Below, in pieces: positions 1 through 64,000 of a stretch of 64,000 nt of DNA. This DNA is from Peiella sedimenti. GTDB lineage: Bacteria > Pseudomonadota > Alphaproteobacteria > Caulobacterales > Caulobacteraceae. Where the stretch lies: NCBI RefSeq assembly GCF_030504955.1, contig NZ_JAUKTR010000003.1:124001-188000 (forward strand). The letters are read 5' to 3'. How positions within the stretch are numbered: position 1 is the stretch's first letter; each line of letters starts with the position of its first letter. The notes under the pieces are model-generated. The model was given only the letters and a program-made list of their open reading frames with translations. It did not search any database and was not told the origin of the DNA. The translations under genes and the position numbers were made by a program.

Positions 1-679
1 GACGGGTTCCAGTCAGACAGCGGACCTCCAGATGGTCCACGGCCCCATCGGGCTTCAACCGGATGCCGGTGACGTTGGCGTGGGTGTGAATATGGATGTT
101 CTCCGCCCGGCCGGGCGCATCCCGGAACGCGGCGAAGGCGGCGGGGTCGGCGCGGCCTGAGACGGGGCTGTAGGCGCGCGGCGAAGAGCGTAGGGGGCCT
201 TGATGATCCGTGACCGGCTCGAGGGCTTGACCTTCGGGCAGGCCGTCATCGGCGGGGAAGCGGGGCAGCCGCAATCGGTCGCAAGCGCGGTCATACCAGG
301 GCTTCAGCTCGGCGCGGCCGAAAGGCCAGCCGCTGAGCGGTCTCCAGGACCGTTCGGCGAAGTCGATGGCGTCCAGCGGCCCGCACTTGCCGCCCCAGAC
401 ATGGCCGGAGCCGCCCAGGGCGCGCACGCGGGAAGTGCCCAGATATTCCGTGAAGTTCCAATCCCGGTTGCCGGGGCCAGAGATCACGCATCCGCCGTCA
501 TAGAGGCTTTGTATCTCGCGGTCAGGCTCAGGCCCGCCGCTTTCCAGCAAGACGACCCTGGCGTTCGTTCCGGCCAGTTCGTGGGCGATGGACAGTCCGG
601 CGATGCCACCGCCGATGATGACGATATCGCCTTCAATCCGGGTGGCGTCAGGCAAGGATCGGGCGTCGGCGACAGGCAT
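1..679 (-). CDS. GMC-type oxidoreductase, N-terminal part (cut by window edge)
   Basis: The reading frame is open from an ATG at 677-679 to the left edge, about 226 residues; the C-terminal part lies outside the window. A good Shine-Dalgarno sequence (GGAGAAGG) precedes the start. Residues 17-40 form a Rossmann dinucleotide-binding fold (GDIVIIGGGIAGLSIAHELA, then an acidic residue in VVLLESGG), and a later glycine-rich stretch (RALGGSGHVWGGKCGPLD) is the second FAD-binding signature of glucose-methanol-choline oxidoreductases. Such enzymes oxidise alcohols or sugars with FAD. The substrate cannot be told, since the substrate-binding and catalytic His regions are missing. No signal peptide is visible. 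Confidence 0.75.
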   Translation of the reverse strand, partial: MPVADARSLPDATRIEGDIVIIGGGIAGLSIAHELAGTNARVVLLESGGPEPDREIQSLYDGGCVISGPGNRDWNFTEYLGTSRVRALGGSGHVWGGKCGPLDAIDFAERSWRPLSGWPFGRAELKPWYDRACDRLRLPRFPADDGLPEGQALEPVTDHQGPLRSSPRAYSPVSGRADPAAFAAFRDAPGRAENIHIHTHANVTGIRLKPDGAVDHLEVRCLTGTR

Positions 680-720
680 GGCCTTCTCCGGGTTTGGGTC
701 TAAGCGTGAAAGGTGGAGGT

Positions 721-2199
721 CTAGGCGCGGGCGCCTTGCGCTCTCAGATAAGCGGCGACATCGGCGTGGCCCTCGCGTTCGGCCATGGAGAGCGGACTTC
801 GCCGTTCCATGTCGCCGTTGAAACGTGGAGCCATGACGGCGAGGTTCGGGTCGGCTCCGGCCTCGATCAGACGCTGGACGACCGGCATCTTGCCTTCTCG
901 GGCCGCATTGATGAGGGCCGTCTCATCCGAGGGCACGATCTGATCGACCCCCGCCCCAGCCGCCAAGAGCAGATTGACCGAATCCAGGTCGCCGCCCGCC
1001 GCCGCCTGAATCAGGGGCGAGCCGTCTCCGCTGACGGCCAGGTTCGGATCGGCGCCCGCCGCCAAAAGGGCGCGCACCAGATCGGGCCGGCCGGTGCGGG
1101 CCGACAGGATCAACGGCGAGCCGTCGCCGAGGCGAGCCCTGTTCACGTCCGCGCCCTGGCCGATGAGGGCATACGCCTCATCGAAACGGCCCTCGATGAG
1201 GGCGTCGATCAATTCGCCGCCCAGGGCGCGCGCGGCGGGACTTGCAGCATCGCGGTCAGCCGTCACCTCGCGCGGCGGCTGGGCCGCCCAGGCCGCGACG
1301 CTTCCGCTCAGCGCCAGCAGGACAGCCGCGGCGGCGCCCGCCCTGCGCGCCGTGTTGGAGGGCGCGCCCCGGCTCAGCCAGGCGATGCGTTCAGCCAAGG
1401 CGCTCCGGGCGGGCCAGGCGCAGGCCAGAGGCGCCGCGAGCGTCGTCCCGTCAGCCTGGGCCTTGAGCATTGCTTCGGCGTAAGCCTTGCGCGAACCCGG
1501 CCGCTCCGCCGCTACCCGCGCATCACAGGCAAGCTCCTGGTCCAGGCGCATGAGCCGCGCGCCCAGATGAATTAGGGGGTTGAACCAGAACAGGCCCTGG
1601 AGCAGCAGCGCGGCCGCGTTGACCGCGACGTCTCCTCGGCGCCGGTGAATGTGTTCGTGCAGCAGGATCAGGTCGCGCGCCTCGGGTGAAAAGCGGCGCT
1701 CGAAATCGGAAGGGACCAGGATGCGAGGGCGAAGTACGCCGACCAGCAGGGGCCCGACCTGGGGACCGGCCGCGCGCCAGACGCCGCCTTCGACCGGCGA
1801 CAGGGGTCCGGCGCGGCGGGTGAAGCGCCTCTGGCGGTAGAACTGGACGCCGATCAGCCCGGCGGCGCCCGCGCCCCAGATGGTCAGCGCCAGAACCGTC
1901 ACGCCGGGCAGGGCGCTTGTCGTGGAGGTTGGGGACGAGGTCACAGCAAGCGTGGCGGTGGCCCGGGTTTGAATTTGCGATGAGGATATCGCGGCGCGCT
2001 CTGGCGCGGTTTCGACTTGGACCGTGCGCGGCGGAACCAGCAAGGCCAGGGCCGCGAGAGGGACAAGCAGCCACAGAGTGTAGGCGACCTCAGCCCCGGC
2101 CAGCCGACGGGCGGCCTTACGAAGAGCGATGATCACGAGGGTGGCCAGGCCCGAAGCCAGCGCCGCCTTCAGCAGCAGGGCCAGGAGGTCAGCGGCCAT
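721..2199 (-). CDS. M56-family (BlaR1-like) membrane metallopeptidase with C-terminal ankyrin repeats
   Basis: 492 residues. The N-terminal half has the BlaR1/MecR1 M56 architecture: hydrophobic helices near residues 8-25, 40-56 and 100-120, a gluzincin motif HEHIH at 181-185, and a downstream ELACDARV motif (about 222-229) that would supply the third zinc ligand. A further hydrophobic segment lies at about 286-305. After it, instead of the penicillin-binding sensor domain of BlaR1, come four to five ankyrin-type repeats (about 325-490, with repeated GADPN-type turns). Its start overlaps the end of the upstream blaI-like gene by 11 bases, so they are surely co-transcribed. In BlaR1 systems the peptidase triggers cleavage of the repressor; here the signal is unknown, and the ankyrin array is the likely sensing or partner-binding part (inference). 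Confidence 0.85.
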   Translation of the reverse strand: MAADLLALLLKAALASGLATLVIIALRKAARRLAGAEVAYTLWLLVPLAALALLVPPRTVQVETAPERAAISSSQIQTRATATLAVTSSPTSTTSALPGVTVLALTIWGAGAAGLIGVQFYRQRRFTRRAGPLSPVEGGVWRAAGPQVGPLLVGVLRPRILVPSDFERRFSPEARDLILLHEHIHRRRGDVAVNAAALLLQGLFWFNPLIHLGARLMRLDQELACDARVAAERPGSRKAYAEAMLKAQADGTTLAAPLACAWPARSALAERIAWLSRGAPSNTARRAGAAAAVLLALSGSVAAWAAQPPREVTADRDAASPAARALGGELIDALIEGRFDEAYALIGQGADVNRARLGDGSPLILSARTGRPDLVRALLAAGADPNLAVSGDGSPLIQAAAGGDLDSVNLLLAAGAGVDQIVPSDETALINAAREGKMPVVQRLIEAGADPNLAVMAPRFNGDMERRSPLSMAEREGHADVAAYLRAQGARA

Positions 2200-2557
2200 C
2201 GTCCATCTCCTCTATCAGGCGCTTAAGGGCGGCGATGTCCTCGGGCGTGAGACGCTCGCGCGCCGAAAAGTGCGCCACCAGCGGCGCCACCTGACCGCCG
2301 AACAGGCGCTCGATGACTCCCCGGCTTTCGCCATGGACGTAGTCATCGCGGCTGAGCGCGGGACGATAAAGATAGCGGCGTCCATCCCGTTCGGCTGTGA
2401 GCGCGCCTTTGGTCAGCAGGCGGCTGAGCAGCGTCTTCACGGTCGCGGCTGTCCAGTTCTGCTCGGCGGCCACGGCGGCGCAGACCTGATCGGCTGTGCG
2501 GGGACCGTCCCGCCAGAGGACGTCCATGACAAGGCTTTCGGCGGAGCTGATGCGCAT
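2189..2557 (-). CDS. BlaI/MecI/CopY-family transcriptional repressor
   Basis: 122 residues, the usual length of the family. The N-terminal winged helix is recognisable from MRISSAESLVMDVLWRDGPR and the recognition-helix region NWTAATVKTLLSRLLTKGAL, followed by the wing (DGRRYLYRPA) and the dimerisation helices. It is the first gene of a pair with an M56 peptidase, the classic blaI-blaR1 arrangement. Two operator-like dyads lie just upstream, one only four bases from the start codon, so it very probably represses its own operon. No beta-lactamase gene lies nearby, so regulated targets beyond this operon are unknown. Confidence 0.9.
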   Translation of the reverse strand: MRISSAESLVMDVLWRDGPRTADQVCAAVAAEQNWTAATVKTLLSRLLTKGALTAERDGRRYLYRPALSRDDYVHGESRGVIERLFGGQVAPLVAHFSARERLTPEDIAALKRLIEEMDDGR

Positions 2558-2561
2558 TGAT

Positions 2562-2609
2562 TACACCCGTAGTTGATCTATCGATTACAGATGTAGTCGC
2601 ACCTGTCAA
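2562..2609 (-). promoter_or_regulatory. Promoter and twin CopY/BlaI-like operators of the blaI-M56 operon
   Basis: On the minus strand a perfect -35 hexamer TTGACA (2604-2609) is followed by a dyad TACATCTGTA (2586-2595), a perfect match to the TACANNTGTA core bound by CopY/BlaI-type repressors, sitting where the -35/-10 spacer and -10 would be. A second, one-mismatch copy TACGGGTGTA lies at 2562-2571, 24 bp away centre to centre and just before the start codon. A clear -10 is not visible. Binding at either site should block transcription. Confidence 0.65.
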
Positions 2610-2640
2610 ACGCTCATCTAATCCGCGCAGGATCGGACGA

Positions 2641-3576
2641 TCAGCCCTGGCCGAGCAGGTTCAGCAGCGACACCTGGCGCAGCTGGTTCAGCACCTGGGC
2701 CGAGGCCTGGATGGCCACCTGGGACAGTTGCAGGTCGGTGATGGCCTTGGCCATGTCGGCGTCGGTCTTGTCGCCGATCAGTCCAGTGAGGAGCTGATCC
2801 TGGGCCTTGTGCGACTCCAGAATGGCGTCGACGCGATTCTGGAGTGAACCATTGCGGGCGCCGGCGGCGATTACGGTCTCGCGGGCGGCGTCGAACAGCG
2901 GCAGCTGGTCCTCCAGGAAGTCGCGCTGCGCGTCCGTAAGGGCGCCGGTGAAGGGGCCGTCGGCGCCGTCGTTGAACTGTTGCAGCGCCTTGAAGATGTC
3001 GAACAGATCCTGGCCCAGCTCGCTGGCGAGGAAGCCCGTCTGCAGGGTCGAGGTCTCGTCCACGCGTGACGTGGCGCGCAGCTGATCGTTCTGGAAGACG
3101 CCCGCCACCGACGGCGCGGCGGCCAGCTCCTCCATGGTGTGGACCGAGACGGAGGGCTCCTCGGTTCGGCCGCCCGAGAACAGGTAACGTCCCTGGTGCT
3201 TGGTGTTCAGCCCGTCCTGCACGGCCAGGAAGGCGCTCTGCAGATCGAGCATCAGCCCGTCGACCCGGCCCGAGGCCAGGGCGTCGGCGATGGCCTGGCG
3301 CGCGCCCTGGGCGGCGTCCTTGACCCGGTCGATCGCCACGGCCTGGGTGGACAGGCGCGCCGCCACGGCCTCCGAGGTTTCGGTGAACCCCTTCAGCCGG
3401 GCCTGGGTGGACTGGAGCGCCGTAAGCGTCTCGGAGGCGCGTCCGAAGCCCTTCAGGTCGGTGGCGACCTTCTGGGTCGAGACGCGGGTCTGGGCTTCCT
3501 GGCCGCGTTGCTGGGCGCGCATCAGGTCGGACAGGGCCGTCTGATAGTTGGCGAAGGTGGCGGTGCGGACGCTCAT
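2641..3576 (-). CDS. flgL: Flagellar hook-associated protein 3 (HAP3)
   Basis: 311 residues, typical for FlgL. The N-terminus (TFANYQTALSDLMRAQQRGQ) and C-terminus (QASAQVLNQLRQVSLLNLLG) are the conserved flagellin-type D0 coiled-coil ends that polymerise at the hook-filament junction. The middle carries the GRYLFSGGRTEEPSV stretch typical of the FlgL/flagellin core. Exported through the flagellar type III system, hence no signal peptide. The start codon overlaps the flgK stop (ATGA), giving translational coupling and near-equal expression of the two junction proteins. No other flagellar genes are in the window. Confidence 0.93.
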   Translation of the reverse strand: MSVRTATFANYQTALSDLMRAQQRGQEAQTRVSTQKVATDLKGFGRASETLTALQSTQARLKGFTETSEAVAARLSTQAVAIDRVKDAAQGARQAIADALASGRVDGLMLDLQSAFLAVQDGLNTKHQGRYLFSGGRTEEPSVSVHTMEELAAAPSVAGVFQNDQLRATSRVDETSTLQTGFLASELGQDLFDIFKALQQFNDGADGPFTGALTDAQRDFLEDQLPLFDAARETVIAAGARNGSLQNRVDAILESHKAQDQLLTGLIGDKTDADMAKAITDLQLSQVAIQASAQVLNQLRQVSLLNLLGQG

Positions 3577-5690
3577 CGCATCATCCCCAGCAGCACGTCG
3601 TAGAGATCGCCCGCCGTCTGGATCAGCCGGGCCGAGGCGGCGAAGGCCTGCTGATAGGTGGTCAGCTTGACCAGCTCCTCATCCAGGTTGACGCCCTCCT
3701 GGCTGAGCTGGCGGTTGACGGCCTCGTCGTGCAGGGCCTCGGCGGCGGCGCGACGATCCTCGGCGGCGGCGGCCTGGCCGCCCAGGTGGCCTGAGAACTC
3801 GGCGGCGTAGCGCGATACGGAAATCTGGTTGGCCGCCGAGCCGCCCGCGGCCTGGAAGGCGGCGGCGCGCTGACCCGCATCAGCCAGCTTCAGCGCCCCG
3901 CGGCCGTCGCCCGAGGCTACGGCCGGCACGCCCGCCGCGGCCGTCAGATCCAGCTGGCCCGCCGCCAGCAGGCGCGGCGAGGCGAGGATGTCGGCCCTGA
4001 CCGAGAAGGCGTCGGCGCGCGAGGCGCGCACACCCTGGCCCACGCCGAACAGCTCAGTGAACGAGACGCCGGAGGGAACCTGGGTCGTGCGGTCCTCCAG
4101 CACCGACATGCTGACGCCCGATCCGGCGTTGGCGGTGAAGCTGAGGGCGCCGTTCGCGCCCAGGCTGAAGGTTCCGAACCGCCCCACGCCGGAGGCTGGA
4201 TCGTTGAGGGCTGTGACCAGCTGACCGACCGTGGCGACGCCGGCTGGAATGGTGAAGGTCAGGTCGCGCACCCGCGCGCCGCCGGCGTTGCGGAAGCGGA
4301 AGGCGACGGTCTCGCCCGTCGAAAAGCCGTGTGCTGACGCGGCCGAAAGGCCGGTGTCATAGAGCGAAAGCCGGTCCGCCCTGACCAGATCATTCAAGCC
4401 GAAGAAGTGCGAGAAGCCGCGCCCGGCCTTGTCGCTGGCGGCCCCCGCGGGATCGGCCACGGCGACGCCGTTGCTCCCGGCGCCGGTCAGGCTGAGCACG
4501 CCGTTCGAGAAGGCCAGGGTGGCCGTTCCGCCCAGCTGGGCGTTGACGTCGGCCAGGAAGGTGGCCGCGGACGACGGCGTCCCGCCCACGGTCAGGGGTG
4601 GGCCGAAGACCACGTCGGCGCGGCCGACGATGGCGCCCGAGGCGCTCGTCGCCACGATTGAAGTGGACCCGGTGAAGCCCTGCAGCGCCGTCTCCAGGGT
4701 CATCCCGGTGTTGCGGCCCGTCAGGCTGGACGGCGGCGGGGTGGCCGTGGCGGCGTTGTGCCCCCGGTTCAGCTCATCGGCCATGCGCGTCATCAGCTCG
4801 GCCAGACGTTCCGCCGCCGCCGGAGCCTCCACGTCGCGAAGCTCGACCAGCCCCTTCAGCTGACCGCTGGATAGGGTGTCGAGCAGGGCGCGCTTCTCGC
4901 CCCGCGGCTCGGTGATCCAAAGCTCGCCGAACTGGGTCTCGGCGTTGACCGCCCCGGCCCTCTGGTAGGACAGGCTGGCCGCCCCGTCGCCCGCCAGCAA
5001 CAGGCCGGCGTTGGTGCGGATCGACACCCCGCCCACCGGCCGCACCGAGGTGCGGATGTCCATGAACTCGGCCAGGCTGGCGATCAGGGCCGCCTGGGTG
5101 CTTTCGGCGCCCGTGGCGTCCGACCCGGTGACGTTGGCGCGGGCGATCTCGGTGTTCAGCGCCTCGATCTGGCTCAGCAGGTCGTTGACCCGCTCGACCG
5201 CGCTCTGGATGCGGCCGTCGGCGTCTTGGCGGATGTCCTGGATCTGGCCCGAGATGCGCGCCGACTCGTCGAACAGCCCCTGGATGCGGAACAGGACGTC
5301 CTGGCGCAACGGCGTCGAGACCGGGTCCTCGGCGATGGCCGAGAAGGCGGCGAACATGGAATCGATCTGGGCGAAGAAGCCGCTGCTCGATCCCGGATCG
5401 CCGAACATGGCCTGGATGCGGTCGAAGAGCTGGGCGCGCACCGTCTGGCGCCCGGATTCAGATCCCGCCGTCAGGCTGGCGGCCTGCAGGAAGCGGTCGG
5501 TGGCCAGGCGCACGCGCGCCACATCGACGCCAGCGCCGATCCCCTGGCTCGAGACGGCCACCTGGTCGGCGATCTTGCGCACATAGCCGGGCGTGTTGAC
5601 GTTGGCGACGTTGTCCGAGACCACGCGCAGCTGGGTCTGGGCCGTGTGCAGGCCCGAGGTGGCCGTGTTCAGGATCAGGCTGAGCGACAT
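3573..5690 (-). CDS. flgK: Flagellar hook-associated protein 1 (HAP1)
   Basis: 705 residues. The N-terminal rod/hook motif (ATSGLHTAQTQLRVVSDNVA followed by NVNTPGYVRK) and the C-terminal FlgK signature (EGVNLDEELVKLTTYQQAFA, then ASARLIQTAGDLYDVLL) form the axial coiled-coil D0/D1 domains. The central region is variable, alanine/glycine rich, and longer than in the roughly 550-residue enterobacterial FlgK. FlgK forms the first ring between hook and filament. First gene of flgK-flgL with a 4-base overlap. No clear sigma-54 (GG-N10-GC) element could be found in the 170-base gap upstream. Confidence 0.93.
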   Translation of the reverse strand: MSLSLILNTATSGLHTAQTQLRVVSDNVANVNTPGYVRKIADQVAVSSQGIGAGVDVARVRLATDRFLQAASLTAGSESGRQTVRAQLFDRIQAMFGDPGSSSGFFAQIDSMFAAFSAIAEDPVSTPLRQDVLFRIQGLFDESARISGQIQDIRQDADGRIQSAVERVNDLLSQIEALNTEIARANVTGSDATGAESTQAALIASLAEFMDIRTSVRPVGGVSIRTNAGLLLAGDGAASLSYQRAGAVNAETQFGELWITEPRGEKRALLDTLSSGQLKGLVELRDVEAPAAAERLAELMTRMADELNRGHNAATATPPPSSLTGRNTGMTLETALQGFTGSTSIVATSASGAIVGRADVVFGPPLTVGGTPSSAATFLADVNAQLGGTATLAFSNGVLSLTGAGSNGVAVADPAGAASDKAGRGFSHFFGLNDLVRADRLSLYDTGLSAASAHGFSTGETVAFRFRNAGGARVRDLTFTIPAGVATVGQLVTALNDPASGVGRFGTFSLGANGALSFTANAGSGVSMSVLEDRTTQVPSGVSFTELFGVGQGVRASRADAFSVRADILASPRLLAAGQLDLTAAAGVPAVASGDGRGALKLADAGQRAAAFQAAGGSAANQISVSRYAAEFSGHLGGQAAAAEDRRAAAEALHDEAVNRQLSQEGVNLDEELVKLTTYQQAFAASARLIQTAGDLYDVLLGMMR

Positions 5691-5826
5691 CTAGAGTCCT
5701 CCGCCCGGCAAGGATTGCAGAGCCGCCGGACGATATTGCCCGGTCAGACTGGCGACGCCGATCTGCAAGTCCTTGAAAAACATTGACCTCGTCCACTGGC
5801 GGCTGGGCCGCTGGGACGAGGGGCGC

Positions 5827-5853
5827 AAGGGCCGGGCCACACGCCGGGCCCTT
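5827..5853 (-). terminator. Hairpin after the WYL regulator gene
   Basis: Arms AAGGGCC (5827-5833) and GGCCCTT (5847-5853) pair over 7 bp, with a further 3-bp GGC/GCC stem after one mismatch and a five-base loop. It lies just past the stop codon of the WYL regulator. No clear T-run follows, so it may be a weak terminator or an mRNA end-stabilising hairpin. Confidence 0.4.
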
Positions 5854-5859
5854 CTCGCC

Positions 5860-6852
5860 TCAGGCGCCGCCGTGGGCCCGCGCCGCGGCCTCCAGCGCCT
5901 GTCTCATCTCGGCCTTCAGACTGTCGGGTCCCGCGATGCGAACGGCCTCGCCCCAGGTGAACAGGTGCCAGGCCAGCTCGCGCATGCCGCTGGAGTTGAA
6001 GCGCACCTCGACGCCCCCGTCCGCCAGGTTGGTCAGGGTCTGGGTCGGATGCCAGCGCCAGGCGCGCGCCTCGTCCGCCTTGTCGGGGGCGATATGCAGG
6101 ACCACCTCCTCCAGTTCGCCCTGGTAGACTCCGAACGAGCGCGAGGCGAAGGCCTGAAGGTCGAAGTCGGCGGGCGGCGAAGCGCGGTCCGGCAGGGCCG
6201 TCACGCCCTCCATGTGATCCAGGCGGAAGGTGCGCGGCGCCTCCGGCTGGGCCGAGTCCAGGTCGCCGCCCACCAGATAGTTGGCCCGCCCGAACATCAG
6301 GCCGAAGGGCGCGATGCGCCGTTTCCGCCCAGGCGTCGAGCCGCCCATATAGACGAACCCCACAGCTGTTCCGGCCATGATGGCGCGGCGGATCACCGAC
6401 AGCACCGCCTCATCCTCGAAGGGGCGAGGCCCGGCCTGCACGGCGATCGTCTCGGCCCGCACCAGGGCCTCCAAGTCCGGCGCCAGACGGTTCAGCGTGG
6501 TGGAGCGCATGGCGGCTTTGATCTTGTGCTCCAGCGCCTCCAGGGCGGCGGCGCGCCCCGGCTCGCCAGCCCGGCGCAGGGCCTCGGCCGCCTTGGTCAG
6601 CTCCAGCAGCTCGGTGGTGTCGGGCGCCTGCTCGAAGGCCGACAGTCCGCCCCGGATGCGCCAGCGCTTTGTGGGCGGATCGGGCACCTCCTCCATCTGG
6701 GGATACAGCGCCCAGACGGCGTCGCGCATGCGCTCAGCGGTGCGGCGGCCCACCTCCATGGCGCGGGCCATCTCATCCAGGGTCAGCCCCTCGGCGCTGG
6801 CGGCCAGCCGCCGCGCCAGATCCAGCACCATCGCCGCCTTGTCGTGCCGCAT
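5860..6852 (-). CDS. WYL-domain transcriptional regulator
   Basis: 330 residues from the chosen start at 6852, which has a Shine-Dalgarno AGGAGAACAA directly before it; an upstream in-frame start at 6885 lacks one. The N-terminal helix-turn-helix (AASAEGLTLDEMARAMEVGR, then RTAERMRDAVWAL) is followed by a WYL domain around residues 160-230 (VGFVYMGGSTPGRKRRIAPF, then GRANYLVGGDLDS) and a C-terminal WCX-like extension. WYL proteins bind nucleotide or nucleic-acid ligands and often control stress or defence genes. It is divergent from a small gene at 6925, with a palindrome between them. The ligand is unknown. Confidence 0.85.
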   Translation of the reverse strand: MRHDKAAMVLDLARRLAASAEGLTLDEMARAMEVGRRTAERMRDAVWALYPQMEEVPDPPTKRWRIRGGLSAFEQAPDTTELLELTKAAEALRRAGEPGRAAALEALEHKIKAAMRSTTLNRLAPDLEALVRAETIAVQAGPRPFEDEAVLSVIRRAIMAGTAVGFVYMGGSTPGRKRRIAPFGLMFGRANYLVGGDLDSAQPEAPRTFRLDHMEGVTALPDRASPPADFDLQAFASRSFGVYQGELEEVVLHIAPDKADEARAWRWHPTQTLTNLADGGVEVRFNSSGMRELAWHLFTWGEAVRIAGPDSLKAEMRQALEAAARAHGGA

Positions 6853-6892
6853 TTGTTCTCCTGACCGATTTTGTCGTAACGGCACCCTAACT

Positions 6893-6905
6893 TGCGATCA
6901 TCGCA
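6893..6905. promoter_or_regulatory. Perfect 13-base palindrome in a divergent promoter region
   Basis: TGCGAT-C-ATCGCA is a perfect dyad lying 41 bases from the WYL regulator start and 20 bases from the start at 6925. It is a candidate operator, perhaps for the WYL protein itself (inference from position only). Confidence 0.35.
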
Positions 6906-6924
6906 TCGCCAAGGAGTTTCCGAC

Positions 6925-7161
6925 ATGGCCCGCAAGCTGCTGACCGCCCAAGCCCTGCGCACCGAAGGCGCCACGCTCGACAACGGCCTGATGATCGTGC
7001 CCGACGACCGCGGCGGCGCCATCCTGTGGGATCCGCGCGAGGAGCAGGTTCTCGAGACCTACGCCGCCGGCGCCCGCTGCGCCTTCGACGAGGCGGACGA
7101 ATACTGGATTGAGGCCCGCCATGGATGGGCCGAGCCGGGCTGCTTCGCCCGTGCGGCCTAG
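6925..7161 (+). CDS. Small conserved-type protein of unknown function
   Basis: 78 residues from an ATG preceded by AAGGAG at good spacing; a longer TTG-initiated frame from 6892 lacks this. The protein is soluble and acidic in its second half (CAFDEADEYWIEARHGWAEP). No known domain is recognised. It is divergent from the WYL regulator and ends in a 4-base tail-to-tail overlap with the DUF1801 gene. The start context, codon use and lack of an equally good alternative frame support a real gene. Confidence 0.65.
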   Translation: MARKLLTAQALRTEGATLDNGLMIVPDDRGGAILWDPREEQVLETYAAGARCAFDEADEYWIEARHGWAEPGCFARAA

Positions 7162-7580
7162 GCCGTTGAATACCGTTCGCGCATGGTTGCGACAGACCAG
7201 GCGCACAGTTCGCGCAGCGCCGCCGGATCGAGGTCCGACAGCCGGTTGAAGTAGAGACAGGAGACGCTGGTCTTGGCCTTGCCGATGCGGGCCATCAGGT
7301 CGGGGCGCTCGCTGAAACCCGGCATGATGTAGAGGGTCATGTTCGCCTTGCGCGGCGAAAAGCCGATGACCGGCCAGTCCGCCGGCTTCTTGGTGGAGTT
7401 CACATAGGTATAGCGGCCGTAGCCGACGATGGAGGGGCCCCACATCTGCGGCGCCTTGCCGGTGACCTCGCGCAGCAGGGCGTCCAGCGCGCGGGCGTCC
7501 TCGCGGCGGCCGGGATGCTCCACCGCGTCAATGAAGGCCTCGACCGAGGCGTCGGTGGGACGGGTCTTGAGCTCAGCCAT
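7158..7580 (-). CDS. DUF1801 (YdhG-like) domain protein
   Basis: 140 residues, soluble. The order of motifs is that of DUF1801 proteins: an N-terminal helical part (SVEAFIDAVEHPGRREDARA), the APQMWGPSIVGYGRY segment, then a strand FSPRKANMTLYIMPGF and a conserved cysteine in KTSVSCLYFNRL. Biochemical role unknown; structural relatives have an SRPBCC-like or YdhG fold. The start overlaps the end of the upstream acyltransferase gene by 8 bases, so translation is probably coupled. Confidence 0.85.
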   Translation of the reverse strand: MAELKTRPTDASVEAFIDAVEHPGRREDARALDALLREVTGKAPQMWGPSIVGYGRYTYVNSTKKPADWPVIGFSPRKANMTLYIMPGFSERPDLMARIGKAKTSVSCLYFNRLSDLDPAALRELCAWSVATMRERYSTA

Positions 7581-8691
7581 GAGCCGATGAAACGCCGGAT
7601 CGGCGCCTGAGCCAAGCCCCGACCGCGTCGCGGGCCGGGGTCTCGATGTAGCGGTAGGACGCTACGGCCAGGGCGATCACCAGGGCCAGGAAGCCGAGCG
7701 TCAAAAGGTCGTTCAGCCACATCGAGCCCAAGTCCACGCGGCGCTCATGGAACAGGCCGAGCTTTCGGGCCGCGATCAGCATCAGCACGATCAGCAGCAT
7801 ATGGATCAGGTAGACGCCGTAGGAGACGTCGCCCAGCTTGACCAGCGGCTTCCAGGTCAGGGCGCGCGCCACCGGACCCCGGTCGCCCGCCAGCACCCAG
7901 ATCACCGGGGCGAAGACCAGCGACGCCAGAACCGTCCACGGCCCCGTGGCGACCCAGATGAAGGCCAGCGCCGCGAGGATCAGCAGGGCCTCCAGCCAGC
8001 CCTTTCCGGGCGCGCGCCGCCAGCTGAAGACGCGATAGACGATCAGGCCCAGGAAGAAGCCGTAGAGCGCCCGGGCCCAGCCGTATTCCCAGGTGGTGTT
8101 CATCCAGCGCGGCGCCAGGCTGACCACGATGACGGCGCCCAGAACCGCCAGTATCAGCGACAGGATCAGCGACAGGGCGATGCCGAAGCGCCGCGCCCAC
8201 AGCATGATCCCGGCGAAGACCACGTAGCAGAGCATCTCGGCCGATACGGCCCAGGCAGGGCCGTTCCAGGTCTGGCTGTCCTCGGTCCCGAGGGCGTGGA
8301 TCATCAAGAGGTTGGTGACGATGCCGCCGGGGGCCCGATCGCCGGTGAAGGGCGGGACCGGATCGAAGTGCGTCAGGGCGCGCACGACTTCCAGGAGGAC
8401 GAAGAGGCCCAGCATGACTGCGTGCAGCGGCCAGACCCTGGCCACGCGCTTGATGAGGAAGTCGCGCCCCTGCGCCAGGCCATTGATCCGCTGACCATAG
8501 GAGTGGGCGATGACGAAGCCCGACAGAACGAAGAAATAGTCGACCGCCAGATAGCCGTGCATGACCAAAGGCAGGTCCCGCAGATGGCTGTCCACGGGCA
8601 GATGGAACAGCACCACTAGCAGGGCCAACACGCCCCGGAGCGCATCGAGGGCGAGGAATCGGGGCTGGGTGGCGGCGGTGGTCTCGGTCAC
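7573..8691 (-). CDS. Acyltransferase 3 family membrane protein (OafA-like)
   Basis: 372 residues with about ten hydrophobic segments. The N-terminal signature (FLALDALRGVLALLVVLFHL, then GYLAVDYFFVLSGFVIAHSY) is diagnostic of acyltransferase family 3, including the conserved Arg in the first helix and the VDYFFVLSGF motif. Members O-acylate exported glycans such as O-antigen, capsule or other cell-surface sugars using cytoplasmic acyl-CoA. No glycan synthesis genes flank it, so the acceptor is unknown. There is no fused SGNH domain. Confidence 0.88.
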   Translation of the reverse strand: MTETTAATQPRFLALDALRGVLALLVVLFHLPVDSHLRDLPLVMHGYLAVDYFFVLSGFVIAHSYGQRINGLAQGRDFLIKRVARVWPLHAVMLGLFVLLEVVRALTHFDPVPPFTGDRAPGGIVTNLLMIHALGTEDSQTWNGPAWAVSAEMLCYVVFAGIMLWARRFGIALSLILSLILAVLGAVIVVSLAPRWMNTTWEYGWARALYGFFLGLIVYRVFSWRRAPGKGWLEALLILAALAFIWVATGPWTVLASLVFAPVIWVLAGDRGPVARALTWKPLVKLGDVSYGVYLIHMLLIVLMLIAARKLGLFHERRVDLGSMWLNDLLTLGFLALVIALAVASYRYIETPARDAVGAWLRRRSGVSSAHG

Positions 8692-8757
8692 GGATCAGGC
8701 TCGCCGCGAGGTGGGGGCGAGCGGATTTAGCGCCGCCTACAGCAGGGCGCTAGGAGG

Positions 8758-9588
8758 TTACATTGGGATTTCCCGGTCCATCTCACTTGCGCCCGCCGAA
8801 CGATAGAGGCGGAACAACCGCGGCCACAGCCGCCTCGGGACATTGTCGGCGATGCGCCTGACGCAGCGCAGATCGTTCACCGGGTGACGGTATTGATCCA
8901 TGAGCACCAGGCGCCGGTTCTGGCTGGCGGCGACGGCGTCGAAGCGCTCGGCGGCCCGAAGCCAGCGCTCCCGATTCCCGAAGCGCTCGAAGCCCCAACC
9001 CAGGTCCACCACGCGTCCATCCCAGAAGGTCATGGCCAGGACCGGCATGCTGCCGTGCCACCATCGGCGTTGCCAGGGCTCGCCTGCTTGGTCAGCCTGC
9101 GATCGCCACGGATGATAGCCGTAGCTTCCTCCGCGGCGGCCGTCGCCTGCGAAGGCGCAGTGAACGTGCAGGCTGACCATCTGCTCAAGCGCGTAAGTCT
9201 GCGGCTCAGCGATCCAGCTTTCGCGAACCACCACGCGGTCCGCATACACCTCCAGCCTGTGGCCCGCGTTCCAGATGAACGCCCCCCCGATCAGGGCGAC
9301 GCAGAGTCCGGCGCCGAGGCGAAAGACCAGTCGAGGCTTCGGTGCGATGATCGCCAGCCAGATGGAGACATAGGCGAGCACAAGCGCGGGGGCGGCGTAA
9401 AGGAGCCAGGATCGGCCGGCCGGCCACCAGAACAAGGGTTCGCCATCGAAGCCGCGTAGACTGGCCACGAACCGGTCTAGCCCCGCCAGGTCGGCCAGCC
9501 CAAAAAGGAACAGGCTGGCCGCGACTGCAAATCCCGGAAGGAATTTGAGTGGCTCATTCGGATCCAACCTAGGGATAAAGAAGCGCAC
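8758..9588 (-). CDS. Membrane protein of unknown function
   Basis: 276 residues. Three hydrophobic segments are visible in the first 110 residues (around FLPGFAVAASLFLFGLADLA, SWLLYAAPALVLAYVSIWLA and LGAGLCVALIGGAFIWNAGH), followed by a mostly soluble C-terminal domain rich in Trp and Arg. The layout resembles membrane proteins with a PH-like cytoplasmic domain, but no family is recognised. It starts 4 bases after the pntB stop on the same strand, so it may be the last gene of the pnt transcript; whether it is functionally linked is unknown. Confidence 0.6.
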   Translation of the reverse strand: MRFFIPRLDPNEPLKFLPGFAVAASLFLFGLADLAGLDRFVASLRGFDGEPLFWWPAGRSWLLYAAPALVLAYVSIWLAIIAPKPRLVFRLGAGLCVALIGGAFIWNAGHRLEVYADRVVVRESWIAEPQTYALEQMVSLHVHCAFAGDGRRGGSYGYHPWRSQADQAGEPWQRRWWHGSMPVLAMTFWDGRVVDLGWGFERFGNRERWLRAAERFDAVAASQNRRLVLMDQYRHPVNDLRCVRRIADNVPRRLWPRLFRLYRSAGASEMDREIPM

Positions 9589-9592
9589 CGCT

Positions 9593-11014
9593 TCACATCC
9601 CCTTCACGATCCCTTCGACCATCTTCTTGGCGTCGCCGAACAGCATCATGGTGTTGTCGCGGAAGAAGAGCTCGTTCTCGACGCCCGCATAGCCCGAGCC
9701 CATGCCGCGCTTGACGAACAGGACCGTGCCCGCGCGGTCAACCTCAAGGATGGGCATGCCGTAGATGGGCGACTGCGGGTCGGTCTTGGCCGCCGGGTTG
9801 GTCACGTCGTTGGCGCCGATGACGAAGGCCACGTCGCAGGCGGCGAACTCGGCGTTGATGTCCTCGAGCTCGAACACCTCGTCATAGGGGACGTTTGCCT
9901 CGGCCAGCAGCACGTTCATGTGGCCCGGCATACGGCCCGCCACGGGGTGGATGGCGTACTTCACGTCCACGCCCTCGGCCTTCAGCAGGTCGGCCATTTC
10001 GCGAAGGGCGTGCTGGGCCTGAGCCACCGCCATGCCGTAGCCCGGCACGATGATCACCTTGGAGGCGTTCTTCATGATGAAGGCCGCGTCGTCGGCGCTG
10101 CCCTGCTTCACCGGCCGGGTCTCGGCCACGCCGCCGCCCGCAGCAGCGCCATCCGCCGCTCCGAAGCCGCCCAGGATCACCGAGACGAAGCTGCGGTTCA
10201 TGCCCTTGCACATGATGTAGCTGAGGATCGCGCCCGAGCTGCCCACCAGGGCGCCGGTGATGATCAGGGCGATGTTCTCCAGCGTGAAGCCCAAGGCCGC
10301 CGCCGCCCAGCCCGAATAGCTGTTCAGCATGGAGACCACGACCGGCATGTCGGCCCCCCCGATGGGGATGATCAGGGTCACGCCCAGGATCAGGGCCAGC
10401 AGGAACAGGCCCCAGAAAGCCCATATGGCCGCGCCGCCCGAGCCGATCAGCACCCCGATCAGCAGCATGACGCCCAGGGCCAGGCCGATATTGATCAGGT
10501 GCCGGGCGGGCAGCAGGATCGGCGCCCCCGACATGTTGCCGTTCAGCTTGGCGAAGGCGATCACCGAGCCGGTGAAGGTGACGGCGCCGATGGCCAGGCC
10601 CAGGCTGAGCTCGATGATGGAGATCAGCTTGATCCCCGTGCCGTCCGCATCCGCGATGCCGAAGGCGCCGGGCGAATAGACCGCCCCCACGGCCACCAGA
10701 CAGGCGGCCAGGCCCACCAGCGAATGGAAGGCCGCCACCAGCTGGGGCATGGAGGTCATGGCCACGCGCCGGGCGATGACCGCCCCGATGACGCCGCCTA
10801 CGGCCACGCCGCCGCCGACCATGGCCAGGGTGATCCAGTCCAGCGCGCCCGAGGCGCCCAGCGTGATCAGCGTCACGCCCACCGCCAGAGCCATGCCGGC
10901 CATGCCGTAGAAATTGCCCTTGCGGCTGGTCTCGGGGCTGGAAAGACCCCGAAGGCTCAGGATGAAGAGGACGCCCGCGACAAGATAGAGCAGGGCCGCG
11001 ATGGAGGCGTTCAC
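9593..11014 (-). CDS. pntB: NAD(P) transhydrogenase subunit beta
   Basis: 473 residues from a GTG start at 11012-11014 that overlaps the stop of pntAB; the frame stays open further upstream but that part lies over pntAB in another frame and is not coding. About nine transmembrane helices (domain II) lead to the NADP(H)-binding domain III, with [40 protein letters not shown] and a [10 protein letters not shown] motif. With PntA it couples hydride transfer from NADH to NADP+ to proton entry and supplies NADPH. Length matches the 462-residue E. coli protein. Confidence 0.95.
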
Positions 11015-11322
11015 TTCGCGCGGTCCTTCTTCTTGTACATGGCCAGCATGCGCTGGGTGACCAGGAACCCGCCGAAGATGTTGACGCTGGCCAGAAGGGC
11101 CGCGAAGGCCCCTGCGCCCTTGGAGATCCACCCGGCTGTCCCGGTTCCGCTGGCCGCGGCCGCCAGCAGGGCGCCGACGATGATCACCGATGAGATGGCG
11201 TTGGTCACGGCCATGAGCGGCGTGTGCAGGGCCGGCGTGACGCTCCAGACTACGTAGTAGCCGACGAAGATCGCCAGCACGAAGATAGCCAGGCGGAAGA
11301 CGGTGGGATCGACGTGTTCCAT
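11011..11322 (-). CDS. pntAB: NAD(P) transhydrogenase, membrane part of subunit alpha
   Basis: 103 residues with three predicted transmembrane helices ([20 protein letters not shown] and others), corresponding to the C-terminal membrane section of E. coli PntA. In many alphaproteobacteria PntA is split into PntAA and PntAB, as here. It starts in a TGATG overlap with the preceding small gene and its stop overlaps the GTG of pntB, so the whole operon is translationally coupled. Confidence 0.93.
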
Positions 11323-11561
11323 CAGCGATTCTGCTCCAGCCGCTCGAGGCGGTCGTCAATGCTGAGCAGGAGGCGAAGGACGCCCCCGATCAACAGCCCG
11401 AGGAACGTGACATAGACGCCCGTCATCAAGCCGACCGTGACCCGGGCCGAGTCCGGGGTCGGCAGGAAGGCCGCCGCAATCGCGACCACGCCCAGAAGCG
11501 GGCCGCCGATCAGGCAGAGATGCGCCACGCCGCCGAGGAACGTCTTCAGAAGCCGGCTCAT
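11322..11561 (-). CDS. Small two-helix membrane protein inside the pnt operon
   Basis: 79 residues with two hydrophobic helices (about residues 9-30 and 42-62) and a charged C-terminal tail [13 protein letters not shown] that could form a short helix at the cytoplasmic face. It overlaps the stop of pntAA by 4 bases and the start of pntAB by 1 base, so it is made with the transhydrogenase. It is not part of the three-gene pntAA-pntAB-pntB set described for the family. An accessory, assembly or regulatory role for the enzyme is possible but is inference from position alone. Confidence 0.75.
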
Positions 11562-12691
11562 CCCGTCAGCCCCTCGTTCACCACCTGGCCGCCCTGGGCG
11601 ATCAGGGCGGATTTCAGGATTTCGTCGTCCGGGTCGGGCGCCAGTGCGCCGTCCCTGAGCATGAGGCCGAGGAAGGCGTGCAGGTTGCGGGCGTAGAGCG
11701 CCGTGGCGTCCGCGGCGATGCGGCCCGGCAGGTTTGACCAGCCCACGATCTGCACCCCGTTCGGGGTGGTCACGACCTCGCCCGGCTTCGAGCCCTCCAC
11801 ATTGCCGCCAGCCTCCACAGCCAGGTCGACGATGACCGAGCCGGGCTTCATGGACGCCACGTGGGCGGCTGTCAGCAGGCGCGGCGCCGGCCGGCCAGGG
11901 ATCAGGGCGGTGGTGATGACCACATCCTGCTTGAGGATGTGGGCGGCGGTCAGCTCGACCTGCTTGGCCTGGTATTCCGCCGACATCTGCTTGGCGTAGC
12001 CGCCGGCCGTCTCGGCGGCCTTGAACTCCTCGTCCTCCACCGCGATGAACTTGGCCCCCAGGCTCTCCACCTGTTCCTTGGCGGCGGGGCGAACGTCGGT
12101 GGCGGTGACCACGGCCCCCAGCCGCCGCGCCGTGGCGATGGCCTGAAGCCCGGCCACCCCCGCGCCCATGATGAAGGCCTTGGCCGCCGCGACCGTGCCC
12201 GCCGCGGTCATCATCATGGGGAAGCCCCGGCCGTAGGCGGCCGCGGCCTCGATCACGGCGCGATAGCCCGCCAGGTTCGCCTGGGAGGACAGGGCGTCCA
12301 TGGCCTGGGCGCGTGTGATGCGCGGCACGAACTCCATGGCGTAGGCGGAAGCGCCGGCCTCGGTCAGGGCCTTGAGCGCATCCTTTTCACGGTGGGGATC
12401 CAGCAGGCCGATGACGACCGCGCCGGGCTTCAGCGCCAGAATCTCAGGCGCGGTTGGCGCGCGCACTTTCAGCAGCACGTCGGCGCCGGCCAGGGCCGTC
12501 TTCAGGTCCTTGGCGACAGTGGCGCCGGCGGCGGCGTAGTCGGCGTCGGGGATTGAGGAGCCGAGGCCCGTCCCGCTCTCGACGATGACTGTGGCGCCCA
12601 GGCCGATCAGCTTCTTCGCCGTTTCGGGCGTCAGGGCGGCGCGGGTCTCGCCCTCGCGGCGTTCGCGGGTGACGGCGATAGCGACGGCCAA
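11558..12691 (-). CDS. pntAA: NAD(P) transhydrogenase subunit alpha, NAD(H)-binding part
   Basis: 377 residues, related to alanine dehydrogenase. The N-terminus (VTRERREGETRAALTPETAK) and the Rossmann motif (FIMGAGVAGLQAIATARRLG followed by AVVTATDVRP) mark domain I, the soluble NAD(H)-binding component. The RQD-type loop region and the GSVIVDLAVEAGGNVEGSKP segment are conserved. First gene of the four-gene pnt operon. It lacks membrane helices, which are encoded separately by pntAB. Confidence 0.94.
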   Translation of the reverse strand: MAVAIAVTRERREGETRAALTPETAKKLIGLGATVIVESGTGLGSSIPDADYAAAGATVAKDLKTALAGADVLLKVRAPTAPEILALKPGAVVIGLLDPHREKDALKALTEAGASAYAMEFVPRITRAQAMDALSSQANLAGYRAVIEAAAAYGRGFPMMMTAAGTVAAAKAFIMGAGVAGLQAIATARRLGAVVTATDVRPAAKEQVESLGAKFIAVEDEEFKAAETAGGYAKQMSAEYQAKQVELTAAHILKQDVVITTALIPGRPAPRLLTAAHVASMKPGSVIVDLAVEAGGNVEGSKPGEVVTTPNGVQIVGWSNLPGRIAADATALYARNLHAFLGLMLRDGALAPDPDDEILKSALIAQGGQVVNEGLTG

Positions 12692-12749
12692 GCGACTCTC
12701 CCTGCCGATGCGACGGAGGTGAGCCTAGGCCGGTTTTCGAAGGTTGGTA

Positions 12750-12782
12750 AAGGGCGGCCCGACGCGGGGTCCGGCCGCCCTT
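12750..12782 (-). terminator. Rho-independent terminator of the secreted-protein gene
   Basis: Perfect 10-bp arms AAGGGCGGCC (12750-12759) and GGCCGCCCTT (12773-12782) with a 13-base loop. On the minus strand, the second arm runs into CCCTTTACC. It follows directly after the stop at 12789 and separates this gene from the pnt promoter region. Confidence 0.7.
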
Positions 12783-12788
12783 CAATCC

Positions 12789-13310
12789 TTAGTGGGCGTG
12801 GTCGCCGTGACCGCCCTCGGCCGCGGCCGGGACCGGGGCCGGGGCCGGGGCCTGGGCCGAAGCGGCCGCCGCGCCGGCGACGCTGGCGCGCACCCGGGCG
12901 GGAATCCCGCGGATGGCCGGAACGGCCGCCGTGCGCGCCTGGGTCAGGCCCGCCACTTCCTGCTCATTGGTCGAGGCGGCGATGCGGGTGGCCAGGAAGC
13001 GGTCCAGCGTGTCGGCGAAGGCGTTGATCTCCGGCTCGTAGCGCACCAGCACCTGATCGACGGCGGCGGCCTGGGCGGCGGCGTCCGTGGCGTTGGCGGT
13101 CACGGCGGCTTCGATCTCCGAGCCCATGGCGTTCATGCGCGCCTCGAAGGCCTCGCCGGCCGCCTGCATCTCGGCGTCGGTGGTCGGGGCGGCGACGGCG
13201 GCCGCAGCCTCCTGGGCCATGGCCGGGGCGGCGGCGGTCGCCGCCAGCATCAGGGCGCCGGCGCAGGCCAGCACCGTGGACTTGGCCAGCAGTCGGGTCT
13301 TGAAAGTCAT
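12789..13310 (-). CDS. Secreted alanine-rich protein of unknown function
   Basis: 173 residues from the ATG at 13310, chosen because it begins a proper signal peptide: basic start MTFKTRLLAK, hydrophobic core VLACAGALMLAATAAAP and a signal-peptidase site after AMA. The mature part is alanine rich and helical (EMQAAGEAFEARMNAMGSEI and similar amphipathic stretches), ending in a low-complexity Ala/Pro segment and a His-rich tail GGHGDHAH that could bind metal. No domain recognised. It sits between argG and the pnt operon, all on one strand but with its own terminator. Confidence 0.7.
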   Translation of the reverse strand: MTFKTRLLAKSTVLACAGALMLAATAAAPAMAQEAAAAVAAPTTDAEMQAAGEAFEARMNAMGSEIEAAVTANATDAAAQAAAVDQVLVRYEPEINAFADTLDRFLATRIAASTNEQEVAGLTQARTAAVPAIRGIPARVRASVAGAAAASAQAPAPAPVPAAAEGGHGDHAH

Positions 13311-13401
13311 CAGTTGCGGCTCCGCGCGTTGAAACAGGGCCGCAACAATCGCCCGGGCCCGCGCCCCGCGCACGTGAATTCGCGGCAAGAGACGATTCGC
13401 C

Positions 13402-14637
13402 TCAGGCGCGCCGGTCGCGCTTGGCCAGGACCCGCAGGCGCAGGGCGTTCAGCTTGATGAAGCCTTCGGCGTCGCGGTGATCATAGGCCACGGCGCCTTC
13501 TTCGAAGGTCACCAACTCCTGATCGTAGAGGCTGTGCGGGCTCTCGCGGCCCACCACGGTGACGTTGCCCTTGTAGAGCCGGACCCGAACGGTCCCGGCG
13601 ACCTTCTCCTGGCTCTTGTCGATGGCCGCCTGCAGCATCTCGCGCTCGGGGCTGAACCAGAAGCCGTTGTAGATCAGGCTGGCGTACTTCGGCATCAGCT
13701 CGTCCTTCAGGTGCATGGCGCCCCGGTCCAGAGTGATGCTCTCGATACCCCGGTGCGCCGCCAGCAGGATGGTTCCGCCCGGCGTCTCATAGACCCCGCG
13801 CGACTTCATGCCGACGAAACGGTTCTCCACCAGGTCCAGCCGCCCGATCCCGTTGTCGTGGCCCAACCGGTTGAGTTTGGTCAGCAGCGTCGCCGGACTC
13901 ATGGCCTCGCCGTCGATGGCGACGGGATCGCCATGCTGGAACTCGATGGTGATTTCGGTCACCCGGTCGGGCGCGTCCTGCGGGCTGAGCGTGCGCTGGT
14001 GGACGAACTCGGGCGCGGCCACGGCCGGGTCCTCCAGCACCTTGCCCTCGGAAGACGAGTGCAGAAGGTTGGCGTCGACGCTGAAGGGCGCCTCGCCACG
14101 CTTGTCCTTGCTGATGGGAATCTGGTGCGCCTCGGCGAAGGCCAGCAGGGCCTCGCGGCTCCGGAAGTCCCACTCGCGCCAGGGGGCGATGACGTGGATG
14201 TCGGGCTCCAGCGCGTAGTAGCCCAGCTCGAAGCGGACCTGATCGTTGCCCTTGCCCGTGGCGCCGTGACAGACGGCGTCGGCGCCCACCTGGCGGGCGA
14301 TCTCGATCTGGCGCTTGGCGATCAGCGGCCGGGCGATGGATGTGCCCAGCAGATATTGCCCTTCATACAGGGCGTTGGCCCTGAACATGGGGAAGACGTA
14401 GTCGCGAACGAACTCTTCCCTCAGATCGTCGATGAAGATGTTCTCGGGCTTGAGGCCCAGCTTCAGCGCCTTCTCCCGCGCCGGCGCCAGTTCCTCGCCC
14501 TGGCCCAGGTCGGCGGTGAAGGTCACGACCTCCGCGCCGTACTCGGTCTGCAGCCACTTCAGGATGATGGAAGTGTCCAGCCCGCCGGAATAGGCCAGCA
14601 CGACCTTCGAGGGCTTGAAGTCGGAGGAGCGGGGCAT
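13402..14637 (-). CDS. argG: Argininosuccinate synthase
   Basis: 411 residues from the ATG at 14637; an upstream in-frame ATG at 14691 would add 18 unconserved residues. The ATP-pyrophosphatase P-loop ([19 protein letters not shown]) and the synthase motifs [19 protein letters not shown] and LENRFVG-type segment ([20 protein letters not shown]) are intact. It condenses citrulline and aspartate with ATP to argininosuccinate in arginine synthesis. The gene stands alone, as usual in this group; no arginine-repressor site was identified. Confidence 0.97.
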
Positions 14638-14730
14638 CAAGGGTCCTTGCAGGTCAGGCAGGGGAGGACGGACGCGCGCCTTGAACGGCAAAGCGCCCGC
14701 CGATGCAAGCGGTCAGGGAAAGGTTCGGCC

Positions 14731-15255
14731 TCAGCCCTGGCGCGGCCGGCCCTGCTCGTCGGTTCCCAGGATGAAGGCGGTGGTGGCGCCGCAACCCCGC
14801 AGCGTCTCCTGACCGAAGCGCACCTCCGCCGTCAGCGGATACTGCCGGTCGCTCATGCCGTCGGAACACGGGCCCTCGGTGACGTTGATCACCAGGGGCG
14901 TCCCGTCCGCCGCCTCGGTCGTCCAGGTGGCCCGGTCGCCGCCCGCATCGACGCCGCGGTTGGGCGCGGTCACCTCGGGCCGGTCGACGCCGGTCAACTT
15001 GATCTGGTCACGCCGGATTTCCACGGCCCAGAAGGGCTCCGTGCCCAACAGATTGATGTCCGTGGTCAGGTTGACCCCGTTCACCGACGGGGGAGGCGGC
15101 GTCACCGGCCCCGGCTCCTCCCCGGCGGGAGGCTGCCCGCCCGGCGTCATGGCCGGCGGTCCTTCGGGCTCCTGGGTCGGGGTTTCAGGCGAACAGGCCG
15201 CTAGGCCAAGGCTCAAGGCGAGGGCCAGCGGCGGGACCATCAGAAAGGGACGCAT
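14731..15255 (-). CDS. Lipoprotein with COG3650-like C-terminal domain
   Basis: 174 residues from an ATG at 15255 with AAAGGAGACTCC upstream. The signal peptide ends in a lipobox (SLGLAACSPE), so it should be lipid-anchored, after which comes a Pro/Glu-rich linker of about 35 residues. The C-terminal about 110 residues (GTEPFWAVEIRRDQIKLTGV and TEGPCSDGMSDRQYPLTAEV, ending in LRGCGA) resemble the uncharacterised COG3650 / HslJ-neighbour lipoproteins of Gram-negatives, with two conserved cysteines. Function unknown. Confidence 0.75.
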   Translation of the reverse strand: MRPFLMVPPLALALSLGLAACSPETPTQEPEGPPAMTPGGQPPAGEEPGPVTPPPPSVNGVNLTTDINLLGTEPFWAVEIRRDQIKLTGVDRPEVTAPNRGVDAGGDRATWTTEAADGTPLVINVTEGPCSDGMSDRQYPLTAEVRFGQETLRGCGATTAFILGTDEQGRPRQG

Positions 15256-15482
15256 GAAGGAGTCTCCTTTGGGTCGATGTGAAGCCATTGGCATAGGAAA
15301 AGCGCGAAACGGTCAAGGGATGCGCCGGCTTCGCCTCGAGTGGCGCTTATCCACGCGCCCGCGGGGCCGGTTAGGGTTCAGGGGAGCTTTGGCGGATCAG
15401 ACGGTGTTTCGGAGTCCGGTCGCACATGTCGGATGGCTCAGGCCCAGCGCAGGGAGCCGCCCGACTCATGCTTAGAAGGGTC

Positions 15483-16616
15483 ATGGCCCCGGCCCCCACC
15501 TTCATGGAATTCTTCGCCGGGGGCGGCATGGCCCGCTTGGGGCTGGAGGGCTGGCGTTGCCTCTACGCCAACGACCTCGATCCCATGAAGGCGCGGGCCT
15601 ATGCCGAGAACTTCGGCGCCGGGCACTTGGTCCAGGCCGATGTCTGGAGCCTCGGGCCGGACAGCGTGCCGAGCCCGGTCGATCTGGCCTGGGCCTCGCC
15701 GCCTTGCCAGGACCTGAGCCTCGCCGGCCAGCGGGCGGGCCTGTCGGCCCGGCGCTCCGGCGCCTTCTGGGGCTTCCACCGGCTGATCAAGGCGCTCTCC
15801 CGGCAGGGCCGCGCGCCCACGACCGTGGTCATCGAGAATGTCACAGGCCTGCTCACCTCGAACGGCGGGGCCGATTTCGCCGCCTTGTGCGAGGCCCTGG
15901 CTGATCTCGGCTATCGTGTCGGCGCGCTGGAGGCGGACGCCGCCCTGTGGTCGGCCCAGTCCCGCCCGCGCGTCTTCGTCATCGCCACGCGCGGCGATCC
16001 GAAGGGGCTGACAGTCGAGGATCCGGGGCCGCCCTTTCACAGCGACCGGATTCGCACGGCCCACGCCCGTCTGGGCTCCGTGGCCAAAACAGCCTGGGTC
16101 TGGTGGCGACTGAACCAGCCGACGCCGCCGGCTCAACGCCTCATCGATCTGCTGGAGCCGGACGCAGGCCGCCGCTGGTTCACGTCTGAGCGCACGGACC
16201 GCCTCATCGCTCAGATGGCGCCCCTGCATCGCGAGCGGCTAGGCCAGGCCCTGGCGTCCGGACAGCGCACCGCCGCCGCCGTCTATCGCCGCACGCGCCA
16301 CGAGGACGGCCGGCGCGTACAGCGCGCCGAGGCCCGCTTCGACGGTCGTGCGGGCTGCCTGCGCACGCCCGCGGGGGGCTCATCGCGCCAGTTCGTTCTG
16401 GTCATCGAAGAGGGCGGGGTGCGGGCCCGGCTCCTCACCGCCCGCGAGGCGGCGCGGCTCATGGGGCTGCCCGACGCCTACCGCCTTCCCGCCAGTGAGC
16501 AGGCGGCGCTGAAACTCGTGGGCGACGGCGTCTCGCCCCACGTCGTGGCGGCGCTGAACCGCGACATCCTCCTGCCCCTCGCGCGCGGCCATGGCGCGGA
16601 GCGGCAGGCCGGGTGA
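15483..16616 (+). CDS. Cytosine-5 DNA methyltransferase, apparently solitary
   Basis: 377 residues from an ATG at 15483 preceded by AGAAGG; starts at 15426 and 15468 are also in frame. All core C5-MTase motifs are present in the usual order: motif I FMEFFAGGGMARLGLE (SAM binding, about 7-22), catalytic PCQ with Cys75, ENV at 118-120, QSRPRVF at 159-165, a target-recognition region at about 180-300, and the C-terminal LTAREAARLMGLP and GDGVSPHVVAALNRDI motifs. No restriction endonuclease or Vsr gene follows; the next genes are a small unknown protein and a GH99-like lipoprotein. So it is probably an orphan, epigenetic methylase or a relic of a restriction system. Recognition sequence unknown. 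Confidence 0.9.
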   Translation: MAPAPTFMEFFAGGGMARLGLEGWRCLYANDLDPMKARAYAENFGAGHLVQADVWSLGPDSVPSPVDLAWASPPCQDLSLAGQRAGLSARRSGAFWGFHRLIKALSRQGRAPTTVVIENVTGLLTSNGGADFAALCEALADLGYRVGALEADAALWSAQSRPRVFVIATRGDPKGLTVEDPGPPFHSDRIRTAHARLGSVAKTAWVWWRLNQPTPPAQRLIDLLEPDAGRRWFTSERTDRLIAQMAPLHRERLGQALASGQRTAAAVYRRTRHEDGRRVQRAEARFDGRAGCLRTPAGGSSRQFVLVIEEGGVRARLLTAREAARLMGLPDAYRLPASEQAALKLVGDGVSPHVVAALNRDILLPLARGHGAERQAG

Positions 16617-16656
16617 GGCTGGACACGTCCCCGCCCATCCGCTTCCCTCGACCTCG

Positions 16657-16977
16657 ATGAAGTCCAAGCCGCCCGAAAACCCGTTCGAGGCCGCGCGTGA
16701 GGCGGCGCGGCGACGTGCGCTGAGGGCGCTGAAGCGGGCGAAGAAGGTGGCGGCGCAGACCGGCGTCGAGTTGTCCGAGTGGGAGGACGAGTTTCTGGGT
16801 TCGGTGTCCGAGCGCGTCGAGACCTATGGCCGCGCCTTCGCCGATCCGGACAAGGGCGCCATGGGCGCGCCGCTGTCGGCCATGCAGGGTCAGAAGCTCA
16901 AGGAGATATCCGCCAAGGCCAAGGGTCAGCCGCTCAAGCCGCGCTGGGGCCGCAGGAAGCCCGTGGGCGGCGCATGA
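16657..16977 (+). CDS. Small basic protein of unknown function
   Basis: 106 residues starting at MKSKPPENPF; an in-frame start at 16591 would overlap the methylase gene. Highly charged and mostly helical, with an Arg/Ala/Lys-rich N-terminal half (AAREAARRRALRALKRAKKV) and a basic C-terminus (PRWGRRKPVGGA), which would allow nucleic-acid binding. It lies 40 bases after the methyltransferase and overlaps the next gene by 4 bases (ATGA), so the three may form an operon. No family recognised. Confidence 0.65.
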   Translation: MKSKPPENPFEAAREAARRRALRALKRAKKVAAQTGVELSEWEDEFLGSVSERVETYGRAFADPDKGAMGAPLSAMQGQKLKEISAKAKGQPLKPRWGRRKPVGGA

Positions 16978-17927
16978 GCTGGACGCGGCGTCACGCACTG
17001 GCGGCGGGTGCGGCCGCCATGGCGCTGACCGGGTGCGCGCGGGCGCAGGGCGCCGGCCGTCGGGTTCTGGCCTTCTATTACGGCTGGTACGGACCCCAGG
17101 CGCACTGGCCCCCGGCCGAACCGATCCTGAACCAGCCCCTGGGCGGCGAGCTGTACGACAGCCTTGATCCCGCTGTGGTGGCGCGTCAGCTGGACCAGAT
17201 GGCCGAGGCGGGGATCACCGGCCTGATCGCCAGCTGGTGGGGTCCGGGCGACCGCACCGACCGCAATCTCGACCTGCTGCTGCCCGCAGCGGCCGAGCGG
17301 GGCCTGAAGGCGACGGCCTATCTGGAGCAGGCCGATACGGCCGCGGCCGCCTCGCGCCAGCTGGCGGCCCTCTACGGAAAGGCCCGGCATCCGGCCTGGC
17401 TGCGGGTGGGCGAACGCCCCGTGCTGTTCGTGTTCGATCGCGTCCTGCAGACACTGGGAGAGGAGGGCTGGCGCCGCGTCGCCAACCCCGGCTTCTTCAT
17501 CGTCGGCCCGGCCAATGACCCGGAGGAGGTCCGCCGCCGCGCGCCGCTGTTCGACGCCCTGCACATCTATTCGCTGACCTTCAAGACCGACGGCTGGCGC
17601 TGGCTGCTCGGCTTTCAGGCGCGGCGCTGGATGCGGCGCTGGGTCGAGGCGCAGGGAGACGCCGCCGTCACCACGGCCACGGTGTTGCCGGGCTTCGATG
17701 ACCGCCACCTGCGCGCCGGAGATCGCCCGGTCACGCCCCGGCGCAATGGCGAGACCTATGACGAGCTGTGGCAGGCCGCCGTGGCCGCCCAGCCGGATTG
17801 GGTGCTGATCAACTCATGGAACGAGTGGCACGAGGGCTCCGAAATCGAACCCTCTGACGAGAACGGCGCCCGCGAATTGAACGCGACCCGGGCCTGGACC
17901 CAGCGGTTTCTGGGCTCTCAATCCTGA
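16974..17927 (+). CDS. GH99-like exported lipoprotein (glycoside hydrolase family 99 fold)
   Basis: 317 residues from an ATG overlapping the previous stop. The N-terminus (TRRHALAAGAAAMALTGCAR) has paired arginines, a hydrophobic core and a lipobox Cys, consistent with a lipoprotein, possibly Tat-exported. The mature domain shows the GH99 / WcbX-like barrel signature: LAFYYGWYGPQAHWP at the start, IASWWGPGD, and near the C-terminus LINSWNEWHEGSEIEPS, which carries the conserved catalytic-region glutamates. GH99 enzymes are retaining endo-alpha-mannosidases, but bacterial relatives act on other surface glycans, so substrate is open. Linked to the methylase only by operon-like spacing. Confidence 0.75.
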   Translation: MSWTRRHALAAGAAAMALTGCARAQGAGRRVLAFYYGWYGPQAHWPPAEPILNQPLGGELYDSLDPAVVARQLDQMAEAGITGLIASWWGPGDRTDRNLDLLLPAAAERGLKATAYLEQADTAAAASRQLAALYGKARHPAWLRVGERPVLFVFDRVLQTLGEEGWRRVANPGFFIVGPANDPEEVRRRAPLFDALHIYSLTFKTDGWRWLLGFQARRWMRRWVEAQGDAAVTTATVLPGFDDRHLRAGDRPVTPRRNGETYDELWQAAVAAQPDWVLINSWNEWHEGSEIEPSDENGARELNATRAWTQRFLGSQS

Positions 17928-17985
17928 GTTGCCAAACGCCTTCCCCTGCGGAATGTTTGCCGGTGCAAAAAGGGGGGAGATCCGG

Positions 17986-18279
17986 ATGGTCAAGGCAAGC
18001 ATAGACGCGCACGTGGACGCGGCGTCCGAACATGTTCTCACCGACCTCTATGGAGGCGTGCCCTATGATCGCGACCGTCCGTTAGGGTCTGACTCGGGGG
18101 GATACATGATGACGCCCACGGCCGTGAGAGAAGCTGCGCGCCGCATCCTTGAACGTACGCAAGCCTCAGTCCCCCACAAGGCGATCACGCTGCCGGCGGC
18201 ATATCCCACGCCCAAGATTAAGCTGGTTGCGGACCTGAATGGCGACCTTGCCGAAAGAATAAAGAAGGTGGGCTCCTAA
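17986..18279 (+). CDS. Small protein of unknown function in a low-GC pair
   Basis: 97 residues from an ATG with GGGGGGAGA upstream. The sequence contains a conserved-looking core TPTAVREAARRILERTQASV followed by HKAITLPAAYPTPKIKLVADL. No signal peptide, membrane helix or known domain is seen. An internal start at MMTPTAV (18105) would leave 57 residues. Its stop shares the TAATG junction with the next gene, so the two are co-translated. Codon use is less GC-rich than in flanking genes, which suggests acquisition from elsewhere. Confidence 0.6.
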   Translation: MVKASIDAHVDAASEHVLTDLYGGVPYDRDRPLGSDSGGYMMTPTAVREAARRILERTQASVPHKAITLPAAYPTPKIKLVADLNGDLAERIKKVGS

Positions 18280-19481
18280 TGTCGAAGATGACATCGTGCA
18301 GTCTGGCTGCGTTTGCTCTGTTGGCGGGCCCCGTTTCGGCTGGAGAGTTGGCGGCGTTCAAGGATCCCTGCGCGGCCTCTGGCGCAGGGGCCATGTCGCC
18401 CCAGCGGGTTCTGACTGTCCTTCTCACCGCGGCCGGGGTGCCCTGGTCTCCTGAGGTGATGACCGCCTACACCAATACGATCGATGGGAATTCGTCCGGT
18501 GCGACCCTCGCCACCTTGCCCGGCGAGGCGGGGCCTCGACGTGCACTGCTCAACAAGACCGCGGATCTGATTGGTCAGGGGCCCGGCGCCCCAGAGAATG
18601 GCGTCACCGCCACGGCGCGGGAGGGTCAAGCCTTTGCCTTGGCCGAAGCCTATCTGTCAGGGGACTTCGAGGTTCTCACCATCACCTGTCCCTCGCCCGG
18701 CGGCGGAAACGCGACGCCCGCGCCCTACGACCGGCGACTGATGATGGGCGCCAGTGTCGATGATTTAACCCAGGGCTCTCTGTCAGATCGAGGCTTCGCG
18801 ACCCTTAGCTACGTGGATGACCATGCGTCGAACAATGAGTTCATCGACATCAATGCCGTCTTTGGCGTGGGGGCTTTTGAGTCCGGACAGGTACAGTGGA
18901 TACCCTATGTCGGCTATCAGCGTCGCACCGAAGTCGCTAAGGAAATCAATGATCTGACCTTCGGCGTGACCGGTCTTTGGCGGCCCTATGGTCATGAGCT
19001 GCGGTTGGGGTTCGCCTACGAGACCGACGACGAGTTCGAGTCGGGTCTGTATCAGGTCCAGTTGGATTGGGAACTGCCCAGCTTCAGCTTCTGCCGCGAT
19101 CAGGTTCGCTACGGCGAAGGGGCGGATCAGTATCTGACCTGCCGTTTGGGCTTCAGGACCGACTACGTCGAAGTGGGCGACCCTGGAGACAAGATCGACC
19201 TATCCAAGGTGGACCAGTTCTGGCGCTTGGGGGCCTGGACGCGGTTGGTCTACGGGCGCGAGCTATCCAGCGGCGGCTGGGGACGCGTCAGTTTCGACTA
19301 TGAGGTCATGGAGCCGCTGCAGGACGACGTGGGCGATGCCGCCGTGGGGCGGATAAGGCTGGAGTACCTGCCTAGCAAGCGATCCAATTTCAGCGTCGGC
19401 GTCAGTTACGAGAACGGTGAAGATCTGAGCAGCCTGACTCGAGCCGAGATTTTCAAGCTTACTTTGGGTCTCCGCTTCTGA
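18279..19481 (+). CDS. Exported protein, probable outer-membrane beta-barrel, unknown function
   Basis: 400 residues. A signal peptide (CSLAAFALLAGPVSA) is followed by a largely helical domain of about 120 residues, then from residue about 150 a run of alternating polar/aromatic strands (FATLSYVDD, QVQWIPYVGYQRRT, ELRLGFAYETDD, WGRVSFDYEVM, RSNFSVGVSYENG) ending in a terminal Phe (TLGLRF). Strand alternation and the C-terminal Phe are the usual signs of an outer-membrane barrel. Two cysteines flank a barrel loop (FSFCRDQ, YLTCRLG). No family recognised. Start codon overlaps the stop of the 97-residue gene. Base composition is visibly lower in GC than the neighbours. Confidence 0.7.
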   Translation: MSKMTSCSLAAFALLAGPVSAGELAAFKDPCAASGAGAMSPQRVLTVLLTAAGVPWSPEVMTAYTNTIDGNSSGATLATLPGEAGPRRALLNKTADLIGQGPGAPENGVTATAREGQAFALAEAYLSGDFEVLTITCPSPGGGNATPAPYDRRLMMGASVDDLTQGSLSDRGFATLSYVDDHASNNEFIDINAVFGVGAFESGQVQWIPYVGYQRRTEVAKEINDLTFGVTGLWRPYGHELRLGFAYETDDEFESGLYQVQLDWELPSFSFCRDQVRYGEGADQYLTCRLGFRTDYVEVGDPGDKIDLSKVDQFWRLGAWTRLVYGRELSSGGWGRVSFDYEVMEPLQDDVGDAAVGRIRLEYLPSKRSNFSVGVSYENGEDLSSLTRAEIFKLTLGLRF

Positions 19482-19484
19482 TCC

Positions 19485-20936
<1,452 letters not shown>

Positions 20937-21048
20937 GCGCCTTCACCCTCACCATCACGCCCGGCCCGGCGCGCCTTCTTGAGCGGGGCGCGGCTCGGAG
21001 ACGGGCTCCATCTGTCCCAGACTAGGACGCGACCGGTGAAGATCGGGT

Positions 21049-22824
21049 TTAAGGGGCGGGCGGAGCGACGACGGCCTCGGCGGGAGCGCCACGGGGCTCG
21101 CGGTCGCACGGCTCGATGGGGTTCGGCCGCAGGCGCAGTCCGCCGAGGCTTAGGTCCGGCCAAAGGGGCGGGGCCGTGGCCAGTCCCCCCTCCTGCAGCC
21201 GCGCGCGCAGATCGGCCGTGGCCTCGTCGCCGCACATGGGTTTGGAATAGGAGAGCGCGCGGTCCCAGCCGTCAGGGCCCTGCCGCCACGCGCTTAGCTC
21301 ATGGGCGGTGATGAGCAGCGCCTCGGCCCCGCCGTCGCCATTCAAGTCGCGCATCTGCACCAGACAGTCTCCAGAGGCCCGGCACTGGTTGCCCATGTAG
21401 CCGGGCAGGGCCTCGATCAATCCCTCGGGAACCGCGGAGCCCTCGGGCCAGGGGGTCAGCCGCACGGGCAGCCCCTCCGTTTCGATGGGACCGAGGTCAT
21501 AGGGCTGCTCCGCCGCCTTCGCCTCCCGCGCGCGGCGGGCGATCTCGGCGTTGGGCGAGCGGGTCAGGCGCGCGAGCGCCGCCTCGCCGAAACGGCCCGA
21601 GCGGAAGCGCAGGAAGGCGTAGTCGAAGTCGGCCGCGCTGACCGCGCCCCGCTGAAGCCGCGCCGTCTGATCTGCGACCGACAGCCGCGCCGGATCCGCC
21701 AGGGGCGAGAACAGCGCCAGGATCACCGCCAGCACCAGCCAGGCGGCGGCCACGTTCGTCTTCTCCAGCGGCCGCATCCACGCGCCGGGCCTGACAGCGG
21801 CGAAGGCGTAGCCGCCCGCATAGACCGCGCCGATCAGGGCGCAGCAGGCGGCGATGATGCGCTCGGGCGTCAGGCCGTGCTGGCCGATGCGAAGCGACAG
21901 GCCCCAGACGGCGATCAGCACCAGCGGAACCAGCAGCACCGCCGCCACCCGCAGCGTCCAGCGCAGGAACATGGGCGGATGCGTCTCTTCCGTGTCGTCC
22001 TGATAGGCCGCGTTGATCAGAATGATCAGCCCGGCCGCCGCCGCCAGCACCAGGGCCGTGGCGCTTCCCGCCGCCCACAGCTTGTCGATGCCGGCGAAGG
22101 GCACGGCGATCAGGAACCCCGCCGCCAACAGGGTCAGAAGCGGCGACAGCCACGAGAGCAGGGTCAGCCCGATGGTCCGGACGCCCCGGATCAGCCGGTC
22201 CGACACGTCGGTCAGGGCCACGCCCAGGGCAAACGCCACCGTGGTGACGGGCAGGGCGAACCAGGGCTCCTGGATCAGGTCGCGCAGGAAGTTGAGGCCG
22301 ATCAGATGGAACAGGGCCGAACCCAACAGTAGGGCCAGCCACACCGCGCCGGTGAAGGCCAGCGACAGGGCCAGTTGCACCGCGGCCTTCCAGGCCAGGT
22401 CGAAATATTCGGGATAGGGCGCGACCAGGCGCCGGTTGCGCAGGGCCGGAATGACCAGGTGGTGGGCGATGAACAGCCAGACCGCCAGGGCCAGAGGCAA
22501 TAGCGGATTATCCAGGTCGATGCGGGCGGAAAGGCCGCCTTCGGACTCCCGCCACAGCCCGTACCAGCTCAAGCCGGCCACCACGGCGGCGGCGGCGGCG
22601 GCCCAGGCGATCAGCCCGGCGGTCCTGACCCGGCCCAGCCCGCCCAGAACCACCACGGGCGTGAAACCCACGACCATCAGCGCCAGGAACTCGGCGCGCG
22701 AGACCTCCGGCTCCAGCGTGCGGGAAATGAAATACAGCAGCAGGCCCTGAACCAGTCCCACGGCCAGCCGCGTCCACAGGATCCAGCGGCCCCGCTCGTC
22801 CGCCGCCGCCGCGGGCTCGTTCAT
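21049..22824 (-). CDS. DUF4153-type polytopic membrane protein
   Basis: 591 residues from an ATG with GGGGAGACC upstream; an in-frame ATG at 22857 has no such site. At least ten to twelve hydrophobic helices fill the first about 430 residues, matching the DUF4153 layout, followed by a soluble C-terminal region of about 160 residues with a DLNGDGGAEALLIT segment that resembles a calcium-binding or FG-GAP-like loop and several cysteines (NQCRASGDCLVQMR). Function of the family is unknown. Transcribed on its own, away from the response regulator by a 112-base gap. Confidence 0.75.
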   Translation of the reverse strand: MNEPAAAADERGRWILWTRLAVGLVQGLLLYFISRTLEPEVSRAEFLALMVVGFTPVVVLGGLGRVRTAGLIAWAAAAAAVVAGLSWYGLWRESEGGLSARIDLDNPLLPLALAVWLFIAHHLVIPALRNRRLVAPYPEYFDLAWKAAVQLALSLAFTGAVWLALLLGSALFHLIGLNFLRDLIQEPWFALPVTTVAFALGVALTDVSDRLIRGVRTIGLTLLSWLSPLLTLLAAGFLIAVPFAGIDKLWAAGSATALVLAAAAGLIILINAAYQDDTEETHPPMFLRWTLRVAAVLLVPLVLIAVWGLSLRIGQHGLTPERIIAACCALIGAVYAGGYAFAAVRPGAWMRPLEKTNVAAAWLVLAVILALFSPLADPARLSVADQTARLQRGAVSAADFDYAFLRFRSGRFGEAALARLTRSPNAEIARRAREAKAAEQPYDLGPIETEGLPVRLTPWPEGSAVPEGLIEALPGYMGNQCRASGDCLVQMRDLNGDGGAEALLITAHELSAWRQGPDGWDRALSYSKPMCGDEATADLRARLQEGGLATAPPLWPDLSLGGLRLRPNPIEPCDREPRGAPAEAVVAPPAP

Positions 22825-22884
22825 GTCCGGTCTCCCCTCGACCGGCGCATAGGACACGGCTTTCAGCCTTTGGGGAAGCGCCTC

Positions 22885-22912
22885 TTGAGCCCACGGCGCG
22901 GGCCGCTATAGT
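22885..22912 (+). promoter_or_regulatory. Sigma-70-type promoter of the CoxIV gene
   Basis: TTGAGC (22885-22890), 16-base spacer, TATAGT (22907-22912): four of six and five of six matches to the consensus hexamers. It ends 38 bases before the start codon of the cytochrome oxidase subunit IV gene. Confidence 0.5.
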
Positions 22913-22950
22913 CCGCGCCGTTTCGACCCGCCCAACTCAGGACCGACCCC

Positions 22951-23196
22951 ATGGCCGACCCGCACGCCCACGACGCCGACTATCACCGCGGCGAGATGGA
23001 GATCGCCGAGCAGGAGTCGACCTGGGACCTGTTCATGGCCTTCTCCAAGTGGGGCTCGCTGCTGATCGCGGCCACGGTGCTGTTCTTCACCATGTGGTTG
23101 TTCCCCCGCGGCGACTTCATGGCGGCCCTTGTGGCGACGGTCGTGCTGGTGGCGGGCGGCATCTTCTTCCTGCGCAAGAAGCCCGCTGCGCACTAG
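22951..23196 (+). CDS. aa3-type cytochrome c oxidase subunit IV
   Basis: 81 residues. The N-terminal soluble stretch (HRGEMEIAEQESTWDLFMAF) and two transmembrane helices that follow (SLLIAATVLFFTMWLF and MAALVATVVLVAGGIFFL) are characteristic of the small bacterial CoxIV subunit of alphaproteobacterial aa3 oxidases. It packs against the catalytic subunits in the inner membrane; its loss is usually tolerated. Encoded apart from the other oxidase genes, as is common in this group. Confidence 0.88.
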   Translation: MADPHAHDADYHRGEMEIAEQESTWDLFMAFSKWGSLLIAATVLFFTMWLFPRGDFMAALVATVVLVAGGIFFLRKKPAAH

Positions 23197-23216
23197 ACGC
23201 TGTGGGTGGAGGCCGT

Positions 23217-23603
23217 TCAGGCCTCCGCGCTCTCGGCCCCCACGTTCAGCGACTTGGCCAGGTCCAGCAGGCGCCGGCGCGGCCGCTCGCCCAGTTGGTA
23301 ATAGGCGTCGATCAGGTCGAGCGTTTCCTTGCGCGAGAACATTTCGACGCGCTTCTCGGCCGGCTGCTCACGGCGCTCCAGCGCCTCGGCGAGGCCGTCG
23401 TAGAAATAGCTGATCGGCGATTCCAGCGCCTCGGCCAGCTGCCACAGGCGCGCGGCCGAGATGCGGTTGGCGCCGCATTCGTACTTCTGAATCTGTTGGA
23501 AACGGATGCCCACCTGCTCGGCCAGCTGCTGCTGCGTCAGGCCCAGCAGGCGGCGGCGGCGGCGCAGACGGCGCCCCAGGTGAAGGTCGATCTCGGTGGC
23601 CAT
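23217..23603 (-). CDS. XRE-family helix-turn-helix regulator
   Basis: 128 residues from the ATG at 23603 preceded by GGGGAGAAG. The Cro/CI-type HTH spans about residues 8-62 (RRLLGLTQQQLAEQVGIRFQ, then QIQKYECGANRISAARLWQL) and is followed by a helical tail with QLGERPRRRLLDLAKSL. This form is widespread in Caulobacterales, usually as a stand-alone regulator. Divergent from ydbH with about 160 bases between starts; targets unknown. Confidence 0.88.
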   Translation of the reverse strand: MATEIDLHLGRRLRRRRRLLGLTQQQLAEQVGIRFQQIQKYECGANRISAARLWQLAEALESPISYFYDGLAEALERREQPAEKRVEMFSRKETLDLIDAYYQLGERPRRRLLDLAKSLNVGAESAEA

Positions 23604-23764
23604 GGGCTTCTCCCCGCTGTCGATACGTCCCATTGCGGGACGGTTCGCCTGTCACGCTTCAAGGGCTGTGCCGCACCTCCCTTCGCAGGCGTAATGAGCC
23701 AAGCTGGGCTTTGCGCGTTTGCAGGCGTTGGCGCGACCGTGCGCGTGTGAAAGATTGGCGGCGT

Positions 23765-26700
23765 ATGGACGAACCGGCCTCCCCCGTTCCGGATCAGGCT
23801 GAACCGACGCGGCGCGCTAGGCCGAGGCGCGGGCGCCTGGCCGGACGCGCCCTTCTGCTGGCCGGGATCGCGGTCGTGGCCATCGCGGGAACGGCCTGGC
23901 TGGCGCGTCGCGCCGCGGCGGACCGCGCCCTCACCGACTGGCTGGCCAGGAACGGCGTCGAGGCCGAGGTCGAGATCGACCGGCTGGAGCTGGACGGCGC
24001 CGTCGGCTCGATCCTTGTGGGCGATCCGCGCGATCCCGAGTTGCGTGTCGAGCGGGTCGAGATCGACTACGGCGTCGCCTGGCCCTGGGCGCGCGGCGGC
24101 TTTTCTGTGACGCCCGAGCGCATCCGACTGGTCCGACCCCAGGTGAAGGCGCGGCTGACGGAGCAGGGCCTCAGCTTCGGCTCGCTGGATCCGCTCATCG
24201 AAGAGCTGACCAGCCGCCCGTCCGATCCCGAGGCTCCGAAGCCCGAGATTCTCGTGGAGGGCGGTCGCGGACGCCTGCTGACGGAATGGGGCCCGATCAC
24301 GGGAACCTTCGATGCGCGTCTCGCCGAGGGGCGGCTGAATCGGCTGGCCGCCGGCCTGCGGTCCGCCAGCCTCGATTTCGGTGAGACCGACGTTGTAACC
24401 GGCCCGCTGTCCCTGCGTCTGCGCCGACAGGGCGAGCGGCTGGATGTGGAGCTTGAGGGGACGGTCACCTCGCTCACCGGCCCCCTGGGGTCGCTGCGCG
24501 GCGCCGAGGCTGCGCTGGAGCTTGAAGCGCCCTATCCCGATCTGGAGCGCCGCTCCGCCGACGGGGCGCTGGCGGGATCCCTGGCCCTTCGCGCGGAGGG
24601 CGGCGTTCTGGGCGGCGCCTCGGCTGAGACGGTGCAGAGCCTGATCCGGTTCGAGGGACAGGCGCGGGGCGGCTGGGCCGATCTTGATCTCAGCCTGACC
24701 GTGGCGGGCGACGCCACGGCGGACGCCCTGACCACGCCCGATGTGCGCATGAACGCGCTTGCCGCCGACTTCGGTCGCGGTGAGCTGCAGCTGTCGCGCG
24801 CCGCCGATCACCTCTCCTGGCGGTTCACCGGGCCCATCCGTGCCCAGGCCGGCCTATGGCGCACCGGCGACCTGACGCTCAGGAACGCGGCCACCACTTC
24901 CCGTCTGACGGCGACGAACGACCGCATCAGCCTGTCGGGCGCCTGGAGCGGCCGCGGGGCCTGGACCGCCATGGGTCCGCCGGAGGCTGGAGACATCGCC
25001 CAGATCGCGGCCCTGAAGCGGGCCCTGGGCGACTTCGGCCTTGAGGCGCCGCGTCTGAACCTGACCATCGCCGGTGGCCGCACGGCGGCCACGCTCGGCG
25101 CGCCGTTGATCCTGTCGCCGGCCAGTGGCGGCCGCGTCACCGTCACACAGGCAGGCGGGCCGGTCTATGACAGCGCCCGCTCCGGCGGGGCGCTCAACCT
25201 GCAGATGGAAGGCGGCGAGCTGCCCCAGGGCGATGTCCGCGTGACCCGTTGGCGCATGGGCGGCGGCGGCTTCGATGCGGATGTCGACGGCCGCATCGGC
25301 TGGGACTTCGACCTGGCGCGCGGCGTGGCGCTGGAGGCGCGGGGCCGGCTCACGGCGACGAACGGCGTCACCAGCTTCGCTCTGGCGGGCTGCGCGCCCT
25401 TCACCGTCGAGAGGTTGGAACTGGGCGAGAACGACGTCCGCGCCCTGTCCGGCCGCCTCTGCCCCTCGGGCGGACCGGCCCTGCGCCTGGCGGGCGGCGG
25501 CTGGCGCGTGGGCGGCCGCATTGAGGGCGGGGCGGCCGAGGCGCCCTTCCTTGAGATGGCCTTCACCGGCGTTGAGGGCGCGCTCACCGCCTCGGGCGCG
25601 GGACGCAACAACCGCCTGGAGGCGCCCAGCCTCGTGGCCACCGCCCACGACCGCGCCGCCGCCGAACGGTTCCGGCCCATGCGTCTGAGCGGCCCCGTGG
25701 CCATGACCAACGGCGACTGGCGGGCGCAACTGAACTTCCGCGCCGAGGCGCGGCCTGAGCCGCTGGGCACCCTGATCCTGACCCACGCGGGGGCGAGCGG
25801 CGTGGGCGGCCTCGACATCCACGCGCCCGAGATCGTCTTCGCCCAGGATGCGCTTCAGCCGGCCCACCTGTCGCCCTTGGCCAACGCCGTCTCCAAGGCG
25901 GACGGCCAAGCCGGCTTCGATGGGCGCGTAGGCTGGTCGGCCTCGGGCCTCACCAGCGACGGCGTCCTCACCATCCCCAGCCTCGACTTCGACAGCCCCG
26001 CCGGACGGGTGAGCGGCCTGTCGGGGCGGGTGGTCTTCGACAGCCTGGTTCCGCTGTCCACCGCGCCAGGCCAGAGCCTGACCGCGCGCCAGGTGACCAC
26101 CGCCGCCGCGCCGCTGGAGAATGTCGAGATCGGATTCCGCCTGACGCCCACGGCGCTGGAGCTGTCGGGCGGCCGTTTCGCCGCCGCCGACGGCGTGGTC
26201 GAGGTGGAGCCCCTGTCGATCCCTCTGACCGAGACGACGCCCATCCAGGGCGCGGTGCGCTTCGAGCATGTGCAGTTGGGTCAGCTGTTCGCCGCCTCCA
26301 GCTTCGCCGAAAAGGTGCGCATGGACGCGGTCGTCAGCGGCCGCGCGCCCTTCATCTGGAACCGGGGCGACCTGACCCTGATCGACGGTCACCTCACGGC
26401 GGATCAGCCCGGGCGCATCTCCATAGCGCGCGAAGCCCTGACCTCTGTCTCGGCCGAGGGCGGCGGCGAGGAGGCCCAGCAGATCGGGCCGATCCAGGAC
26501 ATGGCCTATCAGGCCATGGAGAACCTCGCCTTCGACACCCTGTCTGTCGAGCTGAACAGCCTGCCCGAGGGTCGCCTGCGGATGCTGTTCGACGTGGACG
26601 GCCGCCATGACCCGCCGCAACACCAGGAGATCCGCCTGACGCTGGGCGAGCTGATCTCGCGCCGTTTCCTGGATAATGGCCGCACCCTCCCGCTGCCGTC

Positions 26701-26833
26701 GGACACGCCGGTGGATCTGACGCTGGACGTGACGCTCAATCTGGATCAGTTGCTGGAGGACCTGGCCGAGCTGCAAAGGGCGCGCGCCGGGCAACCTTCA
26801 CGTTCAGCCCCCGTTCAGCCCGTGGAGCGTTAG
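23765..26833 (+). CDS. ydbH: YdbH-family AsmA-like inter-membrane protein
   Basis: 1022 residues from the ATG at 23765; the open frame begins upstream at 23633 but that part overlaps the divergent regulator promoter. One N-terminal transmembrane anchor (LAGRALLLAGIAVVAIAGTA) is followed by about 950 periplasmic residues of repetitive beta-rich sequence, as in the AsmA-like bridge proteins YhdP, TamB and YdbH that carry phospholipids between the two membranes. The C-terminal DUF748-like region (IGPIQDMAYQAMENLAFDTL) is well conserved. The two following genes are its known partners, which supports the call. Confidence 0.88.
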   Translation: MDEPASPVPDQAEPTRRARPRRGRLAGRALLLAGIAVVAIAGTAWLARRAAADRALTDWLARNGVEAEVEIDRLELDGAVGSILVGDPRDPELRVERVEIDYGVAWPWARGGFSVTPERIRLVRPQVKARLTEQGLSFGSLDPLIEELTSRPSDPEAPKPEILVEGGRGRLLTEWGPITGTFDARLAEGRLNRLAAGLRSASLDFGETDVVTGPLSLRLRRQGERLDVELEGTVTSLTGPLGSLRGAEAALELEAPYPDLERRSADGALAGSLALRAEGGVLGGASAETVQSLIRFEGQARGGWADLDLSLTVAGDATADALTTPDVRMNALAADFGRGELQLSRAADHLSWRFTGPIRAQAGLWRTGDLTLRNAATTSRLTATNDRISLSGAWSGRGAWTAMGPPEAGDIAQIAALKRALGDFGLEAPRLNLTIAGGRTAATLGAPLILSPASGGRVTVTQAGGPVYDSARSGGALNLQMEGGELPQGDVRVTRWRMGGGGFDADVDGRIGWDFDLARGVALEARGRLTATNGVTSFALAGCAPFTVERLELGENDVRALSGRLCPSGGPALRLAGGGWRVGGRIEGGAAEAPFLEMAFTGVEGALTASGAGRNNRLEAPSLVATAHDRAAAERFRPMRLSGPVAMTNGDWRAQLNFRAEARPEPLGTLILTHAGASGVGGLDIHAPEIVFAQDALQPAHLSPLANAVSKADGQAGFDGRVGWSASGLTSDGVLTIPSLDFDSPAGRVSGLSGRVVFDSLVPLSTAPGQSLTARQVTTAAAPLENVEIGFRLTPTALELSGGRFAAADGVVEVEPLSIPLTETTPIQGAVRFEHVQLGQLFAASSFAEKVRMDAVVSGRAPFIWNRGDLTLIDGHLTADQPGRISIAREALTSVSAEGGGEEAQQIGPIQDMAYQAMENLAFDTLSVELNSLPEGRLRMLFDVDGRHDPPQHQEIRLTLGELISRRFLDNGRTLPLPSDTPVDLTLDVTLNLDQLLEDLAELQRARAGQPSRSAPVQPVER

Positions 26834-26869
26834 AGTGACCCTCAACCGCCCCCATTCAAGGAGCGCCGC

Positions 26870-27055
26870 ATGAAGAGGCCCGACATCGCCATCGCCCTGG
26901 TCATGGGCGCCGTGACCGTGGGCGCGGCCTGCACCCCCACGGTGCGGGTCAAGGTCGATCCCATTTCGATCTACGCCAAGCTGGACGCCGATGTGCGCAT
27001 CCGCCTCGATGAAGAGGTGCGCGCCCTGATCCAGCAGAATCCTGAACTCTTCTAA
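26870..27055 (+). CDS. ynbE: YnbE-family lipoprotein
   Basis: 61 residues, the typical YnbE length. The signal peptide ends in a lipobox (VTVGAACTPTV) and the mature part (VKVDPISIYAKLDADVRIRL, then DEEVRALIQQNPELF) matches YnbE. It is an outer-membrane lipoprotein that, in E. coli, pairs with the C-terminus of YdbH to complete the lipid bridge. AAGGAG precedes the start; it lies 36 bases after ydbH and 14 before ydbL in one operon. Confidence 0.9.
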   Translation: MKRPDIAIALVMGAVTVGAACTPTVRVKVDPISIYAKLDADVRIRLDEEVRALIQQNPELF

Positions 27056-27069
27056 GGGGACGAAAGCCG

Positions 27070-27462
27070 ATGAAAGCTATGTCTCGCAACCTGATGATCG
27101 CCGCGGCCCTCACGGGCGGCGCGCTTGCCGTCGCAGCCCTGCCGGCCGCGGCCCACGCCATCGCCCAGGCGGCCTCGGCCAACGCCGCCAAGGCCACGGT
27201 CGACGCGGCCAAGGCCCAGGGCATCGTCGGCGAAGCCGCCGACGGCTATGTGGCCATCCGTCTTGAGGCCCAGGCCACCGCCGAGATTCGCGCCGCCGTG
27301 GCGCAGATGAACGCTGGCCGCGCCCAGCTCTACGCCCAGGCCGCCCAGCGCACGGGCGTGCAGACGGCCGCCGCCGGGGCCGCCTCGTTCAACGAGCGCT
27401 TCGGCGACATCCCCGCCGGTCAGTGGTGGCGCGATACTTCGGGCGCCTGGCAGCGGAAGTAG
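27070..27462 (+). CDS. ydbL: YdbL-family periplasmic protein (DUF1318)
   Basis: 130 residues with a signal peptide cleaved after AHA (MIAAALTGGALAVAALPAAA). The mature protein shows the DUF1318 features: AKAQGIVGEAADGYVAIRL near the N-terminus and an RAQLYAQAAQRTGV helix later. YdbL is thought to modulate YdbH-YnbE interaction. Last gene of the ydbH-ynbE-ydbL operon, ending 8 bases from the convergent Lrp-family gene. Confidence 0.9.
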   Translation: MKAMSRNLMIAAALTGGALAVAALPAAAHAIAQAASANAAKATVDAAKAQGIVGEAADGYVAIRLEAQATAEIRAAVAQMNAGRAQLYAQAAQRTGVQTAAAGAASFNERFGDIPAGQWWRDTSGAWQRK

Positions 27463-27470
27463 GAGGCGGC

Positions 27471-27947
27471 CTAGTCGGTCGCCGACAGCGGCAGGGCCGT
27501 CTCGCACTTCACCGGCCGGGTCACGATGTGGCTGACCACGTCTGAAACCAGGTCCAGCGCCAGCAGCCGCTCGCGCAGGAACTCGTCGAAGGCGCGCATG
27601 TCGCGGGTGATGATGCGCAGGATGTAGTCCTCACGCCCGGTCACGATGGCGCATTGGGCCACCTCGGGCCACTTGGCGACGGCGGCCTCGAACGCCTCGA
27701 GATTGGCCTTGGACGGCAGACTCAGCTTGACCATGGCGTAGACCTCGAAATCCAGGCCCAGCTGCTGGCGGTCCAGTATGGCCACGCGACGCCGGATCAC
27801 GCCCGCCTCCTCAAGCCGGCGGATGCGCCGCCAGCACGGCGAGGTGGACAGGCCGACGCGCTCGGCCACCTCGGCCACGGACAGGCCGGCGTCCGCCTGG
27901 AGGATATCCAGGATGCGGCGGTCGATGGCGTCGAGGCTAATGGACAA
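27471..27947 (-). CDS. bkdR: Lrp/AsnC-family regulator, probably of the adjacent bkd operon
   Basis: 158 residues. N-terminal winged HTH (LDAIDRRILDILQADAGLSV, VAERVGLSTSPCWRRIRRLE) and C-terminal RAM ligand-binding domain (FEVYAMVKLSLPSK, TGREDYILRIITRDM). It is divergent from the branched-chain 2-oxoacid dehydrogenase genes, the same arrangement as Pseudomonas bkdR, an Lrp homologue that activates bkd in response to branched-chain amino acids. The 153-base intergenic region includes an AT-rich stretch (CATAAATTTGGCAAACA) where it could bind. Confidence 0.85.
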   Translation of the reverse strand: MSISLDAIDRRILDILQADAGLSVAEVAERVGLSTSPCWRRIRRLEEAGVIRRRVAILDRQQLGLDFEVYAMVKLSLPSKANLEAFEAAVAKWPEVAQCAIVTGREDYILRIITRDMRAFDEFLRERLLALDLVSDVVSHIVTRPVKCETALPLSATD

Positions 27948-28100
27948 GCTTTTCTCCTGACCCAGCGGTATTTCAAACGAAGATTACCCCGGATCGGGTT
28001 CCGCGGGGCATAAATTTGGCAAACACATGCGCGTGGGCCGTGGTAAGACGCGCTCCGCTACGGGATCATCGGCCAACGGTGACCTGATGGGAGGCCATGG

Positions 28101-29333
28101 ATGAAGAAGAACCGCACGCCCCTGTCGCTGAGGGTGCCCGAGCCGGTGTGCCGGCCCGGCGACAAGCCGGACTTCAGCAGCATCGACGTGGGCCAGGCGG
28201 GCGCCGTGGCGCGGCCTGACGTGACCGCGACGCCGGCCTCCATGCGCGACATGGCCTTCCAGCTGATCCGCGTGCTCGACGACGAGGGTCGCGCCCAAGG
28301 GCCCTGGGATCCGAAGTTGACCCCCGACCAGCTGCGTAAGGGCCTGACGGACATGATCCTTGTGCGGACGTTCGACGACCGCATGCACCGCGCCCACCGC
28401 CAGGGAAAGACCAGCTTCTACATGAAGTGCACGGGCGAGGAGGCCATCGCCTGCGCCCAGGGGCAGGTCTTCAGCCGCGAGGACATGGGCTTCCCCACCT
28501 ATCGCCAGCAGGGCCTGCTCATCAGCCGCGGCTATCCGCTGGCGGCCATGATGAACCAGATCTATTCGAACGCCGCCGACCCCATCAAAGGCCGCCAGCT
28601 GCCGATCATGTACTCGGACAAGGCCTATGGGTTCTTCACCATTTCGGGCAATCTGGGGACGCAGTACCCCCAGGCCGTGGGCTGGGCCATGGCCAGCGCG
28701 TACAAGGGCGACGACAAGATCGCCGCCGCCTGGATCGGCGACGGCGCCACCGCCGAGGGCGACTTCCACAACGCTCTGACCTTCGCGGCCGTGTATCGGG
28801 CCCCCGTGGTTCTGAACATCGTCAACAATCAGTGGGCCATCAGCTCCTTCATGGGCATCGCGGGCGGGCTTGAGACCACCTTCGCGTCCAAGGCCATCGG
28901 CTATGGCCTGCCGTCCCTGCGTGTCGACGGCAATGACTTCCTGGCCGTATGGGCCGCCACGGAGTGGGCCGCCGAGCGCGCCCGCTCGAACCTGGGCGCG
29001 ACGGTGATCGAGCTGTTCACCTACCGCGCCGCCCAGCACTCCACTTCGGACGATCCCAGCCGCTACCGGCCCGGCGACGAGTACGACCACTGGCCTCTGG
29101 GCGATCCCATCCAGCGTCTGAAGCAGCACCTGATCGCCCTGGGCGAATGGGACGAGGAGCGTCACGCCGCCGCCGAGAAGGACGCCGTCGAACAGGTCCG
29201 CGCCGCCGGCAAGGAGGCCGAGGCCATCGGCACGATCGGCCAGTCGCGGCCTTCGGTGAAGACCATGTTCGAGGACGTCTACAAGGAGCCGGACTGGCGC
29301 CTGATCCGTCAGCGCCAGGAGGTCGGGGTCTAA
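28101..29333 (+). CDS. bkdA1: Branched-chain 2-oxoacid dehydrogenase E1 alpha
   Basis: 410 residues. The thiamine diphosphate motif (GDGATAEGDFHNALTFAAVY ending about 30 residues on at NIVNNQWAIS) and the preceding channel motifs (TYRQQGLLISRGYPL, GNLGTQYPQAVGWA) identify the alpha subunit of the 3-methyl-2-oxobutanoate dehydrogenase complex rather than pyruvate dehydrogenase. Decarboxylates the 2-oxoacids from Val, Leu and Ile. GGGAGG lies before the start. First gene of bkdA1-bkdA2-bkdB with 3- and 2-base gaps. The phosphorylation-loop Ser region (RAAQHSTSDDPSRY) is conserved. Confidence 0.95.
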   Translation: MKKNRTPLSLRVPEPVCRPGDKPDFSSIDVGQAGAVARPDVTATPASMRDMAFQLIRVLDDEGRAQGPWDPKLTPDQLRKGLTDMILVRTFDDRMHRAHRQGKTSFYMKCTGEEAIACAQGQVFSREDMGFPTYRQQGLLISRGYPLAAMMNQIYSNAADPIKGRQLPIMYSDKAYGFFTISGNLGTQYPQAVGWAMASAYKGDDKIAAAWIGDGATAEGDFHNALTFAAVYRAPVVLNIVNNQWAISSFMGIAGGLETTFASKAIGYGLPSLRVDGNDFLAVWAATEWAAERARSNLGATVIELFTYRAAQHSTSDDPSRYRPGDEYDHWPLGDPIQRLKQHLIALGEWDEERHAAAEKDAVEQVRAAGKEAEAIGTIGQSRPSVKTMFEDVYKEPDWRLIRQRQEVGV

Positions 29334-29336
29334 GCC

Positions 29337-30350
<1,014 letters not shown>

Positions 30351-30352
30351 TC

Positions 30353-32032
30353 ATGGGACGCTACGTCTTCAAGCTGCCCGACGTGGGCGAGGGCACCGCC
30401 GAGGCCGAGGTGGTCAAATGGCACGTCAAGGTCGGCGACCGCGTCGAGGAGGACCAGCTGCTCTGTGACGTGATGACCGACAAGGCCACCGTCGAGATGA
30501 CCAGCCCCGTCGCGGGCGTGGTGCTGGAGACCCACGGCGAGCCCGGCCAGATGGCCGCCGTCGGCTCGCCCCTCGTGGTGTTCGAGGTCGAGGGCGCCGG
30601 CAACGCCGCCGCCGAGGCCGCGCCGGCTCCGGCCACGGCCGCTCCGGCCGCGAGGGCTGAACCGCAGCCCGAGGTCGAGATGGAGGCAGAGGCCGAGGTC
30701 CGCACGCCCGAGCCCGACGCCATGGGCGGCGGCAACTACGTCTTCAAGCTGCCGGACGTGGGCGAGGGCACGGCCGAGGCCGAGCTGGTCAAGTGGCACG
30801 TGGCCAAGGGCGACCGCGTCGAGGAAGACCAGCTGCTGGCCGACGTCATGACCGACAAGGCGACGGTCGAGCTGACCAGCCCGGTCTCGGGCGTGGTGGT
30901 CGCCCTGCACGGCGAGCCCGGCAAGGCCGTGGCTGTGGGCTCGGTGATCGTGGAGTTCCAGGTGGAGGGCGCCGGCAACAGGCAAGGCGCGGCGAAGGCT
31001 GCGGCGCCTGCTCCGTCCTCGAAGACGGAGAGCCCTTCACCCAAGGCCAAGCAACCTGCGGCGGCCGCTTCCGATCCGGAAGCGCCCAGGCCGCCGAAGT
31101 CGGGGGGGGCAGCCCTGCCCGAAGCCTTCACCACCCGCACCGCCGGGCAGCGACCTTTGGCGTCTCCGGCCGTGCGCACCCGCGCCCGTGAACTGGGCGT
31201 CGAGCTGCAGTTCGTGCCGGGCTCGGGCCCCGCCGGCCGTATCACCCACCAGGACCTGGACGCCTACGTCGCCTCCGGCGGCCGGGGCTCTGCGCCCTCG
31301 TCGGGCGGCGGCTCCATGTATGCTCAAGCTGAGGGGACCACCGAGGTCCGTATCATCGGCCTGCGGCGCAAGATCGCCGAGAAGATGGCCGAGAGCGTGC
31401 GCCGCATCCCGCACATCACCTACGTCGAGGAGATCGACGTCACGGCGCTGGAGGAGCTGCGCGCCCATCTCAACGCCCAAGGGAAAGCCGCGGGCAAGCC
31501 CAAGCTGAACGTCCTGCCTTTCATCGCCCGCGCCATTGTCGTGGCGCTGAGGGACCAGCCGACGATCAACAGCTGGTACGACGACGAGGCCGGCGTGCTG
31601 ACCCAGCACAACGCCGTGCACCTGGGCATCGCCGCCCAGACGCCGAACGGCCTTATGGTGCCGGTGGTCCGCCACGCCGAGGCGCGCGATCCCTACGATA
31701 CGGCGCTGGAAATCGCGCGTGTATCGGGCGCGGCCAAGGACGGCTCGGCCAAGCGCGAGGAGCTGTCGGGCTCCACCATCACCATCACCTCGCTGGGCAC
31801 GCTGGGCGGCGTGGTTCACACGCCCATCATCAACCACCCCGAGGTGGCCATCGTCGGCCCCAACAAGATCCAGGAGCGGGTCGTGTTGAAGGACGGCCAG
31901 TTCGTCGTGCGCAAGATGATGAACCTGTCCTCCAGCTTCGATCACCGGATTGTCGACGGTCACGACGCGGCGGTGTTCGTGCAGCGCATCAAGGGTCTGT
32001 TGGAGCACCCGGCGACGCTGTGGATGGGGTAG
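30353..32032 (+). CDS. bkdB: Branched-chain 2-oxoacid dehydrogenase E2 with two lipoyl domains
   Basis: 559 residues from an ATG two bases after the E1 beta stop. Domains: lipoyl 1 (4-84, lipoyl Lys44 in DVMTDKATVE), Ala/Pro/Glu linker, lipoyl 2 (129-209, Lys169), a second linker, the peripheral subunit-binding domain (about 262-300, SPAVRTRARELGVELQFVPG), and the catalytic acyltransferase core with SSSFDHRIVDGHDAAVF. The two lipoyl domains differ at only 16 of 81 residues by hand count, so they come from a recent tandem duplication; bkd E2 proteins commonly have one. The E3 (lipoamide dehydrogenase) gene is not next in line; a LysR gene follows on the other strand. Confidence 0.94.
   Translation: MGRYVFKLPDVGEGTAEAEVVKWHVKVGDRVEEDQLLCDVMTDKATVEMTSPVAGVVLETHGEPGQMAAVGSPLVVFEVEGAGNAAAEAAPAPATAAPAARAEPQPEVEMEAEAEVRTPEPDAMGGGNYVFKLPDVGEGTAEAELVKWHVAKGDRVEEDQLLADVMTDKATVELTSPVSGVVVALHGEPGKAVAVGSVIVEFQVEGAGNRQGAAKAAAPAPSSKTESPSPKAKQPAAAASDPEAPRPPKSGGAALPEAFTTRTAGQRPLASPAVRTRARELGVELQFVPGSGPAGRITHQDLDAYVASGGRGSAPSSGGGSMYAQAEGTTEVRIIGLRRKIAEKMAESVRRIPHITYVEEIDVTALEELRAHLNAQGKAAGKPKLNVLPFIARAIVVALRDQPTINSWYDDEAGVLTQHNAVHLGIAAQTPNGLMVPVVRHAEARDPYDTALEIARVSGAAKDGSAKREELSGSTITITSLGTLGGVVHTPIINHPEVAIVGPNKIQERVVLKDGQFVVRKMMNLSSSFDHRIVDGHDAAVFVQRIKGLLEHPATLWMG
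30362..30976 (+). repeat. Tandem duplication encoding two near-identical lipoyl domains
   Basis: Segments about 30362-30604 and 30737-30979 within the E2 gene are alignable without gaps over 81 codons, many identical at the DNA level (for example TACGTCTTCAAGCTGCC and GTGATGACCGACAAGGC-like stretches), joined by a 44-codon Ala/Pro-rich linker. Both copies keep the lipoyl lysine. Confidence 0.85.
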
Positions 32033-32055
32033 GACGCGGTTGAGGCGCAGCCGGC

Positions 32056-32943
32056 CTAAACGCCCGCGCCCGCGCCGCGCAGCACCTCCAGGAGAAGCTG
32101 GCTTGGGAAGCGCCGCTTCTTGACGATGGCGTAGAAGCGCTCGGTCACCCCCGGAATGCGGCAATGCTCCACCAGCACGCCGCTGGCCAGTTCGTCCCGC
32201 ACGACGATCGGCGGGACCAGGGTCACGCCCTCGCGCTCGCGGGCCAGCAGACGCAGCATGGCCATGTCGTCCACCTCCGCCAGGATGATTGGATGGATGC
32301 CCGCCAGCTCCAGCATCCGATCGAAGGCCACGCGGATATCGCTGTCCAGGCTGGGCAGCAGAAGCGGTTCGGTGCTCAGGTCCTCGGGGAAGCGGAATCG
32401 GCGCCTGCCGAGGCGCGGCCGCCCCACCAGGCTGACCGGCTGTTCGTTGAGCAGGTGGTTGCGCAGGGACGAACGAGCGTCCAGCGGCGCGGCGCTATTG
32501 GCCAGCACCACGTCCACCGCATGCGCCTCCAGCTGCGCCAACAGATCGCGGATGTTCCCTGAACGGACGATCAGCTCTACGTCCGGTCGCCCCACCAGGG
32601 GCCGCAGGAACTCCAGCTGAAAGTTTCTCGACAGGGTGGTCAGGGCCCCGACCCGCAACACCTGTCGGCTGTCGGCGGGCCGCCCGCCCAGCGTGCTCAT
32701 CAGTTCGTCGCCGGCCTTGAACACGGTGTCGGCGTAGTCGAGCGCGATTTGCCCCGCCTCGGTCAGGACCAGCCGCTTGCCCACCCGCTCGAACAGCGGG
32801 TGGCCCATCTGATGCTCCAGCTTCTGAATCTGAACGGACAGGGCCGACTGCGACAGGTTCAGCCTCGCCGCCGCCCGGGTCAGGTTTCCCTCGTGCGCCA
32901 CCGCCCAGAAGTATCGCAGGTGGTTGAAGTTCAGCGCCGCCAT
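32056..32943 (-). CDS. LysR-family regulator, probably of the divergent dab operon
   Basis: 295 residues. N-terminal winged HTH (NFNHLRYFWAVAHEGNLTRA, then AARLNLSQSALSVQIQKLEH) and the periplasmic-binding-like effector domain. The sequence is of the NhaR-like branch (HLRYFWAVA start). Divergent from dabB with a palindromic site between them, which is the usual arrangement for a LysR activator and its target. It may sense inorganic carbon status, by analogy with CbbR/CcmR-type LysR proteins (inference). Confidence 0.9.
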   Translation of the reverse strand: MAALNFNHLRYFWAVAHEGNLTRAAARLNLSQSALSVQIQKLEHQMGHPLFERVGKRLVLTEAGQIALDYADTVFKAGDELMSTLGGRPADSRQVLRVGALTTLSRNFQLEFLRPLVGRPDVELIVRSGNIRDLLAQLEAHAVDVVLANSAAPLDARSSLRNHLLNEQPVSLVGRPRLGRRRFRFPEDLSTEPLLLPSLDSDIRVAFDRMLELAGIHPIILAEVDDMAMLRLLAREREGVTLVPPIVVRDELASGVLVEHCRIPGVTERFYAIVKKRRFPSQLLLEVLRGAGAGV

Positions 32944-32968
32944 ATCGTTCTATTAAACCGAACGATAT
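32942..32968. promoter_or_regulatory. LysR-type operator between the LysR gene and dabB
   Basis: Perfect inverted repeat ATATCGTTC (32942-32950) and GAACGATAT (32960-32968), separated by 9 bases, containing the T-N11-A core of LysR boxes (TTC-N9-GAA). It abuts the LysR start codon and lies in an AT-rich island. Fits autoregulation plus control of dabBA. Confidence 0.6.
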
Positions 32969-33045
32969 CGACATAACAATGTATTTTCCTAAATCATAGG
33001 GCTTGCGTACCCCTGCCGACCAGCTCGCGTCGAAGGGAACCGCCC

Positions 33046-34605
33046 GTGTCGATCCTCCTGCTGCCCCTGCTGGCTCCGGTCCCGCTGCTGCTGAGCGCGG
33101 GCGTCAGCTTTCTCAGCCGGGGGCGCCGGCCCCGCCTGGCGGTTGGGCTGGCCGAGGGCGCGACCCTCCTGTCGCTGGCCCTGGCCATGGTTTCGGCCAT
33201 CGGTCTGGCGATCTCCGGCGGCGGCTCCAGCGCCCTTCTGGGGGTGGGCGAGATCGGTCTCTCGGCGCGGCTGGACGCGGTCAGCGCGGCCATGCTGGTG
33301 CTAGTCGCCTTCATCGGATGGGTCGTGGTCCGGTACGCCGGAACCTATCTGGACGGCGAGGCGCGACAGGGCCGCTTCATGGGCTGGCTGTGCCTGACCC
33401 TCGCGGCGGTGCTGCTGCTGGTGGTCTCCAACAATCTGATTCAGCTGGCCCTGGCCTGGGCGGCGGCCGGCCTGTTCCTGCAGCGCCTCCTGCTCTTCCA
33501 TCCCGAGCGGATCGCGGCCCAGCGCGCGGCGCGCAAGAACTTGATCATCAGCCGCCTGGCCGACGGCGCCCTCGCTCTCGGCGCGGTGGGCCTGACCCTG
33601 GCCTACGGCGGGACCGACATCGGTCTGATCCTGGAGAGTGCGCGCGCAGGAGAGGGCGGGGGCCTGGCGGTCGCGGCGGCCGGTCTGCTCGCCCTGGCGG
33701 CCCTTCTGAAGTCGGCCCAGTTCCCCTTCCACGGCTGGCTGACCGAGGTCATGGAGACCCCGACACCCGTCTCCGCCCTGCTGCACGCGGGCGTCATCAA
33801 CGCCGGCGGCTTCCTGCTCATCCGCTTCGCCGACGTCATGCTGCTGGCCCCCGGCGTGCTGGCCGTGCTGGTCATGATCGGCGGCTTCACGGCCCTGTTC
33901 GGCAGCTTGGTCATGCTGACCCAGCCGGCAGTGAAGACCTCACTGGCCTGGTCCACCGTGGCCCAGATGGGCTTCATGATCCTCCAGTGCGGCCTGGCCC
34001 TCTTCCCCCTGGCCCTGCTGCACATCCTGGCCCACTCGCTCTACAAGGCGCACTCCTTCCTCGCCTCGGGCGGCGCGGTCGAACGTGTGACCCAGATTCG
34101 GCGCCCCGGACCGGTGGCCATCCCCGGCGCGGGGGCCGTGGCGCGCGCCTTTCTGGCGGCCTTGGCCATCTACGTCGTCATCGGCCTGGGCTTCGGCCTG
34201 ACCCACAAGTCGCCCCAGACCCTGGCCCTGGGCGCGATCCTGATCTTCGGGGTCGCCTACATGCTGGCCCAGGGCTTCGCCGACGCCGCCCCGGCGGCCC
34301 TGACGCGCCGTACGGCGGTCTACGCGGTCGTCACCTCCGCCGGCTACTTCGCCTTGCAGATGGCGGCGGTCCAGCTGACCTCGGGCGTGCTGCCGCCCAC
34401 GCCCGCGCCCGGCGGGCTGGAGTGGGCCCTGATGGTCCTGGCGGTGTTCAGCTTCGGCGTCGTCGCGGTGGTCCAGGCCATGTTCCCGCTGTGGGCGCAC
34501 CATCCCGCGGCCGCGGGCCTGCGCGTGCATCTGTCCAACGGCTTCTACGCCAACGCGGTGTTCGACCGCCTGATCGGCGGCTGGTCCGTCCGCCGCCCAT
34601 CCTGA
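33046..34605 (+). CDS. dabB: DabB, proton-conducting membrane subunit of the inorganic carbon transporter
   Basis: 519 residues from a GTG start with GAAGGGAA upstream. Around fourteen hydrophobic helices with the antiporter signature of Nuo L/MnhA ([40 protein letters not shown], then [16 protein letters not shown]), all conserved in the Proton_antipo_M family. In the DAB system this subunit passes cations to drive the DabA carbonic-anhydrase-like subunit. The immediately following dabA gene (15-base gap) distinguishes it from a complex I or Mnh subunit. Confidence 0.9.
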
Positions 34606-34619
34606 CCGGAGCGCTTCTC

Positions 34620-37043
34620 ATGTCCACGCCTCCATCCGCGTCCGTCACCGGACGGCTTCAGGCCGCCGCCGAGCGCGCCGCCCGCGCCATTCCGCCGGTC
34701 TGGCCCCTGGCTTCCAGCGTCGCTGTAAACCCCTACCTCGGCCAGGCGAGCGAGCCGCTCGAGGTCGCCGGCGCCCGGCTGGCCCGGATCGTCGGCGCCC
34801 CCGTCAGCCTGCCGCGCAGCTGGTACGCCGCAAGGATCGCCGAGGGGCTCATCACGGACGAGGATCTCCTGGCGGCCTGGATCGACGGGGACCGAAATCT
34901 GCGCCCGGCCGGACTCGCGGCCCTGAAGGCTGCCGCCGCCGTGGAGGCGCCTGGCCCCCAGCCCCTGCCGACCATCGCCGATCTGGCGGCGAGGGTATCC
35001 GGCATCGACTGGCCGGGCCTGATCGCCGAACGCTTCGGCGCCTGGGCGGCCGCCTATTTCGACGAGGGCCAGGCCCTGTGGGCCGGGCCGCGCGGCAAGG
35101 GCGCCTATGTGGCCTGGAAGGCCGTCGCCTCCCACGATCTGACGCCCGAGATCGCCGGCCTGCCCGGTTTCGCCCTGCACGTCTCCGAGGCGCCCGACAG
35201 CGCCTCCGCCCTCATGGCGCGGATCGTTGATCGCCTCGACCTCGGACAGGAAGCGCTGGAGACCTACTTTCACCAGATGCTGATGACCCTGGGCGGCTGG
35301 GCCCAGGCGGCGCGCCACCGCCTGTGGCAGGCGGAGCTGGCGGGCGGCGCCGACGCCACGACGACGGATTTCCTGGCCATCCGCCTGCTGTGGGAGGAGG
35401 CGCTGTTCCTCCGTTACCAGTCCCAGATCGCGGATGGATGGACCGAGGTCCGCGCCGCCCACGCCCAGCCGTTGACCCCCACCGCCGACCTGGTGATCGA
35501 CGCCATCCTGCAACTCGCCGGCGAGCGGGCGGCCCAGCGCCGACTCGCCGAGACGCTCGCCGCTCCGGCCCCCGCCGCTCCGCGTGAGCGGCCGGCTCTG
35601 CAGGCGGCCTTCTGCATCGATGTCCGCTCCGAGGTCTTCCGCCGCGCGCTTGAGAGCATCAGCCCACGCATCCAGACCCTGGGCTTCGCCGGATTCTTCG
35701 GCCTGACCACCTCGCATCGCCGCTTCGCTTCAGACGTGGACGAGTTGCGCCTGCCGATGCTGCTGAACCCGGGGCTCAGTTCCCGCGCCGGCGCGCCCCA
35801 GCTGGCGGCGGCGGACCACGACGCCCGCGTGAAGGCCCGGGCCAAGCGCGCCTGGGGCCGCTTCAAGCTGGCCGCCGTCTCCTCCTTCGCCTTCGTCGAG
35901 GCGGCGGGCCCCGTTTACGTGGGCAAGCTGATCGGCGACGCCCTCGGCCTCAAGCGCCAGTCTGCGCCGAATGACCCCGCGCCGCGGCTGGAGCCGGCCC
36001 TGGGCCTGGCCGATCGGGTCAAGGCGGCCGAGACCATCCTGCGGGCCATGTCGCTGACCTCAGGCTTCGCGCGGCTGGTGCTGCTGCTCGGCCACGGCGC
36101 CAATGTGGTCAACAATCCGCACGCCAGCGCCCTGCATTGCGGCGCCTGCGGCGGCTATTCCGGCGAGGTCAACGCCCGGCTCCTGGCCCAGCTGCTCAAC
36201 GACGCCGAGGTGCGGGCCCAGCTCGCGGGGGCGGGCATCTCCATCCCCGCCGACACCCTCTTCGCCGGCGGTCTGCACGACACCACCACCGATCAGGTGA
36301 CCCTCTACGATCAGGATCACGACGCCTCGGAGCACGCCATGGACCTGGCGCGCGCGGGCGACTGGCTCGCCGCCGCCGGTCGGCTGACCCGCGCCGAGCG
36401 CGCCCTACGCCTGCCTCGCGCAGCCTCGGAAGCGGCCATCGCCCGCCGCAGCCGCGACTGGGCCGAGACGCGCCCCGAATGGGCTCTGGCCGGATGCCAG
36501 GCCTTCATCGCCGCTCCGCGCGCCCGCACCGCCGGCCGTAGCCTGGAAGGCCGGGCCTTCCTGCACGACTACGACTGGAAGCAGGACGCCGGCTTCGGCG
36601 TGCTGGAGCTGATCCTCACCGCGCCCGTGGTCGTGGCCAGCTGGATCAGCCTGCAATACTACGGCTCGACCGTGGCCCCAGCGGTGTTCGGCGGCGGGGA
36701 CAAGTTGCTTCACAACGTCGTCGGCGGCCTGGGCGTGGTGGAGGGCAACGGCGGCCCGTTGCGCGTGGGCCTGCCCTGGCAGTCGGTGCACGACGGCGAA
36801 CGCTTCGTCCACGAGCCCCTGCGCCTGTCCGTGTGCATCGAGGCGCCGCGACAGGCCATGACCGAGGTGCTGCGCCGACACGAGGGCGTACGCGCCCTGT
36901 TCGACAACGGCTGGCTGCATCTGTTCGCCCTGGACGATCAGGGCCGCATGGCCTGGCGTTATGCCCGCGACCTCGAGTGGACCGCGATGAATCCCGCCGA
37001 TCAGCCATCAGCGGCGCCGGCGCGCCTCAGGGTCGTCGTCTAG
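34620..37043 (+). CDS. dabA: DabA, zinc-dependent CO2-hydrating subunit of the inorganic carbon transporter
   Basis: 807 residues from the ATG at 34620; the open frame reaches back to 33003 but that portion overlaps dabB in another frame and is not coding. It is a DUF2309/UPF0753 protein. Proposed zinc and catalytic residues are all present: C332 and D334 in [13 protein letters not shown]492 in [15 protein letters not shown] and C507 in [14 protein letters not shown]; the spacing of the last two (15) equals that in Halothiobacillus DabA (H524/C539). It converts CO2 to bicarbonate vectorially with DabB at the inner membrane, trapping inorganic carbon for carboxylases. Confidence 0.93.
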
Positions 37044-37081
37044 CGGCCTGCGACCTTGCATCGATCAGAGGAGATTTCACC

Positions 37082-37366
37082 GTGAGCCCGACCTGGCCCA
37101 AGCCCGTCACCAGCCTCTCCGACGACGCCGCGCTCCAGGCCCGGCTGTCCTTCGTGCTCGAGCACCCCGACATGAGCCCCTGGCTGAAGACCGCGGTGCG
37201 CTCGATGCTGGCCCGCGCGTCCGGCGACGTTCTCAACGACCTTGAGATTCTCAACGACATCGCGCGCCTGCGACACGCGCTGTCGGTGCAGGCCGCGGGA
37301 CAGGGGGCTCCGGAGACGCCGCGCGAGCCGGCGGCCGAAACACGACCGCTCAGCCTGATCCACTAG
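37082..37366 (+). CDS. Small soluble protein, third gene of the dab operon
   Basis: 94 residues from a GTG start with AGAGGAG upstream; the open frame extends back into dabA in another frame but the Shine-Dalgarno sequence fixes the start. Predicted all-helical core (DDAALQARLSFVLEHPDMSP, WLKTAVRSMLARASGDVLND, LEILNDIARLRHALSVQ), then a Pro/Glu-rich tail. No signal peptide or membrane helix. It lies 38 bases after dabA on the same strand, followed by no other co-directional gene before the tRNA. No family recognised; an accessory or regulatory role in carbon uptake is suggested only by position. Confidence 0.7.
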   Translation: MSPTWPKPVTSLSDDAALQARLSFVLEHPDMSPWLKTAVRSMLARASGDVLNDLEILNDIARLRHALSVQAAGQGAPETPREPAAETRPLSLIH

Positions 37367-37409
37367 CCGTTCAGCGCGGGGGCGCGTCGTCAGTCTCTAA
37401 TCTGGCGAA

Positions 37410-37486
37410 TGGCGCACCCGACACGACTCGAACGTGTGACCTTTGCCTTCGGAGGGCAACGCTCTATCCATCTGAGCTACGGGTGC
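37410..37486 (-). tRNA. tRNA-Arg(CCG)
   Basis: Full cloverleaf on the minus strand: acceptor GCACCCG/CGGGTGC, D arm GCTCAGATGGATAGAGC, anticodon loop CTCCGAA with anticodon CCG, T arm ACACG-TTCGAGT-CGTGT. The 3' CCA is encoded (TGG at 37410-37412 on the plus strand). It reads CGG codons, frequent in a high-GC genome. Confidence 0.95.
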
Positions 37487-37554
37487 GTGCCGGCGGGCTT
37501 ACAGCAGGTTGGGGGTCGCCTCAATCCCCGCCGCACTGCAGGAGGAGAGGGTTC

Positions 37555-38859
37555 ATGGTTCGCGCGGTTCTGCTTTGCCTGACGCTTGTGATCGCCGCGT
37601 GCGCCAGCGCTCCGCCGTCACCCCCTCCGCCGCCGCCTCTCGAGGCGCGCCTGAACGCGGTGGCTGAGGACTACGTCAAGCTCATGCTCGAGATCGACAC
37701 CCACGAGGAGGGCTATGTCGACGCCTATTACGGCCCTTCGGAGTGGCGCGAGGCTGCTCGCGCCAACCCCCGCTCGGTCAATCAGCTGATGGTGGATACG
37801 GCGGCGGTCATCCGTGCGCTGGAGGTCATGGATAATCAGACCGCGGGCGCCGATCCCGACCTGCGCCGGCGCCAGGCCTATCTGAAGGCGCACGCCTCGG
37901 CCGCCCTGGCCCGCCTGCGCATGATCTCGGGCGAACGGCTCAGCTTCGCCGACGAGGCGCACGCCCTGTTCGGCGTCAGACCCGAGCTGCGCCCGCTGGA
38001 AAGCTATCGCCCCGTCCTGAACGAGATCGACGCCCTGCTGCCGGGCGACGGGCCGCTCTATCAGCGCGTGGCCGCCTTCAAGGCCCGCTACGTCATTCCT
38101 CGGGACCGGCTACGGCCCATGTTCGAAGCCGCGATCGCCGAGTGCAAGGCCCGAACCGAGCGCCGCATCGGCCTGCCGGCGGGCGAGAGCTTCGAGCTCG
38201 AGTTCGTCACCGACAAGCCCTGGAGCGGCTACAACTGGTACCGCGGCGGGTCCCAGAGCCTGATCCAGATCAATACCGACCTGCCCATCTACATCGACCG
38301 GGCCCTGGATCTGGGCTGCCACGAGGGCTACCCCGGCCACCACGTCTATAACGCGCTGCTGGAACGCGCCTTCGTGCGCGAGCGCGGCTGGCTGGAGATG
38401 AGCGTCTATCCGCTCTACAGCCCCATGTCCTTCATCGCCGAGGGCAGCGCCAACTACGGCATCGACCTGGCCTTCCCGGGGCCGGAGAAGACCGCCTTCG
38501 AGCAGCGTGTCCTCTATCCGCTTGCCGGCCTGGATCCGGCCATGGCGCCTGAACTTCAGCGCCTGCTGGACCTGACGCGGCGGCTGGGCGGGGCGGAATA
38601 CACCATCGCCGACGCCTATCTGGCCGGCCGCATCGACCGGGCCGAGGCCCAGCGCCTGCTCCAGGAGTATCAGCTGTCCGATCCGGCCCGCGCCGCCCAG
38701 CGCGTGCGCTTTATCGATACGTACCGCAGCTACATCATCAACTATGGGCTGGGCCGCGACACGGTGCAGACCTGGGTCGAGCGCCAGGGCCCGGATCACT
38801 GGGACGCCATGGAGACCCTCCTGGCCAGTCAGACCTTGCCGGTTGACCTTCTTCCCTGA
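37555..38859 (+). CDS. DUF885-type lipoprotein peptidase
   Basis: 434 residues from an ATG with GGAGGAGAGG upstream. Signal peptide ending in a lipobox (LTLVIAACASA), then a Pro-rich linker. The catalytic region contains LGCHEGYPGHHVYNALLERA, the HExxxHH-like zinc motif of the DUF885 family (M3-related metallocarboxypeptidase-like fold), with a downstream glutamate region (MSFIAEGSANYGIDLAF). Such proteins are thought to be periplasmic peptidases; substrate unknown. Stand-alone gene right after the tRNA-Arg locus. Confidence 0.82.
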   Translation: MVRAVLLCLTLVIAACASAPPSPPPPPPLEARLNAVAEDYVKLMLEIDTHEEGYVDAYYGPSEWREAARANPRSVNQLMVDTAAVIRALEVMDNQTAGADPDLRRRQAYLKAHASAALARLRMISGERLSFADEAHALFGVRPELRPLESYRPVLNEIDALLPGDGPLYQRVAAFKARYVIPRDRLRPMFEAAIAECKARTERRIGLPAGESFELEFVTDKPWSGYNWYRGGSQSLIQINTDLPIYIDRALDLGCHEGYPGHHVYNALLERAFVRERGWLEMSVYPLYSPMSFIAEGSANYGIDLAFPGPEKTAFEQRVLYPLAGLDPAMAPELQRLLDLTRRLGGAEYTIADAYLAGRIDRAEAQRLLQEYQLSDPARAAQRVRFIDTYRSYIINYGLGRDTVQTWVERQGPDHWDAMETLLASQTLPVDLLP

Positions 38860-38953
38860 TCGGATCGCTAACGGCCGCCGTACGTTGAGATAGGGCGCAC
38901 CCGCTTCGGCGGGCCATTCCGCGCGCCCCGCACTCAGTCACCGGAGGTCTTGC

Positions 38954-39571
38954 ATGTACCCGCTCACGCCGCTGCCCTACGCCCACGACGCCCTTGAGCC
39001 GGTGATCTCCAAAACCACGCTCGAGACCCACCACGGCAAGCACCACGCCAAGTACGTCGAGGTGCTGAACCAGCTTGTCGGCGACGAGGAGAGCCGGCCC
39101 CTTGAGGACGTGGTCCGCTCGGCCGAACCTGGCTCCAAGCTGTTCAACAACGCAGGCCAGGCCTGGAACCACGGCTTCTTCTGGCAGTGCATGAAGCCGG
39201 GCGGCTCCAAGCCCTCGGGCGAGCTGAAGGATGTGATCGCCTCCAGCTTCGGGGGGCTGGATCAATTCCGCGAAGCCTTCATCACCGAGGGCGCGACCCA
39301 CTTCGCCTCGGGCTGGGCCTGGCTGGTGCGCGAGGGCGGCGGCCTGAAGGTGATCTCCACCCATGACGCCGACACAGCCATCACCCGGCCCCAGTGCGCG
39401 CCGCTGCTGGTCTGCGACGTGTGGGAGCACGCCTACTACCTGGATTTCAAGAACGATCGGAAAGGCTTCCTCGATGCCTGGTTCGACCAGCTGGTGAACT
39501 GGGACTTCGTGGCCGAGCGGCTGGCCGCCGCCGAGGCGGGCGAGCCGGGCTGGCGGTACCCGCAGGCGTAG
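38954..39571 (+). CDS. sodB: Superoxide dismutase, Fe/Mn type
   Basis: 205 residues. Metal ligands sit in the standard motifs: first His near ETHHGKHHAKYVEVLNQL, second in NNAGQAWNHGFFWQCMKPGG, and the Asp/His pair in VCDVWEHAYYLDFKNDRKG. Disproportionates superoxide in the cytoplasm. The NHGFFW segment resembles iron-type enzymes, but iron and manganese forms cannot be told apart with certainty from sequence alone. GGAGG precedes the start at usual spacing. Confidence 0.95.
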   Translation: MYPLTPLPYAHDALEPVISKTTLETHHGKHHAKYVEVLNQLVGDEESRPLEDVVRSAEPGSKLFNNAGQAWNHGFFWQCMKPGGSKPSGELKDVIASSFGGLDQFREAFITEGATHFASGWAWLVREGGGLKVISTHDADTAITRPQCAPLLVCDVWEHAYYLDFKNDRKGFLDAWFDQLVNWDFVAERLAAAEAGEPGWRYPQA

Positions 39572-39889
39572 TAGGCGGGCGGCCTGCTTATCCAGCGCCG
39601 CCGGTCGTCGTAGGCTCTTGCGGCTAGGGTCTTTCACATCGTCGGTTCATCCGGACGCTTCGGACGCTTCGGACGCTTCGGACGCTTCGGACGGTATTTT
39701 TTGAGTCCGAACCGTCCGGACAGCCGCGGCCAACGCCCCTTCGCCCCTCGCGGGAGGCGCCCCGCAGGCGCTGCATCAGGGCGCGCGATTGAGCGCCAAG
39801 CGGAACCGCCACGGGCAGGCGGCGTTCATCAGGGGCAGCGACATGGTGTCGCGGCAAGGACTGAAAGACCTCTGGAGGAGACCCGCAAC
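39572..39889. other. 318-base gap with a small tandem repeat
   Basis: Between sodB and the DUF1328 gene. Apart from the 9-bp tandem repeat at 39652-39694 and a hairpin-like pair CGGACGGT (39688-39695) and ACCGTCCG (39711-39718), which has a 15-base loop with an internal T6 run, nothing is seen. Frames crossing it show no coding features. Confidence 0.6.
39652..39694. repeat. 9-bp tandem repeat, four full copies plus a partial
   Basis: Four perfect copies of CGGACGCTT (39652-39687) followed by a partial CGGACGG. It is directly adjacent to a T-rich loop hairpin. It lies in a non-coding gap. Confidence 0.9.
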
Positions 39890-40063
39890 ATGCTGCGTTG
39901 GGCTTTGATTTTCCTGGTGGTCGCCCTCGTGGCCGCGGTGCTCGGCTTCGGCGGCATCGCCGGTGGCGCGATGGATATCGCCAAGATTCTGTTCTTCGTC
40001 TTCCTGGTCCTGTTCGTCGTCTCGCTGGTGGCGGGCGCGTTCAGGGGGCGAAAGCCGCTCTAG
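39890..40063 (+). CDS. DUF1328 small membrane protein
   Basis: 57 residues from the ATG at 39890 with GGAGGAG upstream; upstream in-frame codons are not conserved. Two hydrophobic helices ([20 protein letters not shown] and [19 protein letters not shown]) joined by a short MDIAK loop, ending RGRKPL, exactly the DUF1328/YtjA pattern. Widespread in alphaproteobacteria and often stress-induced; function unknown. Confidence 0.9.
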
Positions 40064-40122
40064 CGGCAGGGCCATCAGGATCCGAATGGAAGCCGCGGCG
40101 CCTCATGGGCGTCGCGGTTTTT

Positions 40123-40551
40123 CTATGCGGTGGTGATGATCCCGTCCTTTACCTCGACCGGCCAGGGCGTCAGCGAGCGCCCGGCGCAGGGCCCGCCGAC
40201 GCACAGCCCGTCCTCGGGCCGGAACAGGGCGCCGTGCCAGTCGCACAGGATCAGGGCGCCGTCCTCGGTCAGGTAGCGGTCAAGTTCCTGGGCCAGCGGA
40301 AAGCCCGCGTGCGGGCAGCGGTCCACATAGCCGTGCACGGCCCCGTCCTTGCGCACCACGAAGCCGTGGAAGAAGGCCTCGCCGATCTGCAGGACGAAGT
40401 TTCGAGCGCCGGGTTCGCCGAGGGCCTCCAGCCGGCACAGCGGGACCCCTGGCGGCGTCTTCCACACGCGTGGCCGGACGGGGGTATAGTGCTCCACATC
40501 GTCCGCGACGGGCGGCTCAAGACCGGTCTCGTCCGGCTCGCCTTCGATCAC
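40123..40551 (-). CDS. Rieske-type [2Fe-2S] protein, nitrite-reductase small-subunit-like
   Basis: 142 residues from a GTG at 40549-40551 whose TG overlaps the gpsA stop codon. The Rieske cluster ligands are intact: [10 protein letters not shown] (C-x-H) and [16 protein letters not shown] (C-x2-H), with the [19 protein letters not shown] tail typical of the compact ferredoxin-like group. No signal peptide or membrane helix, so it is a soluble electron carrier or subunit. Partner enzyme not in view. It is the third gene of a tsaD-gpsA-Rieske string joined by 4-base overlaps. Confidence 0.85.
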
Positions 40552-41552
40552 GCCTCGCGCTCGCTCTTGAGCGGCCGATTGAGCAGGCCTTCGATCACCG
40601 TGTCGACGCCGGCCTCGCCCGACAGGATGGCGGCCACGCCTTCGCAGATGGGGGTCTCGACGCCCAGACGTCGCGCCAGGTCGCGCACGGCGGGCGCGCT
40701 TTCCACGCCTTCGGCCACGGAGCGCTTGCCTGAGAGGGCCTGCTCCAGGCTCTGGCCCTGGCCCAGGGCCAGGCCGACGCTCATGTTGCGCGACTGGGGC
40801 GAGGAGCAGGTCAAAACCAGGTCGCCCAGGCCGCACAGCCCCGCCACGGTCTCGGCCTTGCCGCCCAGGGCCACGGCGAACCGGGTCATCTCCGAAAAGC
40901 CCCGCGTGATCAGGGCCGCATGGGCGCTGCGGCCCAGGCCCCGGCCCTCCGAGATGCCGCAGGCGATGGCCAGAACGTTCTTCAGGGCGCCGCCCGCCTC
41001 GGCCCCGATCAGGTCGTCAGCCAAGTAAGGCCGAAACAGGCTGTTGGCCAGCGCCTGAGCCAGTTCGCCCGCCAGCGTCTGGTCCTCGCAGGCCAGGGTG
41101 ACGGCGGTGGGCAGTCCGCGCGCCACCTCGCCGGCGAAGGAAGGGCCCGACAGCACCGCCGCCCGCGCCTCCGGCAGGGTCTCGGCCAGCACCTCGGTCA
41201 TCAGCTTCAGCGAGCCGCGCTCGATCCCCTTGGAACACAGAACCACCGGCAGGCCCGGCCGCGCGTACGGGGCGAACGCCGTCAGGGTCGAGCGCACGTG
41301 CTGGGCCGGCGGCACGGCGAGGACGATGTCGCAGTGGGCCAGGCCCGACAGCTCGGCCGTGATCTCGATGGCGGGGTCCAGGCGAACCCCTGGAAGGAAG
41401 GCCTCGTTGACGCCGCGCGTGCCGATGGATTCGACCACCTCGGGCTCCCGCGCCTGTAGCGTGGTCTTCAGGCCCGAGCGGGCGCAGACCTGGGCCAGGG
41501 CCGTGCCCCAGGCGCCTGCGCCGATGACGCCTGCCGTGCGGATCTGGGTCAT
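40548..41552 (-). CDS. gpsA: Glycerol-3-phosphate dehydrogenase [NAD(P)+]
   Basis: 334 residues. N-terminal Rossmann motif [18 protein letters not shown], the [18 protein letters not shown] and [20 protein letters not shown] motifs, and the C-terminal [20 protein letters not shown] region are all conserved. It reduces dihydroxyacetone phosphate to sn-glycerol-3-phosphate for phospholipid synthesis. Starts in a 4-base overlap with the tsaD stop and ends in one with the Rieske GTG. Confidence 0.96.
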
Positions 41553-42664
41553 GCCTTGGCTCCCTTGCGGCCGGTGGACATCAGCGGCGAGGCGGCGGCG
41601 GTCGCCTCGTCCAGCGGCCAGCGCGGCCGTGCGGCCGCATCCAAGCCTGAAGTCATCCCCAGCGCCAGACGTTCCGCCCCGGCCAGGGCGATCATCGCCG
41701 CGTTGTCGGTGCAGTAGGCCAGGGGAGGGGCCAGGAACGTGAAGCCATGCTGATCCGCCGTCGCCTTCAGCCGCTCACGCACCAGGGCGTTGGCGGCCAC
41801 GCCCCCGGCCACCACGAACAGCCGGGCCTCGTGGGCCTGCGCAAAGCTCCGCATCGCGACGCTCGTCCGTTCCGCCAGTTGGGCGGCGATGGCGGCCTGG
41901 ACGGCGGCGGCCAGGTCGGCGCGATCCTGATCCGTCTCGCAGGTTTCGGCCAGCCGCGCGGCGGCGGTCTTCAGCCCCGAGAAGGAGAAGTCGCAACCCT
42001 TATGACCCGCCAGCATCCGGGGCAGGGTGAAGCGCGCCGCATCACCGCCCCTGGCCAGCCGCTCCAGTTCCGGCCCGCCCGGATAGGGCAGCCCCAGGGT
42101 CTTGGCGATCTTGTCAAAGGCCTCGCCGGCCGCATCGTCCAGCGTCGAGCCCAGGCGCTTGCAGAGGCCCACGCCCTCGACGCTCAGCAGCTGGCAGTGA
42201 CCGCCGGACACCAGCAGCAGCAGGAAGGGGTAGGGCGCGGGCGCTGTCAGCCGGGCCGATACGGCGTGCCCTTCAAGATGGTTGACCGCCACCAGCGGCA
42301 GCCCTCGCGCCAGGGCGAAGGCCTTGGCGAAGGACAGGCCCACCATGACGCCACCGATCAGGCCGGGCCCCGCTGTGGCGGCGACGCCGTCCAGCGCCTC
42401 GGGGCCGACCCCCGCCTCAGTCAGGGCGCGCGCGGCGATGGCGTCGATGCGCTCCACATGGCTGCGGGCGGCGATCTCGGGCACCACCCCGCCGAAGGGC
42501 CGATGCGCCTCGTGCTGGCTGGCGACGATGGAGGACAGCACCTCAGCTCGCCCGTCAGGGTCCAACCGCACGACGGCCGCCGCCGTCTCGTCGCAGCTGG
42601 TCTCCAGCCCCAGCACGGTCAGGGACCGGCTTTCTTGGGGCCGGTTTGCCGGGGGCGCGGGCAT
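41549..42664 (-). CDS. tsaD: tRNA N6-adenosine threonylcarbamoyltransferase
   Basis: 371 residues from the ATG at 42662-42664. N-terminal ASKHA motif [16 protein letters not shown], the metal-binding [12 protein letters not shown] (HxEGH), and [21 protein letters not shown] are all present, matching Kae1/TsaD. With TsaB/E it makes the universal t6A37 modification of ANN-reading tRNAs. Divergent from hemC across a 44-base gap, the usual order in alphaproteobacteria. Confidence 0.96.
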
Positions 42665-42708
42665 GGGATAGTCGGACGGTCCTTGCACGCCCGCTCGGTA
42701 GTCCGCAG

Positions 42709-43656
42709 ATGGACCCCATGCAACCGCTCGTCCGCATCGGCACCCGCCGCTCCCTTCTCGCCCTTACCCAGTCCGGCTGGGTCCAGCGCCAGGTAGCCGC
42801 CGCCCTTGGGGCCGCGCCTGAGCAGGCGGATGAGGTCGCGCCCCTGGTCGAGATCGTGACCACCGGCGATCGCCAGTTGTCCGGACCGCTGACGGACCTG
42901 GGCGGCAAGGCCCTCTTCACCAAGGAGATCGAGGAGGCCCTGCTGGAGGGCCGTATCGACATGGCCGTCCACTCCATGAAGGACGTGCCCGCCGGCCAGC
43001 CCGAGGGGTTGGTCATCGCCGCCGTGCCTGTGCGCGAGGACCCGCGCGACGCCTTCGTCTCCCTGGATTGGGACCGGCTCGAGGATCTGCCTGAGGGCGC
43101 GCGTCTGGGCACCGCCAGCCTCAGGCGCAAGGCCCAGGCCCTGGCTGTTCGGCCTGACCTCGACGTGCAGCTGTTGCGGGGCAACGTCGACACCCGCCTG
43201 AGAAAGCTGAACGAGGGCGAGTTTGACGCCATCCTTCTGGCGGCGGCCGGTCTGAACCGGCTGGGCCGTTCCGAGGTGATCCGCAGCCTGATCGACCCCC
43301 TCGCCAATCCGCCGGCGCCGGGACAGGGCGCCCTCGCGCTGCAGACCCGTCTTGAGCTGGCCGACGCGCCCTGGTTGAAGGTCCTGCACCACGGGCCCAC
43401 CGAGATCGCCGTGGCCGCCGAGCGCGGCGCGCTCGAGGCGCTGGAGGGGAACTGCCGCACGGCCATCGGCGCTCATGCCCGGCTCGACGGCAGCCGTTTG
43501 CGCCTGACCGTCGAGGCGCTGGCCCCGGACGGCTCGGCCCGCTGGCGGGCGGAGGGCGAGACCAGCGAGTCTGATTCCGGGCAGGCCTTCGCCTTCGGCC
43601 GCGAACTGGGTCTTGAAGTGAAGGGGCTCGCGGGCGACCGCCTGAACCTGGTGTGA
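42709..43656 (+). CDS. hemC: Hydroxymethylbilane synthase (porphobilinogen deaminase)
   Basis: 315 residues from the ATG at 42709 (one at 42718 also fits; the usual N-terminus PLVRIGTRRSLLALTQSGWV follows both). Catalytic Asp lies in AVHSMKDVPAG, and the cofactor-attachment Cys in LEGNCRTAIGAHARL. Polymerises four porphobilinogens into hydroxymethylbilane in haem synthesis. Overlaps hemD by 4 bases (GTGA). Confidence 0.95.
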   Translation: MDPMQPLVRIGTRRSLLALTQSGWVQRQVAAALGAAPEQADEVAPLVEIVTTGDRQLSGPLTDLGGKALFTKEIEEALLEGRIDMAVHSMKDVPAGQPEGLVIAAVPVREDPRDAFVSLDWDRLEDLPEGARLGTASLRRKAQALAVRPDLDVQLLRGNVDTRLRKLNEGEFDAILLAAAGLNRLGRSEVIRSLIDPLANPPAPGQGALALQTRLELADAPWLKVLHHGPTEIAVAAERGALEALEGNCRTAIGAHARLDGSRLRLTVEALAPDGSARWRAEGETSESDSGQAFAFGRELGLEVKGLAGDRLNLV

Positions 43657-44369
43657 CCCGGCCTCTGGTCTGGGTGACGCGGACTGAGCCCGGCGCCGCG
43701 CGCACGGCGGCCCGTCTGGAAGCGGCTGGGCTCCATCCGCTGGTCGATCCCCTGCTGGCCGTGGAGCCGTTGATCCCTCAGGCGGACCTTAGCGGGGTCA
43801 GCGCCCTAGCCCTGACCAGCGGACATGCCGTTTCCTTCGCCGCCGCCCTGCCCGGCGCGCGGGACCTGCCGGTCTACTGCGTGGGCGACTCGACGTCTCA
43901 GGCTGCGCGGATCGCGGGCCTCGCCAACGTTCATTCCGCCAACGGAGACGTTCACGCCCTTGCTGCGCTGATCGCTGACCGCCACCGTCCGGTTTCGGGC
44001 AAGGTCCTGCACCTCGGCGCCGAGACCCTGGCCGGCGATCTTGTCGCCCTGCTGGCGGCGCGCGGCGTCCCGGCCCGCTACGCCGCCGTCTATCGCACGG
44101 TGGACCGCCCGGGGCCCGCCGGGCTGGCCGCTCTGTCGGAGGGCCGTCTATCCGCCGTGCTCATCCATTCGGCCCGAGCCGCCGAAGCTCTGCTCGGCCA
44201 GGCGGATCATCGGGCTTTGGAGCGGGCTCACCTGCTGGGGATCTCGGAAGCCGCCGCCCACCCACTCGCGGGGGCGGGTCTCAGTCCCGCCTGGGCCGAC
44301 GCGCCGACCGAGCCTGCGCTGCTTGAGACCCTTCAGCGCCGTCTTGGCAACAAAGCCGAGGGCGGCTAA
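43653..44369 (+). CDS. hemD: Uroporphyrinogen-III synthase
   Basis: 238 residues from a GTG start overlapping the hemC stop. The protein is poorly conserved as usual, but shows the HemD shape: two Rossmann-like lobes with VTRTEPGAARTAARLEAAGL at the start, SALALTSGHAVSFAAALPG, YCVGDSTSQAARIAGL, and VLIHSARAAEALLGQADH. Position right after hemC makes the call secure. Cyclises hydroxymethylbilane to uroporphyrinogen III. Confidence 0.9.
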   Translation: MTRPLVWVTRTEPGAARTAARLEAAGLHPLVDPLLAVEPLIPQADLSGVSALALTSGHAVSFAAALPGARDLPVYCVGDSTSQAARIAGLANVHSANGDVHALAALIADRHRPVSGKVLHLGAETLAGDLVALLAARGVPARYAAVYRTVDRPGPAGLAALSEGRLSAVLIHSARAAEALLGQADHRALERAHLLGISEAAAHPLAGAGLSPAWADAPTEPALLETLQRRLGNKAEGG

Positions 44370-44412
44370 AGAGGCCGCCACTTGCGTTCCGGCCCCCGCG
44401 GCCGGGCCGTGG

Positions 44413-44488
44413 GCCGCCTTAGCTCAGCCGGTAGAGCGGCGCATTCGTAATGCGTAGGTCAGGTGTTCGAGTCACCTAGGCGGCACCA
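44413..44488 (+). tRNA. tRNA-Thr(CGT)
   Basis: Acceptor GCCGCCT/AGGCGGC, D arm GCTCAGCCGGTAGAGC, anticodon loop TTCGTAA with anticodon CGT, T arm around TTCGAGT, discriminator A and encoded CCA (44486-44488). An imperfect 10-bp hairpin (44515-44544) without a T-run follows. Confidence 0.95.
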
Positions 44489-44669
44489 CCCCCATCCCCA
44501 CCATGAAAGCGCGGGTCAGGGCGCGCGTATTCCTCGCGCCTGACGCGAGAGAAGTCCGGCGGCCGCGTCGCAACTGCACCCGCTAGAGCGGGGCCGGCGC
44601 TGTGGTCCGGGAGGCTGGCGCGACGATCCGACGGCCACGAGGCCAGGCCGCCGCGCCTCTAGCCCGAGA

Positions 44670-45179
44670 TTAGCCCTGGCTGGCGCTTGAGCCCATCACC
44701 CGGGCCTTCTGCACATCCCAATAGGCGGCCCCATCGTCCGGCTTGAACATGGTCCGGGGGCGGCCCTCGCTGTTGGCGACGGCGAAGGTGTTGGTGGCTG
44801 GGTGATAGAAGAGCCGATCACCATTGCTGCGCTGGAGGATCTCCGTACCCGCGGGCGGCCGGCTGATGAAGGTGTTGGCCTTGCGCGCGAAGTCCTCGAC
44901 CGACGTGGCGTCGAAGTCGCGGCCGTTACGTTCAAAGGCCCGCTCCGCGTTTTCCTGCGGCGTGCCGCGCCGGCTCTCGGCCCAGGCGATAGAGGCTTCG
45001 GCCGAGCCGCCCACAACCGCTTCGGCCGCGGTCTCCGCCGCCTCGCCCGCCTGCTCCAGCACCTGGTCGCCACGGTCGCGCGACTCGACCGCCGAGGGGC
45101 CGTTGTCGCAGGCCGCCAGAGCCGCGCTCAGGCTCAAGATCGCCGCCAGGGCGACGCCGCCCACCATTCGCTTGTTCAT
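44670..45179 (-). CDS. Lipoprotein with a possible toxin-like (BECR-type) C-terminal domain
   Basis: 169 residues, strong Shine-Dalgarno GGGAGGTCAGG before the ATG. Signal peptide with lipobox (LSLSAALAACDNG). After a helical Ala/Glu stretch, the C-terminal about 65 residues contain GDRLFYHPATNTFAVANSEG and RPRTMFKPDDGAAYWDVQK. This spacing of a Tyr-His-Pro strand, TNTFAV and FKPDDGxxYW resembles C-terminal nuclease/toxin domains of the BECR fold found in polymorphic toxins, which is my recollection and not a search. A GTTC-N7-GTTC element lies 59-73 bases upstream. It might equally be an uncharacterised lipoprotein with no nuclease activity. Confidence 0.6.
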   Translation of the reverse strand: MNKRMVGGVALAAILSLSAALAACDNGPSAVESRDRGDQVLEQAGEAAETAAEAVVGGSAEASIAWAESRRGTPQENAERAFERNGRDFDATSVEDFARKANTFISRPPAGTEILQRSNGDRLFYHPATNTFAVANSEGRPRTMFKPDDGAAYWDVQKARVMGSSASQG

Positions 45180-45237
45180 CCTGACCTCCCTTTTCCCTCA
45201 CTCGAGGGCCCGAAAGAACGTTACTCCTCGAACGCGC

Positions 45238-45252
45238 GTTCTTGCAATGTTC
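45238..45252. promoter_or_regulatory. Candidate LexA (SOS) box, GTTC-N7-GTTC
   Basis: GTTC (45238-45241), seven bases TTGCAAT, GTTC (45249-45252). This is the alphaproteobacterial LexA-binding consensus. It sits in the 131-base divergent gap between the lipoprotein gene (59 bases from its start) and coaBC (59 bases from its start). It adjoins a palindrome GAACGCGCGTTC (45230-45241) and, on the minus strand, a TTGACC -35-like hexamer at 45259-45264. A single eight-base match is expected by chance about once or twice per 64 kb, so position is the main argument. Confidence 0.45.
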
Positions 45253-45310
45253 TTTTTTGGTCAAGCTTGTCCGGCTTCGCCCGGCGCGTGAGGCCTGCTA
45301 GAGCGGCGGC

Positions 45311-46531
45311 ATGGCATCTTCGGACAACAGCCCGGTCCGCCGCGTCCTGCTGATCGTGGGGGGCGGCGTGGCCGCCTACAAGACGCTCGAGCTGGTGCGC
45401 GGCCTAAGAAAGGTCGGGGTCGAGGTGCGCGCCATCCTGACCGAAGGTGGAGCCGCCTTTGTCACGCCCCTGTCGCTGGCGGCCCTGTCGGGAAACCCGG
45501 TTCACACGGAGCTGCTGTCGCTGACGGACGAGGCGGAGATGGGCCATATCGAGCTGTCGCGATGGGCCGATCTGGTGGTCGTCGCGCCGGCCACCGCCAA
45601 TCTGATGGCGCGGGCGGCGAACGGGCTGGCCGACGATCTGGCGACGACGGCGCTGCTGGCCACGGACAAGCCGGTCATGATGGCGCCGGCCATGAACGTG
45701 CGCATGTGGGAGCACCCCGCCACGCGGCGCAACCTCGATCTGCTGAAGGCGGACGGCGTGCGCTTCGTTGGACCGGACGAGGGGGAGATGGCTTGCGGAG
45801 AGTACGGTCCTGGCCGCCTGGCCGAGCCTGAGGCTATCCTCTCGGCCATTCTTAAGTTCGACAGACCGGGCCAGACCTTGGCCGGCCGCCGCGCCCTGGT
45901 CACGGCCGGCCCGACCTTCGAGGCGCTGGACCCGGTGCGGGGTCTGACCAATCGTTCCAGCGGCAAGCAGGGTTACGCCATCGCCGCCGCCCTGGCGGCG
46001 CGTGGCGCGGCGGTGACGCTGGTGTCCGGTCCCACGGCGCTTGACCCGCCGACAGGCGTGCAAACGATTGCCGTCGAGAGCGCCGAGGACATGGCCCGCG
46101 CCTGCGAGGCGGCTGGACGGGTCGATGTGGCCGTCCTGGCCGCCGCCGTGGGCGACTGGCGCGCCGAGGCCGTGGCCCCCGGCAAGCTCAAGAAATCCGA
46201 GGGTCAGGACCGGCTGACCCTGACCCTGGTGAGGACGCCGGACATTCTGGCGAGATTGTCACAGCCGGGACCGAACCGTCCGCGTCTGGTCGTGGGCTTC
46301 GCCGCCGAAACGGACGGCCTGCTGGAGAACGCGCGCGACAAGCGCCTGCGCAAGGATTGCGACTGGATCCTCGCTAACGACGTCTCGGAGGGCCGTGTGT
46401 TCGGGCAGGACGGCAACGCAGTGACCCTGATCACCGCCGAACGCGAGGAGGCTTGGCCTTCTCTTTCAAAGGCCGAGGTGGCGGCGCGTCTGGCGGACCG
46501 TATCGCTCAACATCTGAACGGAGCCGACTGA
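45311..46531 (+). CDS. coaBC: Bifunctional phosphopantothenoylcysteine decarboxylase / phosphopantothenate-cysteine ligase
   Basis: 406 residues. N-terminal CoaC flavoprotein (about 1-185): IVGGGVAAYKTLELVRGLRK, the PAMNVRMWEHPATRRN motif and the active Cys in MACGEYGPGRLAEP. C-terminal CoaB (about 190-400): TAGPTFEALDPVRGLTNRSS with the dimer/substrate loop, and a GKLKKSEGQDRL lysine. Carries out two successive steps of coenzyme A synthesis. The dut gene starts one base after its stop codon, a conserved pairing. Confidence 0.95.
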   Translation: MASSDNSPVRRVLLIVGGGVAAYKTLELVRGLRKVGVEVRAILTEGGAAFVTPLSLAALSGNPVHTELLSLTDEAEMGHIELSRWADLVVVAPATANLMARAANGLADDLATTALLATDKPVMMAPAMNVRMWEHPATRRNLDLLKADGVRFVGPDEGEMACGEYGPGRLAEPEAILSAILKFDRPGQTLAGRRALVTAGPTFEALDPVRGLTNRSSGKQGYAIAAALAARGAAVTLVSGPTALDPPTGVQTIAVESAEDMARACEAAGRVDVAVLAAAVGDWRAEAVAPGKLKKSEGQDRLTLTLVRTPDILARLSQPGPNRPRLVVGFAAETDGLLENARDKRLRKDCDWILANDVSEGRVFGQDGNAVTLITAEREEAWPSLSKAEVAARLADRIAQHLNGAD

Positions 46532-46984
46532 ATGAATGTCGCGGTCAAGGTGGTGCGCCTGCCCCACGCCGAGGGCCTGCCCCTGCCGGCATACGAGACC
46601 GATGGTTCAGCGGGCATGGACCTGCGCGCCGCCGTCCCGGAGGATGCGCCCCTTACCCTCATGCCCGGCGACCGGGTGCTCGCGCCGACCGGGCTGAAGA
46701 TCGCTCTGCCGCCAGGCTTCGAGGCGCAGGTGCGGCCCCGCTCGGGCCTCGCCCTGAAACATGGGCTCACCTGCCTGAACAGCCCTGGCACTATCGATTC
46801 CGACTATCGCGGTGAGGTCGGCGTGATCCTCGCCAATCTGGGCCAGGAGCCTTTTGTCGTGCGCAGGGGCGAGCGAATCGCTCAGCTTGTGATCGCCAGG
46901 CATGAGCGCGCGGCCTTCGAGGAGGCGGACGATCTGGACGAGACCCCGCGCGGCGCCGGCGGCTTCGGGTCGACGGGGCGATAG
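46532..46984 (+). CDS. dut: dUTP diphosphatase (dUTPase)
   Basis: 150 residues, the normal trimer-subunit length. Five motifs in order: [55 protein letters not shown] and the C-terminal [11 protein letters not shown] that closes the active site. Hydrolyses dUTP to dUMP, preventing uracil incorporation. Directly follows coaBC; expression should be coupled. Confidence 0.96.
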
Positions 46985-47056
46985 CCCCGGCAACCCTTCC
47001 TCGAAGAACCGCGTTAGGGTTAAGCTTAAACAGCCACGCTGACGCAGGAGGACGGG

Positions 47057-47419
47057 ATGGAAGGGTTCGTCGATCAGGCGGCCGCCTTTTTCGGAGGGGT
47101 GCTCAATCTGGCCGAGGGCGGCTATCAGGGCGTCAACCAGGTCCTGGGACTGATCATCGCGGCCGTCGCGGCTCTGCTGATGAGCGGCTGGAAACGCTTG
47201 TGGGCGATGGCGCTCGGCGCGGCCCTGGTCCACACCCTGGTCAACCTGCTGCTGCCCGTGCTCGACGGCGGCGCGCTTCAGCTGCCGAACGTGTTCGACG
47301 TGACCACCTGGATGAGCCTCGTGGCCCTGTTCCTCGGCTACGCGGTGGTCATCGCCATCTTCTATCTAGTGAAGTCAGCTTTGACCGGTGGCGGCAAGGC
47401 GCACAGCCACGCCCACTGA
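47057..47419 (+). CDS. Small integral membrane protein of unknown function
   Basis: 120 residues. An amphipathic N-terminal part is followed by three hydrophobic stretches (VLGLIIAAVAALLMSG, WAMALGAALVHTLVNLLL, WMSLVALFLGYAVVIAIFYL) and a His-rich tail GGGKAHSHAH. CAGGAGGACG precedes the start. No family recognised. Ends 15 bases from a convergent zinc-ribbon gene. Confidence 0.65.
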   Translation: MEGFVDQAAAFFGGVLNLAEGGYQGVNQVLGLIIAAVAALLMSGWKRLWAMALGAALVHTLVNLLLPVLDGGALQLPNVFDVTTWMSLVALFLGYAVVIAIFYLVKSALTGGGKAHSHAH

Positions 47420-47434
47420 GGCGGCGGGCCCGCC

Positions 47435-47752
47435 TCAGTCGAAGATGTCGAAGATGTCGAGGCGCTTGCGCTTCTTGTACCGCTTGTAGTCGTCGTCATC
47501 GCGGTAGCGCGGCGAATAGCCCTGGGGTTGCTGATACTGGGGTTGCTGCGGAGCAGGCGTATAGGTCGGCGCGGCCTGCGGCGCCGGAGCGGCCTGGGCG
47601 CGGCCGTCCTCCGAGGCGGCGGCCATCAGCTTTTCCAGTTCGCCCCGGTCCAGCCACACGCCCCGACAGCTGGGGCACATGTCGAACTGCACGCCGGAGC
47701 GTTCCAGCGTCTGCATAGGTGCGTTGTCGTTGGGGCACATCAATAGGGGCAT
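47435..47752 (-). CDS. Zinc-ribbon protein (zf-TFIIB type)
   Basis: 105 residues. Two cysteine pairs, MCPNDNAPM and DMCPSCRGVWLDRGELEKL, form a zinc ribbon of the zf-TFIIB/COG3809 family common in bacteria. A Pro/Gln-rich linker follows, then a basic stretch (YKRYKKRKR) and a DIFDIFD tail. No signal peptide; a nucleic-acid or protein-binding role is likely but unproved. Confidence 0.85.
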   Translation of the reverse strand: MPLLMCPNDNAPMQTLERSGVQFDMCPSCRGVWLDRGELEKLMAAASEDGRAQAAPAPQAAPTYTPAPQQPQYQQPQGYSPRYRDDDDYKRYKKRKRLDIFDIFD

Positions 47753-47983
47753 GGGCGCGTCTCCGTCAGGTTGAGAAGCGGTCCGACATCACGCGAGGAT
47801 CATTAAACCCGCCGCGCCAGAGGGGCCCGTACCGCAGACTGAAGCTAGGCGCCGGAGCGTCCCCGCGCAAGGCGGCGCCTATGGCGCTTTGGACCTAACC
47901 CCTGTATGAGGCGCGCGCCTTCCCCGAAACCCGCCTGCCGGCGCGGCCCGACCCTTCCGGCCGCCCTATCGTGATATTCGCAA

Positions 47984-49804
<1,821 letters not shown>

Positions 49805-49970
49805 GGGCAAGCTCTGCCTTGGCCGGGCAGGATTTCGGCAAGGCCAAGGTCATTTCGGGGCGCCGGAAACCCCGTCGCGATCAGGGGGTTGGACAGGGGT
49901 CGCCAGACCTGCGCCGGACCCTCATCGGGGGGGCGCGGCGGCGGCATCCTGAAACTAAGGACCTTCCCCC

Positions 49971-50606
49971 ATGCGAACCCCCGTTAAGACCCTTCTGCTC
50001 GGCGCCGCCCTGGGCGCCCTGGCCCTGCCCGCCACCGCCCAGGTCGTGGGCGGCGTGACAGGCAACGTGACCGGTCAGGTGCGGACCCCGAGCCTTGATC
50101 GACCCATGAACGATGTCTCGACCACGGCTCGCACGGCGGTCGATGAGGCGCGCGAGGCGCGTGAGCAGGCTGAAGATACCCGCCGACAGGTGGGTGAGAC
50201 CGTCCGCGAAGAGGCACGTGACGCCCGTCGGGCTCAGCCCTCGGCGACCGCTCAGGCCAATGCGAACGCCAATGCCGGACTTTCGGCCGACGAGGACGGC
50301 GCCGAGACCAATGCGAATGCCAGCGCCTCGGGATCGACCGCCGTGTCGCCCGGCGCCGAGGTGAGGACTGCTACCGGCGAGGTGCTGGGGCAGCTGGTGT
50401 CGGCGGGCCGCACCGCTGACGGCGCCGCCGGACTGCTGATCGCCGACGCCCAGGGCGTGCAGCGCGTTCTGCCCATGGACAAGGTTTCGGCCAGCGGCGG
50501 GGCGGTTGTCACGACCCTGACCACGACCGAGGTCCAGGGCCTGCCCGTCGTAGAGGCGGAGGCTCAGGGCGACGCTGAGGCTGAAGTCTCGGCCGACGAC
50601 GAGTAG
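49971..50606 (+). CDS. Secreted Ala/Asn-rich protein of unknown function
   Basis: 211 residues with a clear signal peptide (KTLLLGAALGALALPATAQ). The mature part has a charged helical stretch (TAVDEAREAREQAEDTRRQV), then an Asn/Ala-rich segment (QANANANAGLSADEDG), then a compact domain resembling a PRC-barrel or beta sandwich (EVRTATGEVLGQLVSAGR, LLIADAQGVQRVLPMDKVSA), and an acidic tail. No family recognised. A strong terminator follows. Confidence 0.7.
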   Translation: MRTPVKTLLLGAALGALALPATAQVVGGVTGNVTGQVRTPSLDRPMNDVSTTARTAVDEAREAREQAEDTRRQVGETVREEARDARRAQPSATAQANANANAGLSADEDGAETNANASASGSTAVSPGAEVRTATGEVLGQLVSAGRTADGAAGLLIADAQGVQRVLPMDKVSASGGAVVTTLTTTEVQGLPVVEAEAQGDAEAEVSADDE

Positions 50607-50629
50607 GCCGCACGAACGTCAGAGATGTG

Positions 50630-50653
50630 GGAGCGGCCCTTCGGGGCCGCTCC
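50630..50653 (+). terminator. Rho-independent terminator with UUCG loop
   Basis: Perfect 10-bp stem GGAGCGGCCC/GGGCCGCTCC (50630-50639 and 50644-50653) closed by TTCG, followed by TTTCGTTT. It lies 23 bases after the stop of the secreted protein at 49971-50606. The rest of the gap to 50901 shows no clear feature. Confidence 0.85.
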
Positions 50654-50901
50654 TTTCGTTTGGGCGTAGCGGCTTCTGGCGTGGCCGTCACGACACGCCC
50701 TTCGGGGATTTTTGTGCCGCTTTTGTTCGCCTGCGACGCCCCGCCTCAGGCCCGCGACAGGCGAAAAGCCTTGCGGTTAATACTTTCGGCGGGGCAAAAT
50801 GGCATTTTAGTGGGGGGACGGCCCAAGCGGTCGCCGCCGATTTGTAGTCCGATGTGGCTTCGTCGCACTTGACGGCGCCCTTCCTGCTTCGACGGGGACC
50901 G

Positions 50902-52227
50902 ATGGCCCAATTCGATCCACGCCGCCAACCGATCCGCTTCGCGCCCCACCTGTTCACGGCGGTCGCCGCCGTGCTGGTCGCAGGTTTGGCCTGGCGCATC
51001 AATCAGCCTGCTTCCGCCAACGAGGCGCCGCCGCTGACGGCCGCTCAGGTGGCCGCCCTGGAGTCCCAGGCCCTCTCCGCGGCCGCGGCCCCCGCCGGCA
51101 TGACTCAGCCGGAACCGATTGAGGTTCGGGTGCGTCCGGGCGAAACCTTTGAACAGGCCGTGGCGCGCACCGGCATCGATCCGGAAGAGGCGCGCGCCGT
51201 CACCCGCACCCTGGCTTCGGCCTATGACGTGGTGAACATCCGCGCCGGCCTGACCTTCGACACTGCCATTTCGCGCCCGCGCACGGGCCGCGGCGCGGCC
51301 CGTCTCGTCGGTCTGACCATGCGGACGGGGCCGGCGACTCAGCTGACTGTTTCGCGCAGCTTCGACGGCGCCCTGAAGGTTCGTTCCCTGGAGGAGCGCG
51401 TCACCTCCGAGACCACGGTCGCCAACGGCGAGATTCACGGCTCCCTTTACGAATCGGCCGCGCGCCTAGGCGCCAACTCGCGCATCACGGCCGAGGTGGT
51501 GAAGCTTTTCTCCCACCGCCTGGACTTCTCGCGTGACATCAAGGCGGGCGATCCTTTCACCCTCATCTTCGACCGCCAGGTGACCGAGAGCGGCCGGACC
51601 GTAGCCACGGGCGAGCTGCTCTATGCCGAGGTGAAGGGGGTCAAGTTCTACCGCTTCGAGGGCCGCGACGGCCGCGTCCAGTACTTCGACGAGCAGGGCA
51701 AGAACATCCGCGGCTTCCTGCTGCAGACCCCGATCGACGGCGCCCGCATCAGCTCGAACTTCGGCATGCGCCGACACCCGATCGCCGGCTATCGCCGCAT
51801 GCACCAGGGCATCGATTTCGCCGCGGGCATGGGCACCCCGGTCGTCTCCGCCGCTGACGGAGTAGTGGTCGAGGCTCGCCGCTGGGGCGGCTATGGCAAC
51901 TGGGTTCGTATCCGCCATACGGGCGGCTGGGAGACCGGCTATGCGCACCTGTCGCGTTATGCGCGCGGGCTTCGCGCGGGCCAGCGGGTCCGCCAGGGAC
52001 AGGTGATCGCCTATGTCGGCTCCACCGGCGCTTCGACGGGGCCGCACCTGCACTACGAGCTGTGGCGCAACGGCCAGCGGGTCAATCCGCGCGGCGCCCG
52101 GGTGCCGCAGGGCACTGTCCTGGCCGGAGCCGATCTGGCGGCCTTCCGCGCCCAGAAGTCCCGCATCGACGCCATGGTCGCCGAGCGCCGCACGGCGTCA
52201 GAGGACGGCCTGCGCGGCCAGGCCTGA
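50902..52227 (+). CDS. M23-family (LytM) murein endopeptidase
   Basis: 441 residues from the ATG at 50902 with GGGGACC upstream. One N-terminal membrane anchor (LFTAVAAVLVAGLAWRI), a Pro/Ala linker, a beta-rich domain (about 75-280), and the LytM domain (about 283-400). Zinc site intact: H301 and D305 in MHQGIDFAAG and the HLH motif at 382-384 in GPHLHYELW. So it should cleave peptidoglycan cross-bridges, unlike the degenerate LytM activators. Probably acts in cell-wall remodelling or division in the periplasm. Confidence 0.92.
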   Translation: MAQFDPRRQPIRFAPHLFTAVAAVLVAGLAWRINQPASANEAPPLTAAQVAALESQALSAAAAPAGMTQPEPIEVRVRPGETFEQAVARTGIDPEEARAVTRTLASAYDVVNIRAGLTFDTAISRPRTGRGAARLVGLTMRTGPATQLTVSRSFDGALKVRSLEERVTSETTVANGEIHGSLYESAARLGANSRITAEVVKLFSHRLDFSRDIKAGDPFTLIFDRQVTESGRTVATGELLYAEVKGVKFYRFEGRDGRVQYFDEQGKNIRGFLLQTPIDGARISSNFGMRRHPIAGYRRMHQGIDFAAGMGTPVVSAADGVVVEARRWGGYGNWVRIRHTGGWETGYAHLSRYARGLRAGQRVRQGQVIAYVGSTGASTGPHLHYELWRNGQRVNPRGARVPQGTVLAGADLAAFRAQKSRIDAMVAERRTASEDGLRGQA

Positions 52228-52274
52228 CGCGGGCGGGACTCTACGCCCCGGGGCTTTCCGGCGGGGGGCCAGGG

Positions 52275-52472
52275 CTAGGTCACGCGCCGATAGACAAAGT
52301 GGTCGCGAATATGGCGACTGAAGAAACGGCCCTTCGACTGGGCGTCCCTCAGCCCCTGATCGATTTCGGGCGGCACAGCCTCGTAGTCGTAGACCTCGCC
52401 CAAGGTGAAGGTGATGCGCAGCCGCTGAGCGTCACTGTCATAAGTCCAGTCGCGGATGACGCTTGAAGGCAT
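52275..52472 (-). CDS. KTSC domain protein
   Basis: 65 residues covering one KTSC domain: SSVIRDWTYDSDAQRLRITF, then EVYDYEAVPPEIDQGLRDAQ and SKGRFFSRHIRDHFVYRRV. This small domain is named after a fusion to lysyl-tRNA synthetases but the free-standing form is of unknown function. Convergent with the M23 gene. Confidence 0.88.
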   Translation of the reverse strand: MPSSVIRDWTYDSDAQRLRITFTLGEVYDYEAVPPEIDQGLRDAQSKGRFFSRHIRDHFVYRRVT

Positions 52473-52579
52473 CTGCGATCAACGCCGACGCCACGACGCC
52501 GCTCCATGACGAAACCCTAACTTGGCGCCCGAAGAGGCGCAGGCCATGCTCCGCCTCAAATCACGCCGGGGAGGGCGCG

Positions 52580-52999
52580 ATGAACTGGATCGATCCTGTC
52601 GGCTTCAGCCGATTCCAAGGGCTGGCCCTGTTGGCCCTGCGCCTCTTCCTGGGGGCCTTTCTCATCTACGGCGTCTGGGACAACATCACCGACGCAAGCC
52701 GCATGGCCGAGTTCGCGCAGTTCCTCGGCAGTCTTAACTGTCCGATGCCGAACCTCGCCGCGCCCGTCTCGGTCTGGGCTCAGTTCCTGATCGGCGTCAG
52801 TCTCATCGCCGGACTGCTCACGCGATGGGCCGGCGTACTGCTGGCGATCAATTTTGCGGTCGCCTTTCCGCTGATCCAGCCGACGGGCGCCAGCTTCCGC
52901 GACCTCTATCCGCCGATGGTGCTGATTTTCATTGGCCTGGTGTTCGCGGCGTTCGGCTCGGGGCCCTACGCGGTCGACCGTCTGCTGGGCCGCCGCTAA
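52580..52999 (+). CDS. DoxX-family membrane protein
   Basis: 139 residues from the ATG with GGGGAGG upstream; the frame is open from 52463 but lacks coding signs there. Four hydrophobic helices (ALLALRLFLGAFLIYGVWD, VWAQFLIGVSLIAGLLTRWA and others), matching DoxX/DUF417-like proteins. Function of most members is unknown. Ends in a 4-base tail-to-tail overlap with rimM. Confidence 0.85.
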   Translation: MNWIDPVGFSRFQGLALLALRLFLGAFLIYGVWDNITDASRMAEFAQFLGSLNCPMPNLAAPVSVWAQFLIGVSLIAGLLTRWAGVLLAINFAVAFPLIQPTGASFRDLYPPMVLIFIGLVFAAFGSGPYAVDRLLGRR

Positions 53000-53538
53000 C
53001 TCGTCTCTGCCGGGCCGGACTCGGACTCCTCGGGCCGCACGGCTGTGAGCCAGCCCTCGGCGATCCGCACCTCGGGCACGGCGGCGCGCGTGAAGGGCAG
53101 GTACCAGGTGGGACCACCCTCGGCCGGTGCGATCTCAAGAATGTCGCCCGCCCCGAAGTTCTGCACCGCTTTCACCTGGCCCAGCGCCTCGCCCTCGGGC
53201 GAGCGGGCCTCTAGCCCAATCAGGTCGGCCAGGTAGAACTCGTCCTCATCGTCCGGCGGGGGCAGAGTGGAGCGGCGCACGTGCAGGTTCAGGCCCCGAA
53301 GGGCCTCGGCCTGCTCACGGGTCTCGACCTCGGCGGCGCGGGCGGCGACCTCATTGGCCTTGAGGCGGCGGGAACTCTCAAGCGTCAGGACAGGCCGGCC
53401 CGCGTCGTTCAGCAGAGGTCCATAGGCGGCGACGGCCAGCGGATCGGCGGTATAGGCCGATAGCCGGACCTCCCCGCGCACACCGAAGGCGCCGGCCACA
53501 CGGCCGACCAGGATCAGGGGATCGCGTTCGTCGCTCAT
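52996..53538 (-). CDS. rimM: 16S rRNA processing protein RimM
   Basis: 180 residues from MSDERDP; an ATG at 53550 adds four residues. N-terminal domain VGRVAGAFGVRGEVRLSAY and C-terminal PRC barrel (FYLADLIGLEARSPEGEALG, then GGPTWYLPFTRAAVPEVR). Helps mature the 30S head by binding S19. Third gene of ffh-rpsP-rimM. In many bacteria trmD and rplS come next; here the operon ends against a convergent DoxX gene. Confidence 0.95.
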   Translation of the reverse strand: MSDERDPLILVGRVAGAFGVRGEVRLSAYTADPLAVAAYGPLLNDAGRPVLTLESSRRLKANEVAARAAEVETREQAEALRGLNLHVRRSTLPPPDDEDEFYLADLIGLEARSPEGEALGQVKAVQNFGAGDILEIAPAEGGPTWYLPFTRAAVPEVRIAEGWLTAVRPEESESGPAETS

Positions 53539-53608
53539 CAGACCGTGCATACGAAAAACGCCGCGCCCGGTCAGCCCGAACGCGGCGCCATTCTATGGAA
53601 TCGACCGA

Positions 53609-54169
53609 TCAGGCCTCGGTCTTTTCTTCCTCAGCGGCCGGAGTCTCTTCAGCAGCCGGAGCCTCTTCGGCGGCGGTCTCGGTCGAGGCCTCTTCCGCCC
53701 CAGTTTCAGCGGCCGGAGCTTCCTCAGCAGGCACTTCTTCGGCGGCGGGAGCCTCTTCCGCGGGCGCGGCGGCGGCGGCTTCAGCCTCAGCCTTGGCCGC
53801 GGCTTCGGCCTCGGCGCGATCGGCTTCGCGCTGCTCGCGCTCGGCGGCGCGCTCCTGAGCCTTCTTGCCGGGCTGGGCCTTCTGCGGGTTGTTGCCGGCC
53901 TGCCACTTCACGGTCTGGCCCAGGGTCTCGTCCTGGCTCAGGAAGCGGGTCACGCGGTCGGTGGGCTGGGCGCCCTTCTTCAGCCATTCGGCGATGCGCT
54001 CGGTCTTCAGCGCCACGCGAGGCGTCGGGCCGTCCTTGGGCAGCATGGGATTGTAGCTGCCAACCTTTTCCAGGAAGCGGCCGTCGCGCGGAGCGCGGCT
54101 GTCAGCCACGACGATGTGGTAGTAGGGGCGCTTCTTGGCGCCGCCGCGGGCCAGTCGGATCTTCAGCAT
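53609..54169 (-). CDS. rpsP: 30S ribosomal protein S16 with a long acidic C-terminal tail
   Basis: 186 residues, roughly twice the usual S16. The first about 80 residues are normal S16 ([20 protein letters not shown], then [20 protein letters not shown]). From about residue 95 the sequence turns to charged repeats and then a tail made almost only of Glu, Ala, Pro and Thr (for example [20 protein letters not shown]). The frame is uninterrupted. Extended S16 tails occur in alphaproteobacteria, but this one is long and strongly acidic. Between ffh and rimM in the usual operon. Confidence 0.95.
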
Positions 54170-54194
54170 TTCAGGGGTCCTTGGTCAGGGAGGT

Positions 54195-55742
54195 TCAAGA
54201 CTTCTTGGGTGGAAAACCCGGCAGGCCGGGCAGGCCGCCGGAGGGAAGGTTCAGCCCCGGCGGCAGCCCGCCCTGGCTTTGCAGACGGCTGAGGGCCTCC
54301 TGCATCTTCTGCTGCTCGGCTTCGAGCTGGGCGGGATCGGTCTTGGCGCCCAGGCTCTTCAGCCGGTTCAGGTCCATGCCGCCCGGGCCGCCGCCCATGC
54401 CGCCCATCATTCGGGCCATCTGGGCGAAGCCCTTGCCGCCGCCCTTGCTCATGGCCTTAACCGCATCGGCCATCTGGCGGTGCTGCTTGAGCAGGCGGTT
54501 GATCTCGGCCACGTCGGCGCCGGCGCCGGCCGCGATGCGACGCTTGCGCGAGGCGTTGAGGATTTCCGGCTTGGCCCGCTCGGCCTTGGTCATGGAGCTG
54601 ATGATGGCCTGCTGGCGGCTGATCATGCGGTCATCGACGCCGGCGGCGGCCATCTGGCCCTTCAGCTTCCCGACGCCGGGCAGCAGGCCCATGATGCCCT
54701 GCAGGCCGCCCATGCGCTTCATCTGTTCCAACTGGCCAGCCAGGTCGTCCAGGTCGAACTTGCCGCGCGCCAGCTTGCGCGCCATCTTTTCGGCCTTGGC
54801 CTGGTCCAGCTCCTCGGCGGCCTTCTCGACCAGGGCTACGATGTCGCCCTGGCCCAGGATGCGGCCGGCCACGCGGCGGGCGTCAAAGACGTCGAGCGCG
54901 TCGATCTTTTCGCCCGAGCCGAGGAACTTCACCGGCAGGCCGGTGACGGAGCGCATGGACAGGATGGCCCCGCCGCGGCCGTCGCCGTCCGCACGCGTCA
55001 GGATCAGGCCGGTCAAGGGCAGGCGCTCGTGGAAGGCCTTGGCCGTGCGGACCGCGTCCTGACCGGTCAGGCTGTCGGCGACCAGCAAGGTCTCGGTCGG
55101 TCTGGAGATCGAGGCGATCTCCGCCGCCTCGGCCATCAGGGCCTCATCGACCGTGGTGCGTCCGGCGGTGTCGAGGATCAGAACGTCAAATCCCTGCAGC
55201 TTGGCCGACTGCAGCGCGCGGCGGGTGATCTCCACCGCCGACTGGCCCTGGACGATGGGCAGGGTGGCGACCTCGATCTGTTGGCCCAGGGTGGCCAGCT
55301 GCTCCATGGCCGCCGGGCGTCGCGTGTCCAGCGACGCCATCAGCACCTTCTTGCGCTCGGTCTTGCTCAGACGCAGCGCCAGCTTGGCCGAGGTGGTGGT
55401 CTTGCCCGAACCCTGCAGGCCCGCCATCAGCACCACGACGGGCGGGCTGGCGTTCAGGTTGAAGGGGACCGGCTCCTCGCCGCCCAGCATCTCGACCAGG
55501 CCGTCGTAGACGATCTTGATGACCTGATCGGCCGGCTTGACCGAACGGATGACCTCTTCGCCAGTAGCGCGCTCACGGGCGTGGGCGATGAAGTCCTTGA
55601 CCACCGGCAGGGCGACGTCGGCCTCGAGCAGGGCCACGCGCACCTCGCGCAGCGCCGTGTCGACATCGGCTTCGGTCAGCACGCCCCGGCCGGTGATCCG
55701 GTCGAAAACGTCTGACAGGCGCTCGTTCAGGGCCTCGAACAT
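54195..55742 (-). CDS. ffh: Signal recognition particle protein Ffh (SRP54)
   Basis: 515 residues from the MFEALNERL start; two codons upstream (at 55745 and 55754) are alternative ATGs with weak context. N domain, then G domain with GLQGSGKTTTSAKLALRLSK, DTAGRTTVDEALMAEA and LTRADGDGRGG, then a Met-rich M domain (GLQGIMGLLPGVGK, KRRIAAGAGADVAEINRLLK) that binds 4.5S RNA and signal peptides. Tail Gly/Leu/Pro-rich. First gene of ffh-rpsP-rimM. Confidence 0.96.
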   Translation of the reverse strand: MFEALNERLSDVFDRITGRGVLTEADVDTALREVRVALLEADVALPVVKDFIAHARERATGEEVIRSVKPADQVIKIVYDGLVEMLGGEEPVPFNLNASPPVVVLMAGLQGSGKTTTSAKLALRLSKTERKKVLMASLDTRRPAAMEQLATLGQQIEVATLPIVQGQSAVEITRRALQSAKLQGFDVLILDTAGRTTVDEALMAEAAEIASISRPTETLLVADSLTGQDAVRTAKAFHERLPLTGLILTRADGDGRGGAILSMRSVTGLPVKFLGSGEKIDALDVFDARRVAGRILGQGDIVALVEKAAEELDQAKAEKMARKLARGKFDLDDLAGQLEQMKRMGGLQGIMGLLPGVGKLKGQMAAAGVDDRMISRQQAIISSMTKAERAKPEILNASRKRRIAAGAGADVAEINRLLKQHRQMADAVKAMSKGGGKGFAQMARMMGGMGGGPGGMDLNRLKSLGAKTDPAQLEAEQQKMQEALSRLQSQGGLPPGLNLPSGGLPGLPGFPPKKS

Positions 55743-55804
55743 CATCCATCCCAATCGCGCACGGAACCTCGGCCCCTGTGAGCGATCACGCCGACAGGAG
55801 GCCT

Positions 55805-55830
55805 CCTGACCCTCGTCCCTGATGGTCAGG
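55805..55830. other. Hairpin-forming sequence between the TonB receptor gene and ffh
   Basis: Perfect arms CCTGACC (55805-55811) and GGTCAGG (55824-55830); an alternative overlapping hairpin CCCTGA-TGG-TCAGGG exists at 55817-55831. On the minus strand it lies after the TonB-dependent receptor and before ffh, so it could end the former transcript or sit in the ffh leader. No T-run follows. Confidence 0.3.
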
Positions 55831-55929
55831 GGGTCGTGGCCAGGGAGGGCGCGAGGTCTACTTGCGCCGGAAGCGGCGGCTTATGGGGGAAAACAAGGGC
55901 AAAGGCAAGGCGCGGCCCGGCTCCGACGT

Positions 55930-57918
55930 TTAAGCGCCGCCGCCAGATCCCGACCACCGAAGGCCGAGGCGAAGGGTGCGCGGCGGCCCGAAGCCGGCGA
56001 CGCCGTCAGCCGTTTCGGAAACCTCGACGTCCGCATTCAGCAGATTGTCGGCGGCCAGCCACAAGGTGGTGCGCGGCGTCATCCGCCACTCGGCGCGCAG
56101 GTCCACGGTCGCGGCGGCCTCGAGGACGCGGCTGTTGAGGTCGTCATCGAACCGGTCGCTTTCCCAGCGGACCCGCCCGGACAGTGTCCAGCGTTCATGC
56201 GCATCCCACGCCGCCCCGAACGTGGCGCTGAGCTCCGGCGCCTGGGCGGGCCGCAAGCCGGTCAGTTGAGGCGCGTCCGCGCCGCCGTCCACCTCTGCGT
56301 CGGTCCAGGACAAGGCCGCCGTCAACTCCAGGGGGCCGGCGCGCCAGCCCGCTTCGGTTTCAAGACCCACAGCCGCTATGGTTCCCGCGTTCATGCGTTG
56401 CCGCAGAACGCCGCCCGCAGGGACGAAGCCCGCCACCGGGAAGACCCCCGGTCCCTCGCCGATCGTGACGTTGACGATGGCGTCGTCGATCTCATTCCAG
56501 AAGAGCGTTGCGGCCCATGACAGCTCGCCAAGGCGTCCCTCAAGGCCGGCGTCGACGCCTCTCAGCCTTTCTGGCCGCAGACCCGGATTGGCCTCGGTGA
56601 TGTCATTGCCGACGCGGAATGGCCGATGCAGTTCGTTGAGCGTGGCCGGGCGGAAGGCGCTATAGGCCGCGCCACGCAGGCTCCAGCCGTTGAAAGTCCG
56701 CCGCCCGGCCGCCCGGCCGCTCAATACCTCGCCAGAGCCGCCAACCGGCCTCAGGTCCAGCGTGGGCGCGCCGGTCGCTCGGTCCCGCTCCAGCCTGCGG
56801 CCATCGGCGTTACGCCAGGCGTCCAGGCGCAGTCCCCCGGCGGCCAGCCACGGTCCACCCGACCAGGCCGCCTCGGCGTAAGCGCCGACAACAGAGGCTT
56901 CGCCGCCCGCCACGCGGCTGCGGGTGAAGTCGCCGCCCATGAAGCGGAAGCGCTCGCGCGTCTCGCCTTCGAAGGTGCGAGCGTCGGCGCCGAGCTCCCA
57001 CTCCGCCTGGCCGTCCCAGAGGTCGATGCGACGGCGGAGCGCGGCGTTAAGGCCCCAGCCACGGGCGGGAGTCTCGTCCTGACTGGCGGCGCGGCGCGTC
57101 GCCGAGCGATCATCCTCAACGGCCACGAAGCTGTTGGACAGGTCGCTGCCGTGCGTCCAGCCCTGGACCCGCCATCCGAAACCATCGCCCAGGGGCGGCG
57201 CCGCGATGGTGGCGGAGATCAGCTGGCCAGAGGCGCGTGAGCGGGCGCCTTCGAGGCCGGAGCCTCGCGACTCCTCCCACGCCGATGCGCGCAATGACAG
57301 GGAGCCGTCGCCGGCAGGAAGATCGAGCCGCAGGGCGCCGCCCGCGGCTTCAAAGTCCAGAGGTTGGTCCGCTGCCCCAGCCGCAACGCCGCGAACAGGC
57401 ACATAGCCCAAGCTGCGCTCCAGAAGCGCCGAGGCGGTCAGGCGCGCGCCGTGAAGGTCTGTCCCGCCCCAGGCGCCCAGTCGCCTCCCGCCGTATTCCG
57501 CGGCTGAAAGATCGACCACCGGGCCTGAGTCTCGCTCCCTCAGGGCCACAACGCCCGTCAGGGCGCCTGCGCCATAGGGACCGGAGCCGCCGCCGCGCAC
57601 GATGTCGGCGCGGTCCACGGCTTCGCCGGGAAGCTGGCTCCAGATGACCCAGCCGCCGAACGGATCATTCAGCGGCACGCCATCCAGCGTTACGAGCGCC
57701 CGGCCCGCGCCGGAGGGGGCGATGGCCCGGAGGGACAGGCCTTGGGTGGTGGGATTGGCCGAGAGACTGCTGGTGCGCCTGAACAGCGATACGGCGGGCA
57801 CAGAGGTCAGCGCCTCATCCAGTCGGCGCGCCTCGCTTAGTTCCTCGGAGTCCAGCCGCACGACTGAATAGCCGGCTTCCGTCAGTGCGGGCGGCAGGCG
57901 CGCGCCGGTGATCACCAC
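55930..57918 (-). CDS. TonB-dependent outer-membrane receptor, apparently missing its signal peptide
   Basis: 662 residues from a GTG at 57916-57918. Plug domain signs: VVITGARLP, LRAIAPSGAGRALVTLDGVP, ADIVRGGGSGPYGAGALTGV; then a long barrel with many amphipathic strands, size as in BtuB/CirA-type receptors. Only 22 more codons are open upstream (to a TGA at 57985-57987), without an ATG or a proper signal sequence, although a weakly hydrophobic scrap (TFLIIDVQA) remains. A receptor needs a signal peptide to reach the outer membrane, so the gene looks 5'-truncated and may be non-functional. Directly next to a PQQ-dehydrogenase fragment. Substrate unknown. Confidence 0.8.
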   Translation of the reverse strand: MVITGARLPPALTEAGYSVVRLDSEELSEARRLDEALTSVPAVSLFRRTSSLSANPTTQGLSLRAIAPSGAGRALVTLDGVPLNDPFGGWVIWSQLPGEAVDRADIVRGGGSGPYGAGALTGVVALRERDSGPVVDLSAAEYGGRRLGAWGGTDLHGARLTASALLERSLGYVPVRGVAAGAADQPLDFEAAGGALRLDLPAGDGSLSLRASAWEESRGSGLEGARSRASGQLISATIAAPPLGDGFGWRVQGWTHGSDLSNSFVAVEDDRSATRRAASQDETPARGWGLNAALRRRIDLWDGQAEWELGADARTFEGETRERFRFMGGDFTRSRVAGGEASVVGAYAEAAWSGGPWLAAGGLRLDAWRNADGRRLERDRATGAPTLDLRPVGGSGEVLSGRAAGRRTFNGWSLRGAAYSAFRPATLNELHRPFRVGNDITEANPGLRPERLRGVDAGLEGRLGELSWAATLFWNEIDDAIVNVTIGEGPGVFPVAGFVPAGGVLRQRMNAGTIAAVGLETEAGWRAGPLELTAALSWTDAEVDGGADAPQLTGLRPAQAPELSATFGAAWDAHERWTLSGRVRWESDRFDDDLNSRVLEAAATVDLRAEWRMTPRTTLWLAADNLLNADVEVSETADGVAGFGPPRTLRLGLRWSGSGGGA

Positions 57919-57971
57919 CTCAGCGACGGCGACCGGCTGTTCGGGCGGGGGCGGCGCCTGGACGTCGATGA

Positions 57972-58229
57972 TCAGGAACGTCCCTCAGGCAGGGCGTAGG
58001 CGATGACCTGATCGCCTGCGGGAGTCTCCATGAAGTGATGGCCGCCGGTCATGATGACGAGATACTGCCGCCCATTGGCCTCGTAGACCATGGGCGCCGC
58101 CTGTCCGCCGGCGGGAAGAACGTCGGACCAGACCGTCTCTCCCGTCTCGATATCGATGGCGCGGATGAGGTCGTCGGTCGCCGCCGCGATGAAGATCAGC
58201 CCGCCCGCCGTAACGACAGCCTCGCCCCA
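57972..58229 (-). pseudogene. C-terminal remnant of a membrane-bound PQQ-dependent dehydrogenase (Gcd-like)
   Basis: 85 codons in frame from TGG at 58227-58229 to the TGA at 57972-57974, preceded by an in-frame TGA (58230-58232). The sequence [40 protein letters not shown], then GRQYLVIMTGGHHFM and DQVIAYALPEGRS is the extreme C-terminus of quinoprotein glucose/quinate dehydrogenases (AATDD, LPAGGQA and IAYALP are family hallmarks). The remaining about 700 residues are absent. It ends 48 bases from the 3' end of tRNA-Ser. Confidence 0.85.
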
Positions 58230-58278
58230 TCAGACGGGTGGTCGGCCGCGCATGTCGCCGGACGGTTGCGAGAGGGGG

Positions 58279-58368
58279 TGGCGGTGAGAGAGGGATTCGA
58301 ACCCTCGATAGGGTTTCCCCTATACACGCGTTCCAGGCGTGCGCCTTCAACCACTCGGCCACCTCACC
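58279..58368 (-). tRNA. tRNA-Ser(GGA)
   Basis: Class II tRNA on the minus strand: acceptor GGTGAGG/TCTCACC, anticodon loop CTGGAAC with anticodon GGA, long variable arm around TATAGGGGAAACCCTAT, T arm GAGGG-TTCGAAT-CCCTC, discriminator G and encoded CCA (plus-strand TGG at 58279-58281). Confidence 0.95.
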
Positions 58369-58456
58369 ACGCGAGGGGCGGGGAATATCCGTTGCGGCCG
58401 CTCTCGGCAAGACGCCATTCGGCGCCTACATGAGAAAGCGACCAAAGGAGCCGCCC

Positions 58457-59101
58457 ATGACCGAAAAGACGACGCTGATCTCCCGCGACCAGGCGCTGCC
58501 CGGCAGGTCGGAGGCGCTGGCCACCGACGAGGTGCACTTCGTCAACGGTCGCCCGCTCAAGGGACCGCATCCCGAGGGATTCGACACCGCTGTCTTCGCT
58601 ATGGGCTGCTTCTGGGGCGTCGAGCGCGTCTTCTGGCAGGCGCCGGGCGTATGGGTCACCGCAGTGGGTTACACGGGCGGCTTCACGCCCAACCCCACCT
58701 ATGAGGAGGTCTGCACCGGCCGCACCGGTCACGCCGAGGCGGTGATGGTGGTCTTCAACTCGGCCGAGACCTCGTACGAGGATCTGCTCAAGCTGTTCTG
58801 GGAGAACCACGATCCGACCCAGGGCATGCGCCAGGGCGGCGATGTCGGCACCCAGTACCGCTCGGCCGTCTATTGGCTGAACGACGAGCAGCGCATGGCG
58901 GCGGAAGCGTCGCGCGACGAATATCAACGCGCGCTCAAGGCCGAGGGCCTGGGCCGCATCACCACCGAGGTGGCTGAGGCGGAGCCCTTCTATTTCGCCG
59001 AGGGCTACCATCAGGGGTATCTGGCCAAGAACCCCGCCGGCTATTGCGGCATCGGCGGCACGGGCGTGGTCTGCCCCATCGGCGTGGGCGTCAGCGCCTG
59101 A
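58457..59101 (+). CDS. msrA: Peptide methionine (S)-S-oxide reductase
   Basis: 214 residues from the ATG with AAAGGAG upstream; the longer frame from 58238 runs over tRNA-Ser and is not coding. Catalytic Cys is in [15 protein letters not shown], with [20 protein letters not shown] and [20 protein letters not shown] conserved. C-terminal cysteines (GYCGIGG and VVCPIG) would serve as resolving residues with thioredoxin. Repairs oxidised methionine. A strong terminator follows. Confidence 0.95.
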
Positions 59102-59107
59102 ACGACA

Positions 59108-59133
59108 AAGGGCGGCCCTCAGGGGCCGCCCTT
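59108..59133. terminator. Bidirectional terminator between msrA and pstS
   Basis: Perfect 11-bp stem AAGGGCGGCCC (59108-59118) and GGGCCGCCCTT (59123-59133) around a TCAG loop. Read from msrA it ends in CCCTTCG; read from pstS the other strand ends in CCCTTTG. It serves the convergent transcripts of both. Confidence 0.8.
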
Positions 59134-59155
59134 CGCGCGTCTGCTGAGGCTCGGC

Positions 59156-60214
59156 CTAGGAGGCCGGGCGCTGCATCGGGGTCAGGCCCTGAGCGATGGC
59201 CCGCTGGGCGGCCAGCTCATTGGCCGGCAGTGGAATCAGGCCCCTCTCCTGGAGATAACCGCCGCGGCCCGCAGAGGCGTCGGACATGTATTCCTGGACG
59301 AACTCGGCCAGGCCTGGCGTCACGCCCACATGGGCCTTCTTGACGTAGATGTAGAGGCTGCGCGCCAGCGGATACGAGCCGTCGGCGATGGTCTCGACCG
59401 AGGGGGCGATGCCGGCGATGCGGGCGGCCTGCACCTGGTCGCGGTTGTTCTCGAGGAACGAGTAACCGAACACGCCCAGGGCGCCCGGCGTGCGGGTCAG
59501 GGTCTGAACCATGGCGTTGTCATTCTCGCCCGCATCGATCCAGGCGCCGTCTTCACGCAGGGTATGAGCCAGAGCCTCGAAGCGATCCTCGTCCTGCTCG
59601 CGCACCGCGGCGTAGGCGGGAATGGCGCGGGCGCCGGGCGTCAGGCCAAGCTCGACAAAGGCGTCGCGGGTGCCGGAGGTGGGCGGCGGGCCATAGACCT
59701 GAATGCGGACGTCCGCGAGACCCGGCCGAATCTGACTCCAGTTGGTGTAGGGGTTGGGCTGGAAGCCCGAGCCAGAGGGAGTCTGGGCTGCGAGCGCGAG
59801 AACCAGATCCTGCAGCTGGAAGTCGTAGACGGCGCCGCCCAGGGCATCGGCGATGACGATGCCGTCATAGCCGACCTTGATCTCGACGATGTCCGTGACG
59901 CCGTTCTGCTGGCAGAGATCGAACTCGGAAGCCTTCATCGGGCGCGAGGCGTTGGCCACGTCCGGCGTGTTGGCGCCGACGCCGGCGCAGAAGGCCTGGA
60001 AGCCGCCGCCGGTCCCCAGGCTCTCGACGCGGCCCGGCTGACCGCCGGACTTGCGGGCGAAGGTCTCGGCCACGCGGGTGGTGAAGGGAAAGACGGTCGA
60101 GGAACCCACGGCCCAGACGCCGCGCGCTCCGCTCTGGCCGGCGCCACCAGCGCCTCCGTCGCCGCAGGCCGCAAGCAGGGCCGCCGCAGCGGCCAGGGCG
60201 AAGAACTTCTTCAT
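59156..60214 (-). CDS. pstS: Phosphate ABC transporter substrate-binding lipoprotein
   Basis: 352 residues. Signal peptide with lipobox ([15 protein letters not shown]). PstS features: [20 protein letters not shown], the phosphate-loop [20 protein letters not shown], the NASRPMK motif and [18 protein letters not shown], then [10 protein letters not shown]. Binds phosphate in the periplasm for a PstCAB transporter whose genes are not adjacent. Has its own upstream Pho-box-like repeats, 44 bases before the start, and sits just downstream of phnCDE. Confidence 0.92.
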
Positions 60215-60257
60215 CGAACCGTCTCCCTGAATGGATGGCCCCGCTTACGCGCCGACC

Positions 60258-60286
60258 GTGACGTTCGCATAACAGCTACATGACGC
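60258..60286 (-). promoter_or_regulatory. Pho box upstream of pstS
   Basis: Reading the minus strand, three 7-base elements at 11-base spacing: GCGTCAT (60286-60280), CTGTTAT (60275-60269) and ACGTCAC (60264-60258), matching the CTGTCAT-type PhoB repeat at 5, 6 and 5 of 7 positions. Between them are AT-rich four-base spacers (GTAG, GCGA). PhoB sites are tandem 11-base repeats, so this is a good candidate for phosphate-starvation activation of pstS. Confidence 0.65.
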
Positions 60287-60291
60287 CCGGC

Positions 60292-61101
60292 CTAAAGCAG
60301 GCGCTTGCGCATCACCTGGGACAACAGGTCGATCAGGCTGACGGTGACGACCACGATGATGGCGATGGTCGACACCTCGCGGAACTGGAAGCTGTTGAAG
60401 CTCTCGATCAGGGCCTGGCCGATGCCGCCGGCGCCGATGATGCCCAGCACGGTCGCGGCCCGCGCGTTGGACTCGAAGCGATAGAGGGCGAACGAGGTCC
60501 ACAAGGGGGCGACCTGGGGCAGCACGCCCCAGACGATCTCGTGCAGCTTGCCGGCGCCGGTGGCGCGCACGCCTTCGACCGGGCCCTTGTCGATGGACTC
60601 GACGGCCTCCGAGAACAGCTTGGCCAGGACTCCGCCGGTGTTGACGGTCAGGGCCAGCACGCCGGGCAGGGGGCCAAGGCCGACGATGATGACGAAGATC
60701 AGGCCGATGACCAGATCGGGCGCTGAACGCAGCAGGTCCAGCACCATGCGGATGGGCCGCTGGATGTACCAGGGCGTGATGTTCCGCGACGCCAGAAGCC
60801 CCAGGGGAACGGCGAAGAAGACGGCCAGGAAGGTGCCCCACAGGGCGATCTGAAGGGTCTCCAGCATCTTGCCCAAAAGGAAGGGCAGGCGGCTGAAATC
60901 CGGGTCGAGCAGCGCGCCGGCCAGCTGGCCCGCGCTTTCCGAGCCGCGGAACAGGTCTGGCAGACCGCTGACGCCGGCGCGCTCGAACGAGGCCCACAGG
61001 GCGAGCGCCAGGCCGCCCCAGAGCAACAGGTCGAACACCCGCGCCGACAGGGGTCGGCTGGGCGGAGCGGGGACGGCGTCTATGGCGGCGGCCTGGCTCA
61101 C
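60292..61101 (-). CDS. phnE: Phosphonate ABC transporter permease
   Basis: 269 residues with about five to six transmembrane helices. Binding-protein-dependent transport motif around EAVESIDKGPVEGVRATGAG (the EAA loop), and conserved SAPDLVIGLIFVIIVGLGPL and ATVLGIIGAGGIGQALIESF. It forms the membrane pore for phosphonate uptake. Last of phnC-phnD-phnE, overlapping phnD by 4 bases; pstS follows 77 bases on. Confidence 0.93.
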   Translation of the reverse strand: MSQAAAIDAVPAPPSRPLSARVFDLLLWGGLALALWASFERAGVSGLPDLFRGSESAGQLAGALLDPDFSRLPFLLGKMLETLQIALWGTFLAVFFAVPLGLLASRNITPWYIQRPIRMVLDLLRSAPDLVIGLIFVIIVGLGPLPGVLALTVNTGGVLAKLFSEAVESIDKGPVEGVRATGAGKLHEIVWGVLPQVAPLWTSFALYRFESNARAATVLGIIGAGGIGQALIESFNSFQFREVSTIAIIVVVTVSLIDLLSQVMRKRLL

Positions 61102-62111
61102 GGACGCTCGGCTCCAGTCACCGCAGTGCGGTTGCGGATGGCTTCGTACTCGGCTTCGGCCTGGGCGATGCGGGCCTGGTCGCCGGACCGGCGAGCCTCA
61201 ACCAGGGCCACCGAGGCCTCCATCTCACGGATCGGGTCGAGATAGCTGTCGCCGGCCTCGCGGAAGCCGCCGTACTCAAGGCCGCGCAGGATTTCGCGTT
61301 GACGTTCGCCCTCGGCGCCCTCGGCCGTGCCGTAGGTGAGGAAGAAGCTGCGGATCTTCTCGGTGATGGCCGGGTCAAGGTCGCGGCGCACGACGATCGA
61401 GCTTTCGGGGATGGGCGGCGAGCGCCAGATCACTTCCAACTGCTCGGCCTGCTGCGGGAACTGGCGGGCCATGAAGACCAGGCCGACCGAGTTGTTGGTG
61501 GCCACGTCGACGACGCCGTTGGCGACGCCCAGCGCATTGGCCTGGTGGTTGGCGGCGCGCACCTGACTGAAACATTCGGACGGCTCTATGCCGCGCGGCC
61601 CGAATAGGAAGGCCATGGGGGCGAGGGTGCCCGAGGTGGAGCGCGCGTCGCCCGCCCCGAAGGTATAGCGCTTGCCGCAGGCCAGCACGTCGTCCAGCGT
61701 GATGCCCGAGCCCTTTCGCACGATCAGGACCGACTGGTAATCGGCGTTGCCGTTGCGGTCGACGATGCGACCGATGACCTGGCCGTTGGCGCGTTCGGTG
61801 GCCTCAAGCGCCGGCAGGGCCGAGAACCAGCCCACCTGCACCTGACCGGCCTGCATGGCCTGGACCAGCAGGGCGTAGTTCGAGACGAAGCGCATCTCGA
61901 CGTTCAGGCCCGTTTCGCGGCTCATGTCTTCGATCAGCGGCCGCCAGAGGGGCTCGGAAGAGGCCTGACTTTCGGCCGGCAGGATGGCGAAGGTGATGGT
62001 CTCGGGCGCGCCATCGGCCTTTTCACCGCCCTGGTTGCAGGAGGCGAGGGTCAGGCCGAGCGCGGCGGCGCCGATGATCAGGCCGCGGCGGGCCAGCTGG
62101 AACGGGCTCAT
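61098..62111 (-). CDS. phnD: Phosphonate ABC transporter substrate-binding protein
   Basis: 337 residues, lipoprotein signal (GLTLASCNQGG). Mature domain follows PhnD/PtxB-like periplasmic binding folds: ITFAILPAESQASSEPLWRP, VGWFSALPALEATERA, then the hinge region with FGAGDARSTSGTLAP and VDVATNNSVGLVFMA. Whether it prefers phosphonates or phosphite cannot be told. 4-base overlaps with phnC and phnE. No C-P lyase genes are in the window. Confidence 0.92.
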   Translation of the reverse strand: MSPFQLARRGLIIGAAALGLTLASCNQGGEKADGAPETITFAILPAESQASSEPLWRPLIEDMSRETGLNVEMRFVSNYALLVQAMQAGQVQVGWFSALPALEATERANGQVIGRIVDRNGNADYQSVLIVRKGSGITLDDVLACGKRYTFGAGDARSTSGTLAPMAFLFGPRGIEPSECFSQVRAANHQANALGVANGVVDVATNNSVGLVFMARQFPQQAEQLEVIWRSPPIPESSIVVRRDLDPAITEKIRSFFLTYGTAEGAEGERQREILRGLEYGGFREAGDSYLDPIREMEASVALVEARRSGDQARIAQAEAEYEAIRNRTAVTGAERP

Positions 62112-62908
62112 GCGGGGGCTCCTCCTTCCCAGAAGGCCTCTTCGATCTCGGGGCCGTAGATGTCGATCAGACGTTCGCGGTTCAGTTCCGAGGCGGGGCC
62201 GTCATAGACGACCTTGCCCGCCTTCAGGGCGATGACCCGACGGCAGTAGCGGATCGCGTAGTCCACCTGGTGCAGGGTCACGATGACGCCCAGGCCGTCA
62301 CGGCTGTTCAGCTCGACCAGCAGGTCCATGACCCGGCGGGCGGAAACGGGGTCCAGCGAGGCCACGGGCTCGTCCGCCAGAATGGCCTTTGCGCCCTGCA
62401 GGATGGCGCGGGCGATGGCGCCGCGCTGCTGCTGACCGCCGGACAGGGTGTTGGCGCGCTGACCGGCGTAGTCGGACACGCCGACACGGTGCAGGGCCGC
62501 CATGGCCTTGTTCTTTTCGGCGCCGGGCCACCAGCCCAGCAGGGCGACGGCGGGGTTCAATCGGCCCAGCGCGCCCAGCATGACGTTGGTGAACAGGGTC
62601 AGGCGGCCCACCAGATTGAACTGCTGGAAGATCATGCCCAGCCCCCCACGGGTGCGCCGCACGTCGCCGGCCAGGCGGCCGTTCTTCTGCACGGCGCGGC
62701 CGAAGACCTCGATCTCGCCCTTGCCGGGGTCGATGGTCTGGAGGCCGGAAATGGAACGTAGCAGCGTCGACTTGCCCGAGCCGGACGGGCCGATCAGGGC
62801 GACCATCTCCCCGGCCCCGACCGTCACGGAAACCCCATCCAGGGCTTTACGCGCGCCGAAGGTCTTGGAGACGTCGCGCGCGACTAGGAGGGGCGCGGTC
62901 TGGCTCAT
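62108..62908 (-). CDS. phnC: Phosphonate ABC transporter ATP-binding protein
   Basis: 266 residues. Walker A GPSGSGKSTLLRSISGL, signature LSGGQQQRGAIARAI, Walker B AKAILADEPVASLDP and the H-loop TLHQVDYAIRY are intact. The FQQFNLVGRLTLFTNVMLGA segment is typical of PhnC. It powers uptake through PhnE. First gene of phnCDE. A weak Pho-box-like element lies 68 bases upstream. Confidence 0.94.
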   Translation of the reverse strand: MSQTAPLLVARDVSKTFGARKALDGVSVTVGAGEMVALIGPSGSGKSTLLRSISGLQTIDPGKGEIEVFGRAVQKNGRLAGDVRRTRGGLGMIFQQFNLVGRLTLFTNVMLGALGRLNPAVALLGWWPGAEKNKAMAALHRVGVSDYAGQRANTLSGGQQQRGAIARAILQGAKAILADEPVASLDPVSARRVMDLLVELNSRDGLGVIVTLHQVDYAIRYCRRVIALKAGKVVYDGPASELNRERLIDIYGPEIEEAFWEGGAPA

Positions 62909-62975
62909 CGATGATTCGAAAGAAAAAAGCTGTTCCGTGTGGCGTTATGCGGACACGGACTGATGCCAGCCCCGT

Positions 62976-62993
62976 GCGAAGGCTTAATGACAC
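62976..62993 (-). promoter_or_regulatory. Possible Pho box upstream of phnC
   Basis: On the minus strand: GTGTCAT (62993-62987), spacer TAAG, then CCTTCGC (62982-62976). The first element matches the PhoB repeat at 6 of 7 bases, the second at 4 of 7. Weaker than the pstS site and without a third repeat, but correctly placed. Confidence 0.35.
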
Positions 62994-63104
62994 GCCGCCC
63001 CCCAGGGCCGCAAGCCGTGGAGAGTCAGGGCGCCATGTCCAAAACGCCGCGCCAAGTCACGCCTGGCGGCGAACGACCCGGACTGCGGTCGAGGTCACAT
63101 CGCG

Positions 63105-64000
63105 TCAGTCCGAAGCGGCGCGCAGGCGGCGACGGTCGGGGGCGAAGGCCAGTTGCTCCAGCGCGCGACGCCGACTTTCCCGGCGGAGGATGGCCGCCGC
63201 AGCGCCCACCTCGCCGCCTAAAGCCTCCAGCGACGATAGGGCTCGCTGCAGACGCTCGGCCACCAGGACGTTGTCGGATCCATGTCGTGCGACAGGGCCG
63301 AAGACCGCCTCCACCAGAGCGTCGGCCTTAAGGGCTGGAGCCATCAGCCGGGGCTCTGGATCGGCTTCGGGCTCGATCTCGCTGCGCGCCCAACCGTCGA
63401 TCAGCCGCACGCCCGCCCCCATGGCCTCGATCGCGGTGCCCGGGTCGTTCACGCCCGGCGACAGCGCCTTGGCCGCCGCCTCGCCCAGGATGGCCAGGCC
63501 CTGGCGTGGGTCGTGAGCGAAGGTGCGGCTGCGCCCGATGGAGAAGTTGGCCGTGAGGCTCGCGAGCTGCTCGGTCTCGACCGCGCCGTCGATCCTGGCG
63601 AGAGCCTCGCCACGGCGCACGAAGTCGCCGGGCGCGGCCAGCACCTGAACCTTGCGACCGGTGTCCCTGATCCAGGCCTTGAGCCCGCTGATATCGATGT
63701 TCTGCACATGGCCGGTCCGGGAAGCGGGGATCGGCGCGCCGGCGGGCAGGTCGCCGGCGACGCCGCCCAGGCGGGGCCGCCGCCGCTCGCTCTTCAGCGC
63801 GTCCTTCGCCCTCTCCTCGATCAAGACGAGGACATGGCCCACGCGCGCCAGGCTGGACAGGCGGTTGATCCAGGCCAGCAGCTGAAAGGCCACCAGTCCC
63901 ACCACCAACAGGCTGAAGCCGAAGATGATCGCGCGGCCGTGGCTGCCGTAGAGGCCAGCGTTGATGGCGGTCAGCCCCACCACCGCATAGAGGAACGCCC
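63105..64000 (-). CDS. DUF2254 membrane protein, C-terminal part (cut by window edge)
   Basis: Open to the right edge; the start is outside. At least 298 residues are in view. The visible part starts inside a transmembrane helix (AFLYAVVGLTAINAG), has a further helix (AIIFGFSLLVVGLVAFQLLA), then the long soluble C-terminal domain typical of DUF2254: GHVQNIDISGLKAWIRDTGR, the SIGRSRTFAHDPRQGLAILG segment and AAAKALSPGVNDPGTAIEAM. Function unknown. Its stop lies about 200 bases upstream of the phnC start. Confidence 0.85.
   Translation of the reverse strand, partial: AFLYAVVGLTAINAGLYGSHGRAIIFGFSLLVVGLVAFQLLAWINRLSSLARVGHVLVLIEERAKDALKSERRRPRLGGVAGDLPAGAPIPASRTGHVQNIDISGLKAWIRDTGRKVQVLAAPGDFVRRGEALARIDGAVETEQLASLTANFSIGRSRTFAHDPRQGLAILGEAAAKALSPGVNDPGTAIEAMGAGVRLIDGWARSEIEPEADPEPRLMAPALKADALVEAVFGPVARHGSDNVLVAERLQRALSSLEALGGEVGAAAAILRRESRRRALEQLAFAPDRRRLRAASD

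Follow-up and report, generated by a model that had tools for sequence, protein, structure and literature searches.

What is the small gene that stands directly behind dabB and dabA in Peiella sedimenti, and does it belong to the transporter that those two genes encode? The window (the whole stretch of 64,000 nucleotides that was analysed) holds a dab locus for inorganic-carbon (Ci) uptake, and an earlier note on it had read the third gene as a conserved, small, soluble partner that could regulate or stabilise the DAB complex.

The locus opens with a LysR-family regulator (32056..32943, minus strand; PF00126 E 9e-25, PF03466 E 4e-24) divergent from dabB, and a LysR orthologue stands divergent before dabB in most of the dab loci examined. 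The NuoL-like membrane subunit DabB (33046..34605, plus strand; PF00361, Proton_antipo_M, E 9.5e-41) is encoded 14 nt ahead of dabA (34620..37043, plus strand), whose product, the vectorial carbonic anhydrase subunit, matches PF10070 (E 7e-261) and the DabA2 structure 9rd0 from H. neapolitanus (E 2.2e-174). Alignment with 9rd0 shows that the window DabA keeps C351, D353, R355, H524 and C539, the five zinc-site residues (Cys/Asp/Arg/His/Cys) named in PMC13144422. With a PF10070 domain carrying these residues and an adjoining NuoL-like DabB, the two genes form a DAB operon, as the earlier note had read them. The third gene (37082..37366, plus strand) has a GTG start and 94 codons, the last of which ends at 37363, followed by a TAG stop at 37364-37366; exactly 38 nt separate the dabA stop codon (37041-37043) from the GTG, and a ribosome-binding site, AGGAG, can be read at 37069-37073 on the plus strand, 8 nt upstream of the start. 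The earlier note was thus accurate about the length, the spacing and the ribosome-binding site. A search of the gap between dabA and the small gene found no terminator-like or promoter-like site, and we infer that the two are co-transcribed. The first feature past the operon, and its boundary, is a tRNA-Arg(CCG) gene on the opposite strand (37410..37486; ARAGORN), which starts 44 nt after the operon ends. It lies beside a dab locus whose position differs among related genomes, and tRNA genes are common attachment sites of islands.

Is the third gene more than a chance open reading frame? The earlier note had taken it as genuine, and comparison with other genomes bears this out. In a genus sample of 131 Brevundimonas genomes, dabA was found in four, and in all four a homologue of the small gene lies directly behind it; homologues are also found in other alphaproteobacterial families. 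The E2 gene that precedes the window dab locus is on other contigs, with no dab adjoining, in G029 and G074 (B. poindexterae and B. huaxiensis contigs), and it has no dab behind it in six further Brevundimonas genomes. Read from the sequence, kdpA adjoins the dab/small-gene locus in G140, and an integrase-like gene follows the small-gene copy in G074. Because dab and the small gene are found at differing genome positions and with differing neighbours, their linkage is not passive shared synteny.

Purifying selection, which the earlier note had proposed as a check, is present, and it acts on the core of the protein. For the closest pair, G029 and G074, dN/dS is 0.30 at a dS of 0.35, and every resolvable pair falls below 1; values for the window copy are near saturation (dS 1.2-1.9), and so the G029/G074 value bears the weight. 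M31, S32, W34 and K36 (M-S-x-W-x-K) and N52-L57 (NDLEIL) are invariant in 14 sequences, and mean pairwise identity is 58% across residues 20-66 and 18% across the remainder. Of the copies on the family tree, that of the window diverges most and has the longest branch. Weak matches (E 0.01-0.07 in other Brevundimonas, E >0.002 in a phylum scan) were left uncounted. A second match in the window's own genome (G000:C6:203754) is antisense within carA and was rejected as chance.

In an AlphaFold2 model based on the 14-sequence alignment, residues 14-27, 33-43 and 47-73 are predicted to be helical, and their pLDDT mostly exceeds 90. The protein had been described as all-helical, which suits residues 14-73 of the model; residues 1-13 and 74-94 are predicted to be disordered. 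No meaningful match to the small protein was found in Pfam, NCBIfam, PHROGs, PADLOC or the PDB sequences, and a fold search against the PDB found no resembling solved structure (best E 3). Matches to BcsR (E 0.11) and leptin were dismissed as chance. No anti-phage defence profile in PADLOC was matched, no phage homologues were found, and a PII ferredoxin-like domain is absent, judging by Pfam and by the all-helical model. Published descriptions of the family were not found, nor was DUF6671 mentioned, in a literature search that mostly excluded subscription journals; within that literature, the family is so far undescribed. We delimit a Ci clade by the M-S-x-W-x-K and NDLEIL core, the three helices and a neighbouring Ci transporter or cysD-like/DUF6671 module. 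The window protein has the core and the predicted helices, and such neighbours were found in about 22 of 22 loci.

A search with a consensus query through one genome per species (84,980 species) gave at least 14 loci, an under-count in that it used a single exact-match peptide pattern, and the consensus gave 88 records in a plasmid collection. The same contig search with the divergent window protein alone found nothing, and the consensus was needed. About 22 alphaproteobacterial loci of the Ci clade were examined, and all lie in an inorganic-carbon context. At 14 of them (the window, L029-L031, L034, L035, L037-L039, L042, L045, L047, L048 and L158), the small gene follows dabBA directly or via cysD-like/DUF6671 genes. 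At three or four (L023/G036, L024=L040/G017, L033 and L138/G092, where L033 and L138 may come from a single organism), the context is sbtA-DUF6671, with SbtA matching PF05982 at E 2.5e-50 and DUF6671 matching PF20376 at E 1.6e-42; G036 and G017 have no dabA. Weaker evidence comes from L036, where only a DabA fragment is seen upstream, with cysD-like/DUF6671, and from L032 and L041, contig-edge cysD-like-DUF6671 loci that end in or near the cysD-like gene. In Nitrobacter hamburgensis, the small gene lies ~700 nt behind an apparent truncated DabA start, beside an alpha-carboxysome operon. A phylum scan added one new alphaproteobacterial member, also behind dabBA-DUF6671.

The fullest layout, with LysR divergent from dabB-dabA-cysD-like-DUF6671-small, was seen in Aurantimonas, Acidiphilium, a marine alphaproteobacterium and plasmids of Mesorhizobium terrae and Mesorhizobium INR15; several members of the Ci clade are plasmid-borne. 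Shorter forms are dabB-dabA-DUF6671-small in Aminobacter, G989 and a Hyphomicrobiales bin, dabB-dabA-small in Brevundimonas and Parvibaculum, and sbtA-DUF6671-small in Brevundimonas and a Caulobacteraceae bin. Between dabA and the small gene, a CysD-like PP-loop protein (PF01507) and DUF6671 recur (L045:5106-6895, L047:5177-6939, L030:4175-5943 and others).

How general is the association? In a class sample, dabA was present in 48 of 385 genomes and the small protein in two of the 48, although at most 14 candidates were scored per genome and some may have been missed. Another 40 alphaproteobacterial dab loci, 14 of them from other Caulobacterales, were inspected for several kb downstream, and none has the small gene; the closest Caulobacteraceae DabA (72%) is among them. 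The earlier note had held that absence beside other Caulobacterales dabA genes would count against its idea, and this is partly what we see: 14 of the 16 Caulobacterales genomes with dabA in an order sample have no small gene behind it, whereas all four Brevundimonas dabA genomes do. sbtA is present in 35 Brevundimonas genomes, and the small gene was seen with three only. Since most dab loci and most of these sbtA genomes lack the gene, neither transporter needs it. On a quick version of the DabA tree, its presence changes seven times, against 11.8 in shuffles, and none of 500 shuffles was as low; all four members of a Brevundimonas clade have the gene, and it turns up again in a distant clade (Aurantimonas, Mesorhizobium INR15). 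Most loci have no third gene after dabA, a few have a PII-like gene, and others have a cysD-like gene with or without DUF6671; the survey therefore indicates that the third gene of dab operons is variable. A PII-like gene stands directly behind dabA in L057, L074, L077 and L080, as in Nitrobacter, and plasmid 1 of N. hamburgensis (L051:3-11104) carries two near-identical tandem dab/PII operons beside its alpha-carboxysome operon. The small gene is a real but optional accessory of Ci-uptake loci, and a minority feature of them. What stands of the small soluble partner proposed earlier is a dab-linked gene found in several genomes and kept by selection; its description as a conserved partner of the DAB complex does not.

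We suggest, with a probability of roughly 0.55, that the product of the gene is a small, soluble adaptor or regulator of CO2/bicarbonate uptake with three helices, co-expressed with the transporter and serving a partner common to the DAB and SbtA settings. The linkage to Ci genes spans two deep DabA clades, and because one family stands behind DAB in some genomes and behind SbtA in others, both settings probably have the partner in common. By this account, the small protein would have been swapped between transporter types, and the conserved face made up of M31-S32-x-W34-x-K36, where helix 2 begins, and N52-D-L-E-I-L57, within helix 3, would most likely dock on a partner in the Ci pathway. That partner would probably be a regulator that responds to Ci, a carbonic anhydrase or, where present, the CysD-like/DUF6671 pair, and not DabA alone. 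Linkage by itself is no proof of function: in S. aureus, a DAB homologue has mpsC as its third gene, and mpsC is dispensable (PMC6689103).

It is possible, though unlikely, that the three-helix protein is instead a dedicated subunit or assembly factor of DabA-DabB, binding to DabA so as to gate the complex or keep it stable. An obligate DAB subunit would be expected in most dab operons and only there, and the gene is neither. In favour of this reading, purified DAB2 is unstable and tends to dissociate (PMC13144422), and in all four Brevundimonas dab genomes the small gene is the only accessory gene and comes immediately after dabA; since DUF6671 is missing from the window genome, that partner is not required for the protein to be retained. 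However, the 40 dab loci that lack the gene include a DabA as near as 72%, and one or two genes intervene after dabA elsewhere. The family also accompanies sbtA in genomes without dabA, which makes the suggested stabilisation of a DabA complex improbable, and a subunit dedicated to binding DabA would not be expected to pair with two unrelated transporters.

A further, less probable explanation starts from the genes that often precede the small one, which is last both in dabB-dabA-cysD-DUF6671-small and in sbtA-DUF6671-small. The CysD-like protein (PP-loop, ATP-using; PF01507 E 1e-44), DUF6671 and the small protein would act jointly on a signal or modification controlling bicarbonate uptake, and Brevundimonas dab operons would have kept the last gene only. 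The AlphaFold model of DUF6671 resembles the NTP-pyrophosphatase fold of YjjX/RdgB (E 1e-4 to 5e-4), with a cysteine-rich end (zinc ribbon), and in L160, L161 and L164, where the small gene is missing, DUF6671 also adjoins sbtA or dabA. On the other hand, cysD-DUF6671 lacks the small gene in L096, L102 and L109, and the window genome keeps the small gene in the absence of DUF6671, which argues against strict dependence on it. The Ci-linked CysD-like/DUF6671 module itself appears to be undescribed. Least probable of all, and quite unlikely in our view, is that the gene is a mobile passenger on horizontally moving Ci cassettes, kin to plasmid-backbone genes and without effect on uptake: its plasmid homologues and the plasmid-borne Ci-clade members, the shifting position of dab with an integrase-like gene after the G074 copy, the seven gains and losses on the DabA tree and the mpsC precedent in staphylococci (PMC6689103) would suit it, but a passenger should not have an invariant core under purifying selection, be restricted to two unrelated Ci transporters or be clustered on the DabA tree.

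We return, then, to the adaptor shared by DAB and SbtA. An extended form of it, which we offer only tentatively and regard as doubtful, would make this new small protein the probable output end of the CysD-like/DUF6671 nucleotide-handling module, setting Ci uptake in alphaproteobacteria that are heterotrophic and lack RuBisCO. DAB transporters are widespread in heterotrophs. A role in CO2 fixation was ruled out for Brevundimonas, as RuBisCO was found in none of 12 genomes checked (Nitrobacter has one), and DAB as a substitute for a lost carbonic anhydrase was also ruled out, with beta-carbonic anhydrase genes in 20 of 20 genomes checked. One Caulobacteraceae genome without RuBisCO (G017; L024:3370-8244) carries a beta-carbonic anhydrase, a LysR-like gene, SbtA, a second beta-carbonic anhydrase, DUF6671 and the small gene in one compact cluster. 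Convergent to the small gene at two sbtA-type loci (L023:6249-7516, L024:8029-9361) and two Devosia loci (L036:5929-6902, L041:1551-2849) is pyrC (dihydroorotase) or a relative, and pyrimidine synthesis uses up bicarbonate. If the protein does accompany both DAB and SbtA, it would provide a first handle on transporter-independent control of bicarbonate supply. It would also give two uncharacterised families, its own and DUF6671, a testable context, and whether accessory genes matter is relevant to engineers who transfer dab operons into new hosts.

Compared with known DAB/DAC operons, the window locus is like that of DAB2 from Halothiobacillus neapolitanus in its DabA zinc-site residues, and its LysR-dabB-dabA arrangement is that of other alphaproteobacteria; the two-subunit DAB2 has no counterpart to the small soluble third gene. 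The earlier note's account of DAB as a two-component system is right for DAB2 but not for DAB1, where a small membrane gene, hneap_0908, comes as the third (PMC13144422). By description, hneap_0908 likewise belongs to a dab locus and is small and hypothetical, but its product is transmembrane, whereas the window protein is predicted to be soluble. Also compared by description, mpsC of mpsABC lies likewise downstream of the DAB homologue mpsAB, but it is reported to make no contribution, to give no phenotype and to be confined to staphylococci (PMC6689103). Among regulators of bicarbonate transport, SbtB is a small PII-like protein paired with SbtA (PF05982). It too is soluble and encoded near a bicarbonate transporter, and some sbtA loci hold a member of the Ci clade; the Ci-clade proteins, at 75-94 aa, differ from it in being all-helical with no PII match. 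Distant relatives by sequence are small uncharacterised proteins from plasmids of Pseudomonas, Acidovorax and their kin, such as WP_306110118.1 of pWW0, which share a homologous core, P-x-x-S-x-W-x-K ... RDPVDxxNDA, at profile scores of 46-53 bits. These form a clade separate from the Ci clade (support 96/98), carry NDA in place of NDLEIL and sit among plasmid-backbone genes with no Ci genes nearby; therefore, the fold is not specific to Ci. The three-helix unit is probably an old small domain, one clade of which has since become attached to inorganic-carbon loci.
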